This document shows, one piece after another, positions 1-64,000 of a stretch of DNA of 64,000 nucleotides. Source of the DNA: Sanghuangporus weigelae (Eukaryota > Basidiomycota > Agaricomycetes > Hymenochaetales > Hymenochaetaceae). Within the stretch, counting starts at the first letter, position 1; each line of letters opens with the position of its first letter. The stretch is taken from contig CP137318.1 in NCBI GenBank assembly GCA_033182465.1, positions 868,001 through 932,000 of the forward strand. The letters run 5' to 3'. The translations under genes and the position numbers were made by a program. The notes under the pieces are model-generated. The model had not been told where the DNA came from, ran no database searches, and saw only the letters and a list, made by a program, of their open reading frames with translations.

Positions 1-11
1 TGTTTTGATAG

Positions 12-99
12 ACAAGCGATGATCGATGAATTCGATTTGGACCAAGACGGGGAAATAAACGAACAGGAATTCATCGCTATAATGACAGACGATGCGTAA
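12..99 (+). CDS. Centrin/calmodulin-like EF-hand protein, last exon only
   Basis: The last exon of a gene that begins left of the window. It encodes a complete final EF-hand loop ([12 protein letters not shown]) followed by FIAIMTDDA and a stop at 97-99. The loop has Asp at positions 1, 3 and 5 and Glu at 12, so it should bind calcium. The preceding QAMIDEF and the short tail resemble centrin/Cdc31 more than calmodulin; Cdc31 acts at the spindle pole body and in mRNA export. Bases 1-11 look like an intron end (tttgatag), leaving the first codon split and most likely Leu. With only 29 codons visible, another EF-hand protein cannot be excluded. Confidence 0.7.
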
Positions 100-646
100 T
101 TTGTATCAATATCGTTACGCGCACTACTTGACACCGTTCTTCTCCCTGTTCTTCGCCTGCGCCGTGCCTCACTTGATTCGTATCTGATGTGGTATATTTC
201 TTCTGCTCGGACGAGTTGTATTATTTAATTTCGTTTTTTTGCTGCCTGCCATTGGCTCTGCCATCCGACGAAGCATGTGTATGATTATTATGACACGCAC
301 ATAATCTCGTTTCAGTGCCAGATCTAGAATCATAGTCAACGCGTCCAAGGATCGTTAGATCTTTCCCTCCTACTCATCCAGCCCGGTCCGTTACGGTCTT
401 CCGAAGGGTTGTGTACCGCGATCACAAGATTGACGACGGAAGTTCAGAATGAGCCTACATGCGGAGTCTATTCCAGCGAACGGTCAAGACTCCTCAGAAA
501 CGCTTCTATGTTTTTGCTTGTGACCCCGACATTTGCCCGAATTTCTATCAATTCTCGAGTGGCACCATGCGTCAAGGGATTGAGTGCTCTTTAAAACTTG
601 GGTTGGCACTTCGTAGAGCGATGAAACGTCTCTGCATGTGAGGATA
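100..646. other. Intergenic, centrin 3' end to mannanase promoter
   Basis: No coding exon is convincing here. It should contain the 3' end of the centrin-like gene and the promoter of the downstream glycoside hydrolase. Two overlapping open frames at about 409-641 show no recognisable motif. Confidence 0.5.
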
Positions 647-3004
647 ATGATGGGACTCTGGTCTGTTGCCGCGGCCGTGTCATTTGCTCTTGAGATTTTC
701 TCTGCTGTATTGGGCGTGTCTGCGCGCCCGCGTCGTGTTCCTCTGGGGTTTGCTACAACGGATGGAACTCAGTTCGTAGTTGACGGGAAGCCTTTCGTAA
801 GTCATCCGGCTTTATAACGGTTTCTTTGATGGTAAAAATACTGACTTGAATCCTCCAGAGTTTTGTCGGCGCTAACTCCTACGTTAGATTCCTGATCAAT
901 TTTCAAAAAAAAAAATTCCATGGCTGAGATGTTTATGCTTCAAGTGGCTTCCTCTCCTGTTGACGGAACATGATGTTGAACTGACATTCCAAGGTATGCG
1001 CGAGCAAGGAATCAAGGTGGTGCGGACGTGGGTGAGCAGCAACATTTAATGGTATTAAGAAATTAGTAGATACTGGTTCTTTCTCGTGAAGGGTTTCAAT
1101 GCGATCAATGCGACTGAGCTTCCGTACGCTCTCGATTCTGGATTGACATACTACCAGGCTGGTTCATTTCATTCCAATGGGCTTGGGTTCAAGATTTGCT
1201 GATTATTTTCCCTTCTGGTTCATCAGGTCTGGAAGAGCAGCCAGTGGGCGCTCAATGACGACTCTCAAGGCTTGGAGAGGCTCGACAACGTCGTGAAGAC
1301 GGCGGCAAAGTATGATATTCGCTTGATCGTTACTTTGACGAATAACTGGTAAGAGGCAAATCCGGATAGTACACAATTTGACCTGATCGCCGGCTACAGG
1401 GTTGGATATGGGGTGAGTATTCTGGAAATCCATTCGGCAACAGCACCAACTGACAGAACTTCCAGGGCTCGGACTTGTATCTTAACTGGATGATTGGCTC
1501 GAATGCAACACATGATCTATTCTTTACGGATAGAAATGTGATCTCAGAATACCGTAAGTAATGCATTCGACCCACTTCCGATCATTTCTTCTACCCTTGA
1601 AACGATGTTGTCTTCTTAGAGAGCTATACAAAGACAATCGTGGAACGATACAAAGATTCTCCTTCGATATTCGCTTGGGAGCTTATAAACGAAGCGCGTT
1701 GTCTGAGCGACTTGATCCCTGCTGGCCCGAATTGCGTGCCTGGTTCCGACACGCTGCATACGTGGTATCGAGAGCAGAGCGACTTTGTTCGCAGCCTGTG
1801 AGTATTCATAATTATTCAAATGAGATGCGTCGTCATTAAGTTTGAACGTCATCTGACAGTGATCGTTTCCATCTGATCACGAGTGGTGGCGAAGGTCAAT
1901 TTTACTGGACTGATCCACCCGTGATGTACGCCGCGAAATGTCTTGCTGCCAGACAAGGATATTAAGCAGATGTATTCAGATGGTCCAATGGTATAGCTTC
2001 AACCGATTATAACTTCGACGGGCGGGGTAAGATCTTGATTTCTCCTTGGTGACGAGGAGAATCATCGGATCTCTGTTCGCAGCCGGAGAAGATTTCGACA
2101 AAGATCTACTGTTACCGAACATTGACTTTGGTGTATACGTGAGTACTAAATTGCTATGCATTGCTACTCTTATTGAATCGGATTGATATGTTCAATAGCA
2201 CATGTATGCCCAATCTTGGTATTCACAACTCGACTTTCCCGGCTCCAACTTCTCGATCACGGACTGGGGATTAGACTGGATTCAGGCCCATGCTGACTGT
2301 GTGTCATATTTCTCATCATTTCGGTTAGAGTATGACTTATATATGCTTAAACACGCGCTATCCTTGAAGCTGCTAATAAGGCAGGAAAGCCGCTTGTCCT
2401 TGAAGAATTCGGTCTTTCAGGATTAGGTAAGAGCCCCATTCTTGCAATGGTATGTCCACCTAGAACTGGGATCTTTAGATAACAAGACATCCATCTATCC
2501 AGCATGGGTACAACGGGCTTTAGATACGAAACACGGGTAGGTTGCTAACTCTTCGTAGAACTACGCCTTTGTTGTGATGTCGATAGCTGATCAAACTCAA
2601 TAGGGGGTACGTGTCCATACCTTATAAGGGTGCACTTCAATTAACTCACTCGACCCAAGTATTATGCCGTGGCAGTTCGGCCAATTGGGTTTGACGGAGG
2701 ACGAAGGAAACCATCTGTTCAAATACAATGATAGGATCGTAGATGGAGTAGGTCCGCACTTAAGAATAGCAAGGAATTGTCCTCACAGTTGAACTTCCCT
2801 TTATAGGCGTCTCCGAATGACGGTGGGTCTTCTCTTATATGCTGTGCAAAGAAAAACTGATACCAAACATGGATACTAAGGCAACACGATCTATCCGAAT
2901 CAGACTAAGTTGGTTGGCATCTTTACGTGAGTTCCTTCGATTCTTTGGTCGTCCGGAGTTATCAACTGGTATCCAGCCGGGCGGTGAGGATTATGAGTGA
3001 GTGA
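647..3004 (+). CDS. Secreted mannan endo-1,4-beta-mannosidase (GH5_7 type)
   Basis: A heavily spliced gene for a secreted glycoside hydrolase that should cut the beta-1,4-mannan backbone of hemicellulose outside the cell. The product starts with a hydrophobic signal peptide (MMGLWSVAAAVSFALE) and enters the enzyme fold at GFATTDGTQFVVDGKPF, with VGANSYW and GIKVVRTWGFN as typical early GH5_7 strands. The catalytic acid/base Glu lies in WELINEARC (about 1680-1700). The nucleophile Glu lies in LVLEEFGLSG (about 2392-2420). It ends near IMPWQFGQLG and a short tail. No carbohydrate-binding module is visible. Several exon borders, especially around 1160-1230 and 1900-1980, are uncertain. The assignment rests on motif order; a related GH5 endoglucanase is less likely. 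Confidence 0.82.
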
Positions 3005-3873
3005 AGTGGTTGAGTTGATGACGATAGATGATGTTGTCGGTAGTCCACTACTTGGGTGTCATATTAGAGAAGATCAGTGATATCAGACACTGAAACAGAG
3101 TTGGCGAGGAATCTGATTTGTCTGATATCAGAAAGAGCCGAATATTGTCTGGGTGGGTCACTACGAACATACTCTTTGTTTTATCTTCAAACATTGTAGT
3201 CCAAATTGAAATTGGTTCATCAACCGTCGAGTGAGCATATTGATAGATATCCAGCCAATCCGGTTCATGAACAATGTCTGTGTGTGTCCAGTGAAAAACC
3301 TAGCCCAACGCTTGCGGCGCTTGCCTTCTCACGAAAACCCAGATAAGGCAAGTGGTTACTAAACACGAATTCATACATTGGTATGCTTTATCATAACCCC
3401 CCCCCCCCCATGATCGATGTTTTATTAATTTGTCATGACTCGCATTGTATTTCTGGCATTGTTGATTCCCAACTTATCATCATGATTCTACTCTGGTTGG
3501 ACGGCCATCATGAAGTGTGATATGTAGAGGTCAATTTCTGTCGTCGTTAAACATCTGTTCTCCTTCTATCCGCCTTTGTGCGCTCAGCGCACAATATTGG
3601 CGATTCTTTGTCTTCAGATCTTTTCATACTCTAGATATCTTGCGCAAGAGACGATAGACCACGTCCGGTGGTCTTCTTAAAGACGAAGCGGATTATTTCC
3701 AGCACAGTTAGTCATAATACCTTGAGGCATTCGATTATTAACGAAGATTCAACAGTCCAGCGAGTCAAAGAGAGCACTTACCTCGGCATACAGATCGCCT
3801 CACTGAGGCGGATTTGGTGAAAACTGTTGGTCGTACCTGGGAAGAGGCAGACCATTGAGTCGTTCTTCACTAA
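3005..3873. other. Intergenic region downstream of the mannanase
   Basis: No coding exon is recognised. It contains a 12-nt perfect inverted repeat (3078-3089 with 3119-3130) just after the mannanase stop and a run of about 13 C at about 3398-3411. An upstream exon of the next membrane-protein gene may lie in its right-hand part, but none could be fixed. Confidence 0.5.
3078..3130. repeat. 12-nt perfect inverted repeat
   Basis: TGATATCAGACA at 3078-3089 is matched exactly, in reverse complement, by TGTCTGATATCA at 3119-3130, leaving a 29-nt loop. It lies about 75 bases after the mannanase stop codon, so it would fall in the 3' UTR. The core TGATATCA is itself palindromic. Its function is unknown. 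Confidence 0.6.
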
Positions 3874-5368
3874 TGCCATTGTTGGACTATTCCCAAGCTT
3901 TGTGGAAGACAAATCCTCCTGCCCATCCTCGTTCTCACCGTTCTGTTCTCGAAGCGAGTGAAACGTCATCCGGTTTTCATCAGCTTCTGCATTTCTTGGA
4001 TACTCTCATCAATCATATACTCACTGCTGTGAGCATGTGGTCTGATTCATCATCTCCATGTCGCTTCTTGCTCACCGTGCTCGTGCTAGTTTATATCGTG
4101 GCCGCAGTAGTGACGACCTTCTTTCTTTGAATCCATCATACACTGTTTGTCTTGTCCAGGCATCTCTAATAAATGGGATTCAGGCAATGTGAGTGGTTTC
4201 TATTCACTTAACCCAAGAAGTTACCGATCTGAATGATAGGACAAGCTGCACAAATCTAACCCTTGTCATACATGTAAGTCAAATTTTTATATAAATATTT
4301 TTCCCTTCAAGACTTACACTGACCCCGAGACGTGCAGTTATGGCAGTTGATGAGGCAGTGCTCTGCGTCCGAGCATAGAGGGATGGGCTTCTCCTCGAGA
4401 AGCCGAAAGGAGATGCTATTTGATTATGCTGTAGGTCTTCTTACTCGAGGCTTTGGAGTCCGTCTAGGGATGACCACTTGCTCAGGTCTTGGTCACTCCG
4501 TACCTTATCTTCATTTCCTTCACGGTGGCCATAATGGTGGCAAGTTATCTGTGTTACTGTTGATCTTAAATTTCAAGGTATAACTCTATATAGATTGGAG
4601 GGAAACCAGCTGAAAGTGCAGATGGGAGCGGATTCATTCCGGACTCCAATCTATCAATTCCCGGGGCTTTCTATTGTATTATCCTTCAAAATGCGGATTT
4701 CTCCCATTCATTGGACCCAGGTTTGAAAATGTGAGTTATTAGGATTGGTGCATGATAACAATCCGACTGACACACTTCCCAGCTCACGCTCCGTTGTTGG
4801 TTTCTGCTGCTCCATATCTCTGATTACAGTTGGTTTTGAAGGCACGTCAATCAATGTTTCACAATGTCTTCTGTGCTTCATGCTTGCCTTCCAGTGTCAA
4901 TTGCAATACTAGCCTACCGAAAACGAACCTTTTTGAAACGAAATACCTTCAATTGGATGGCGCTTTTCTCTCGCATTGCGTTATTCCGTGGCTATCGAAT
5001 TGTTGCAGTGATGTATTCAAGTTTGATTCATGCTAGTTCATTAGCGTGAATAATAATTATGAGTTTCTCCAGCTTGAACATTGTACTCATTGACCATCCA
5101 GATATGTTGCTTCTAGTTGGAATATTCAAGAATTTTTTTTTTCAACGGTGTCATAGATTTCTTCAATGCTGCAAGTGCGTCTGCAGCTCGCCCTGTCACG
5201 GAATTCACAATTCTAACCACAATTCTAACCACACGCTATCAAGCTCCATTTATAGTCTTTGTTGTGTTTGCTTCGGAAAAGGTAATTCTCAGCCTGGTAG
5301 ATTATAGTATAGACAATGCTGCCGAGCAATATTTTCGAATTCTGTCCTATATCTCTATCTTACAGTAG
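3874..5368 (+). pseudogene. Multi-pass membrane protein, basidiomycete orphan type; possibly broken at the N-terminus
   Basis: Several short exons spell hydrophobic helices in one conserved order: ILLPILVLTVLFSKRVKRHP with FISFCISWILSS (to 4028), then LYRGRSSDDLL and CLVQASLINGIQAM (4088-4190), TNLTLVIH (to 4274), VTPYLIFISFTVAIMV (to 4539), an exon with GAFYCIILQ (4594-4730), VVGFCCSISLITVGFE, AILAYRKRTFLKRN, and finally APFIVFVVFASEK ending at 5368. From memory this resembles a seven-helix family of unknown function common in Agaricomycetes; no database was searched. Two introns (4540-4593 and 4842-4894) seem to use GC donors. Near 3900 the expected start, IVGLFPSFVED, lies in a different frame from the following RQILLP, and no in-frame ATG is found. 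That suggests a small indel, a missing first exon or a decaying gene. The last exon join is also uncertain. Confidence 0.45.
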
Positions 5369-5740
5369 CAAAGCCCAGTCCCTGATTACATCCACTAAGG
5401 ATAGGAAATATTACATTGCATAACTGACACTGTCCGAACGTAATCATGAGGGTGGTGCAGGCAGGAAACAAGGGGATGTGTGATGCGCAAGAGAGTGGAA
5501 AATGTGGCAAGAAACGCCACCGGTGTATCCTGAGAGCTATGCAGCAGAAGGGGTATAGGTAATACTAAGCGTCTAATGGTTGAAGTATTCAATAGTGTCC
5601 CTAGTACTCATAGTCCCTACGATCCGCCTTCTGCAATCTTGAAGTTTTCCGGCCAAACATGCCTTCAGCTATTAAATATAATATCAGAACGGTCAATTAG
5701 AAGTGAAACTACGGGACACAAACACATGGGATGGAGCTCA
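5369..5740. other. Intergenic, convergent 3' ends
   Basis: Lies between the membrane-protein remnant (+) and the four-helix gene (-). Short open frames occur on both strands, but none has a recognisable product. Confidence 0.5.
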
Positions 5741-7006
5741 TCAATCCGACGTACCAGGGTGCGCTTGCGTGTTCCCTGGTCTTGCCAGGTCACTGGGGTT
5801 CATATTTCCGTATGCGTACCCGGAGTTCCCTCCGAAGTAGTTCGCACTGCCGCCAAATGCTTGAGGTGTTGGTTGCGGTTCGTGCGCGTACACATTGGAA
5901 GGATACGAAAAGCCACTTGTACCACCGTAGGGCGGGTTGTTGTCGATGGAACCATTACGCGTATTTGCAAAAGTTCCTTGACGTTGCGGGGGATACGCGC
6001 CGCCACCCGTAGCGCTCGCGCGTTCCGAATAAATCGAGCGGGATTCCGTTTGTGGTTTCTCTGCTAAGATCGTAGATACACTTGCAGCGCTGTCGTTCCT
6101 AGTATGTCCAGTTCCACGCCCAATATCGCGTGTGAGAGGTACGGTTCCTTCACGGTCGTCGTCAATCGAGGGCCGTGCGTCCCATGGATCTGCGCGGTCA
6201 GCCAGCGGAATGGCACCACTTTCTACTCCAGTGACGGAGTATATTGACTTGTATTCATCATGGTCTCGGCGCTGGCCAGTGCCATAAGAAGAAATGACAG
6301 TGTATAGATAGAACTGATGTATTAACACGGGCATGAGAAAATCCGAGTATTGTCATCAATGATAGAAACGCCGGTAGTCAACGACAATTACGAACCTGCA
6401 TGATGGCAAGGAGGAGCCAGAGGCCTCCCATAAGGCCCACAGTGACCCAGGTGAATATATTGCACAACGTCTCGCTTTCGTTGAGAGTGTCGGTTCCTGC
6501 TATTGTTGTCGAGTTCGAGAAAAAGTCACTTTCGCAATCTTGGAGGGCAGTGTCGTGTCGCGCTGCTGAAATAATAATCCAGGTGGCCGCTACTGCGAAG
6601 GCGGCAACGGTGAGCATGATATGGATTGTCGTGTATCGACGGAACATGATGGCTTTTTCCTGAAGAATATCGAGTTAGGTGGATTCATTACAATGTATTG
6701 GAACATGATGAACGCACCTTGACTACACCCAAGAAGCCGAAGACTTGCACGCCAGCAGCTACGAAGCATATAATTGCAAGAACAATTTTCGCAATGCCCG
6801 GCACAGAAGCGCCTACAACTACAAGTGCACAATAACGATATTAACATCACTCCAGCGATCGATACAAAAGAAGAATACGGACTTGACGGTGTCGCTAGAG
6901 CAAGAATGCCGACCAGCAGACTGAGAGTAAACTGTTCTACTAGAGCAGCATAAATGCCCGCATTCATGACCGGGATAGCGCAGCAGCAATAGTCTCGCGG
7001 TTTCAT
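5741..7006 (-). CDS. Four-helix (tetraspan, MARVEL-like) membrane protein
   Basis: Four exons (7006-6883, 6818-6718, 6659-6396, 6313-5741) give 353 residues with consistent splice phases. The start MKPRDYCCCAIP is Cys-rich, which suggests membrane-proximal lipidation. The four helices are roughly AGIYAALVEQFTLSLLVGILALA, IAKIVLAIICFVAAGVQVFGF, a segment starting IHIMLTVAAFAVAATWIIIS, and WVTVGLMGGLWLLLAIMQFY. A loop with several potential N-glycosylation sites lies between helices 3 and 4. The long C-terminal tail is polar and low in complexity, rich in Gly, Pro, Tyr and Ser, and is probably cytosolic. The function is unknown; similar predicted proteins are common in basidiomycetes as far as I recall. 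It is transcribed away from the NPC2-type gene across 400 bases. Confidence 0.75.
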
Positions 7007-7406
7007 GGTTGTCTTTGTGTGCGTTACTATGACTTGACCGCTCGGCTAGTGTCAGTGACTGCGTAACTGACGATGTGCTATCCAACCGGCGAAATGGTTT
7101 GAGGATATCGTCCAACAGAGCAAGAAGGTACTGATAATGACGGTAAGCGTGAAGGAATATGATGGACAAGAGACCAAGCAGCTCTGCGACGCCATGCTCG
7201 AGCGCAGTCCCACACACACAGCCTGCAGATAACACGTGATGTTTGGGTGTCCAGGGTCTACATGCAAGACCCCAAGGACGGAGCCTGACGTATTTGGAAG
7301 ACTTTGGCGTGTTTGCTTGTTTGGATCCGTACTTGTTCCTCACCTCAACGACGATAACGACGACACCGACGCCCTCCTTCATTGTACATCTCCACGACCT
7401 GACGCG
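7007..7406. other. Divergent promoter region
   Basis: Separates the start codons of the four-helix membrane protein (-) and the NPC2-type gene (+). Both promoters must lie here. No clear TATA box was seen. Confidence 0.5.
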
Positions 7407-8142
7407 ATGAAGTACTTGAATCTTCTTCTTGTTTTGCTTGCACCACTATCTGTCGTGAGCGGATCAGTGGTGTTGCAGGAGAATGCTGTGCAGGTCCAAG
7501 ATGAACCTGTGAAGACCACCGAGGGTTGGGGATGGGAGGACTGCGGTATGTGTATCCATCTCGACAAAGCATTGATGACACTAATGGACGGGTAAAGGTG
7601 ACCCTTCGGACCCCATTCAGATCAAATCCATTGAGGTCTTGCCTGATCCGCCGAAGCCAGGAGAGAATATGACTGTGAAAGTATCAGCCTATGCTCAAGA
7701 GCGAATTGAGGTGAAAAACATCTGGTAAACAGTATGACAATTGACTCAATATGACAAATACAGGATGGCGCGTACGCGGATGTGATGGTAAGGATCGGTA
7801 CCATCAAGATTTTGGACAAGCGTTTCGACTTGTGCGAGGAGGCGTAAGTCTGATATTTGCGATTACTCGATAGGGGTACTCATCCACTTTGATAGACGCA
7901 ACGCCGAGGCCGATGTCCAATGCCCCGTCGAAGAGGGTGATCACTTTGTCGAACAGACTGTTGCCCTGCCAAGGGAGGTGCCTAGAGGTCAGCGCTCCAT
8001 CTTGCAATCGCTTTTATCGATACTGACTTGAATTATAGCGAAGTTCCTTGTTCAAGTCCGCGGATACACCGTCGAAGATGACAACTTGGTCTGCACCGAC
8101 ATTACTGTTGACTTCAGACCCAAGTTCCCTCGTATCTGGTGA
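7407..8142 (+). CDS. NPC2: NPC2-like phosphatidylglycerol/phosphatidylinositol transfer protein (ML domain)
   Basis: A four-exon gene for about 175 residues. The signal peptide is MKYLNLLLVLLAPLSVVSGS, followed by a short propeptide and one ML (MD-2-related lipid recognition) domain. Features of the fungal NPC2/PG-PI transfer family are the Cys in EDCGDPSDPIQI, the PKPGENMTV strand with a potential N-glycosylation site, the cysteines in DLCEEA and DVQCPVEEG, and the closing strand NLVCTDITVDF. Family members bind lipids or sterols in the vacuole lumen and pass them to the membrane partner Ncr1/NPC1. All exon joins keep frame and the length is normal for the family. Confidence 0.88.
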
Positions 8143-8632
8143 AAGTATCATTGCGAGGAGAAGATGGTTTGATACACGGTCTGGATATTACGTATTCCGA
8201 GAGCTTCGTCTGCGTCCACACCTTTGATGAGATTATCCGATGCATTGCCCATGCTTGTACATTCACTCTGATCTAATTGCATGATTGATTTTTGATATTT
8301 TGATGTTTGATCGTGTATCTACACCAACCTTTCGAGTTTTCTCAGATGCAAGCGTGATTGGGGCTGAACGCGGACAAAAACTCTTGGCATCTTGAAATGG
8401 TTCAACAGTAAGTTTCACAACTCCTTTGCTTATCCGTTTCGATCCATGGTGCTCAGTGATCCTGTCTGGAGTTCTTATCCTATCCTACAGTCTAGCGAGT
8501 TTCCATTACCATAACTGTAGTCTTTCGTTGAACAATCTACACGCAGAATCGTTGAGAAAATATATTTGCGCCTATTGCACCAAGGTCTTTATTCAAATAA
8601 GTATATCCTCACAGCCAAGAAAGATAAATAGG
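8143..8632. other. Convergent intergenic region
   Basis: Lies between the 3' ends of the NPC2-type gene (+) and the amidohydrolase (-). It should contain both 3' UTRs. No coding exon is supported. Confidence 0.5.
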
Positions 8633-11600
8633 TTAAAATAGCTCGACTTGACCACGGCGAGGTGAAATGATCCCCACAACCTTCGCTTCAATGTTGAGTA
8701 AACCGCCGCCTTTCGTTACCACGAGGTCCCTCTGGGATGATGTTTCGACCTCAACACCTAGCAATCTCTCAACATTCGTAGAAGCTATTGCGAGTGCATC
8801 GGATTCGCTTATCTGACCACCTGCTTCGATATATGCCTACAATAAAGTCAACTCAGCATCAGTTCTGGAATTGACTAGAAAATAGAGTGACGAAGAGAGC
8901 GTACCCAGGATACGTCGAACCGCGTGTTATGTGCAGCCCATGGTGCGATACTTGACGGGAGATTTCCACCGGCAACTCCAAAGCCAACCGTGACATTATG
9001 CCTCATCAACCGAACGAGCGCGCTTTCCTCAGATAGCGGAGGTCCTGGTAATCTGAAGGCAGCGTAAATGATGAGAATACAAGAGACAGATAATCGAATG
9101 AACGATACGTACATGCGCCTCTGATCCCATGTCGCAGGAAAGGGACGAACAGGATTCAGTATGACTCCGACTCCTGCTTCTCCCAGTTCTTGTGCGAGCA
9201 GATGAGCTTCCGATGCGCCCGTCAAAGTCAACCGAAGAGCTGTTCCTGTAGTAAGCTCAACTTCTTTCTTAAGCGTTAGCAGAGTCGCTATATGGTCGGC
9301 ACTGTGTACGTCGATAACCAATGGTATCTCGCCCTGTAATTTGCGTTCTCTAGTAAACACCATAGGTCGGTGGTATTAGCGATGAGTGTACTGACCGTCA
9401 GAACCTTGTCAATCCAGTGGCCAAGATCACCCTCTTGCTTTACCGTGAGTAACCTACGAAGCGCTGCGATCTGTGTACTGACACTAGGTTGTCCGACAGA
9501 GCCAATGGAGAAATGTAGTGCCGTGACTTCCTGGATCACGGCACCAGGGGTGGTCTTTAATGGTGCACCTGTCGAGAAATGCGCACTAAGACCAGCAAGA
9601 AAGCCATTGGACGCAGGTGCTGTGATAGCAGAGGTAACTCCGGCTCTAAATGCCAGTAGTGCGTTTCTTGTTGCGAATAATAGGCCGTCTGCGGCGCGAA
9701 TGACGGAATACTCGCCAAGTATTTTGGGTATATTTTGCGAGAAGGCGTCGAGGACTGTGCCATCGGTGGTCGAGTCTTCCATCCCGATCTCCTGCAAGCC
9801 TAGGTCTGAGCCGAAGGATACCAAGCCAGGAGCAATCGAGCCTCCTTCCAGATCAATGAAGATAACATCGTCTGAAAATAAGAACGACGCGCAAGAGCCT
9901 CCACAAATAATTTCTCCGGCTTTTGAAACGACTACACCATGATCTTCAACCGCCGTACTCTGAAACTCCCCTGTAGTACCGTCAAGGCTCCATACATAGC
10001 TGACATTGGTGAATATGACGATTGATTCCGACGAAGCATTTCGAGGAAGAAGAGGAGGAAGGCCCTCGTACTCAATCGTTTTCTTTGTTTCCTCGTCGAA
10101 GTTCGGAGCTTTCGGTACCTGCTGTAGATATTCTGACTTTGCTACAACGTGCGGGGACTTTAGCTGAGCAATGCCATCAATGAAGACCTGATTCGGTGTA
10201 GCACTCAGTTGGAGAGGATGGCTGTCCCACAGTACGACATCTATTCGATCCAATATTCATTAATGAAAGACCAAATTGCTAAGCACTCACCAGCATCGTA
10301 TCCTTCGCGAATATAACCAATACGATGATCATAACCGATGACTCCCGCGGCTGTGCTCGTGACGGATGCAAGAGCAATATTTGGAGGAAGGCCGTGGTAA
10401 TGAGCTTGCTGAGCTTCATGCAGCAAATACCTCGATATAATAGCAGCATCTGATATCTGTTCAGAGGGATGGCTACATTGGCTGTGGATGACTACTTACG
10501 GTCACTCTGAATAGCAAGCCATTAAACCAGTAGCTTTGATCAACAAGTTACAGTTCACTCACCTTCATCACAACCCTTAATCCCGCATCGTGCAATATCC
10601 GTGGTGCGTACACAGAGTGTCTGAAAGCTTCACGTTTATATCTCGAGAACGAGGCGAACATTGCCGAGGCGGGAGGAGTGTCTCCGCAAATTTCAGATTA
10701 GATAGCCAAAGCAAATCTAGTGGTCCTACGTACCGCCATACGCCTTCTTGAGTAAGTCTGGAACGAGATACGTCTCATGTGCGTGATGAAAAGCAGCAAC
10801 GGGAAATTTGAATTCATTGGACAACTGTAGCGGAGTCAAATGTTACAAAGCGGGGAATTCTGGTGAAAAAACCATCACTTACACGGACAAAGTTATCTAG
10901 GTCAACTGTTTCGTAGCAGTGTGTTTGGACCTACGTATTGATTATATAGCATTTGACAAACTATATAGTTGAACGGATAAACCTACCCTGACTTTGCCGC
11001 GGAGGATATCGACAGCCGCCTCCCACTGCAGCTCCTCGGGGAATTTAGCATTGTCATCTAGTTCGCCTTTGAGAGCCTTTTCGCAGAAACTATCCTGAGA
11101 TTCTTTGATTTGACGAGCCGTGTCATACCTAAACGCCAAAAAGCTTCATATGCAATGAAAATGATGCCTCTGTAAACAGGACATACGTCGAACGGAGTTG
11201 CCATACAGAGTCCATTCGAACTTGGTTAAACACTCGAGCTAACTTAAATTATGAATGCCTGCCTGCTTACAAGAGATAATAACCTCAAGACATTACTTAC
11301 ATGGGTTCTCCCCTTATTTTCATTGGCCAAACGCTCGCTTAACGTTTTCTTGGGGTTTAAGCAAGAGGTCCGTACTTACCGCAAGCATGTCTGAACGGGA
11401 AAATCAGACCAGAATAGAAGTATTACACGACGGTCTTACTTCATGTGTCTCCACCGCGGTTTCTTACTGTAGTCGACCTCCGATCCATTCGTTCCGTACG
11501 GAGGTTCAAGGAGCAAAGAAGTCGGAGTCCGTTCAGAAGTAGGCCGCAACTTAATTGCAAATGCTTGGCCACCTGTTCTTGCAGGTGGTCATATAATCTC

Positions 11601-12391
11601 ACACCGAATATCCTCAAAAAAATGCTCACCTATAGCGTTCGCGGAACCAGGTAATATAAGACTTGTCGTTAAGCCTCCAGCGATTGCCAGTTCGTAGGAA
11701 GCATCGTGGGTGTTCAAGCCATCAAGGGAACGAAGCCAAGGTTGTGTGGGACCTTTAATTGAGTTCCCATCGTCTGCTCCACTGAGTTCAGGAGCTGACT
11801 CAACAGCAATGTGCGAATGCACATCTACGATGCTATTAGAAGATGTAAGGGCTTGTCACCATAGGATTGGTCACGGTTAACGAACCCAGGGGTGAGCCAT
11901 GCGCCGTTAGCGTCAATGATATTTAAATCGAGTTCCTTCTTGTTCAAAAGAACGTTGGTCTGCGAAGAGTCCGAAAGGATCTGCTTGATAATTCCACCGT
12001 CGAAAAATACGTCACCAGTAATGACTTCCGTTCCATCCGAATTTCCCGTCCATATCGTCGCATTCTGGACTAAGGTTGCCTTCGTACCAGGGACGAAACG
12101 GTCTGACACCTCTCTTTCGTAAAAGTCCTCTGGCGGCCCGGGCTTTAGGTCCAGCGCTCGACAACGCGCGAGGATGTCTGGAGAAAGTGTTCGCGTAGAA
12201 TCCGGACGCGAATTAGACCAAAATAACGCGTTTCCACAGAGTGAGTAAAGCAAGAAAGACGCAATGACAAGACCGAACGCCCACCGCCGTTGGACGGTTA
12301 GAGTGCGATCACGCCGACTAGTAGAAGCGTTGACATTACTCAATCCCAAGTCGTCATCAGGAAGACCAGTGAGTTTGGAGAATAGCGACAT
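8633..12391 (-). CDS. Membrane-anchored amidohydrolase (double metal-dependent hydrolase, CE9-like annotation)
   Basis: A long, many-exon gene encoding roughly 950 residues. A cytosolic N-terminus (MSLFSKLTGLPDDDLGLSN) precedes one membrane helix (WAFGLVIASFLLYSLCG), so the bulk is probably lumenal or extracellular. The first hydrolase unit begins with NATIWTGNSDG, carries the metal-binding pair in DVHSH, and continues through GGLTTSLILPGSANAIGGQ, HAHETYLVPD, MKSDHPV and GVIGYDHRIGYIREGYDADV. A second, divergent unit starts at VIFTNVSYVWSLDG and lacks an obvious HxH. Homologues in basidiomycetes are often labelled carbohydrate esterase family 9 or imidazolonepropionase-like; the real substrate is not known. 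An upstream in-frame TTG codon was not used. It is divergent from the unknown gene at 12833. Confidence 0.8.
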
Positions 12392-12832
12392 CCTAGCTCG
12401 CTGGACGACCAATCTGACCGAAGTGATGGTTAGAAGGCAAACGCCCGGTTGCGTTCAATTCGGATTACTTACTTGAGCGCGAGAAGAAGCGCGTGGGATT
12501 CAGAGTCTAGATCTGATTACACGGAAGCGCGTAAGCACGGTAGAGCTGCAAGGTTCGAAGAGCGGCTGTAGCACCTCCGAACAGTCGATACGAGGCAAAT
12601 CTTCTCGGTGAATGTGCTCCCCATTTTCCTTTAATTCAAAACATCAAATATGCATGTTCATGGGAGAGAGGAAAATTGGGTCGACAAGGTTGTGACCATG
12701 TCGGTCACAGCGCGTCAAACCAGATAAAACAGACTTTCGGAGGCGTCGATCAATGAAACACCTCTCTTTTGTCATCTCATTACTTTTGGTCTGTTCGGAC
12801 CATTTATCAATTTATATCCAACAAATTTAACC
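12392..12832. other. Divergent promoter region
   Basis: Separates the amidohydrolase (-) from the conserved unknown gene (+). Nothing beyond presumed promoters is visible. Confidence 0.5.
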
Positions 12833-13783
12833 ATGCTCGATGAATTCGCCGACCTTGACCTTAGTGATGAGGATGGCTCCCATGTTAGAGAAGACCGCAT
12901 GCGAGCAGCGTTCGAGAAAAGTAAAATAAGTTATGCGCATGAACAAGTAATAACTGAACCAGGAGTAAGTAGCCACCTTTCAAAGAAAATAATCACATCA
13001 GTTTTCAGCTAATTTGTCTCTGCCCGCAGTGGTTTGATCCCCCGTTGGTTCCTGCTCCATCTAAATTACATGTCCGAAACATCGACTACAGTCTTCACAA
13101 CCTATACTTAAGAAGAGAATACCCAAAAGCTTTATCTCTCGCACTCTCGCAAATAGAGGCTGAAGAAAGTAATTCCTTCGGCGAAGGTCGCGAATTCCAA
13201 CTTGTCGATCTCGCAATTCGCTGTGCTCTGAAAATGGGTGACAATGAACTCGCTGGTCACCTGTCTGATAAAACAATCAAGAAGGTATGCGTCGCAAGTT
13301 TTAATGAAAAACTGTTCTATATCCTAAACATAGTGGTCTTCGAATGTTGGTCTGGCGACGACCTCGGCAGAAGCCTACCTTTCTGCCTCCCGTCCAAGAG
13401 GTCAGCATCAGTGTCCAATACTCTTCGTTATTGATATTGACAGCTTATGAGATGCACTGAGGGCCATCCTTGCGGTGTTATCCGTACGAGGACCACTGAT
13501 GACGTATGTGCTCATCTTACACAGAACATTGGAGTCTCTGCGAAATGAAGTAGGGGATGCTGGGGCCCTGGACTCTATCATATCGATAGTCAGCGCGCAT
13601 ATACGCCATCGAAATTCCGGAGGGACACAACCTGCCGTCATAGCTGACGAGGCATCTGCCAGAGTTTGGCTGGAGAGAAGTGCCATCATGGGAGATGACC
13701 AGGAGAGATTGCTCACGTTATTATGCCGAAAATCTTCCTTCATAAACGACGGAACGGAGGAGAGGAGTGTCAGGACATTATAA
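12833..13783 (+). CDS. Conserved protein of unknown function
   Basis: A multi-exon gene for roughly 270 residues. It begins with an acidic stretch (MLDEFADLDLSDEDGS), followed by helix-rich sequence: YSLHNLYLRREYPKALSLAL, FQLVDLAIRCALKMGDNELA, and an exon starting WSSNVGLATTSAEAYLSA that leads into ALRAILAVLSVRGPL. Paired amphipathic helices with Ala and Leu at regular spacing suggest a TPR-like alpha-solenoid, but no standard consensus is clear. There is no signal peptide or membrane segment. The stop at 13781-13783 lies only 75 bases from the stop of the convergent esterase, so the two 3' UTRs probably overlap. I do not recognise the family. Confidence 0.65.
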
Positions 13784-13858
13784 AATTTCTATTGCTTTAC
13801 AAGTGTTATTTAGATGCAAATTATGATATAATGAACCCAAATTTTACGTATCCTTCCG

Positions 13859-14857
13859 TCAATTGCAATAAACCTCGCGCAGCCGTGTTTCAGACAATCG
13901 CAATGCCTCGTCCCTTGCTACCCACAAGGCCGTGTCTTTCTTCACAAATCTCTCCCATGCGTGAGTGGCGCCGGGGATGGTATATAGGACGCAATCAACG
14001 CCGTCCGCAGTTAACTTGTTCGCCAGCTCCACTGAGTCGACTAAGAGTTTATCATTCTCTCCAACCTGTCATATGTAAAGCAAGAAGTTAAAAGTAAGCA
14101 GACCAGGAAGCGCAGAGTAACGTACTATGAGAGTGGTAGAAGGGAAGAGTTTGGAGTCTGCGAAGAGAGGCGAAACACGAGGGTCTTTGCGGTCGATGCC
14201 CTCGGGAAGATAACTCGACCTGAAGGCTCGGTGCAGCCAACGTAGGAACGGGGAGAGCTCTCGCTCTTCGCTTCCACGTCTAGTCATATTTGTAGGAGGA
14301 TACCATGCAACGATGGCCTTAACAGGAAGCGGTCCATTGGCTGAACGAAGAGCGGCCAGGATTGCGATGTTGGCTCCGGCGGAGAAACCTCCGATAGTGA
14401 CCTTAGCAAGGTCGAATATATGCGGCTGCGATGCTACGTATGAAAGAACATCGAGAGCATCGTCGACAGCAGCCGGATATGGGTATTTGGGTCCTTTGGC
14501 GTAATCCGCATCCACCACAATGCAGCCGACTCTCCTGCACAAGGAAGCGCATAGCTCTGCATCCGAGCCGTGGCAGGGGAGAACAAATGCGCTACCGTGG
14601 AAGTTTATATGCACAGGAAGAGGCTTATGAGATTTATCGAGCGATGAAGGCTCGTAAATGTCGAGATGTATCCGTCTCCGAGGCTCTTTCGAAGAAGGTA
14701 TGCAAAGAGATTGCGATGGCCGAGACGAAGCAGGCTTGTGGAGCACGCCTATACGTATATCGAGGAACCAGACAATGTGAACTAAGGCAGAGAGCACACA
14801 CTGCGCGACAGATATCGCCAGGCAGGTCCCTATGCGATTCCAGTCGATGAATGACAT
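13859..14857 (-). CDS. Alpha/beta-hydrolase fold-3 esterase/lipase
   Basis: Two exons (14857-14126 and 14065-13859) give 312 residues. The start MSFIDWNRIG is followed by a hydrophobic segment (AISVAQCVLSALVHIVWFL) that probably anchors the enzyme in a membrane. The catalytic set of the hormone-sensitive-lipase-like family is present: oxyanion motif HGSAF (family consensus HGGG/HGGxF, here with Ser), nucleophile in GGFSAGANIA, acid Asp in GENDKLLVDS and His in GATHAWERF. It should hydrolyse a carboxylic ester; the substrate is unknown. A GTAAGT...CAG just upstream of the ATG may be a 5' UTR intron. I rejected an upstream in-frame GTG because it falls inside this candidate intron. Confidence 0.82.
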
Positions 14858-15186
14858 TGTCGTCGTTGCTGAAGATTGATGTCGTACCACTTACCCGACC
14901 CGGAGGATGGAGAGATCGGAAGAGGCTGTGTAGTCGATCCATTTTGCCGGACGCGCCAATATAGTATTTGGTACCCACGTAGTCACGGGAGCAAACTCAA
15001 TTTTGACTCGATTGGTCTTTCAAGTTCACCATGAACGATTAGATTGTCTCCTTCAAATTATCAGCTCCGTTCTAAGTAAAATAGCTGGCAACTGTTTTCC
15101 TCAGATTGATGAAAGGTTTGCGGAACACGACTAAGAGTGTTCTGTCGCGTAGGAACTTGTATATATCACAGGTTATTAGCAACAAC
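14858..15186. other. Divergent promoter region
   Basis: Lies between the esterase (-) and the dihydrouridine synthase (+). An in-frame upstream ATG at 15109 could lengthen the latter by 26 residues. Confidence 0.5.
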
Positions 15187-16794
15187 ATGTCGCGTCGACC
15201 AAGTCTTTCTCCTCCGCCGAGCCCAAGACCATTGAAGAGGCAAAGGCTGGATCATCTTACCTCCGAGAGCTTCAAGAATGGTGTCATGTTGGCTCCGATG
15301 GTCCGTTCCGGATCCTGTACGTAGATGGCGCCTGTTGAACGACACAACCTCCCCTTACACCGTTTTGCAGTGCCTACCCGTCTATTTGCTTTAAAACACG
15401 GCGCAACCCTTGTCTGGTCTCCAGAGGTGGTCGATAAAGCTATTTTACGTGCCGAACGGGTCGTTGATCGTACGTGTCGTCTCACATTGCATTGCCACCT
15501 GGCTCTGTCTCATTCCGTTTACAGCTAATACAGGAGTAATATCGTATAATGGAGTAACAAAGGGAATATTCACGACACATCCAATAGAGAAACCATTTCT
15601 TATCTATCAAATTGGTTCTGCGGACCCGGCGCTTGCCGTGCAAGCAGCAAAGACGGTTCAGCAGGACGTTTCTGGCATAGACCTGAACTGTGGTTGTCCC
15701 AAATCCTTCTCTACTCATGCCGGGATGGGCGCTGCACTTCTTACAAATCCGGACCTCCTTTGTTCCATACTGAAAGCATTACGTACCGCTATGCCTCCAG
15801 AGATTACAGTCTCAGCAAAAATTCGTTTGCTGCCGACGCAAGAGGAGACACTTGAGCTTGTCGAGCGCATAGTGAATACTGGTATTAGCACACTGACCGT
15901 GCATTGTCGAACGAGGAATATGCGCCCAAGAGAGAAGGCTCTCATTGGACGTATGAGAGAAGTCGTGGAGTTCGTGGAGAAAATGGGAAAAGGCGTTGCG
16001 ATTGTCCAGAACGGTGATTGTTTAAGTCGTGAAGATGCGATTCGGATAAGAAATATTACTGGTGCGTTTGCTCGTCTTTTGATCTTCCTGTTTTTTAACT
16101 GTCAGAACTTCAAGGTGCCCATTCTTGCATGATTGCGACTGCAGCTGAATCGAATCCTACATGTTTTTCGCCTAATCCCCTTCCGGACCTTATCAAGACG
16201 TTCGTTCCATCTTATATACGTTTGGTGCGTTCCTTATGTGATTTCCGATCTTCATATTGAACCTTCCGTCAGGGACGCTACCTTGATAATCATTTCTCGA
16301 GCACGAAGTTTTGCGCGATGACGTTTAAGGGAGCGAGTAAAGATGTCCGGAAAGCTGAGAGACAGAATCTCATGCAGCAAATACATCGAGCCAAGTCATA
16401 CGGTGACCTCAATGAGTTCGTCGGTGGTTTATGGAACGGCGATGAAGAGATGCGAGAAATCGAGAGGAGCATTGATTCGCGCGTCGACGGTGTCTTGTAT
16501 CCACTCGAACCGGTTTCATTGCAGTCAATACAGGAGGAGGCAAGGGAGGAGGCAGAGGAGAACTTGAAGAAGCTATACATTGATTCAAAGGAGAACCTCG
16601 AACCTGTGACGCCTATGGGGGATTTTGGGATGAAAGAGATAGTCTCAGCTACGCCTCTAGACCGCGAAAATCCAGAGCCTGTGTCGACCAACGCGCCTTT
16701 GCTTCCTTCTAACGAACGTCGTTTATCACTTCCTGCGCTAATACTTGGCGAGGATACGCCAACGCCATCCCCAACTCCACGGCCCCGAGCTTGA
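15187..16794 (+). CDS. DUS2: tRNA-dihydrouridine(20) synthase, Dus2 type
   Basis: A flavoenzyme that reduces uridine in the tRNA D-loop, using FMN and NADPH. The TIM-barrel begins at GVMLAPMVRSGSLPTRL. It continues through PFLIYQIGSADP, GIDLNCGCPKSFSTHAGMGA (the catalytic Cys is in NCGCPK), VSAKIRLL, TLTVHCRTRNMRP and AIVQNGDCLS, which are standard Dus motifs. MSRRPSLSPPPSPRP is a basic, disordered start. The last ~100 residues (from about 16480) are an acidic then Pro/Ser-rich tail ending in TPTPSPTPRPRA and show no double-stranded-RNA-binding domain. An ATG at 15109 would add a Lys/Arg-rich leader, so a second targeted form is possible. Confidence 0.88.
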
Positions 16795-17116
16795 AGCACC
16801 TCTTATTGTCTTATTGGAACTTAACTGTAGATTTGACTAGAAACGTGCGTTATCTCAGTCTTTATGATACTTATTTTCCGCATTTATGAATAAGACATGG
16901 TTGAATAATTAGCAAAACGAACAATCTCAAGTCACAGCTTCATAAAAGAGTAGCGTCTGAGTCAGCAATCCCATCAGCGCCCATCATCAATCTTCGTCAG
17001 CCTGCTTATGAGTGTTTTTGCCACCGATGAGATCTGTACTTAAACTTAAAGCTCCAGGCGTCCTTAGATGCATACAGCCAAGCTTTCCACGGAAATATCT
17101 CTCTGTATTCACTATC
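16795..17116. other. Intergenic, Dus2 3' end to dehydrogenase promoter
   Basis: Nothing coding is clear, except that an ATG at 17027 is in frame with the dehydrogenase start at 17117. Confidence 0.5.
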
Positions 17117-18373
17117 ATGTCTACTCATTTCGCTGTCGCGACGACCGCTAGAGGCATTCTCGAGCAGGTGCAGCTTCCTACGCCGCAGCCTGGTCCCGGA
17201 AATGTCCTTATAAAAGTACATTATACTGCTCTCACTCCCCCCGACACATACCAGCTTGATAGAGGGTTTATGGTTAGCGACTATCCCTGTGTACTTGGTT
17301 TAGCTAGTGCTGGGGTGGTCAAGGCTGTTGGAAATGGTGTCACCGACTTGAAGGAGGGAGATAAGGCTCGTAGTCTTCTGAAGGAAGGCTGCGAGAACTC
17401 GCGCTAACGTCATTACAGGTCTCTGCATTCAATTATCCAGCAAGAGAGAACAAAGCGTTGCAAGAGTACACTCTCGTCCCTCGTTATCTCGTATCCAAGG
17501 TCAGTCGATGCTCGAAGTGTCCATCACATTTTATTCTAACTCGTCCTTAGCTCCCTGATACTATTTCTCTGCATGAAGCCGCTTCAATGCCAGACAACTA
17601 TGTTACTGCAATGGTCACGATTTTTGGTACCCCAAACCTTGCTCTTGCTCTTCCACAGTCGTTTCCTGCGCCCACGCCTCCTCCCAACGCCGACATGCCC
17701 ATACTGGTTTACGGTGGTGGAGCTTCTTCCGGCCAGTACATGATCCAGATATTCAAGCTCGCAGGATACACGAATATCTTCGCCACAGCATCATCTCACA
17801 ACCACGCATACCTCAAAGAACTAGGCGCGAAGCAGTGCTTTGACTACAAGTCTCCCGACTTCGCCAAGGATATCTTGCAGGCATCAGGCGGCGCCAAGAT
17901 GTCTATCATTGTCGACACCATTGCGGCGAAACCGAGTATGGAGGCTTACAAACCTGTCGTCGGGAAGGGAACGCGCCTCGCATTGCTGATCCCTATAAAG
18001 GAGGGAGCGAAGGTGACCAACGATTTGAACAGCGAGTATGTCGTCTCGATCCCACCGTGGCTTGAATCATTGTTCAGCGAGGCCAAAATTATCCCAGTGT
18101 ATACATTCAGGCTTCACGAGGTGAGAATAGGATTCTTATTTAGCTTGGTTCGGTACGCTAACAGCGATTCTGTTCTCACAGGACCCTATTGCGAGGGAGA
18201 ACTTTCTGCAAAAAATACTGCCGCAGCTTCTGGAGAAGAAGGTTATCCGTCCGAATCCCATACGTCTTTTTAAGGAAGGTCCTTTACTGGATCGCGTTAA
18301 AACGGGATTGGACCTGCTGAGGAACAACAAAGTTAGCGGAGAGAAAATCGTCATTGATCTCATAACAAACTGA
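17117..18373 (+). CDS. Zinc-independent medium-chain dehydrogenase/enoyl reductase (ToxD/quinone-oxidoreductase type)
   Basis: A multi-exon gene for an NADPH-dependent oxidoreductase. The GroES-like half starts STHFAVATTARGILEQVQLP, with PGNVLIKVHYTALTPPDTYQ, DYPCVLGLASAGVV and VGNGVTDLKEGDKV. The Rossmann half contains ILVYGGGASSGQYMIQIFKL and NIFATASSHNHAYLKELGAK. It ends in KVSGEKIVIDLITN. The zinc ligands of alcohol dehydrogenase are absent, which fits trans-enoyl reductases and quinone reductases. Fungal relatives often sit in polyketide clusters, but no synthase is nearby, so a general carbonyl or enoyl reductase is likely. An in-frame ATG at 17027 would add a basic, Ser/Leu-rich leader of 30 residues that looks like a mitochondrial signal. 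Confidence 0.85.
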
Positions 18374-19172
18374 AGTTGAAAAAAAAAAAAAAATTGTGCA
18401 CATGTATAATATGAACTGAATAACGCCGAATTTGGTTCCTGCATAAATATTTGAGTATTAGCTACGTATTCAACCGTGTATCTTTTGTCCCACATGTAGG
18501 AATGATGAACTTGTTTGTTTACCAAATTGTTCAAGAAATCTCGTATATAATTGTATGAATAGTACTGTCACTAGCGCATGGTGATTTATGAGGTTCTCTC
18601 TTCCAAATGTCAAATGATCTTGCATGCATTTATGCGAATTCTGACTGATTCCTGCTGTCCATCCGTTACTTGCAGACATTAGCCACGTATTCTTGGCAGA
18701 TTGCAAAGGAAATAATATTGGTCCCGTGTTGCAGCCTAGACCAAAGTGCCGATCGATCACTAGGATCGATTTCTATTTATGGCCGGCAGTCGTGGGCGAT
18801 GGCAAAAATAGCATCGTTTTCCATCGTCACGAAAACAAGCTATGATCGTCTCATACCGCCGGAATCCACGCAAATCTATAGCTTTCTACTTCTTGGGTTA
18901 ATCTTTCGGGCATTGAGCAGGCTACGAGTTATAGGGAACGAGACCCAGAGCCTCAGAGGCGGCCTGGTGTACAGCTTTCGTCACAATCTCACCGGTTCGG
19001 TTCACTAACATCGCCTAACTGTTCATAGCGACTATCATATTTCTTTTTCGTTTGGTATTAATTGATCTATTTATACTTTTCGCCTGCCCTTACGCGCCTG
19101 CAACGTTGCACCGACGGTCCCTTCTGCCCCTCTCACCCCTTTGGCAAAGACTTGAACTTACAGCCCACTACC
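18374..19172. other. Intergenic region
   Basis: About 0.8 kb without a supported gene. It starts with an A-rich stretch (about 18378-18393), probably near the polyadenylation site. Open frames on both strands in 18470-19010 lack motifs and are probably chance. Confidence 0.5.
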
Positions 19173-21784
19173 ATGGTCCGCGAAAACAGCTTCAGCGATT
19201 CAGAAGGTCGTTCGCTCACCCCCGACCTCTCGGAAGAGGAGGATCACGATTTTATTGGTCCATCATCGCCTATCTCTGAGCTGTCACCAACAGCACGCAA
19301 CGCACGTTCGCAAGCACCATGGAACCAACCGACTCCTTCAGCAAACGTCCAACCAACGACGTCGAGTGCCAGAGCGTCTGGTTCGGAGGCAACGGCAGCG
19401 GGTTCAGGTCTTCCACCCTCCGGTTCGCCTAGCGTACTTTTCAAGGACCAAGTGATGTCCGATCCGAACCAGTCAAATTTCTCCCGGACGACATCTGCTC
19501 CAGCAGCACCGATGCGCAGCGAGACCACGGCGACGCATCCCGCGCGACCAATCACACCAGGAGATCGCTTCCGTTCTGCGGTGCACAAGGTCATTCGAAT
19601 GAAGCGTGGCTCATCTGCCATGAGTCTTGGCTTCGTAGGCGCCGAGCCGGGCATTGATCCGCGGCGCGCGAGTGCATATTTGCATTATGGTCATATCAAG
19701 CAGAGATGCACGATTGAAGTTGTGGACTACAGTTCTGTGCGCGCGAGCTTCGGACGGATGGAAAACCGCGGCTTTGAAGAGTTCATGCTGGATCAAAGTG
19801 CGAGTCTGCGAGAGTCTTGGGTAAAAGTGAGATGGATTAATATTGGTGGTGTGAGCTGGGACGTTATCAGTGCGCTCGCACTCAAGTATGGTATGTTCTT
19901 TCGTACCTTTTCATCTTAGACATGAAATGAATACTACTCTGGATGCTAGATATCCATCCTTTGGCACTTGAAGACGTACTTCACCAGCGTGGCAACCAGG
20001 CACGGTCAAAAGCAGACTACTATCCGCGGCATCTCTTCATTCGTATCCTGCGGCATACGCTTGGGTCAGACAGCGATGACGATGACGAGCGAGAGACGGT
20101 GGCGCCGCCGATTACGCGACTACCTCGCTCAACAAGTCCGGATGTCATGCGCGAAGGCGATGAAGGTGACGGTTACAGTTCCACGGCTGGAGACTGGCCC
20201 GACGAAAAGACACTCGCTGACTCCAAAATATCGACAATGCGCAAGGGATCTCTGAGGCTGAGAAAGACCAATTTAGATCTCGAGCAAGGAAAGCATGAAA
20301 CTATCAGAGGAGGAAGGCGTAGGTTGACCCCGTTGAAATCGGTAAACCAACTGTACTAGAGAATCTCCATGACCTTTGACTCTAAGATCTTCTTCACAGC
20401 GCCGGAAACGCGCTGCTGAAGCAGTGTCAATTGAGCAGCTCAAGCGTGGCGAACGCGTCAATGTCGATGTTATTCCATTCTTCATTTTCCTATTCCGTGA
20501 CGGTGTGTTTTTCTTCAGAATTACCAATCTTCATTTCTTCTCCGCTAAAATACATTTTTTTGCAGGCACTGTCATCTCGATCAATCAAAGACCACAAGTA
20601 GACTTCACCGTACCAATAACAGCCCGGTTGCGGCAGCGAGACACTGGACTGCGCGCCACAGCCGATCCGTCACTCCTTGTCCAAAGTTTGCTGGATCTAA
20701 GTCAGTATCTATGTCTTTCATTTTACGTTGCCGACAGCTGATGACGGAATTTCAGTCGTCGATCAGGCACTGGAAGTCGTGGATGAGTACCAACATAAGA
20801 TACTCAAATTAGAGCGTGACATCCTCATCAAACCGAAAATGAAGACCGTACGGTGCTGTAAGCATCTCCTAATCCTGGTTCCATATCGGTTACTAATGCT
20901 TCATAGTACACATAATGTCTGGGGACCTAACGCTGCATAAGCGAACTCTTGAACCAATCAAGACGCTTGTCTATGGTTTGCGCCGATACGACGTCGACCG
21001 ATGTGCGGCACTCATCAGCTCCTCCGGTCAAGAGGTCCCGGACAAGGTCGAAGGTTTCATGAGCCACAAGTCCAAGATATATCTCGCCGACGTGCACGAC
21101 CATATAGACTATATCATCAGCAGCCTTGACATGTTCTCGGGCATTTCTGAGAACTTGATTAATTTTACATTTAATGTGAGTCGCTAGTGTTAGAGTGCGA
21201 TGATCAGGTCGATAGGAGAGCTGACATGTTGCTTGTGTTGTAATCTAGATGGCTTCGTACGAGATGAATGAGGTTATGTGAGTTGTCGGTTCCGTCGTCC
21301 GATTAGTCCGATCAGTACCTGTAACTCACCTGCATTCTAGGCGGCGATTGACGCTGGCCACGATCATCTTCCTGCCTTTGACCCTTCTGACCGGATACTT
21401 CGTACGTGGTGTTTAATTGTGAGACAGGAGCTCACGACTCAGCGGAGCATACCAGGGAATGAATTTCGAACGTATGTGGTCGGTGCAAAATAACAGCGAT
21501 CTCCTGTAAGCATGCATTTCCATTGTTCATCCATTCCGAAGCCGACTAAAACATCTCCTGATAGGTTCTGGGAGATTGCTATCCCGGTCATGGCCGTTGT
21601 GATTCCGATTTTTACAATACCTGACATCCAGCGCTTGATTCACTTCTGTAAAAAGAAATGGGCGACTCGCGGAGTCGAGAAGGTTCGCGGCGCAGGTGGT
21701 CTCTGACTCGGTGCCGGATTGTTGCTGACTAACTTGTGTTCTCCTTTACAGGCCGTGCGGCGCAGTGCCAAGAAAACTCAATAA
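19173..21784 (+). CDS. CorA-type magnesium transporter (Alr/Mnr-like)
   Basis: A large multi-exon gene for roughly 700 residues. A long Ser/Thr/Pro-rich cytosolic N-terminus (MVRENSFSDSEGRSLTPDLS) is followed by the CorA cytosolic domain: WVKVRWINIGGVSWDVISAL, then YDIHPLALEDVLHQRGNQAR. An acidic, charged insertion (DSDDDDERE) follows. Further on are VDVIPFFIFLFRDGTVISIN, the long stalk helix and two membrane helices near the end. The first is LTLATIIFLPLTLLTGYFGMNF, carrying the family's GMN selectivity signature, and the second is IAIPVMAVVIPIFTI. The basic tail ends in RRSAKKTQ. The family imports Mg2+ as a pentamer. Plasma-membrane and vacuolar types cannot be told apart here. Confidence 0.9.
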
Positions 21785-22232
21785 TCGCTCCGCCGGCATA
21801 TGGCACCGGCACGGAGAAGAGTAACGCCAATTAGAATATTACTTCGATGATGCGTCAAATTTTGTTTTCTAGTACATTCGTTGCACATTGGACCCGCTAT
21901 CGACACTTGCTGCACTCGCTTACATTGATTGATTATTTTCCACCGGATAGCTAATTATTATTGTGTAAAATAGTCTCGTAATACATACAATACAGTTTGG
22001 GCGGCGGACTGAAGGAGAGAAGTAACGAGCGAGCTCCGAGGGAGGGAGTGATGGAGTCAGCGAATATTATGCAATCAGTCATGCCTGACGTCACCTGCAC
22101 CAGGGACGAATTGTAGTGTGGCCGTTGCAAAGTCATCCCGCTGCGATCACTAATTAGTACTCTGCCCCTCATATAAACCGTGACTCAAGCACAGTAACAT
22201 GTTCCATCCGTCTCATCTACTAGTCCTCAACA
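21785..22232. other. Intergenic, transporter 3' end to DUF2156 promoter
   Basis: No coding exon is supported. It should contain the 3' UTR of the transporter and the promoter of the next gene. Confidence 0.5.
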
Positions 22233-23550
22233 ATGACCGTACTCGTGCAGTCTCTCGCGCAGCCTAACGGCGTACATGCTACGGTGACCAAGGACGCCTC
22301 GTCCTTGCCACCACTTGAGGATCTCATCGTCAAGTATGGCGATTCTGTAAGTATCATCATTCGTCTTGTCCGCGCTCCTCCCTGAACATATACATTCTAT
22401 GTTTGGACGAGGCTTGGCGGTCATCAATGCTCGGGGCTCTTGCTAACTACGTTCCTTGTATGACAGTCTAACACAACTTGGGTCGAGGATAAATTCCAAG
22501 TCTGGCGACATCCGCCCACTGGTGCTGCGCAGGGGTTTGCCACACCTAATATTAACAAGCACGCCTCGGATGCTGAGCTCGGTCTCACACAACAGTCATC
22601 CGAAGAAGACTCGAACGTTTCCGGAAACATCGAGAAGGAAGAAAAGAACAATCGCAAGCGAAAGAACTTCGTCATCGCATGGGGTAATCCGTTGTGCGAC
22701 CCTTCAGACCTGCCAGAGGTCGTCGACGCATTCCTGAAATGGTGCGACATGGAGGGCTACAGTCCCATCTGGTCGTGTGTGAGCTCACCCGTCGAGAAGA
22801 TCCTCGCAGAGACATACGGTTGGCGCGCGGTGTGCTGCATCCAGGAAGACGTACTCGACCCGAGAACATCGCAGCCGGAGAAGAACAAAGAAGTTCGCAA
22901 ACACATTCGACACGCTGAGAAGCTCGGGTGCCGAATCATTGAGGAGCACGGTGTACCGGCTCCAGAAGTGCAGGATGAGATTAACGCATTGATTAAGGAG
23001 TGGAAATCTGGGAGGAAGGGTACGCAAGTACATACGACGAATGTGGAGCCGTGGCGCGACACTGAGCACCGAAAATATTACTATGCTCGCGACAAAGATA
23101 ACAAGGTATGACGATCCATGCGCATCATACAGGTCCCGGATTTGCTCATACGTTCTGTTTCTGTAGGTTGTGGGTTTCCTATTTCTCGCCAAGGTCGCAG
23201 AGGGGTGGGCCATCAAGGACAGTCTTCAATCTAGGGATGCGCCAAAGAATATTACGGAGTGGCTCATTGCCTCCGCTATTCATACGCTTGCGAAGGAGGG
23301 CGAGACTCGTCTTACCTTCGGGCCCACTCCTGCACCCTCACTCGGCACTCCACCTAATGCGAAGATGAGCTCCACAACAGTCCGCTTCCTCAGTAAAACA
23401 TACAGCGGAATCGAGCACGCTCTTCTAGGAAACAAACGCGAGTTCCGCAAGAAGTTCGAAGTGAACGGGGAGCCGATCTTCGTGTGCTTCCCTCCTCATG
23501 GTCTTGGGCGACGCGGGATATCTGCCCTAATGAAAGTGTTGACCGATTGA
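22233..23550 (+). CDS. Stand-alone DUF2156 protein (aminoacyl-tRNA-dependent lipid aminoacylation type)
   Basis: Three exons (22233-22346, 22467-23105, 23167-23550) give 378 residues. After about 90 polar residues it enters a double GNAT-like fold: KNFVIAWGNPLCDPSDLPEV, GYSPIWSCVSSPVEKILAE, KEVRKHIRHAEKLGCRIIEE, EINALIKEWKSGRK, then VVGFLFLAKV and DSLQSRDAPKNITEWLIASA followed by RLTFGPTPAP. These match the general pattern of the DUF2156 domain, known from bacterial MprF and from the fungal ergosterol-aminoacylating enzymes ErdS (fused to AspRS) and ErgS. Here no synthetase domain is fused and no membrane helix is seen. The acceptor could be ergosterol or another lipid; donor and acceptor cannot be read from sequence. 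The assignment is by pattern, not by alignment. Confidence 0.7.
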
Positions 23551-24464
23551 TTTGTAATATAGAGTTTACGACACGGAAAAAACTGTACTTTAATTGTAAT
23601 CTCTTTTTCACGATGCTTGTCATACCCGCTGTAATCCCTTAATCTTCTTTTCGTTAGCTCCTTGATGTTGTATTTACTGTAGCATGTAATAATGCCATTT
23701 TGCTCGAGCAACATTCGCGTGAACTCAAAAATATCACCCTTGAAAGTGACGCCGATCTTCAACGCGTTATTTGGCGATGTTTACGCGACTGTATCACGTG
23801 GTTATGAAATCTTCCGTTCCGTTCGATCGCGACTCGGAACCGTGAACAAATGCCTTCCAGCATAAAGGCAGAGTTATTGAAGGAGACCAAAAATTCAGAG
23901 AAATTCGGAGAAAATTTAATCCATACTATATCGCGAGAAAGTGAGGCGGGAGATAATAACAGCGAAATACGGACCATCGGTCCTACCCCCATTCATGCGT
24001 ACGGCCGTGCAAGTGCGATGCGGCCGTGAAGAGCGCAGGAAACGCCGAACGGAGCTGGAAGCTCGAGCCCATAGCTGCGCTTCAGATGAGCCTCGGAACA
24101 GAGGCCCCTGTTAGGGTGTCCCGTCGCGGTCCGTACTTAAGGCGGTCAACGGATTCGGAGTGTATATGCTAAGGTACAGTACAAGCGATAGTTGCCCAAT
24201 GCGTGAGAAGGGGTCAGTTTCTTGCTTGCACACGGTGGACAGTGATGAAGGAAGCAATTTTCGTGATTGTTTTCGGGATTAGTCGTACCGCGAGGAGGGT
24301 ATCAAAATATTATACTTCATATTTTACAGCAGATGGCGTAGAGTCGCCCTAACCCCGATAATCGGCGTTGATATAAAAGGCTCTCTCGGTCCTAAGCACG
24401 CCGCGTCTTCCTCCCCAACGACTTCCATCTCGTCGTATCCTCATCTCCTTCATTCACATTCATA
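23551..24464. other. Intergenic region with enolase promoter
   Basis: About 0.9 kb. A 59-codon open frame starts at about 23849 (MPSSIKAELLKETK) but has no recognisable homology or supporting signals. The right end carries the enolase promoter. Confidence 0.5.
24372..24378 (+). promoter_or_regulatory. TATA box of the enolase gene
   Basis: TATAAAA at 24372-24378 lies 93 bases before the enolase start codon and is followed by a pyrimidine-rich stretch (24405-24460), as in strongly expressed fungal glycolytic genes. Confidence 0.7.
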
Positions 24465-26235
<1,771 letters not shown>

Positions 26236-26880
26236 ATCGAGCAAAGTACAAAATTCGTTTTTTGTTTGACATCGATCTCAGCTGGTGAAAGCAAAGCAAA
26301 GTGCATATATATAGACTGAAAACAAAACATCTGTTGTACTCATATAGCTCAAGAATTCGCAAAATTGCAACGCTAGTTTATGTTTATACTTTAGCTGGTG
26401 ACTGTAATCTGGACGCGACGCAAACGTGAACGCCACAAGAATGCGTCTAGTTCTTATCTAATCTAAGTGCGTTCTAAACATAGCTGACCCTTGCTGTCCT
26501 TATCCGGCGGAGTAAACACGACCGACTCGGAAGCTTGGGAGATGCAAAGCGAGACTGAAATGGGTTTATTCTCGTTCTCGAAACGCAGCCGACCGGATAG
26601 TATAATGTAGTGAAACAAAATGGGCTATCTTAGGCGACGAAGCTCGTCATTATAGTGTCGATACTTCACCGATGCGGTAACCTTAGCGGTAGCGGTAGCA
26701 CCGCTCCGGCCGCTTCAGCGTCAGCCTATTCGTCATTCTCCTGCGTGCTTACCGTACTTTATTTACTATCTCTGCTTTGCTTTGCTCCTCTTTCTCATCC
26801 TCTACCACTTACACTTACAGGGGTTTTGCTCCTTCTTGCTTCTTCCTTTCCTCCTCCCCTTCTTTCATTTATTCTTGATC
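26236..26880. other. Intergenic region
   Basis: Contains the enolase 3' UTR and then a pyrimidine-rich promoter tract (about 26730-26880) leading to the next ATG. A short simple repeat of GGTAGC occurs near 26690. Confidence 0.5.
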
Positions 26881-27641
26881 ATGGCCAAGTCGCTTGTGTC
26901 CGAGTCCGCGTCCGCGTCGTCTCCGTCTGAAACGGCCGTTCAGTCCGTGCCAGCTGGCATACCAGACGCTGGAGTGACTAACCCGGATACGTGTCAATCG
27001 CCGACAAGCCCATCCCCCCCTCAACCCTCACAGCTCGACGCGAAGGACCGTCGCGCGTACGAGGTTGCGCGTCAGCGCGCCAAGCGACCCGTGGATCGTC
27101 GCAAGGCGCGTAATCAGAAGAAGGCGAAGCATGGGTGGCTTGCGGGCGTCACAGGACGTGGTGCTCGTGGTGCTGCACAAGAGGGAGATGTTAGAGAGGC
27201 GACTGTAGTGAACGCGGGCGACTTGAAGAGGGAAGACACAGTACGGGAGTGTCAGGGTAAACCTGACACGGTTGGCGTCGCCGGACTTGACGTGCGCGAG
27301 GCTCAAGTGACCGTCCGTCTTGAAGACCTCGTCCGCGTCACCAAAGTCCGTAAGAATAAAGGTTCGTACTAGCGCCTCATTCCAACTTTCCTGCGCGATT
27401 CACACACGAACTATATTTTGCAGCCGGCGACTTTGAGGTTGTACCGCACGTCCGCGCTGTAATCGCACTTGACGAATCCGACTTTGCTTGCGATGCAGAA
27501 GGAGACAAGATACCCACACCCAGCCTTGATTTTGATGACTGGGAACATATTGCATCGTCCTCCGATACCAGCTCCAGTGAGGATGACGAGCCGCGCAAAG
27601 CACCGTCCTACGCGCAGGTGGTTTCCAATGCCCAGCAGTGA
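26881..27641 (+). CDS. Small basic and acidic bipartite protein of unknown function
   Basis: Two exons (26881-27361, 27424-27641) give 232 residues. The N-terminus is Ser/Pro-rich (MAKSLVSESASASSPSET) and the middle is strongly basic and repetitive in Arg/Lys (RRAYEVARQRAKRPVDRRKA, ARNQKKAKHGW), suggesting nuclear location or nucleic-acid binding. The C-terminal exon is acidic (FDDWEHIASSSDTSSSEDDE) and ends in APSYAQVVSNAQQ. No globular domain, signal peptide or membrane segment is visible. The open frame continues upstream of 26881 without interruption, but the pyrimidine-rich promoter tract supports the ATG at 26881. I do not recognise the family. Confidence 0.6.
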
Positions 27642-28753
27642 TGAGCCCGGATCGGAGAGTAGCAAGCCTAAATAATCTATCTGCTGTTATCTTAACGGAC
27701 AGTTATATATAACGACCTAGCTTATACTCGGAAATCGGCATAGTGAATGTGGTGCCCACCGTACTTCTTGATATTGTATTTATGACATTCGTTCCATGTA
27801 TGTTCATTTTGTGGTAACGCAATTCTTCCTGAAACGAGCTGCACAGCTGAACAAGCGAGTGAATAGCAAGAGGGATAGTTATGATAATGTACACACGAAG
27901 CGCAGTCTACACCTCCTTCGTCACATTGAAACCTCTCTCTCTATTAATGCGCTGTTCTAATGTTCGTTTTCATCCGCAGCTTGTCATGGCCGAAGTCAGT
28001 AAGTTCAGGTTGCTGTGCTTCACTGCGCGATCGCGATAGCAATAACTTTTCACATGGGTTTGGCCGGGAGCTGCGTGGGCAGAACGCCAAAGCGCTTCTT
28101 GATCGTTACTCGGTGTCGCGAAAACTTGTCGTCCGGCGAGAATCGAGCTTTCAAAGTCAAACAGAACCACACAGAGGGGCGATGTAGACAATGAGTCAGA
28201 AATACATGATGATGAGCCGACATAGGGGTCGAGGACGCACCAGGATGCGCAGACTTTGTCACCTTCCCATCATCTGTTATTTTCTTAGAAAAAGCGCAGC
28301 ACGAATCAGATAACTGCGAAGAAGCGATAATGGAAATACGTACGTACTTTTAGAGTGTACACTCTGTTCCCCGTTTCATCCAGCGTGTACATGAGATGCA
28401 TGGCGGGCAGTGAGTGGCGGGCTGAGCGAAACTCTCTCTCCCTCCTCAATTCTTTTCAGCGGCACGTGAACAGTGCGCGCTGCGGAGTTTGAATTTGGAG
28501 GTCACTGCTCTAACAACAAACAACAACATCGCGAACTAAATTGATGCAAATTCAGATGCCCGTGAGAAGCAAAATTGAGGTAGGATTCGATTCATAGGGA
28601 CTAATTACAGGAAACACAGACTCCCGCAGCTACCTTCGCAATAATTGCAATGATCTCAAGGCCGGCAATATCGTACCCCGCAAGCACCTTCACTTCGTGG
28701 ACCCAGTTTACATGTTGCGTTACGCCAAAGTCCACGAAAGGGTTGAATTTTCA
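27642..28753. other. Intergenic region, possibly small exons
   Basis: About 1.1 kb without a firm gene. One stretch at about 28610-28762 (+) is open over about 48 codons after a good acceptor (attacag). It reads LRNNCNDLKAGNIVPRKHLH, which could be a terminal exon, but no matching upstream exon or start was found. Confidence 0.4.
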
Positions 28754-29809
28754 TTAATATAGGTGGTTTTCGAAATGCGCTTTTCGTGAATCCGAACGTG
28801 GAAACGTCTTGCAACAATCCGGCCATGGACACTCATATATTCTTTCCCCTGTGTGCATGGTCCGGATATGGCCTAATATTAGGTAAACGGTGAGCAGTTA
28901 AGCGTAGGAGTAATCAGAATAAAGACGAACGTTCCATGTCAGTTTTCCTTGTGGTAGTCCCTTTACATGAGGAATACGGACATTTAATTGTTACAGTCTT
29001 GCTTTTCTTTTCGTCGTCGGGCACTTCTGGGAACGGAAGGCTTTAAGTAAATGATGCCTAAGGCGAATCAATTGTCCAATTGTGTACTCGACTTCAAGCG
29101 TTCGCTACTTTTCTTCCTCCCAGACCCTTTCGGGAGGGATGTATTTTTCTTCTTGCGTGGGAAGGTCGGAGCTGGGTGCACGCGGAAGATATTTGGGAGC
29201 GAAATCTCTGGATTTATCTGAAGAATAGTCAACTAGCTACCCAATTGCAGGTAGAATATCCCAGAGTGCATATGAGGACACCTACCAGAGGTGGAGACAT
29301 GGGTTCCTCCGACTCACAGGACCAGTCGCCTGGCGTTACGGGACGAAGGGTAAAGGCATTGGTCGAGGAGATTTTCGATTTTGTTGACTCCGATGACGGG
29401 TAACTTTCTGTATCTGCGATTGAGATTGATGTAGCCGATGGCGTTTCGTTTGTTGATGGTGAGTCCTTGACCAATGACCGGTTATCCTGGGTTGGTTCCT
29501 GTATCGATGGAGTGATTTACGGACCGATCATTCCCATGAATATTAAGACAAGAATGCAAACAAAATACGGACCTCGAAAAATAGGTATGGGGTTTCGTTG
29601 AGAAACGAAGTAGTCGAGAGCAATGTATCAAGGTCGGAAACAGAGAATTGTGCCAAAAAACTTTCAAGGGACTCGTCAAGAGGATGGCCGAGGATATCCT
29701 GAGCGACGTGATGCTCAATAAGCCTATTGAAGGCCTCCTTCCTCCTCTCGTTCTCCACGAGAGTGTCGATGTCAAAATGTACCATATCGGCGACGTTTGG
29801 CAAAGACAT
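28754..29809 (-). CDS. Two-finger C2H2 zinc-finger protein, probable transcription factor
   Basis: Five short exons on the minus strand (29809-29573, 29498-29286, 29217-29088, 29026-28931, 28872-28754) splice into 795 bases, 264 residues, with all junctions GT-AG and in phase. The acidic, helical N-terminus starts MSLPNVADMVHFDIDTLVEN. A Ser/Thr/Pro-rich middle and a basic patch (RKKKNTSLPKGSGRKK) follow. At the C-terminus are two tandem fingers: CPYSSCKGTTTRKTDMERH with a second His four residues later (C-x4-C-x12-H-x4-H), the linker TGERIYE, and CPWPDCCKTFPRSDSRKAH with its final His three residues later (C-x4-C-x12-H-x3-H). The protein ends three residues after the last His. The fingers imply DNA binding; targets are unknown. 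The final exons are too short to stand out as open frames. Confidence 0.72.
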
Positions 29810-31420
29810 AAGGTACTCGAGGATCGAATAGGCGGATGGAGATCTTTTGCATGACTAGGAAAGCGTCATTTTATAGTTTAATCAGCGGGCGATGCAGCCC
29901 AACGGTCCGTATGTTTGTTCCACGCGTGAGTGAAGATGTCGGAGTTTGTATAAAAGAATCGAAAAGGTAATATGCTGTTTCCCGACTCATCAGTTCGGAT
30001 TTCGGGATACATGGAAACTGAGTACCGATTTCCAAAGCACTTCTTTATCCCTGGACATAGTATACATCCTGCACGGCATACCACTCCTTGCCTTCCTTTT
30101 TTGTCACTTCTTTCTGTCCTTGGATGGGATACTAGGAATTCTCTTCTGGAAGCACCACAACGGAGCTGTTCGAGATTCAAGAAGTATCGACGCATATCCG
30201 TTATCGACAAATCTGAGGATTGGAATTCAGTGTTTATCTGCCATCGCTGAACTAGAACCACGAGGTGAGAGGAGGACGTAGAATAAATCTGCTTGTATGG
30301 GATCTACTAAGCCACGAGGTTCAGAAGATGGCTGTTCCCTTTGTCCTCTCATCTCGAAGTTTAACGTAATGCTCCGAGAGAAGTATCAGTGGCTGCGCTC
30401 AGAAAAATGATTCTAAATCAGTTTTCCGGTGCTATTGGCAATGAAGAGATGACATACTTGAGCATGGTCCTAGATAGAAACTAGAAATATGACAGTCCAA
30501 ATTTGTTCCCTGAGGTCCGCTTCTTGTTGCACACGGATACGATTTGGTCATCGAACGAGTACTCGAAGTAGTCAAAACGATAGTCAAGCGGACAGACCAT
30601 TTGGTCCGTCCACAGATGCAGATTAGATCGAGTCGTAGGGGTTAAGTTCATAGAACCAACGGACTAGATTAATTAAAGGAACGATCACAGCGGTCCAGTG
30701 CCCAGACTCATGGGACTTCGACAACAGGAGCACATACCAGCATACTGAAATCATATTTATTGAATGTATTCTGTCGGAGAATAAGACTACATTCTCCCGG
30801 ATTCTGCGTGCCCTGAATTAGGCGGGGAATCCAGAATGTATTGCAGAACAAGGCAAGATCTCTTTTGGCGAAAGAGATTTCAGTAGTCCGGCGTGCTCGC
30901 AAGGATAGATAGGTAAGGCAAACGCAGAAATCCGTTGGTGCATAACAGTACCCAACCCAAAAAGCCCCCGGAAAGTCGAAAGAGAATCGATACGGTCTTC
31001 CGTTGTTTCTCGAGTAGTATGATTCAATCATGTCATACGATGACAGAGGACGATATATATATTTACTGAACCTCCTAAAATCATACGACTCAGACTCTCT
31101 TCTTTGGTGTCTTTACGTCTGCACTCACCCACTTCACAATGGTATTAGCAGAGTCACCATCGGATAAAGTTTGGATGTGGCCTTTTCAGACCAAACCATT
31201 GGATCAACGGAAGCTTCCCGTCAAGTACTTCTAGGATACTAGGGTAACTGCCCTAGAGCATCTCAGGGTGAAAATATATAAAAAGCTCCTATCAGAGAAG
31301 CCGATTAACAGAGCTAACGACTTTTAATTTCCGTGTTTTCTATATCAATCCATCCGTGTGACTCACATCGATAGCAGAATAAATTACAGGTCCGTAGCAA
31401 AAGGGAAAATAGACGCCATC
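29810..31420. other. Gene-poor stretch with weak open frames
   Basis: About 1.6 kb between the zinc-finger gene and Exo84. A minus-strand frame at about 29878-30200 is open for over 100 codons (RQGVVCRAGCILCPGIKKCF, FFYTNSDIFTHAWNKH). Another spans 30708-31031. Neither has a recognised domain or a clear start. An eroded paralogue or lineage-specific gene is possible. A TATATATA-like run lies near 31053. Confidence 0.4.
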
Positions 31421-33979
31421 TCAAAACCTCCCATCCTGAATGATGCTAAGAGGTCGATCGCGGGACCGAGGCGGTGGTGCCGGATATCCAGGAGGCACAG
31501 CACGTTTGCGACGCGTAGTCGGAGTCGGAGTCGGTAGATGGCTCTCGGCACGCGGTCGTTCTGTTTCATTGGCTTCTTGCACGGTTATTGTTGGAGTCAC
31601 GTCTGGTTTCGAAGGGTCCGCTACGAGAAGCTCATCAAGGAGAAAATGGAAGTCCAGTCCGAATTCCTGAAGAAGCTGAAAATCGATGATCAAGTGATCA
31701 GGATACACGAACAATATGGCCACCAATCGGCACACCTTTCTGTTCTGCACGTGCGTTGTAGCGACACACACACGCACAGTTTCTTCATCAACGTCCGAAG
31801 TAAATACTTGTTTCCGAAACATATCAGCGTATAGGTTTATCTGAGTCTTAGCCCATTCGACGAAGCCTAAAAACCATGTGAGACCGAGTCTAGGGAGTTT
31901 GTGCAAAGAGCTCACTGGACGTCGCATCATTCTCCTTGAAGCTTGCAAGAAACCAATCGGCCGTGTGCTTAATGCCGGTGAATACAACAGTGGCAAGATC
32001 AGAGATGTACATCTGCACGTGTCCCTCAAAACGAATCATTCGCACTCGTTGACGAGTCAGCGCAGCTCGCGAAGTCAGGAAGGCCTTCCGTGCTGCGGGA
32101 CCAGCATGCAGGCGCAGAAGCAAGCTCGTCAGATGAACTACAGTTGATTTACGATTACTTGGGTCAGAGAGTGCAGATAACATTGATGAAGTCAAAGATG
32201 ATCGCAACATCTTCAGCTTTGACTCAAGTAATGTCGTCGTTGATTTTTTTGCTTCCCCTGAAGATATCATCAGACAGTATGGACACAGAAACATGCGATG
32301 GAATCACCTTCTTCAACCAGGTCTACAGCCTTGTCCCATTCCCGAAGGGCAATTGCGACGGTTAAGTTATCTGTGAGTTCGCTGATCCATAGAGCGTCTT
32401 TGTCGGATTTCTCTTGAGAACCGCCGAGGCCGCTATGCAAAGCCAGTTCATTCATCCATTCTGCTGCCGTCGTATCTACATCAAATGCAAAAGAACGACG
32501 CTGCCAGATTGGTTCTAATTGAATGAAATTCATGTAGAAGCGCAATAGGAAGACGCACATCACCTCCGCCGCCAACCCATAGACTCTTCCGACGTTCATG
32601 TTCTCCTTCCCGCTCCTTGCGCTTCCTCGCGGCGAGTTCCTCAGCGACTTGTCGGAACTGGGCCAAGAGCATCTTTTTGTCGCCGCTGAGATCGCATCTG
32701 TACACATATGTCTCTTTGTTGTTCCTGATTTTGAAGACATTCGTCATGGCTAAAGTCTACTCAGAGAATATCCTTCACGCAAAGCCTCAACATCGCTTAC
32801 TTGCAGTATCCTTGGTATCAAGGACGAGGATATCATTGAGTGGCCAACATCGTTCAGCAACGAGATTCGGCCTATCTGCAGTCCTTCTGGCGCGTTTCCG
32901 GGCAACTAGAACGGCATCATCGAGAAGCACGAACTTCACCGCATGCTCAACCTTGTAGGTCGCAGGATTGAGGCTGTAAATTCCCTCCATCTGCGTGACG
33001 ATATGTCGGCCCGGAGTGGCAGGGACAAACTTTGATGATCCTTCAATCTGAGCATGGAGGGTCTGCATCTGAGATGCATAAAGAACACGCAGATCTGCGA
33101 CAGACGAACGCTGCGTTCGTCTCCGGTCTAAAGAGATCCGGTTAGCATTTCATCATGCCGACTAGACCAGGGAAAGGCACCTGCAACTGTAGCTGTATCA
33201 TCTATATGCAGTAATGATGGCATACTCTTCCACTCCGAAAGACTCGCTTTCAATTCCAGCATATCATTCTCAAGAGTACTGACTTCCTTCGAGATCATCA
33301 TAAATTCTACATAGCTGAAATTTGACTCCGTTAATAACGGAGTATATCAAACTTCTTACTGGACTACATACTTTTTAAAGACGTTTCTTTGAAGGTCCGC
33401 ATCCGTATCATTCTTATACGATTGTAAGGACGATTGTAGTGCTTTAAGCTCTGCTTCCGTTGAATTTGCCATCTTCTTCTTTAGGACTAAGCTTGAATAT
33501 TAGGAACCGGCTGCTTCTTGTGACAAGATGTTCAGCTCACATGTATCGGGATCAAATTCTTCCTGTTCCAGAGCGCGTAAATCTGCCTCCCGTACATCCT
33601 GTCTTGCTTGTCTCTCGTCTCGTACACCCTCCTCATCAATCCCCCCATATCCATATCCATACCCACTACTACTACTACCCACACCATATCCTCCCGCACT
33701 ACCGACACCAGCACCACTCCCGCCATACGCACCAATCGGCAAGGCAGGCACAGCAGGTATCCCTCCAGCGCCGGTCAGCGTTGGCGCAGATATATCCGCA
33801 TACCTCATACTCATCCGTTTGCGAATCTTGTCGTCCACGCGCGATTTCCGGGTACTTCGTGTTCGTTGCTTCACAGCGGCCACAGCAGTCGAAGGCGATT
33901 TTGATAGTTTCTGCTGCGGCCGTGGCGCCGCCTTCTGGCGTTGGCCATCGGATGGTCTTCGCGTACGGAGAGACTGCAT
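31421..33979 (-). CDS. EXO84: Exocyst complex component Exo84
   Basis: A subunit of the eight-part exocyst that tethers secretory vesicles to sites of growth such as hyphal tips. The start MQSLRTRRPSDGQRQK is basic and followed by RKRMSMRYADISAPTL, a Gly/Tyr low-complexity stretch and YGGIDEEGVRDERQARQDV. The join FDPDTFLKKKMANSTEAELK restores the conserved Exo84 start, followed by coiled coil (VEFMMISKEVSTLENDMLEL). The PH domain begins near GRHIVTQMEGIYSLNPATYK and continues with KFVLLDDAVLVARKRAR and TYVYRCDLSGDKKMLLAQFR. Cullin-repeat helical bundles follow (WISELTDNLTVAIALREWDK). The tail is Pro/Arg-rich, ending in DRPLSIIQDGRF. The order matches Exo84 fully. Confidence 0.9.
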
Positions 33980-34559
33980 AGATAATTGTTTGTAGGAGCT
34001 GGTCAGAACAGAGGCAATGCAATGGCCCAGTCGCGACGCCGTGGAATCCGTTACCACATGAAGATTACGTAAAGCGCAATTGAGATTTGAAACTTTGATT
34101 TCTGAGTTCGTGTGTATGCTTGAAATCTAATACAGAACAGAATTACAACAACAAATACTCGGCTTTACTGACACCCTGCTAATTCAAAACAATAAATCCG
34201 ACGTCTATCCACTATCAATGAATTGGACAAACTCGGAGTTGAATGAAGAATGCACAAGAAATTGGTCGCAAGAGCAGAGACGTACAAGGCCACGGGCCTG
34301 CCTCAGAACGACGTGGAGAAGAAAGCAAAAATGCAAAATAGAGGACCAGACGAAGTCCATTACAAACACTATATGGTATATGGCAGGATACACCGATTGA
34401 AAAAATGAGACGTGCGGCATACTGATCTAACCGTGAATAGGATCGAATATGACCAGGAAAGCTGTGAATCATGACCATCAACCATCCAGGACTGAAGCGA
34501 ATAATTAGGAATCATCACTTCGTTTATGAAATCACCACCGTACCTAAAGATAAGCCAGC
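33980..34559. other. Intergenic, Exo84 promoter and Hog1 3' end
   Basis: Both flanking genes run leftwards, so this should contain the Exo84 promoter and 5' UTR and the Hog1 3' UTR. No gene is seen. Confidence 0.5.
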
Positions 34560-36420
<1,861 letters not shown>

Positions 36421-37254
36421 CGTCTATGAGTGCTGCTCGCCGTCTTCAAGAAGAGAGAGCAAAAATTTGTTTTGACCGGAAGAAAGAGAGAGCGAGTTGC
36501 AGATGAAGAGAGTGGAGATAGGGCAAGGCAAGGAACGGCCCAGAGGCTAGACCAGTCGGCTTGTTGTAACGTTCAGGCGCTTGCAGTGGGGTGGCGAACG
36601 TGACTTATGAAATTTGCAAATTTAAAGATTCAGAGATGTCAGCTACTCACGCACTGTGCGACGCGACGAGCAATGAGCACTAGTACTGACAATGGCGGAG
36701 GAAGGATACCCCAAGGCTGACCCGCTGTATGAGTGCAGTACAAGACAAGGATGACGCTCTTTTGACCTTCTCTTCGGTCAATACATCTGTCCAAACATTG
36801 CAACACGCATGGACCCTACTTTGCCTCTTTTAGGCATCCCGAACCCTAGCTGTCTCGTCTTCCACATGAATTTTTTGATTCCTCCCCGCAAACCTTCCTT
36901 TCTGTCTCCACAATTGGAGCGTATTGATGAAGATTGAATGATCACTGAGCTCATCTGTAGTTTTCTTGCGCGTTGCTTCGTTCAAAATACTCAACTCAAC
37001 TTTGCCCGCCACGGCCTCACCGGTTCTGAAACCGCCGCCACTTAGTTTCCTGCAACGAAATCTCACTCAAGCCTTGCTTTCCGCAGCAGCGTAGTTCGGG
37101 AGTCGGAGAGATACTGACTCCGTTTGGCCTTTGGATCTGAAAGGCCTCCAGGGCATGATGAGGCAATACATGACGTCAGACTAATAAGATCAAATATAGC
37201 CGTCAAGAAGCCTGTTGTATTATTTATTCAATCAAGAGACAGTTTCTATTAATT
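36421..37254. other. Intergenic, Hog1 promoter and methyltransferase 3' end
   Basis: About 0.8 kb holding the Hog1 promoter and 5' UTR and the 3' end of the leftward methyltransferase gene. An open frame at 36830-37066 (-) has no recognised feature. Confidence 0.5.
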
Positions 37255-40200
37255 TTAATACTCCGTATTATCGCCCTCGTCCATTTGCCCGCGCATTTCT
37301 TTGTACCACGCTTTCTCAAGCTCTCGACCCAAAGCCTCGCTCATCGGCCACGGTACAGCGTTTCCAATCAATCTATGCATCTAGGAAACAAACCGTAGTG
37401 TCAAAAAAAAACAGAGGGCCACTATGGGTGACGTCACACTCACGGTTCTGACCTTGCCGTCAACTGCATCAAATAGGAAATCGTCCGGAAAGCCTTGGGA
37501 TCGCGCAAGCTCTCTGACGGTGACCATTCGTTTGCACTGAAATGCCTGTATCAGCATACCGGATGTCGACATTTCCGAGCAAACTCACCCAAGGATTGAG
37601 AACTTTGCTCTGTTTTGCTGTCGGGAGCACGTTTGTCACCGTCGTTTGGAAAACCTGATCTGCTTCCAATCTGCGATACATAGCTATGCGAACCAGAGAT
37701 CAGTAAGTCGAGAAGAAATCGGGATACTAGACATACTATCTTTGTATCCTTTGCGTGCATTAGCAGATGACGGATCCATCATTTGCCATTGCCATAGACC
37801 GGGTTTGTTGTTTAGGTCTACAAGACATCATTTCTCAACATGCCTAAACGTGCAATTGTAGATGGGATACAAACTTTTATAGTTGGCCCCGACCTCGACA
37901 GGGATATTGCAAGTTCTCTCGATGATATCATCTGACAAGCACGGTGTAACGTGTTGGAGCTCTTCTGCAGGCCGTCGACGGCATCGCGCTTGAAATGCCG
38001 AACGCGGTTCATGTTCGTATTCGGCGCCACCGATGCCACATGACTCATCGCCGGGATGAGATCGTACCTGTACAATATGTCTGCGAGCCTCCTCCTCCAG
38101 TCTATCTTGAGCATCTTTCTTATACACTTTATGTGGGTTGACCCTGGTTAGCATTCTTCGTTAATGCATCGTGTGCGGCATAATCGTAGTTGAAATCCAC
38201 TAACCAGTCCCAGCGTTTCAGATCCGAAATCGCATCTGCGACAGTCACAAAGGGCAAGGCAGTAGGACCCATCTCATTCGCGATGGGGTTGATCACATCT
38301 CCGTTCGTAAATCTGATTCCCAGAGAACCGGACAACGGGAAATAGTGAGTCGGTGGTGGGAACTCGGGCAAAGGAAGGCCTGAACGAGCAGCCCATAGGA
38401 AAAAGCGCTCGCGAGTCTGTGGAGTACCGTAGTGTGCAGCTTGGCAAACTGCGAATCGGACCTGATAACTTAATGAATAGGAAATTGTGAGCCCTCATGA
38501 TCGATCTGCGCTAAAGATTCTTCGAACCCTAAAGCTGTCAATGCTCGGCATCTAGGAAAGTTGGACCCGAGGGGATTAAGTTGGAGGACGACGCGAGCCT
38601 AGGTTCCTGCAATGTACTCACACGAATTTGATTCCTCCTTGTTCAATGCCACCCTGAACGGTATAATGGTCTTTCTGCTCCGCGCCGATTCTGTGACGCG
38701 TAAATCCGCGAACATTCTCAAAGAGGCAGTATTTAGGACGCAGATGTTCAACCCAAGAAATAGTGTTCAAGAAAAGCTCGTTCAAGAGATCGTGTGCGCG
38801 TTGGAACATATTCATTGCAGAATGTGGCTGACTGGAGTCGCTCAATTGAGTCTGTATACACTGGAGAAATGCGCGACTTACTTACCATGGGAATCCGGAG
38901 ACGATACAGTCAATATCCTCGCGGCGCGGTGGCTCAGGCAAATCCTCATCATTTTGTAAATCGGTTAAGGTTTCATCGGAGCCGTTCGTTCTAGACACAG
39001 AATATTCCAACATCTTATTCGAGCATTGGTTATACACCACAGTTTCGGGGCTGTTCCTCCTTATGAATACCATGAATGCAAGTGATTTGAGTTTGGAATC
39101 CCGGGGAACTGTCATTGACCTACCTGATTGTCTCCGCAGCACTCGGAGCGATGTCGATGGCGTGAGTGAACTTCATGGTACCGCTTTCGCACATCCCGAG
39201 CACAAAAGCACCGCATCCAGCAAAAGGGTCAAAAATACGCAAAGGCCGAGTCTTCACCTTCTCTCTCCAAACCAAGAAGTCATGTGTCTTGTCTATTTCT
39301 TCTTCGATGCACATTCCGCAGAGTACGAAGCCCTGGACCGACAAGGGTGTCATCTCGCCTTGTGATGCCCGATCCATTGACTCTGACGTCTTAGTAATGT
39401 AGAAGTGACTTGGAGATGCGTCGAGCCACCCTCGCAGTCGAAAGTTTTCCGCTGCCCGTTTATGCAGAACAAAGGCTTTTCCAAGCACCTGGCTCGAGTC
39501 GATTCCCAGCTTCTGCTCGGTGAGGAAGTGGTGGCTCTCCTAAATGGCAAGTCAGAAGGAACGTCGGGATTCGATCACTTCAAACCATAATCAGACCTCA
39601 TATCGACTCGCTACTAAGTCTTCTTTAGACCTGATCAAATCACTCATGCGTTCAAAGATCTGGAGATCTAGGGCGAACTGTCCGTCCTCCTCGATAATTG
39701 ACGTTATCTTGCCTATTCGACAAGGTCCAGCAGTGGCTGGCGAAATTAGCACCACATCCTCGCAATGATATGCTACACCAGCGCGTTCGAACCCCACGAG
39801 GGGTCCTCCGTCGTGAGGAAGTCGAATGCATTCCTCGTTCTTTCGTTCCATGTCTTCCTCCTTTACAGCACATAAACCGCAGTCTCCAAGACGTCTGGAG
39901 AATCCATTCGGATTCTCTTCTACTTCGGATATGTCTCTGAACACGCCATTCGTCTGATCATAAGAGAAGCTAGGGAAATCGGAAAACTCGCCTTACGAGA
40001 AAGATGCAGCACTCACACATAAAAAAAGTCAGTATGGTCGATTCTATGAAGTTGCAGCCGTTGCTGCGGGCTAACTTTGATACATCGGCAACGTGCAAGG
40101 CAGGACGATAGCTCGACATCTCCGCAAGTATCTGTCAGGAATAGTTCTTGGGGATGAGCCAATTCCTCTAAAATAGTCTTGGAAGCATGTTGCAGCCATT

Positions 40201-40962
40201 GCACATGAGCTGACTGGGTATCTCTCTTGATAGACAAAATTCTTCCAAACCTTATCCGTCCTTAGTATCTGTGTGAAATAGTTTCTTATAGGTGTACTTG
40301 CCAGAACAGGTCCCCAGAAAAGCAGAAAGGTCTGACCTTCGGCGCATTTTCAGGGAAGTCAGGTGCTGGGTGTTTTCCATCTTCACCAGCAGGAATAATT
40401 ACTATATCGCCCATCTTCCGGTATAGTGGATTAAGATACATGTTCCTATGATGACTATAAAAGCACGTACTCTATATAGAAGAGTGTTAACTCTCACCGC
40501 GCTATGAAATGTATCACGGATACGATAATTTGGTCTGTTGAGTCTATAACCATCTTCAAAGGAGACGTCAAAAGGACGAGCATGAACTAGTTCAAGGAGA
40601 CGATCCATAAACTCAATATACTCGGCGCTTGAAACAAGAGCGCTCTTCTTGACCACGTCCACATTCTTTGGGCGTGATCCTGTCAGTGCAACGTGAAGAT
40701 CGCGATATATATTCTGCGCCAATGTTGAAATCAATGGTGTTACGCAAGTCGGATTCAAGTTCTTATTCCGCGATGGTCTCTCTACTGAGTCAGATTCTTC
40801 CTCGTCCTCGTCCTCGAAGTCGTCGTCATCTTCAATTCGTCTTCGAGGCGGAGATGCTGGCACGGGCGCTTCTTCGACCTCGATAGGCTCTTGATCACCA
40901 GTCAGATAGGCAGGCTTGTCTGGCCAAAGATCAACAGCGGACGGTCTGTTTCTCCTCGGCAT
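37255..40962 (-). CDS. DNMT1-like DNA (cytosine-5) methyltransferase
   Basis: A many-exon gene for roughly 1,050 residues that should methylate CpG cytosines in the nucleus. The N-terminus (MPRRNRPSAVDLWPDKPAYL) carries an acidic run and a helical region like the replication-foci-targeting part. A BAH-like segment follows (KMGDIVIIPAGEDGKHPAPD). The catalytic domain has motif I (IFDPFAGCGAFVLGM) and motif IV, restored by splicing as SGFPCQPHSAMNMF, with the catalytic Cys codon split by the intron at 38832-38885. Then come motif VI (YCLFENVRGFTRHR), motif VIII (YQVRFAVCQAAHYGTPQTRE) and, at the end, RELARSQGFPDDFLF and motif X (RLIGNAVPWPMSEAL). The protein ends in GDNTEY. All catalytic motifs are intact. 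It is head to head with THO subunit 1, 126 bases apart. Confidence 0.9.
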
Positions 40963-41088
40963 ATCGCCTGGAGTATTGAAGTGCTGATGGTTGATTAGAA
41001 GGAACCAGCTCTACATCGCGGCAGAGTGACCAGATGCAAAGGCGCGGCGCGAAGAACTTCTATCGTAGATCCTTATTTCCTTTTCAGG
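40963..41088. promoter_or_regulatory. Short bidirectional promoter between methyltransferase and THO1
   Basis: Only 126 bases separate the outward-facing start codons at 40962 (-) and 41089 (+). Both 5' UTRs and core promoters must be packed here or overlap the coding regions. No TATA box is obvious. If THO1 starts at the second ATG (41137) the gap is 174 bases. Confidence 0.6.
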
Positions 41089-43631
41089 ATGACAAGAACC
41101 TGTCCAAGTCCGACTGGCAGTCTGCGCAAACCATCCATGTTCTCTCTGTCTCAATGCCTTGAAAAACTGCTCGCATCTCTCCCACCGCACCCCATTCCAA
41201 AGGATGTTATCAATCGTCTCGTAGAAGATGCCATAAATGAATCGAAGCAACATACCTCAGTAGATAACAGGAGGAACCAGTGGGAGTTCTTACTTCGGAA
41301 CGAGATCTATAGGGTTGCCGAGTCGGAGGGAACGTTTCCAGGAGAGCCAGACGCGTCTTATTATAATACGCTATGCGACAGGCTCGACATTATCCTAGTC
41401 TTTACAGAGCACGACGCGTGCGATTCAGCTTTTGTGCTCGCAGTACTGCAAGACCTGCTGGAGACGCAAACCGTCGCCTCATGTTCTCACATCTTCTCTT
41501 GGATCGAGAAGCGGGCTGCTCGACTAACTGTAGGAATGGTGCCACAGAAGACTAAGGCGCTTCTGCTCCTTCGCACCCTCAATGACCTTCTCCGACGAGT
41601 TTCCAAGACGGGCAATACGACCACTTTCTGTGGCCGAATATTGACGTTCCTGAGCAGTGTCTTCCCTCTTGGAGACCGAAGTGGCGTTAATCTTCGTGGA
41701 GATTATGGTCCTCAGTGGGAGCCCGTGTCGTTTAAGAAGGACATTTCAGTGGGAAAGATGGACATGGATGAAGCCACATCTCCCCATGTCGACGAGAACG
41801 GAGATGCCGAGATGAAAACAGAAGAGAAGTCAGAGGAGAAGGAGGGTAATTCCGCTTCAAAGGCAGATGATAGGCCCACAAAGTCGCCCTCCAGCTCAGA
41901 AAAGATCGAGGAAGAAAAGAAAGAAGGTATGCCATTTTAAGAAGGTTCGCAGCACGTTAGGTGGCTGAAGTTGTTTTCAGAGTTCTATAACCTATTCTGG
42001 TCTCTCCAGCTTCCCTTTTCTCGACCCACCGTATTCGCTACCGATCCTAAAGCCTTTGAGAACTTCAAGTCTGCAGTGAATACCGTTATCCCAGTCTTTA
42101 AAGAGGCTACAATAAAGGAGAGGGCGATGATGGGAAGCAAGGTGGTCGTGGGTTCAAAACGCAAACGAGAGTCTACACCGATCTCCTCAGATGACGGGGA
42201 TCGTAAATATTTCTTCGCAAAATTCTTGACCAGTCCTGATCTACTCGATCTAGAGGTAAACTCCTCTCAGCATTTGCTGACTTCTGATATTCACTACATT
42301 GAAGATTGCAGATACCCAGTTTCGTCGGCAAATACTTTTCCAGCTACTTATCCTTCTCAATCATCTCCTTCAATTTACCCCAACGGAAAAGCAAAGCTGG
42401 GTGACGCCTCGCAATCGGCCATTACATATGGATTTCACGCTGCAGCCAGACGATGCGAAATGGGTTCAAGAAACCATGATCAGGGTTTTTGACGAGATAA
42501 AACAAACAACTCCTAACGCGAGAGCTTTTGCAGAGACGGTTCAAACTATCTTGGAACGAGAAAAGAACTGGGTAAGCTATAGCCAATAATGCCTTTGGCA
42601 TCTGCTGAGGATGACCATCATAGGTACGATGGAAAAACGAGAACTGCAATCCCTTTGATAAATCTCCGTTGCCTGTATCTCTCGAAGAGGAGACAGCGCC
42701 CATTCGCGCGAAAATGCGGGAGCCGATGAAAGAATTTCCTCATAATCTCGGTTCAGAAGCATTAACTGAAATCTGGGCAATGGGCTATAGGGATCTCTAT
42801 GACCTTGAAAACCGATTCAAGTAAGTGTTCGACTGGACTTGAGTTCCCACAAGCTTACGAACGTGTCCCAAGCCCCGGAGATGTGAAGGACTTCACGAAG
42901 AGTATTGAAAGGGAGAATGCGCGGATAAAACTTAGAAAGCAGCAACTTGAGAAGCAGCAAGAAGCACGAGCCCGAGCAGCGATAGCCAATAAGCCAGCAA
43001 CAGCGTCTCCTGCGCCTGCACTGACAGCGCAGCCAGCGAGTCATGCTACTATCCACGCACCCACTCCCGTCGCACCAGTTCCCCAACGTCCGCTTCCAGC
43101 GACCAGTCCGCCGCTCCATCCGTCTCTACCAGCAAAACCGGGGACTCAGCCAACCTTACCGGCTCAGCCGTCACCAGCCCCTCCGATACCAGTTCCTTCT
43201 CCACAGGCCGTGCCTGCTCCCTCTACTCCGTCCATTATCATTCGACCCCCGGAACAAACCGATCCGCTGATCTTAAAGGCCGAGGAGGTCTGAATTTCTT
43301 TTCCGGTGAAAATGAGTCTTACTCTGACGCTCTCTTTTCCTTTCAGACCAAAGAACGTCTGTCGTGGTTGGCACTCAGACTTGCTCGAGATGAGCACTTG
43401 CATCTGTTCGGCAGAATCGGGGCTGGGGATGTCATTCTCCTGTCACAAGAGATAGAAAAGGAGAAGGAAAGTGTGCAACGAGGAGAATCTGTGCCATCCA
43501 GTACCGATCCAAGTGCTGGACCAGGCTCTGCTCAGGATGCCGTGCCAGCACTCCCCCAGGATGATAGCAAAGGTGTATCCACAGAGTCTGAGGCTCAGGA
43601 AGCAGATGTCAAAATGGAAGATACCAGTTAA
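41089..43631 (+). CDS. THOC1: THO complex subunit 1 (THOC1/Hpr1 family)
   Basis: A subunit of the THO/TREX complex that couples transcription elongation to mRNA export. The N-terminus from SLSQCLEKLLASLPPHPIPK is helical. KTKALLLLRTLNDLLRRVSK and CGRILTFLSSVFPLGDRSGV match the THOC1 core. After an acidic, charged linker (DEATSPHVDENGDAEMKTEE) comes EFYNLFWSLQLPFSRP, then KYFFAKFLTSPDLLDLEIAD and TQFRRQILFQLLILLNHLLQ, the most diagnostic stretch. Next is ILEREKNWVRWKNENCNPFD. The C-terminal part contains a long Pro/Ala-rich low-complexity insert (about 43000-43250). It is followed by ERLSWLALRLARDEHLHLFG and an acidic end. Start: the first ATG is 41089; 41137 gives a start closer to the core family pattern. 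Confidence 0.88.
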
Positions 43632-45260
43632 ACTGGCAAACTCTCAAGCGATGCGGGAAACCCTGCCTTGTCTGACCGCTTGTACAGTTTGCGCGTCTTG
43701 TCCACGCCCCTAAAACCTCGCCTTCGACTCCTTGGCACCACTACGGTTTACTCAGATTTCAAAATGCCCGCCAGGCTCCACTGCTTGGCATTCGCGCCAT
43801 CGTTGTAGTTTCCTCACATTCTATGCTGTTTGAATCTATTTGGTGCACCATATGCCCCGCATTTCTCCCACAGACCTGGTTCCTTGCTTTGGAGCTTATT
43901 CGCTCCCACCGTTCGATCATAAACCGAAGACAGAATATCATAACCGTCGAAGAGCACTGCTGCGGACGCCACACATCGATGTGGGCATCAGCTCTTGAAT
44001 GACTGAACTGTATCCTTTAATGCGTACTTGAGCCATCAACAACTACGAAGTTTAGAACAAGACATCGTAACGAGCGGGGAGATCTCAACATTTCGCATTG
44101 CACCGTTTCTCAAAGGGACAATAACATCAATTTTAATTATTCCTGAACATCTTTGCAGACGTTTCCGTACCCAGGACTTTTCCTGTCTGATTTAACACTT
44201 CGTCTACTCCGTGGTCTTTTGCAGCGCTAATTCTCGCCGTCGATCGCTCCAAGGTCTCTAGTCTTGAGAAAGACTTGGCTAGGAACGCCATCTCAACGTA
44301 TTTTGCACGCATGTCAGTGATCGCACCTTTTGCAACTTGCTTTGGACACGCAAAACCTTCGAGACAGGACCCTTTCGCGGAGAGTTTTTTCCCAAACTGA
44401 GACTTGACGAAGCTAGTTGCGACGAATGATGAGGCAGTAGTTCTCACTCGGATGCTTTACAACATAATTAACGAAGCAGGAGAACCGCGTTAGTCATCGA
44501 TCAGCTGCAAAAGCTTAGCGATCCGCGAAGTCACTGTGAAAAACTGGACAGGTCAAGGAACTAGCTAAGAGGAAGACATCTGCTGTCGTAATCGAGGCTG
44601 CATGACTACCGCGTGGTGGGTCTGCTCTTGCTGCGGATTACCCACACCAATACCATGATCATCTGAATGCGAAACTGTGGGCCTGGTGTGGCGACAACTA
44701 TTCATCTATTGTCCCCAGTCCGCTGGATATATCGCGAAGGCTAATTACACACAGCGGTGTGCAAAGTTACCACTGTGTCGTGTCCCTGCCATTTTCAGCA
44801 CAACGAATAACTTGTAGGTATGTTCTTTCAGCTTATACTGTGATATACCGCGTCAAATTGATGTGAAAAGCTAGCGAAACAGAAGGCGCGTAACAAGCAG
44901 AGCCAAGCTGAAGCGCTGTAGGAGCCCTACATATTTATGGGAAGAACGCCCTTCTTGCCAAGTCACCGCGCCCTTCGTGTTGGAAGTGGTTTCCCTGGGA
45001 TGAGCACGAGTCGCCTAGCTTTCTGAGAGGGCACCAATGGCATGGCGCTCCTATTATTAGGATGCTCCCATGCGTGGCTGTGTTTGTACGCGTTTTCTAC
45101 TTTTGGTGACACTGACGCGCCTTCTTGCGCCATTTTCTGTTGTTTGGAAGTTCTCGACGCTTCTGCGCCCGATGATGCCAAGCCTAATCGCGCATGCTTG
45201 CCCGCCTTACACTGGCGCGTACACAGTGGGAACGTTTGACACAAGGGGGAAGCTTGCAGA
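43632..45260. other. Large intergenic region
   Basis: About 1.6 kb. One minus-strand frame at 44133-44440 is open for about 100 codons (QFGKKLSAKGSCLEGFACPK, DMRAKYVEMAFLAKSFSRLE). It has no ATG start and no upstream exon that splices well, so I do not call it a gene; it could be a lineage-specific remnant. The right end holds the promoter of the repeat-precursor gene. Confidence 0.4.
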
Positions 45261-45267
45261 TATAAAA
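45261..45267 (+). promoter_or_regulatory. TATA box of the repeat-precursor gene
   Basis: TATAAAA at 45261-45267 lies 116 bases before the ATG at 45377. Its position inside the longer open frame that begins near 45070 argues that translation starts at 45377. Confidence 0.7.
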
Positions 45268-45376
45268 GCAAGAGGACATTCTGCTAAGCCTCCTCAGCCT
45301 TCGAGGTCCAACAGATCCGGCATATCCAAGCACCCTAAAACTCCTCTTGTCTTTGATTACTGTCACTGCTATCATC

Positions 45377-46341
45377 ATGCAGTTCAAGAAGAATTTTGTC
45401 CTTTTTGTGATCGCTGCGGTCGTGTCCGCCGCCGCAGCGAAGCCAGTAAGTATTCTCTTCCCCTCAAAATTTCTGTCATTCTGAAGACTGGTTGTCAGAT
45501 TCCTGGTACTGCCATAGGCCGCTCTGTCGTAGACATTGAGGCTGCTGAGCCTCTCTTGAGGGGTCGTAGCCCTGTTCGTGTCTTTGCCAGGGATCCAAGG
45601 CATGGCGATTCTGGCTCCCGCGGAAGGAGCCACGCCCGCCGCGAGCTTGAGACCCGCCGTCACGGTGATTCTGGCTCTCGTGGAAGGAGCCACGCCCGTC
45701 GTAGCCTCGAGGCTCGCCGCCACGGAGACTCTGGATCCCGTGGAAGAAGCCATGCTCGCCGCGATCTTGAGGTTCGCCGACATGGCGACTCCGGCTCTCG
45801 TGGAAGGAGCCACGCTCGTCGCGAGCTTGATGCGCGCCGTCACGGCGACTCAGGTTCTAGGGGAAGAAGCCATGCCCGTCGCGCGAGTGTCGAAGCGCGC
45901 CGCCATGGCTCTGGCTCCCGCGGGCGTAGCCATGACCGTTTGACCAAGAGGCGTCACGGTGACTCCGGTTCTCGTGGTCGGAGCCAAGCGCGGCGTGATC
46001 TTGAGGCGCGCCGTCATGGAGATTCCGGCTCTCGTGGACGCAGCCATGCCCGTATGACGAAGAGACGCCACGGAGACTCTGGTTCTCGAGGAAGAAGCCA
46101 TGCCCGCCGTAGTCTTGAAGCCCGCCGTCACGGAGACTCTGGCTCTCGTGGGCGTAGCCATGCCCGCCGTGATTTCGAGGCGCGCCGCCACGGTTCCGGC
46201 TCTCGTGGACGCAGCAATATCCGAATGACGAAAAGGCGTCACGGAGATTCAGGATCTCGTGGCCGTAGCAATGCTCGTTTGACGAAACGCCGTCACGGTT
46301 CGGGCTCTCGTGGTCGCGGTGACTCTAGAAACCGCGCCTAA
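45377..46341 (+). CDS. Secreted tandem-repeat precursor with Kex2-type sites (KEP-like)
   Basis: Two exons (45377-45445 and 45499-46341, intron of 53 nt) give 303 residues. Exon 1 encodes a clear signal peptide, MQFKKNFVLFVIAAVVSAAA, ending AKP. After a short pro-region (IPGTAIGRSVVDIEAAEPLL) come 13 units of 16-21 residues built on RHGDSGSRGRSHAR. They are separated by spacers such as RELETR, RSLEAR, RDLEVR or LTKR, so each unit is bounded by Arg-Arg or Lys-Arg. Kex2 cleavage in the Golgi would release many copies of a peptide close to HGDSGSRGRSHA. The repeats lack Cys, Tyr, Trp and Phe apart from one Phe in a spacer, and are strongly basic. No modifying-enzyme gene (e.g. UstYa type) lies nearby. 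The function is unknown: signalling, antimicrobial, repellent-like or wall peptides are all possible. Confidence 0.8.
45598..46341 (+). repeat. 13-unit coding tandem repeat, about 60 bp period
   Basis: The units start at each RHG(D)SGSRGRS. Ten carry the Asp (units 1-5, 7-10 and 12) and three lack it (units 6, 11 and 13). Two spacer types occur: a 60-63 bp type with an acidic spacer (units 1-5, 7, 9, 10) and a shorter type ending LTKR or MTKR (units 6, 8, 11, 12), plus a degenerate last unit. Codons for the same residues vary widely between units (for SGSRG: ggctcccgcgga, ggctctcgtgga, ggatcccgtgga, ggttctagggga), so the protein repeat is better preserved than the DNA. Confidence 0.85.
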
Positions 46342-47060
46342 GCTCCCTGGGATGTATCGATCACTCAGTACTATGCCGACGTGTTCTGCAGTATCCAAGG
46401 ATCATAACCAGTAACGGCTTCACGAAAGAATGTCAAAGTCCGGAACGTTTGGATTAGCTATCGGGAAAAGAAAAAATATTATCTACTTGTGACAGACAAC
46501 CGCTTTGTGATATTTTATTTAGTGTTGTCTCCTTTCTGAATCTGTATTAAAATTAAAAATTAAAATAACGTGTTAGTGTGGTGCAATCTGGTAAAAGCAT
46601 TCAGGACAGTACCGTTCGCAGGTAACTAACTCACTCAAGCTTCTCATTTCAGCTTCCAGCCCCAGTTATATTTTTAAACAGCACGATCTTCAAACCCTAT
46701 GTCTTTCATTATAAAGTCATATACTCCTCTTACACCCGCAGTTCACCGAGAATAATCTGTGCTCGTCTCGCTTCTGTAGATGCAGATGAGTTGAACGGTT
46801 CCTCTTCGGAACGAGACTCCAATGGCCTTGGCCCTTCGGACTGAGACAGTGCATGCATGTGATCGGATCATTCGGGCCATAACCCTCATGCTCAAATTTC
46901 CGTCGATGGTATGCGTTGAACAACGTGCATGAGGTTCACGGGAGATTGAGGACGACGAGCGGTCCGTATCGGCCATCGTTCTTTACGGTCCGTCGGTTGC
47001 CGCCTTCCAAATATGGCACTCTGACTCTGGAAAGTCAATCGAAGATCGGCGCCATCGGTG
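46342..47060. other. Intergenic region
   Basis: No supported gene. It is A/T-rich near 46480-46570 (3' UTR of the repeat gene). Open frames at 46717-46976 (-) show no motifs. Confidence 0.5.
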
Positions 47061-47068
47061 TATAAATA
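47061..47068 (+). promoter_or_regulatory. TATA box of the epimerase gene
   Basis: TATAAATA at 47061-47068 lies 75 bases before the epimerase start codon, followed by a CT-rich leader. Confidence 0.65.
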
Positions 47069-47135
47069 GTGTTCAAATCCTCTAAATTCTCCGCTCGCTC
47101 ACAGAAACGCTGCCCTCTTCCTCGATCAAACTACC

Positions 47136-48712
47136 ATGTCCTCCTCTTCAGAACCACTCAAGGTACAGCGTGTCGTATCTTGTTCTTCCCCCTTTCTTTG
47201 ATCTCAGCATATTTTAGCGCGTCATCGTCACCGGCGGCGCAGGCTACATCGGTGCGCATTATTTAAAAGAGGCTTAAAACATTCTATTGATTGTCCAACT
47301 CATCTCTCAGGTTCCCATATCATCTACACGCTCGTAGCAACTCGTCGCTATAAGGTTATCTCAATAGACAACTTCCATAATGCGTATCCGTCTGCCATCA
47401 CACGCCTGTCTCAACTCGTCCAGTCCGAACTGCCCAAAGGTGCCTCGCAGCAAGTGAAGGAATCCGCAGTCATCGATTCCTACGAATGCGACTTGACTGA
47501 ACCTGAAGCAGTCAGGGCCGTCTTCGAGAAGTACGGAAAAGGTGGGATATGGGGTGTGATCCATGTAGCGGTGTGTTTCATCTACTTCTGGTTTGTCGAA
47601 TCACGTCGGACCTGACCATCGATCCGCCAGGCATACAAAGCAGTTGGAGAATCGACTGAAATACCTTTAACGTACTACGCTAATAATGTTGGCGCCACCA
47701 TCAACCTGCTTCAACTCATGGACGAGTATGATTGCCCCCGGATGGTTTATTCTTCTTCCGCGACTGTATACGGCACTCCCCCAAAGATCCCTATTCCAGA
47801 GACTACTCGACTCAAGGCAGATAGTCCTTACGGGAAGACCAAAGTGATGTGCGAGACGATCTGTGAAGATATGTGTACAGGTATGTCTTGTCCTTAAAGA
47901 CTCTCCTTCTGATAGACTCAAAAGATATATTCTAGCAAACCCCGATAGATGGCGGGCGCTTTCCCTCCGCTACTTCAAGTTAGCATTTGTCGTATTTGAT
48001 TGGAGCATTGCAAACTGATGTATGGTTTAACAACTAGCCCTGCTGGCGCACATCCTTCGGGCCTCATCGGCGAAGAGCCTAAAGGTCGACCAGGCAACCT
48101 CCTACCCCTTCTCGCGCACATGGCTGCTGGGCGCATCAAAGAAGACACCCTAAAAGTCTTCGGGAACGACTACCCGACTCAGTACGTCATAATCACATCC
48201 CTTAATAGTTTACATGCCCATAATAATCGCGCGCTTCTACGTTCTTAGCGACGGCACCTGCGTACGCGATTATTTGCATGTTATGGACCTCGCAGCAGGA
48301 CACCTTGTAGCTCTCGATGCACTCGAGGAAAAATCGCACTTCTCCCATTGGCCGACAACGCCAGGTGCGGGTCGTTTCAAGGCTTACAACCTCGGCAAGG
48401 GCCACGGGTTAAGTGTCCTTGAAATCCTCGAGGCAATGCGCGAGGCGACTGGATTTAACTACAAGCACGAGATCATCGGCCGTCGGTACGCAATTCTTTC
48501 GTTCTTTCCTCAGACAGTTTGCTCATTCGATTAACAGCAAGGGTGATGTGCCCTACCTCATTGCTGAACCATCACTCGCGCAGAAAGAACTCGGGTTCAG
48601 CGCACCACAGGATCTGGAGACGATGTGCCATGATCTCTGGAACTTCCAGCGTAGCAACCCTCAGGGTCTCGACGGACCCTTCGTCGCCGACCACCTTCCG
48701 ACTCGCCGCTGA
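47136..48712 (+). CDS. GAL10: UDP-glucose 4-epimerase
   Basis: Interconverts UDP-glucose and UDP-galactose in the Leloir pathway and for glycan synthesis. The extended SDR fold begins [20 protein letters not shown], with the NAD-binding GxxGxxG (GGAGYIG split by an intron). It then has [50 protein letters not shown] (catalytic Ser/Thr) and [11 protein letters not shown] (catalytic YxxxK), followed by [40 protein letters not shown] and [14 protein letters not shown]. It ends in ADHLPTRR. There is no C-terminal mutarotase domain, unlike the fused yeast Gal10. Length is about 380 residues, normal for single-domain GalE. The first two exons are very short. Confidence 0.95.
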
Positions 48713-49177
48713 GCAGGAGTGGAGAAAATTGGAAAGAATCATGGATGACACAGATTTTAACGAAAGGACTTTTAATGCAAGAGAAAACACACATCGGTAG
48801 AACATAGATTGGTTTTTCTTCTCTTTCTATGATGTACCTACATACACTTCCCCCCCACTCTGTAGATCCTCGTATGCAAGTAGCCCTCCCCGCTCTAGAT
48901 TTTGTTTACTAAAATATGTCGGGCGTTCATGCGTGTATTTACAGAGACTGCTTCCGTAACTAAATAATATCAATTTCTAATCTACCCTTTTGTAAGCTGA
49001 TTTACATATGTTTGGGGGTGTTTTTGTTTTGTTTCGTTTGTTGTGTGATGAGTCTTCGCTTCCGATAAATGCGATGCACAATCAAATCGTATTATTCTTC
49101 CGGTGTGCTGTATCAATGTAATGTCCAATCACAGTAGCCAATGTATATGGAATTTCCTCGTCCACCGTTCATTCGTA
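48713..49177. other. Convergent intergenic region
   Basis: Contains the 3' ends of the epimerase (+) and the carboxylase subunit (-). No gene is seen. Confidence 0.5.
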
Positions 49178-52176
49178 TCAATCTTCACTCACACCCTCAC
49201 TCTGCAAATCAATCTCGACCAACTCCTTCCCCTCCTCAACCATCTCACCCCTCTTACACGCAACAGCCTTCACAACGCCATTAGCACTAGTCCTCAAAGC
49301 AGTCTCCGTCTTCATACTCTCCAGCACGACAAGCACTTGGCCCTTGGCGACTTTATCACCCACGTTCACGCGAACGTCCACGACGAGACTCGGCATCGGC
49401 GCACGGACGCTCCCTCCAGCTTTCTGAGCAGCCGCCATGGTGTCTTGGCCGATGGCTTGCAACCACTTAGGAGCGGGAAGCTGGAGAATGCTGCGGTGCC
49501 CGTTGTGAAAGACGTGCAGCCTCTCGGATCCGGCGAGTAGAGAGGCAGGAGTATTTGCTGCGGGCGGTTGAGAGACGATCGTCGTGCGGAGTTGTTGACC
49601 GGATATCGTTGATTGCAAAGAGGTCGGAGAGGATAATCGCGCAGAGACTGTGGGGAAGTCTACGCGAGAAGAGGGTGTGGTGACGGTGATGTCGAATAGG
49701 CCTTGCCTGACGAACTTGACGTTCATTGTCGCAGCCGGTTGCTCTGAAGAGGATCCATCGCCGTATTGCAGCGTCACCAAACGCTCATATACATCGCCTC
49801 CGAATCGACGAGGTCCCAACGAAGTCCAAGGCGAAGCTGACGAGGATGACGGGAGTTCTCGCAGAACGACATATAGCGCTGCCTGTGCAAGTGCTTCAGG
49901 CTCTGGCTCCAGTAGAGGCGGGAAAAGCTCATCGTGATGTTTCTAGCATCAACGTCAGTTGTCTTGAATCGACCTACTGCAGAATTAGCAACCTACCTGG
50001 ATAAACCCAGTCTCCACCTCCCCAGAGATGAAGTGTTCATTCCCAGCTAAAGTCCGTAAGAACTCAATATTCGTTGAGACTCCTACGACCTGATACTCTT
50101 CCAGTGCCTTCCTAAGAATGCGTAGCGCCTCAGTTCTATCTCTTCCATGTACAACCAGCTTTGATATCAACGGATCATAGTATAGCTCGATATTTGAGCC
50201 TTGTAAGAAACCTTCCTCTAGCCGTACGGAAGTCGAAGGTGGGGGCGTCGATAGATGTAAGAGCGGTCCAACGTCGGGCAAGAATTTGTTACGAGGATTC
50301 TCGGCGTATATACGCGCTTCGAACGCATGGCCAAGACGAGGAATCTCAGACGGATCGAGTGGTAATGAGTTCCCGGAGGCTACCTAATGTATCTATCTCA
50401 GCATCCAAAGTAAAGTGCATACGAATAAAGAATTGCCTCAAGTTGCCATTCGACAAGATCCTGGCCAGTGATCATTTCTGTAACGGGATGCTGGAAAAAG
50501 TGGTGAATTAGAATAAGTTCCACCTCGAAACTAATTACTTACTTCGACCTGGAGTCGTGTGTTCCTTAAATTCTGAATGTAAATAAATCCGACAATGATC
50601 AAAGGGAACAACATACATTTCCATGAAGTAGAACTCTTCGGTGTCATTGTCCAGGATAAACTCTACCGTCCCTGCTCCCAGGTAATTTACAGCCTTAGCG
50701 GCGGCTACAGCTTTTTGGCAGAGATCAGCCCGAAGTTCGTCTGACAATCCTGGAGCCGGTGCCTTTGACCAGTGTCAGCAAAGCATTTCAAGCATACTCA
50801 GTAAGACTGTATCACCTCTTCGATAATCTTCTGGTGTCTTCGCTGCACTGAACAATCCCTCTCCCACAAGCTCACTACATTGCCAAAGCTATCACCAAAC
50901 ACCTGCACCTCAACATGTCTCGGTCGAACAAGGTACTTCTCAACAAGCACACGCTCGTCACCGAAGCTCTTCTGAGCTTCTCGCTTGGCAGATTCAAGGG
51001 CATCAGGGAACTCTTCGGTAGAATGGACTATACGCATTCCTTTGCCTCCGCCACCCATGATGGCCTTGATGAGCACCGGGTAGCCTATTCGCGAGGCCTC
51101 TTGTTGCAATCGCTCTGGTGACTGATCTGAGCCGTGATATCCAGGTACACAAGGTACGCCTGCGGATGTCATTATATCTTTCGATTCGCTGGGAGCGAAT
51201 GTGTTTAGAGATGGGATCAAGGCAATATTATTGATCAATTCTAATTCACCTCTTTGAGCCCATGCTCTCAATTGATTCAGGCGAGGGACCAATAAACGTT
51301 ATCCCCTCCTCGCCCAATCGTCGTGCAAAATCGGCATTCTCGCTCAGGAAACCGTAACTGTATGGAAGTATTGAATACTTGTATCACATTCTAGAGGCAA
51401 GGTAGTTCTCTACCCTGGATGAACTGCCTATATGCACGGGTTTATTAGCAGAAGTCTCATTGCTGTCGGATATTGACTTACTTGAGCACCGCTTCTTCTA
51501 ACGACATCTAATATCTTGTCTACACGGAGCTGGAACCAGTTTCACTAACTTATTCGACATTCAGAACTCTCAGCTCTTACATAGCTCTCTGAAGATGGAG
51601 CAGGTCCAATGCAATATGCTTCGTCCGCCTTCATGCTCAACATGAGCATGGATTAACGATAGCGAGAAAAACAAGACGGCGTACCATTTTAACATGCAAA
51701 GATTCGCTATCCACCTCGCTGTATACTGCAACGGTCTTAATTCCAAGACGTTTCGCCGTTCGAATGACTCTGCATGCGATCTCTCCTCTTAATTTAATTT
51801 AATATCATAAGTATAATACAATTAGGTCCTTCGAATTTCTCTACCTGTTTGCTATGAGTATCTTGTCGAATAACGGCAGCCGGTCATGCGCAGCCGAAGA
51901 GGTAACTTCTATTGATCTATTTCTTCACAACTCGAAGTAGCACGAATCAACGCACTTACCAGATGCGAAAGCCCTCTTCTGCCCAGCCGAGTCCAACCTC
52001 AATGCCTTCACTTCTCGCAGCAATACCCGACTGGTGGACGCGATCCTCAGGGACGAAACGCTCCTTGCATTGTTCCTTCGGACCCATCTTACGGATGACC
52101 TCCCGTTCGTACTGGCTGCACCTCTCCTTGAGGCGAGCGAACGAGCAGACGTTGCGCGAGTTGTTGACGAGAGCAT
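49178..52176 (-). CDS. MCCA: Biotin-containing subunit of mitochondrial acyl-CoA carboxylase, probably 3-methylcrotonyl-CoA carboxylase alpha
   Basis: The biotin subunit of a leucine-breakdown enzyme in the mitochondrial matrix. It begins with an Arg/Ser-rich, acid-free leader ([20 protein letters not shown]). The biotin carboxylase domain follows: [38 protein letters not shown], the glycine-rich ATP loop ([13 protein letters not shown]), [40 protein letters not shown] and [20 protein letters not shown]. The C-terminal biotinyl domain has [14 protein letters not shown], where Lys is the biotin site (AMKM in many relatives, ESMKTE here). There is no carboxyltransferase domain. Length of about 720 residues fits MCC alpha; propionyl-CoA carboxylase alpha is the main alternative. 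The beta subunit is not in this window. Confidence 0.85.
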
Positions 52177-52783
52177 TGCTTCCCTTTCCGACAAAAAGCA
52201 GGAAGAGACTGAAGAGAAGTCAGTTCAACAACCCCGGGGTCATGATCAAGGAGACCAGAGCGAGCGCGTGACCGTAGATCCGCGATGTGGGGAAAACACG
52301 TCGATCATCCACGTGAATTACACTTTCATCGATTTTTGCATACACATAATGTATTGAAAAGTCATATATTGATTAAACATATGCTATTGGGTGTAAAAGC
52401 TGAAATGAACGAATGAATGAACAAGACCGCAGCGGGTACTGATAAAGAGCTGCAGAGAAAATAAGGAAAGAAAATGATATGTATGTATGTCCGAATCCGA
52501 TCAAAGTAACTAATGTAGGGGTGAAGCTAAGCTAGATGACCACATAATGGCGTCAGGAATAATCTATGTCGAAACGAGAACGGAAAAAAGAATTATGGAC
52601 AGGATGGCTAAAAAGTTCCTTTGAAGTGTATAGAGAGAAAGCGCGGACAGGGAGTGAAAAAAGTATGCGTGTGTTGAAGAAGTGAAAGGGGTAGAGAGGA
52701 GAAGGACGAGAGCAGTCAGTGTCCGTTGGGCGAATGAGATTCGGTGTTGCAGAGAGGGAATGAGTAATGATCGCTATTGTCGT
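52177..52783. other. Intergenic, carboxylase promoter and Skt5-like 3' end
   Basis: Both neighbours run leftwards. It is rich in purine runs at 52380-52700. No coding exon is supported; an open plus-strand frame that overlaps the carboxylase leader ends at about 52357 and is not a gene. Confidence 0.5.
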
Positions 52784-54629
52784 TTACATGATCACGCAGT
52801 CCTTGTCCTTTGATTTCGAGCTCGTACTACCCGGCGGACTGTTCGGGTTTTCCCGTCGCAACAGAGCGGCATTACCTCCGGGTTGAGTTATTGGACCAGC
52901 ATTCGGCGCCTTGAGTCGTTGCTGCGCCCGCTTGTCACCGAGGTCGGCCGCCTTCTTGTACCATTGCAGAGCTCTAGAAGCGAGAAACGAGAAGCGATAG
53001 ATATCATTTTAGCACGCAGTGCTCACTCAAGCGGTAGTAAAAGTGACGTACTCATTCACACTGGGAGGTGTCCCGATTCCTACTTCAAGAAAATAGCCCA
53101 CGGCGTACATAGCTTTTACTAACCCAGCTTCCGCGGCTTTTTGCGCCCACAAGAATGCCTCGGTATCAGATTGAGGCAGTACACCCGGCGAGCCAACAAG
53201 ATACCAAGCTGTTAGTGCAAAGCATGCATCCCGATGATTTTGCTGAGCAGCGATATTCTATGACAAAAAGTGAGCTTTTACGAGACCGTCGAGGAATGAT
53301 TGGACACACGTAGTAGTGTATTGAAAGTGCTGGATCTTGAGGACACCCCATCTTCCCAAATTCATAGCACTCTCCCAATCGGTAAGCGCTCGGAGCGTAC
53401 CCTAGTTCGGCGGCCTGCGCCAACAGTTCCGCTGCATATTCATAATCAACGAAAACAACATTATCGATGCCTCTTTCATGCAGCAATGCAAGCTCGTGTA
53501 ATGCATGTGGGAACTCTGAGGTAGCATGTTCGGCGGAGCGCTTGAGCCATTTGACGCCTTCTTTCGGACGTTTTGGAAGCCCTAGTTCTCCGTTTAACTC
53601 CGCAATACCCAACCGATACATCGCACCAGGATGAGATGACGCAGCTGCCTTTCGGAAGAATTGGACAGCTTTCGCTGATTCGCGCCGACAACCCCACCCA
53701 TTCTCACAGCACGTACCTGCCCGGTAGGCAGCATCCGGATGCCCGTGCTTGGCGGCTAGAATGAACATTGGATAAGCACGGTCGAAGTCCTGCTTCCCCT
53801 TAGGAGTACCAATCCCGTTGGCGTAGCAGTCTGCTAGGAAGTATTGTGAAGCACCATGACCACGGTCCGCCAGTCGTTTCAATAAGCTGATAGCTTCACG
53901 AATGAGATCGTCTCGTTTTTCAAGAGCTTTCTCCACTTCGATTACATTGCCCGGCGTCTCTTCGGGAATCGGCATAGACTTGGATGCGTCAATCATAAAG
54001 ACAGCGAACTCGAATTGAATTTCCGGGTCCTGAGTCTTCTTGGCGTTAGCGCGGTAGAGTTCAAGAGTCCGTTCATGACTGAGGAGTGCGGCCTGGTTGC
54101 CCGGTTTGAGGTGGGAGTGGTCGAGGAGCGGCTGTTGCGGCGGAGGTGAGGCACCGCGTTGCGATCGCGGACCCATAGATTGAGGGATATATGGCTGTTC
54201 GTAATCATGCTGATTTTGCGAGAAAAAGTCATCGTCATCAGCAGCAGGAGATGGTGTGCCTTGATCTTCGTCGGAATAGTTTGTCTGTGGAGGAAGGCGT
54301 GTTTGCCGCGCCATCATGGGTGGTGGTGCCTGCTCATATTGCTGCGGGCCGTCCGCATACCCACCATTACTCGGTGGCGTACCAGTTGCTTGACAATATG
54401 CCGTACGACGTGAGTTTATAGAGTCAAACTGTGAAGGGAAAGAGCCTCTTGAGTCGCGAGTTCCATAGTTGTCTGGCGGCTGGAGGTGAGGACTTGAGTT
54501 GAGAGACGCAGAAAAGCGCGAGTCAGCCTGTGCGCCTGGATGGGGCGGATAGAAGTCGAAGAGAGGACCGTCAGACTCGAAGTTGCCGTTGTTGTCGCTG
54601 ATTGGATGTTGAGGTGAAGCAACGCTCAT
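52784..54629 (-). CDS. Sel1-repeat protein with CaaX tail, Skt5/Chs4-like chitin synthase regulator
   Basis: A probable activator that recruits chitin synthase III to growth sites. A long Pro/Gln/Ser-rich N-terminus (MSVASPQHPISDNNGNFESD) leads to a row of Sel1 repeats of about 36 residues. Recognisable units include LADRGHGASQYFLADCYANG, AAKHGHPDAAYRAGTCCENG, AAASSHPGAMYRLGIAELNG, AAELGYAPSAYRLGECYEFG, AAEAGLVKAMYAVGYFLEVG and AADLGDKRAQQRL. The basic tail KSKDKDCVIM ends in a CaaX box predicted to be farnesylated, as in Skt5/Chs4. The C-terminal repeats and the CaaX come from small exons left of 53200. Length is roughly 580 residues. Other Sel1 proteins exist, but the CaaX and layout favour this one. 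Confidence 0.85.
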
Positions 54630-55008
54630 AGCAGATGGTGGTTGAGAGCAGGATTGGGAGCGGTCTTACATAGGCCAGTGTAGTAATGACTCTTTTGGGA
54701 CAGACGTCACTAATTAATACTACAAATTGAATACACCCATTTGTTACATTTTTCTTATTACAACACTATCAACCCACCGCTCCAGCAGTCTATATGTGCT
54801 CGTCGAATGTGAGGAGATGCGCCCAGTAAACGCGTCGGCAACGCAGCCAAGTCGGTCCAATTTCAACAGAAACCCTCCCGCTTATTTCCCATCGCGATGG
54901 CCGGTCCTCACGCAATCCTTCCCAATCTGTCACACCGACACACATCATAATCGATACTCCTCGTTTCACTCAGCACGTTCGTTCCCTTTCAGTGTCATAT
55001 CATAGACA
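54630..55008. other. Divergent promoter region
   Basis: Lies between the Skt5-like gene (-) and the Pin1-type gene (+). No further feature is seen. Confidence 0.5.
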
Positions 55009-55659
55009 ATGGTTCGTCAACCTATAACTAATGATGAGCCGGCAAGCTGACGGGTTGACGGGTTGTGGTGTTCTCTGCGTACCCAGGTGTCCGATTCGAT
55101 CCCTTGGGAAGTGCGCATGTCGCGCTCTCGCCAGCAGGCATACTTCTTCAACAAGACCACGCAGGAATCCAGCTGGACGAACCCTCCTGGCCTTTCTGCA
55201 GACGAGATCAAAGCCCTGCCTGGTGCGGAACTGCTGAACCTGGATGGGAAGAAGCCTCAACAAGTGCGTGCGAGCCACCTGCTAGTGAAGCATAGGGGTA
55301 GTCGGCGACCGTCTAGTTGGAAGGAGGTAAGCCCACGATCGATCCATGCACACCCCATCCAACATGAGCACTTATGCCTGCCTCACTTCCAGGCGACGAT
55401 CACACGCTCAAAGGTGGAGGCGATCGAGCTGCTACGCCAATATGAGTCTCAAATTGATGGAGATCCCGAAAAGTTCGGTGAACTCGCATCCAAATATTCT
55501 GATTGCTCGTCACACTCCAATCAAGGCGATTTGGGATACTTCAGTCGTGGGATGATGCAAAAGCCTTTCGAAGACACGACATACGCGCTGGAGGTGGGTC
55601 AGATGTCCGACATCATCGAGACGGACAGTGGAGTGCACATTATTTTACGTACGGCTTGA
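55009..55659 (+). CDS. ESS1: Peptidyl-prolyl cis-trans isomerase Pin1/Ess1 (WW + parvulin)
   Basis: Isomerises phospho-Ser/Thr-Pro bonds, notably in the RNA polymerase II tail. The exons are 55009-55011 (only the ATG), 55087-55326 and 55393-55659, giving 169 residues. The WW domain is [20 protein letters not shown] followed by [10 protein letters not shown]. After a flexible linker, the parvulin domain carries [20 protein letters not shown], including the phosphate-binding Arg-Arg and catalytic His. Further on are [20 protein letters not shown] (catalytic Cys in SDCSS), [19 protein letters not shown] and the closing [10 protein letters not shown]. All key residues are present and the length is normal. 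The start codon alone forms exon 1. Confidence 0.95.
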
Positions 55660-55995
55660 AGACCAAGTTTTACCGCACACTGTCGTTCAAGTTGGAGAAC
55701 GAACTGCTATGTAGGAATAGTGAAGATGATATGGTTTGATCGCATCGCAACAAGGCAGTCCTCAAATGTAAATAGAATCCAAGAACCCACTGATTGCCAT
55801 TCCTCGCCCAATAGTCACACTCAGCTTTATCTGATAACTTTCACGGTCTTTCCACGATGCGTACGTACCAGAAAAAGGCCGCCAGAGAATGTTGCATTCC
55901 TTCTTGTTCATCTGCTGCTTGGCGTTTGAGTCCCAAGTCGCCGTCCTCGCATCTTCACACCTCCTTTCTGATATTACCAACGTGCTTTCTTGGTT
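55660..55995. other. Intergenic, Pin1 3' end to MOSC promoter
   Basis: No coding exon is supported. Confidence 0.5.
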
Positions 55996-57757
55996 ATGGA
56001 TAATCTCACAATATCTAACTTCCAGTCTGCTCGCGATTTTTTCAATGAGACTGTATCGCGAAACGATCTATATTTCTCTTTGGCTCTGCTTTACGCCGCG
56101 ATTGGTTACTTTTGCTACAATCGCTTCTGGAATAAGCCAGCCTCGACGAGAACTGAGAAATTTTCGGACAAACTTCAAGTGACTGCCAGTGTTTCTCTTG
56201 ACAGATGCGACCTAGCCAACATAAAGGTTACGAAATTGCTCATTCATCCAATCAAGGTGCGGGTAACTTTTACCTTCACCTGACTCTCATAAATTATTTA
56301 TGCTGGAAAAAAAAAATCGAAATTTGAAGAGCTGTCGTGGAACTTCTGTACAGGAAGCAAGATACACGGAGGAAGGTCTAGAGGTTCGTCTTGCTTTTCT
56401 CTGAAACTAGATGACCATTCGAAGTCCCGACTACTTCTTTCACAGCACGATAGAAAGCTGGCCATCATCGATGCACACACACATAAAGTCCTAACAGCGC
56501 GAGAATACCCCCGGGTATGTTGTATTCATGTTGTATTCATGATGTCGTCTATTAGTAACGCCAAGACATTGACACCCTATTCTCGTGGTATGAAGATGGT
56601 TCTCATCTACCCTCGAATTGATTTGGACAAGGGAGATCAATTCCAGGGAATACATATTTCTTTCCCCGCGGATAGCGGATGCGAACCATTCACAGTTCCG
56701 CTCAATCCGTCAAATGAGATTTTGCAAACCTGGAAGAAGTGAGTACCTGCGTTTAGACCCTCATAGGCAATAGGCAATATTCCTTCCGCATCCGACTCGG
56801 GTACTAATTGTCATGGCATGCAGGGTAGAGGACGTCGAACTTTGGGGCCGAAACGACATAGATGGGTATATATGTCAACCAGTCGACGCCGAGGACCACG
56901 ATGCGCCTACACGAATGCTATCTCAGTATTTTGGTAAAGACGTTTTACTGGTCTTCAAGGGTCCCCGACCACGGCCTGCTCCGCCTACGCACGATTTCCC
57001 GGATCTCAAGGCGACCACACTGTATCAAGACGGCTATCCACTTCTGGTGACGTCGGAGGAGAGCTTGAAGGATGTAGAAAGTCATCTGCGCGGCGAGGTC
57101 GGTAATCAAGGCGTTGCGGACCGCTGGAGTTCAGATAACCTCGTGATGGAGCGGTAAGTTAGCGCCCTTCACCATACTTTGATGATGATTTGCTTTTAAA
57201 ACCGCCCTGTCTCACGGAACATTCTTGCTTTTTGTCTCCTGTCTGTGCTACGTCGGTGGTCGTCTGCGTCCGGAATGCATTTGATATAGGTTCCGGCCAA
57301 ATATCGTTTTGGGCGGGGCTGGTGTACCTTGGGCCGAAGATACTTGGGAGACTATACGAATCGGAGAGAATTCCTCCACCATTACGCTCGTCTCAAAGTG
57401 CACTCGGTGTTTGGTGTGTAATATCCATTGCTATCACTAGCTTATCTCAGGTCCTGACTTAACAATGACCCACATCGCAAACTTACTTTTTTTTTCGCTC
57501 ACATTGATATTGTTTGCATACGCACACTGTTCAAACGTTCCGACTACGTTCCGTCTGCGTACCATAAGCTGCCGAACGTCGACCCTGAAACGGGTGTACG
57601 TGACAAGGTGGTTCCGTATAAAGTGCTCATGCAGTTCCGAACTGGGTTAAATCCTCAACGGCCTGGAAAATCATGCTTTGGGTGCAATGGCGTGCCAGAT
57701 GGTCGAGGAGTCATTCGCGTTGGGGATTCTATTACGGTAGTAAAGATCATCCAGTAG
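55996..57757 (+). CDS. MOSC-domain protein, mARC-like (molybdenum cofactor enzyme)
   Basis: Resembles the mitochondrial amidoxime-reducing component, which binds molybdenum cofactor and reduces N-hydroxylated compounds. After 27 polar residues comes one membrane helix (FSLALLYAAIGYFCYNRFW). The MOSC N-terminal barrel then follows: KVTKLLIHPIKSCRGTSVQE, ARYTEEGLE, KLAIIDAHTHKVLTAREYPR and MVLIYPRID, then VEDVELWGRNDIDGYICQPV. The MOSC domain has FRPNIVLGGAGVPWAEDTWE and a Cys-containing segment (KCTRC) followed by LPNVDPETGVRD, the site that in relatives binds the molybdenum. It ends RVGDSITVVKIIQ. About seven exons join cleanly. A MOSC protein of other activity is possible; the anchor favours mARC. 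Confidence 0.82.
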
Positions 57758-58285
57758 TAGCAGTCATTATCTATTAGTCCATATACCTTGTACTGCTTGC
57801 TTGGGTTTTAGAAGAGGGCGATAGGTATGCACGTGGGAGGGATTGATGGACCGGCTTGTATCGCCCCTTGGTCGGGTCGGAATTGCATATATGATACTGT
57901 TTGCAGCAAGATGGGAGAATCGATAGGACCTAAAGGTTCGTCGAGGAGACTCCCGGAGTCAGGCACTCAGCAAACTGCGCCACCTCCAAGATATTTTTTT
58001 CTAATAGAAAAGCATAATATACTCTTAATAAAGTCCGATGCCTGAATACAGGAGCCCGATTTAGTAACTCGATCGACGTGTACTGAATAGATGAAGAGAT
58101 GCCCAATGATGGGAAGTCCCTGAATGCTTACGTATACAAGATTATAGCCGGGGCCGTCCTGAGTGACCCATTACTTACTCAACTGTTACTGTACATCATC
58201 CCCGTCCCAGTGCGAAAGAGGGCTGCCGCCGTTCTTCCGTTGCTGCCACCACCACGATCACAGCGAGCTCTGAGCTCGGCAAGTG
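57758..58285. other. Intergenic, MOSC 3' end to deubiquitinase promoter
   Basis: No gene is supported. An open frame at 58099-58317 overlaps the deubiquitinase start in another frame and is not used. Confidence 0.5.
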
Positions 58286-61200
58286 ATGGCACTCGCGAGA
58301 TGGTTCGGACAACCTAGTCAAGGCAATGGCTCCAGCAGTAATACCTGTCCACCGTCCTCTGACCATGCCAAGGCCGTCGCGATCAACAAGGCAGAGCACA
58401 AGCAGTTTGGTTTGGAGAACGTGAGCACCGCCCATACAATCCCTTCATTAAACTTTGTTTGCTAACCGGTGCCTTTTAACGTAGTTTGGGAATACGTGGT
58501 ACGTATCCATATGTATATACCAGTCGCGTTTGATCGACCGTTAAATTCTTTGCTTTTACAGCTATATCAACTCGGTAGTGCAGGCGCTTTACTTCTGCCA
58601 CCCATTTCGGGAGCTTATCATCCGAGTCAACGACAGGTCGAACCCTGCAGCACCTCCTAGCACTTACTCGTCTTCGTCCCCATTACCGTCCGCCGTATCT
58701 ACCTTACCACGCGCCAAGACCCAGAGGAAGCTCTCGTCAGCCGATGGCCCTAGAGCCTCAGATGGTGCAACAATTTCTAATGGCAATCCTCCGCTCACCG
58801 GTCCTCCCATACCAGCCTCTCCGCCGACTATGTTCTCTGCGCTTCGCTCTCTCTTCGCGCATATCTCGAACAATGCACTGGACAAGGGCGTCGTTGCGCC
58901 GAGAGCGTTCGTCGACAAGCTCAAGAAGGAGAATGAACTTTTCCGCTCGACCATGCATCAGGACGCTCACGAGTTCCTTATCTTCCTCTTGAATAAAATA
59001 GCTGAGGACTTGGAGGAGGAAGCGCGGAATGCGCGCTCCGGAAACTCATCTGGAGAGGACCGTATGTCCATGCTTCTATCTATTTATACTGGTATCAATC
59101 TGAAATCTCAATCTATCGCTTCTCTTTTAGTGTTAAGTTCAGTCACTTCGTCGGGTACACCTACGCTTGGAACCGCAACCTCGAGGTCAAACTCCTCGAC
59201 ACGGTCGAACATTGTCCACGACTTATTTGAGGGAGTTCTGACTAGCGAAACCCGATGTCTGACGTGTGAAACTGTGCGTACTGTTTACCCGGCCTTAAGA
59301 ACATTCTCTGACGAAAGTGGCAGGTGTCATCACGAGACGAGGCGTTCTTAGATTTGTCCATTGACATAGAACAGAACTCGAGTGTGACGGCTTGTTTACG
59401 GCAATTCAGTGCCAGTGAGATGTTATGTCATAAAAACAAATTCTTTTGTGATTCTTGCTGCGGTTTACAAGAAGCGGAAAAACGGTTGGTCACCTTGCCT
59501 TGGCTCATGTGTATGCTTGTGGAACTCATCGGACTTCTTTCTCCTCATAGGATGAAGATAAAACGGTTACCCAATGTTCTTGCTTTACATCTCAAGCGTT
59601 TCAAGTATCAAGAAGACGTGGGGAAATACATCAAACTTGCATATCGCGTCGCGTTTCCTCTTGAACTGCGTCTCTTCAATACGGCCGATGATGCAATCGA
59701 CCCTGACCGATTGTACGGACTCTTCGCAATTGTTGTGCATATTGGAAAGTGCGTGACTTGGACAATTTTCTATTATCATGATACTAATGGAGCTTGCAGT
59801 GGTCCGCATCACGGTCATTATGTCGCGATAGTGAAATCAGGAGCTTCTTGGCTGGTGTTTGACGACGACAGCGTCGACTCCATTAAAGAGTCCGATATCT
59901 CGAAGTATTTCGGAGATTCAAACAGTGGATCCGCCTATGTTCTGTACTATCAGGCGTTGGATCTTGATCTTCCGTCTTTCGGCTTGAAGGCGGAAGAACC
60001 AGTTGCAGCGGAGTCTGCAGCCAGAGCATCTCCAACGCAGGCGCCTCTGTTACCTCCGGGACTTACTCATGAAGGCGACTCCGACGCTAGCGAATTTGCG
60101 CCTACGACGCCCGCTTCCCCAGTTTTACATTCTATCCCGACGGTTGTACCTGCCTCGCCGCCCGCGTTGAATGTCATTATCCCGTCTCCGGAGGCACCAC
60201 CTTCAGTACCAGCAGAGGTATCAACGCCGACTGTTTCACCGCCTGTAGTTTCTCCTTCTGCGAAGTCGAGTGGGTTCCTCAGTCTTCGTCACAGTCCTTC
60301 AAAACCGTCAATCAGTTCCGGAAGCCGGCGTAATACCTTGGACACAAACTGTCCTCCTGTTCCCCCACTGCCGTCATCTGTTGCCCCACCGCCTCAGCTT
60401 ACTACCGAGCCTAGTGAAGCCTCTACCTCTACCACTTCCCCCATACCTAATGGAAAGTCAAAGACTACGATGGGGAAGGCGAGTGGCTGGATCACGAGGA
60501 AGTTTAGTGCGCGAGCGGAGGATAAGAGGTCTTCCGAGTGTGTAAGACGTCCGGCAACCTCGCATGGTGTGCCTGGTCTTCATGCCAGCCAAGATCACCA
60601 CGATCGTGTCAGCTTTACGTCCTCTTCGTCGTCATCCCGCGTACCTTTAATACCGGATCTAACACCAATTTCCCAACCTTCTGCCGCCCCAGCGGAAAAC
60701 ACCTCTTCTCTCCCTGCTGTTTCTCCTTCATCGAATTCCCTGTCTCAAGATAAACCCGCGTCCGAATCTATTGTACCATCGTATATGCAAAATGGTTCCG
60801 CAATACCGGCTCCCACATCGACAACAAATACTCTCCGTAATCACAACACCCAGCAACAACATCAACTCAATCACCATCACCATAACTTCCACTTAACTGG
60901 CCACAAGAAGTCTCAACCCGTGCTCAGCATGACGCCACCCTCGCCAGAGACCAGAAAGCCTCCAGACGCACGTCCGCCGAAACGTCCCTCAACTGCTGGC
61001 GCTTCACCGACGAAAGGTTCTTTCGCTCGTATAGACGAGTCTACCCCGACTGTACCTCATTTACCCGACGAGCTGCGCTCGCCTATACCACGGTCACGGT
61101 CAGTTGCCGTGTCTGGGGAAGAACTTGAGCGACGGCGATTTTCCACGACCCAAAGCCCGACATTGCCAGGTAGTAATTCGACGCCACTGAAACGTGCAAG

Positions 61201-61351
61201 CCGTAAGTTAAGCTTTACGAGTGGCATGTTGAGCTTCGTGAGGAAAGATAAAGACAAGCAACAGCAGCAACGAAATGGAGAGCGCCCGTCTAGCTCGTTC
61301 TCGCCCTCGTCGTCTGTTACCCCTGGAGTATCCATCGGCAATCGAATATGA
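58286..61351 (+). CDS. Ubiquitin carboxyl-terminal hydrolase, USP12/46 (Ubp9/Ubp13) type
   Basis: A cysteine protease that removes ubiquitin. The protein starts [20 protein letters not shown]. The Cys box [20 protein letters not shown] is complete only after splicing: the catalytic Cys codon is TG at 58497-58498 plus C at 58562. Then come [20 protein letters not shown], the finger region with two Cys pairs (CLTCE; CDSC in [10 protein letters not shown]), [14 protein letters not shown], the His box [20 protein letters not shown] and [18 protein letters not shown]. The N-terminal two-thirds matches the USP12/46/Ubp9 type, which needs WD40 cofactors. A Ser/Pro-rich disordered tail of over 400 residues follows, with polybasic and poly-His stretches (HHHHN). 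Overall length is roughly 900 residues, longer than yeast Ubp9. Confidence 0.9.
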
Positions 61352-62359
61352 GTCGGATCCTATCTCGTGCTTCGTCTTTGACGGATTACGTGCAGAGCAC
61401 TCTTTTCCTCCAACCCCAATTACTTCATCTTGTATATTGTTGCGCAATTGCATGCATGTTGTTTCGTTTCCATTACGAGTCAACTTCATCTCGAATGTAG
61501 AACCGCACATCTCATTCAGCATTTCTCTCCTTTCTTTTGACTTATTACACTCTTTTTTCAACCGTCCGGCTTTTTGTTTTTGTTTTCGCCGTTTATCTTG
61601 TTCCCTTTACTTATACTCTAGTCATCTGCTCTCATGCACATGTTTTTGTAATTCATTCTCCTCTTCCTTTATTCAGATATCTCGCGGATACGCTGTATGA
61701 GTCGTCTTGTCTCGTCTCATCCCGCTCTCAGTACGAACGTTCGTGCTTTTACCATGTAGCTTATCTGAACTTTCTTTTACTTCTTTCTGTTTTCCTATTT
61801 ATCTTCCTTACATCCCGACTGAGGATTCGCGGATTAAGTAAGTAGTAGCAGTAGTAGTAAAGCAGCCCATCAATGCATGTCACCCTCCACCCTCCATTCT
61901 AAAATAAGTCAGTTTCATACATATAAATTACAAATATAAAGGCGTGTACAACAACAAGAGGGGTTACGATACATCGTTCTATTGAATTCGATCAAAAGTC
62001 TAAATGAATCCGAATCACGAAGTCCCAAAGGCTAATAATCATGGCCTGATAAAATCAATCCACCCGCAGAAAGTATTAGAAGGAGCGAAGTAATATAAAA
62101 CGAATGTTGGGGTGGCCAAAAGCGGCGAACCTTGAGGATGCGCGAGAGAGGTACCAAAGCGCAACGCCGACGAAAGAAGTGGATAGGATAAATTAAGTCC
62201 CTTTAGCAATTCGGCAGTCAAAGTCGATATAACCGAAGTGTGCAAAAGCCATTGAAACTCACGAATAAATGGGTATATAAGTCTAAAAAGAAGGCTACCG
62301 AGCGCATGGCAGACAGGCAGCAAGAGCAGCGCACGAAAGATAATGGCCGCTACGTGCGT
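61352..62359. other. Convergent intergenic region, pyrimidine-rich
   Basis: About 1 kb. A T/C-rich 3' UTR-like tract follows the deubiquitinase stop (61500-61830), then a GTA/GCA trinucleotide run near 61840-61860. Open frames here lack motifs. Confidence 0.5.
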
Positions 62360-62512
62360 CTACGCGATAACGCAGTAAGTACCCGATTTATTGCCCTGCT
62401 CGAAGTCGACAGGATGAGAGTCTCCCGGACTTGACGATAATGACGATGACGATAGCGAGACCGTCTGCATTGGGTCAGGGAGAGAGAGGGTCAGTGCAGT
62501 GAATTCGTCCAT
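62360..62512 (-). CDS. Basidiomycete mating-pheromone-type precursor with CaaX box
   Basis: An intronless 50-codon frame. It begins MDEFTALTLSLPDPM, runs through a Ser-rich middle and ends DFEQGNKSGTYCVIA, followed by TAG. Fungal lipopeptide pheromone precursors of mushrooms have this build: 40-70 residues, a start of the MD-x-F type, little conservation in the middle, and a C-terminal CaaX box with aliphatic residues and Ala (C-V-I-A). The Cys would be farnesylated, the last three residues removed and the end methylated, giving a short peptide that acts on a Ste3-type receptor. The usual Glu-Arg or Glu-His cleavage pair is absent; Phe-Glu-Gln may replace it. A TATA box lies 123 bases upstream. 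No receptor gene is in the window. Longer frames reading into this one lack a plausible start. Confidence 0.78.
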   Translation of the reverse strand: MDEFTALTLSLPDPMQTVSLSSSSLSSSPGDSHPVDFEQGNKSGTYCVIA

Positions 62513-62634
62513 TGCAGATGAGTAGCGAAGAGTAGCGCGAGTGTGTGAACTTGTTCGCGACTGAGTCGGTTGTTTGGTAGGTTGGCTGGTTGCAATTGAA
62601 GTATGTGGCTCTTCCAGACAGTCTCCAATCCACC

Positions 62635-62641
62635 TTTTATA
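62635..62641 (-). promoter_or_regulatory. TATA box of the pheromone-precursor gene
   Basis: Read on the minus strand, GTATAAAAGG is centred here, 123 bases before the ATG at 62512, a spacing like that of the other TATA boxes in the window. Confidence 0.6.
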
Positions 62642-63630
62642 CTTTTTCCGCACAGAAAAGTCTGCGTTGCTGTGAGCACAGGACGACCGGAGAGGGGGCA
62701 ACACAAGAAAACCAGTCCATTCTACGAGCTGATATAAATTACAAATTTTAGACAATAGAGACACCAGGGGGGCCAGAGCAGGCGTCCCATTTCGGGCCAA
62801 AGACGCGGGATGTCCGAAGTTAGCGTTTACACGTTTGTCCATAGCCAGAATCCACAGGGAATACAATTGGACGTTGCTTGATGAGAGGCTGGTTATTGGC
62901 GCAATCGACAAAAGAGAACCGAATTGCTGGTAAGATAATAAGAGCAAGTGGGCCATGTCGTGAGGGAGCACATGAATCCACCAACAATACCGAGCCTAAA
63001 GTCAGATTTGTCCGGAATATGAAGCTCGCGATGAGTAAGAAAATACGAGAACAGTCTTCGTTTACCAGAAGGGACGACTCCTGTGCAGGCCGCGATCGCT
63101 GAAGAGCGGTTCGTACGGAGCTCCGAAGGACATGGAGTAAGCTCATTACTAAAAAACACCGTACGATTGTCTTCCGCTGCATGTGCGAGTCCTGCAAGAC
63201 TTTGGCTCAACACAATAGCTAGGTCGTGTCAACAGAAGTCAGCTTTCATCCTCTTGGGATGATGGCAACGTCGATGATCCTTCCTTTTGCAATTGTTCGG
63301 CACATTGTTCCTGTCGCAAAATATTGAGCATGGGCTACTGTGGCAAGGCCATTCTGTGCCGAGGAATATACACTGCTGTGTTTGCAGTTCATTGCTGCGT
63401 TTAGTGACAACATGAAAGTCCAAGGCAAAAGTTTCGAAAGGAACAAAAAATGGTCAAAAAAAAACCTAAAATTCGTACCTTACGGTCACGTGTAGGAACA
63501 AACAAAAAAAACTCGGGAAGCCCAGTCATTTCATTTCATTGAAGCTCTATTATTCGACCTGACTAGACAAGGATTTGGTGGAACAGAAGCGGATCTGCAA
63601 TTCATATCTCCCTCTTCGCACGCCGTACCT
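62642..63630. other. Intergenic region
   Basis: About 1 kb between the pheromone-type gene (-) and the partial gene at 63631 (+). I looked for further CaaX-ended short frames and found none that is convincing. Open frames on the minus strand (62820-63213) show no motif. Confidence 0.45.
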
Positions 63631-64000
63631 ATGTCGCTGTTTAGAGCGTGCAGCTCATCATTAGGTGTGTCCATCTTTTCGGTCAGGTCACTGGGACAAT
63701 TAGTGCTGATACTTGTCCTTGTTAGCGTGTATCGCAACCTCATCATCCACTGTGCCGCGTTTTTGGAATGCAGTTCAGGCTACCGCAGCCTTACATACAA
63801 CCTCCGTACGTTCCGTCGAGTCACAGAAGCAACGTGTCGCACGTATAATACGCAAAACAAATGTCGAAAAGAAAGAAGAGCGAGTGCGATTACACGGCCA
63901 GAGCAAACCACATGTCGTCCTCGGTTTCCGTCCAGAAGAAGAGGAAAAGAAATGGCGTAATTGTGACCTTGCGAAGATCCTAGTGACACCGGAAGAGTTG
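63631..64000 (+). CDS. N-terminal part of a mitochondrially targeted protein (partial, runs off the window)
   Basis: Exon 1 is 63631-63664 (MSLFRACSSSL plus one base). The intron is 63665-63725 (GTGTGT...TTAG), and exon 2 runs from 63726 past the window end. The joined start (MSLFRACSSSLACIATSSST, then VPRFWNAVQATAALHTTSVR) has Arg, Ser and Ala and no acidic residues, a typical mitochondrial presequence. The mature part begins about residue 45 and reads IIRKTNVEKKEERVRLHGQS, then VVLGFRPEEEEKKWRNCDLA and KILVTPEEL at the edge. This looks like a conserved, soluble protein, perhaps a mitochondrial ribosomal protein, but I cannot name it. Reading straight through without the intron gives a chance frame ending at 63960. 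Confidence 0.6.

Follow-up and report, generated by a model that had tools for sequence, protein, structure and literature searches.

Kex2-processed repeat proteins (KEPs) of fungi have been delimited in two ways. Umemura 2020 asks for at least three similar repeats of at least 8 aa between Kex2 sites, and Le Marquer 2019 for at least three similar fragments after cutting, with the repeats making up at least 15 % of the protein. The catalogue of Umemura 2020 comprises 7878 KEPs, of which 2560 are without homologue and 6120 without a UstYa-type gene within 15 genes, most types being unique to one genus (PMC7329392). In Agaricomycetes, mass spectrometry has revealed linear secreted KEP peptides, and most KEP genes are without a known function (PMC9769878).

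Among the described systems, KEP 497993 of Coprinopsis cinerea, KEP 2599 of Lentinula edodes and KEP 1091723 of Pleurotus ostreatus share with the precursor analysed here a signal peptide (in our case a signal-peptide-like start) and short cores between dibasic sites. The products of these mushroom KEPs were detected as linear peptides. The confirmed mushroom peptides end in -ADW or -SW or start with pyro-Gln (PMC9769878), whereas the core found here is rich in His, Gly, Ser and Arg and contains no Trp, Tyr or Phe.

The precursor gene is located in a stretch of 64 000 nt of the Sanghuangporus weigelae genome (33.87 Mb, 13 contigs), i.e. positions 868001-932000 of the 4.49 Mb contig C1, hereafter called the window. 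In window coordinates, which are used throughout unless a contig is named, it spans 45377-46341 on the forward strand, with the ATG at 45377 and the stop codon at 46339-46341.

Gene model

Removal of a predicted intron of 53 nt from 45377-46341 gives a predicted protein of 303 aa, including 78 Arg, 45 Ser and 43 Gly, while Cys, Trp and Tyr are all absent. Exon 1 (45377-45445, forward strand; MQFKKNFVLFVIAAVVSAAAAKP) resembles a signal peptide in sequence and hydropathy, i.e. it shows Lys-Lys, a hydrophobic stretch and Ala-X-Ala, with a top 12-residue Kyte-Doolittle mean of 2.94, and the hydrophobic N-terminus closes with Ala-Ala-Ala-Ala-Lys-Pro. The predicted intron (45446-45498, forward strand) has canonical ends, GTAAGT and CAG, and two CTNA-type branch-site candidates. 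It is followed on the same strand by a pro-region of 34 codons that runs up to FARDPR (45499-45600) and by 13 repeat units, each consisting of an HG(D)SGSRGRS core and a linker (45601-46338), which were also found by independent tandem-repeat detection. A TATA-box-like element, TATAAAA (TATAAAAGCA), lies at 45261-45267 on the forward strand, 116 nt before the start codon; it is a match to the consensus only, and no ATG occurs between it and the start in the inspected stretch from 45201 to 45376. The translation and the sequence thus bear out what an earlier note on this DNA had described, i.e. a TATA box, a signal-peptide-like start, a 53 nt intron, a short pro-region and 13 units without Cys.

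A codon score trained on 1852 codons from the Pfam-supported frames of the window reached 0.353 in the exon-1 frame, above the 95 % point of random stretches (0.142). The repeat array scored -0.146 in its own frame and higher, 0.089, in another. Codon use therefore gives the array no support and is uninformative or slightly against it, the test being weak on this part because the composition of the array is odd.

A different gene model, absent from the earlier note, arises from an open frame upstream: the exon-2 frame is free of stops from 45061 to 46341, and an unspliced protein of 423 aa could start at 45070, without the signal peptide of exon 1. For one given extension, such a stop-free run is unlikely by rough estimate, and the long frame upstream of 45376 scores -0.002, a little more than the random 95 % point of -0.035, the random stretches being allowed to contain stops. 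However, the window contains 234 frames that run for 80 codons or more without a stop, and the TATA-like element at 45261 would sit inside the longer reading frame. Within exon 1, the score of the signal-peptide frame is 0.353, as against -0.142 for the long frame, and excision of an intron with canonical ends brings a single frame back. We therefore regard the unspliced model as highly improbable and continue with the spliced precursor of 303 aa.

Repeat units and predicted cut sites

Ten of the 13 units start with HGDSGSRGRS, while the Asp is missing in units 6, 11 and 13. Exactly HGDSGSRGRSHA stands before RR in seven units and HGDSGSRGRSQA in one. In units 6, 8, 11 and 12 the tail is longer and ends in Leu/Met-Thr, with KRR following, and unit 13 forms the C-terminus, ending in RNRA and the stop codon. 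Eight units have as their linker an additional acidic fragment enclosed by two RR sites (ELET, SLEA, DLEV, ELDA, ASVEA, DLEA, SLEA and DFEA), in four it reads Arg-(Leu/Met)-Thr-LysArg-Arg, and unit 13 has none.

A dibasic site is found before 12 and after 12 of the 13 units. The earlier statement that every unit is framed by such sites consequently holds for 11 units and fails for unit 1, which is preceded by a single Arg (DPR), and for unit 13, which has no dibasic site after it. In-silico cutting at KR and RR gives seven near-identical dibasic-bounded 12-mers (six with HA and one with QA) and leaves unit 1 attached to the pro-region. The units are hydrophilic and have no hydrophobic stretch. 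With a net charge of +0.93 at pH 7.3, the main product HGDSGSRGRSHA is no more than weakly basic, which qualifies the earlier description of a basic peptide. The last unit (46294-46338) also contains the string GRGDS, absent from the other units, whose RGD we take to be of the integrin type; its presence is most likely due to chance.

Conservation between units

When all pairs of the 13 units are pooled, the ten-codon core, whose bounds were set by eye after viewing the units, has a pN of 0.036 and a pS of 0.686 (pN/pS ~0.05), and values of 0.029 and 0.677, respectively, when unit 13 is left out. In the four-residue linkers of seven units, pN is 0.269 and pS 0.660; unit 5 with its linker of five residues, the four units with R(L/M)TKR linkers and the end of the array in unit 13 do not enter this figure. 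Gaps aside, nine of the ten core columns hold a single residue, whereas all four linker columns are variable (column permutation, p 0.005). The core codon lists contain at least 20 silent changes versus one replacement, a Ser-to-Gly in one of the 13 units, and the three missing Asp are extra differences outside this count. With 73 % replacements expected, the chance of at most one in 21 changes is around 8e-11, assuming independent changes. Just past the core, position 11 is His in nine of the 13 units (otherwise Gln in one, Asn in two and Asp in one) and position 12 is Ala in ten. The units are not recent copies of each other, and the sequence HG(D)SGSRGRS is maintained between them. Selection on the peptide, which had been proposed from synonymous variation between the units, is now backed by a measured ratio.

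Probable assignment to the Kex2-processed repeat proteins

The product of 45377-46341 is very probably a KEP precursor, a degree of confidence that applies to the class and not to the ligand role discussed below, and the predicted precursor architecture is well supported. The seven near-identical 12-mers between dibasic sites exceed the number of repeats required by both definitions, and they cover 28 % of the protein (7 x 12 of 303 residues) as compared with the required 15 %. At least two kexin-type loci, on contigs C3 and C4, are present in the genome, both matching the proprotein-convertase P domain and Peptidase_S8; the frame on C3 contains GGTSAAAP (fragments as read). The motif SGSRGRS was not found in the literature text searched, a scope that excludes the supplementary KEP tables, in which the gene may be listed. 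Since most KEP types are unique to one genus, a private core sequence is the usual case, and we regard the precursor as an ordinary KEP in kind, of which the core sequence alone may be new. The term 'undescribed system' used in the earlier note therefore has to be dropped, as KEPs have been catalogued in thousands and peptides already detected in Agaricomycetes (PMC7329392, PMC9769878).

Relatives were sought in several collections. A six-frame search of the genome with the 303 aa protein (E <=0.001) returned two matches, both to its own exons, and no second copy, and no Pfam family matched the protein at E <=1. Neither the 232 pattern stretches in a prokaryote contig collection nor the nine in a viral one included a relative confirmed by tblastn, a result that says little on fungi. 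Four matches to NCBIfam bacterial adhesin repeats (E 4.6e-06 to 8.2e-04, 17-25 bits versus cut-offs of 999-2500) were taken as low complexity and hence rejected; a single match in the PDB (E 0.74) was rejected as well.

Two better known kinds of precursor share part of this logic. Dikaritins, such as ustiloxin and phomopsin, also derive from a Kex2-cut repeated precursor, and Tyr is the residue that is cyclised in ustiloxins and phomopsins. With no Tyr in 303 residues and no UstYa match on contig C1 among the best candidates, a dikaritin precursor was rejected, in agreement with the earlier description of a KEP unlike the dikaritins. The alpha-type pheromone precursors of ascomycetes have in common with our precursor the secretory and kexin logic and a repeated product in the class of 9-24 residues; they differ in the STE13 motif (XA/XP) and in Trp, both missing here. 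This assignment was rejected too, as the cut sites are directly followed by HG, EL, SL, DL, DF, AS or a third Arg. A search for STE2-type receptors gave no match in the genome and none in the control genomes either. The mating pheromones of basidiomycetes are of the lipidated a-type.

Proposed processing and role

Judging from the predicted protein and from the pathway known for KEPs, the signal peptide would bring the precursor into the secretory route, a Golgi kexin would cut after RR and KR, and a Kex1-type carboxypeptidase would trim the basic ends. Up to eight linear 12-mers would be secreted, i.e. HGDSGSRGRSHA and one with Gln for His, of which that of unit 1 would need a cut at a single Arg. 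For KEPs expressed in Komagataella (Pichia), products apparently arising from single-Arg cleavage are reported (PMC9769878), and release of unit 1 may therefore be possible all the same. In addition, five linear peptides of 14-15 residues would be secreted, namely those of units 6, 8, 11 and 12 with their Leu/Met-Thr end and the C-terminal HGSGSRGRGDSRNRA, while the acidic linkers (SLEA, DLEA etc.) would probably be discarded as spacers.

The reading that we tentatively rank first, at somewhat less than even chances, is that of a linear secreted ligand acting by its sequence. Its specific partner would be a receptor or surface target of the fungus's own kind or of a neighbour, and such a partner is favoured by the fact that the core sequence, and not composition alone, is kept between units. 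It is tempting to go further and to see in HG(D)SGSRGRS a new basidiomycete extracellular signal with its own receptor, delivered by one precursor as a 12-mer together with longer Thr-ended variants; this more specific proposal is rather doubtful. To our knowledge, non-lipidated peptide signals are hardly known in basidiomycetes, and if the peptide is a signal, it would be among the few of which we are aware. Counting against a ligand role, all six knock-outs of KEP genes that were made in C. cinerea are described as having no visible phenotype (PMC9769878).

The main rival, which we hold to be unlikely, is an antimicrobial function of the released peptides, which would be cationic and disordered, show their activity at acid pH and work through their composition and not through a receptor, as do fragments of hornerin. 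The 12-mer is cationic, has a disorder-promoting composition with few order-promoting residues, and resembles in composition and charge density the human hornerin-derived CIDAMP peptides given in PMC6399351, a likeness from which no homology is claimed. For these fragments from human skin, activity is reported there to be independent of sequence (PMC6399351). Action by composition alone should, however, tolerate Ser/Gly, Arg/Lys and His/Arg swaps, whereas the core is conserved between units and nearly invariant, the Ser-to-Gly and the three missing Asp being the departures over all 13. Furthermore, the hornerin peptides are around twice as long as the 12-mer, and the longer variants fit worse, with 67-80 % of residues counted for the fit and up to 14 % order-promoting. 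Synthetic C. cinerea KEP peptides, of other sequences, are reported without antibacterial activity (PMC9769878). We consider a structural role, i.e. in the wall or a surface coat or as a binder of metal or extracellular nucleic acid, like the Rep1 peptides of Ustilago, still less probable. The repeat architecture is as in Rep1 (named in PMC9769878), and units that are rich in Arg, Gly and Ser and begin with His once cut out could act as binders of polyanions or metal, but hydrophilic units free of hydrophobic stretches argue against such a role, and the residue-by-residue conservation appears to exceed what it would need.

The conservation between units marks one core for synthesis and test. 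If the peptides turn out to be antimicrobial, they would be a fungal counterpart, by composition, of the disordered peptides of skin.

Neighbourhood and other apparent repeat precursors in the genome

Pfam searches covered 19 of the 234 frames of the window and placed THO-complex frames upstream of the repeat gene and, downstream, epimerase-like and biotin-dependent carboxylase frames, followed by Sel1-repeat and ubiquitin-hydrolase ones. No tailoring enzyme was among these 19 frames, and the rest of the 234 may contain other genes. A six-frame search of the genome for UstYa (DUF3328) gave 13 matches among the best candidates, distributed over contigs C2, C7 and C8, and none on C1.

The window and 12 stretches around the UstYa loci (114 kb), together 13 sequences of 178 kb, were scanned in six frames for at least three similar fragments between dibasic sites. 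The scan listed four frames. The array described here scored 12 and exceeds chance, its antisense strand gave a frame with a score of 3, and two other apparent precursors reached 10 and 6. The two other arrays are both on contig C2, one with GGSVDELTNHKR units (score 10; positions 7460-7960 of the scanned stretch L034) and one with ELEKNF-KR units (score 6; positions 8675-8968 of the scanned stretch L033). In each case a UstYa match is located on the opposite strand at a distance of ~1.5 kb, and the core has no Tyr; the low pN of these two arrays arises by construction, as exact units alone were counted. The GGSVDELTNHKR array is directly preceded by a signal-peptide-like stretch that lies in a different frame, and the ELEKNF-KR array by one in its own frame, with a stop before the array. 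Both arrangements would be consistent with an intron that separates a signal-peptide exon from the array, as predicted for the gene at 45377-46341. From the scan, the same fungus seems to have UstYa-linked as well as UstYa-free repeat precursors, our precursor seemingly being of the latter sort.

Pheromone and STE3 loci

The window also contains, at 62360-62512 on the reverse strand and 16 kb from the repeat precursor, a 50 aa mating pheromone precursor of the lipidated type (PF08015, E 5.5e-07) with a CVIA end. Two further PF08015 pheromone matches were found on contigs C9 and C10, and STE3 matches on C10 and C7, while contig C1 with the pheromone precursor has none. On C7, the dibasic-fragment scan found no repeat precursor in the stretches between 540 and 588 kb (L025-L030). 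In this region UstYa matches occur as two pairs, both arranged -/+, at 540-541 kb and 586-588 kb, which flank the STE3 match at 564-565 kb. The paired arrangement possibly reflects a segmental duplication.
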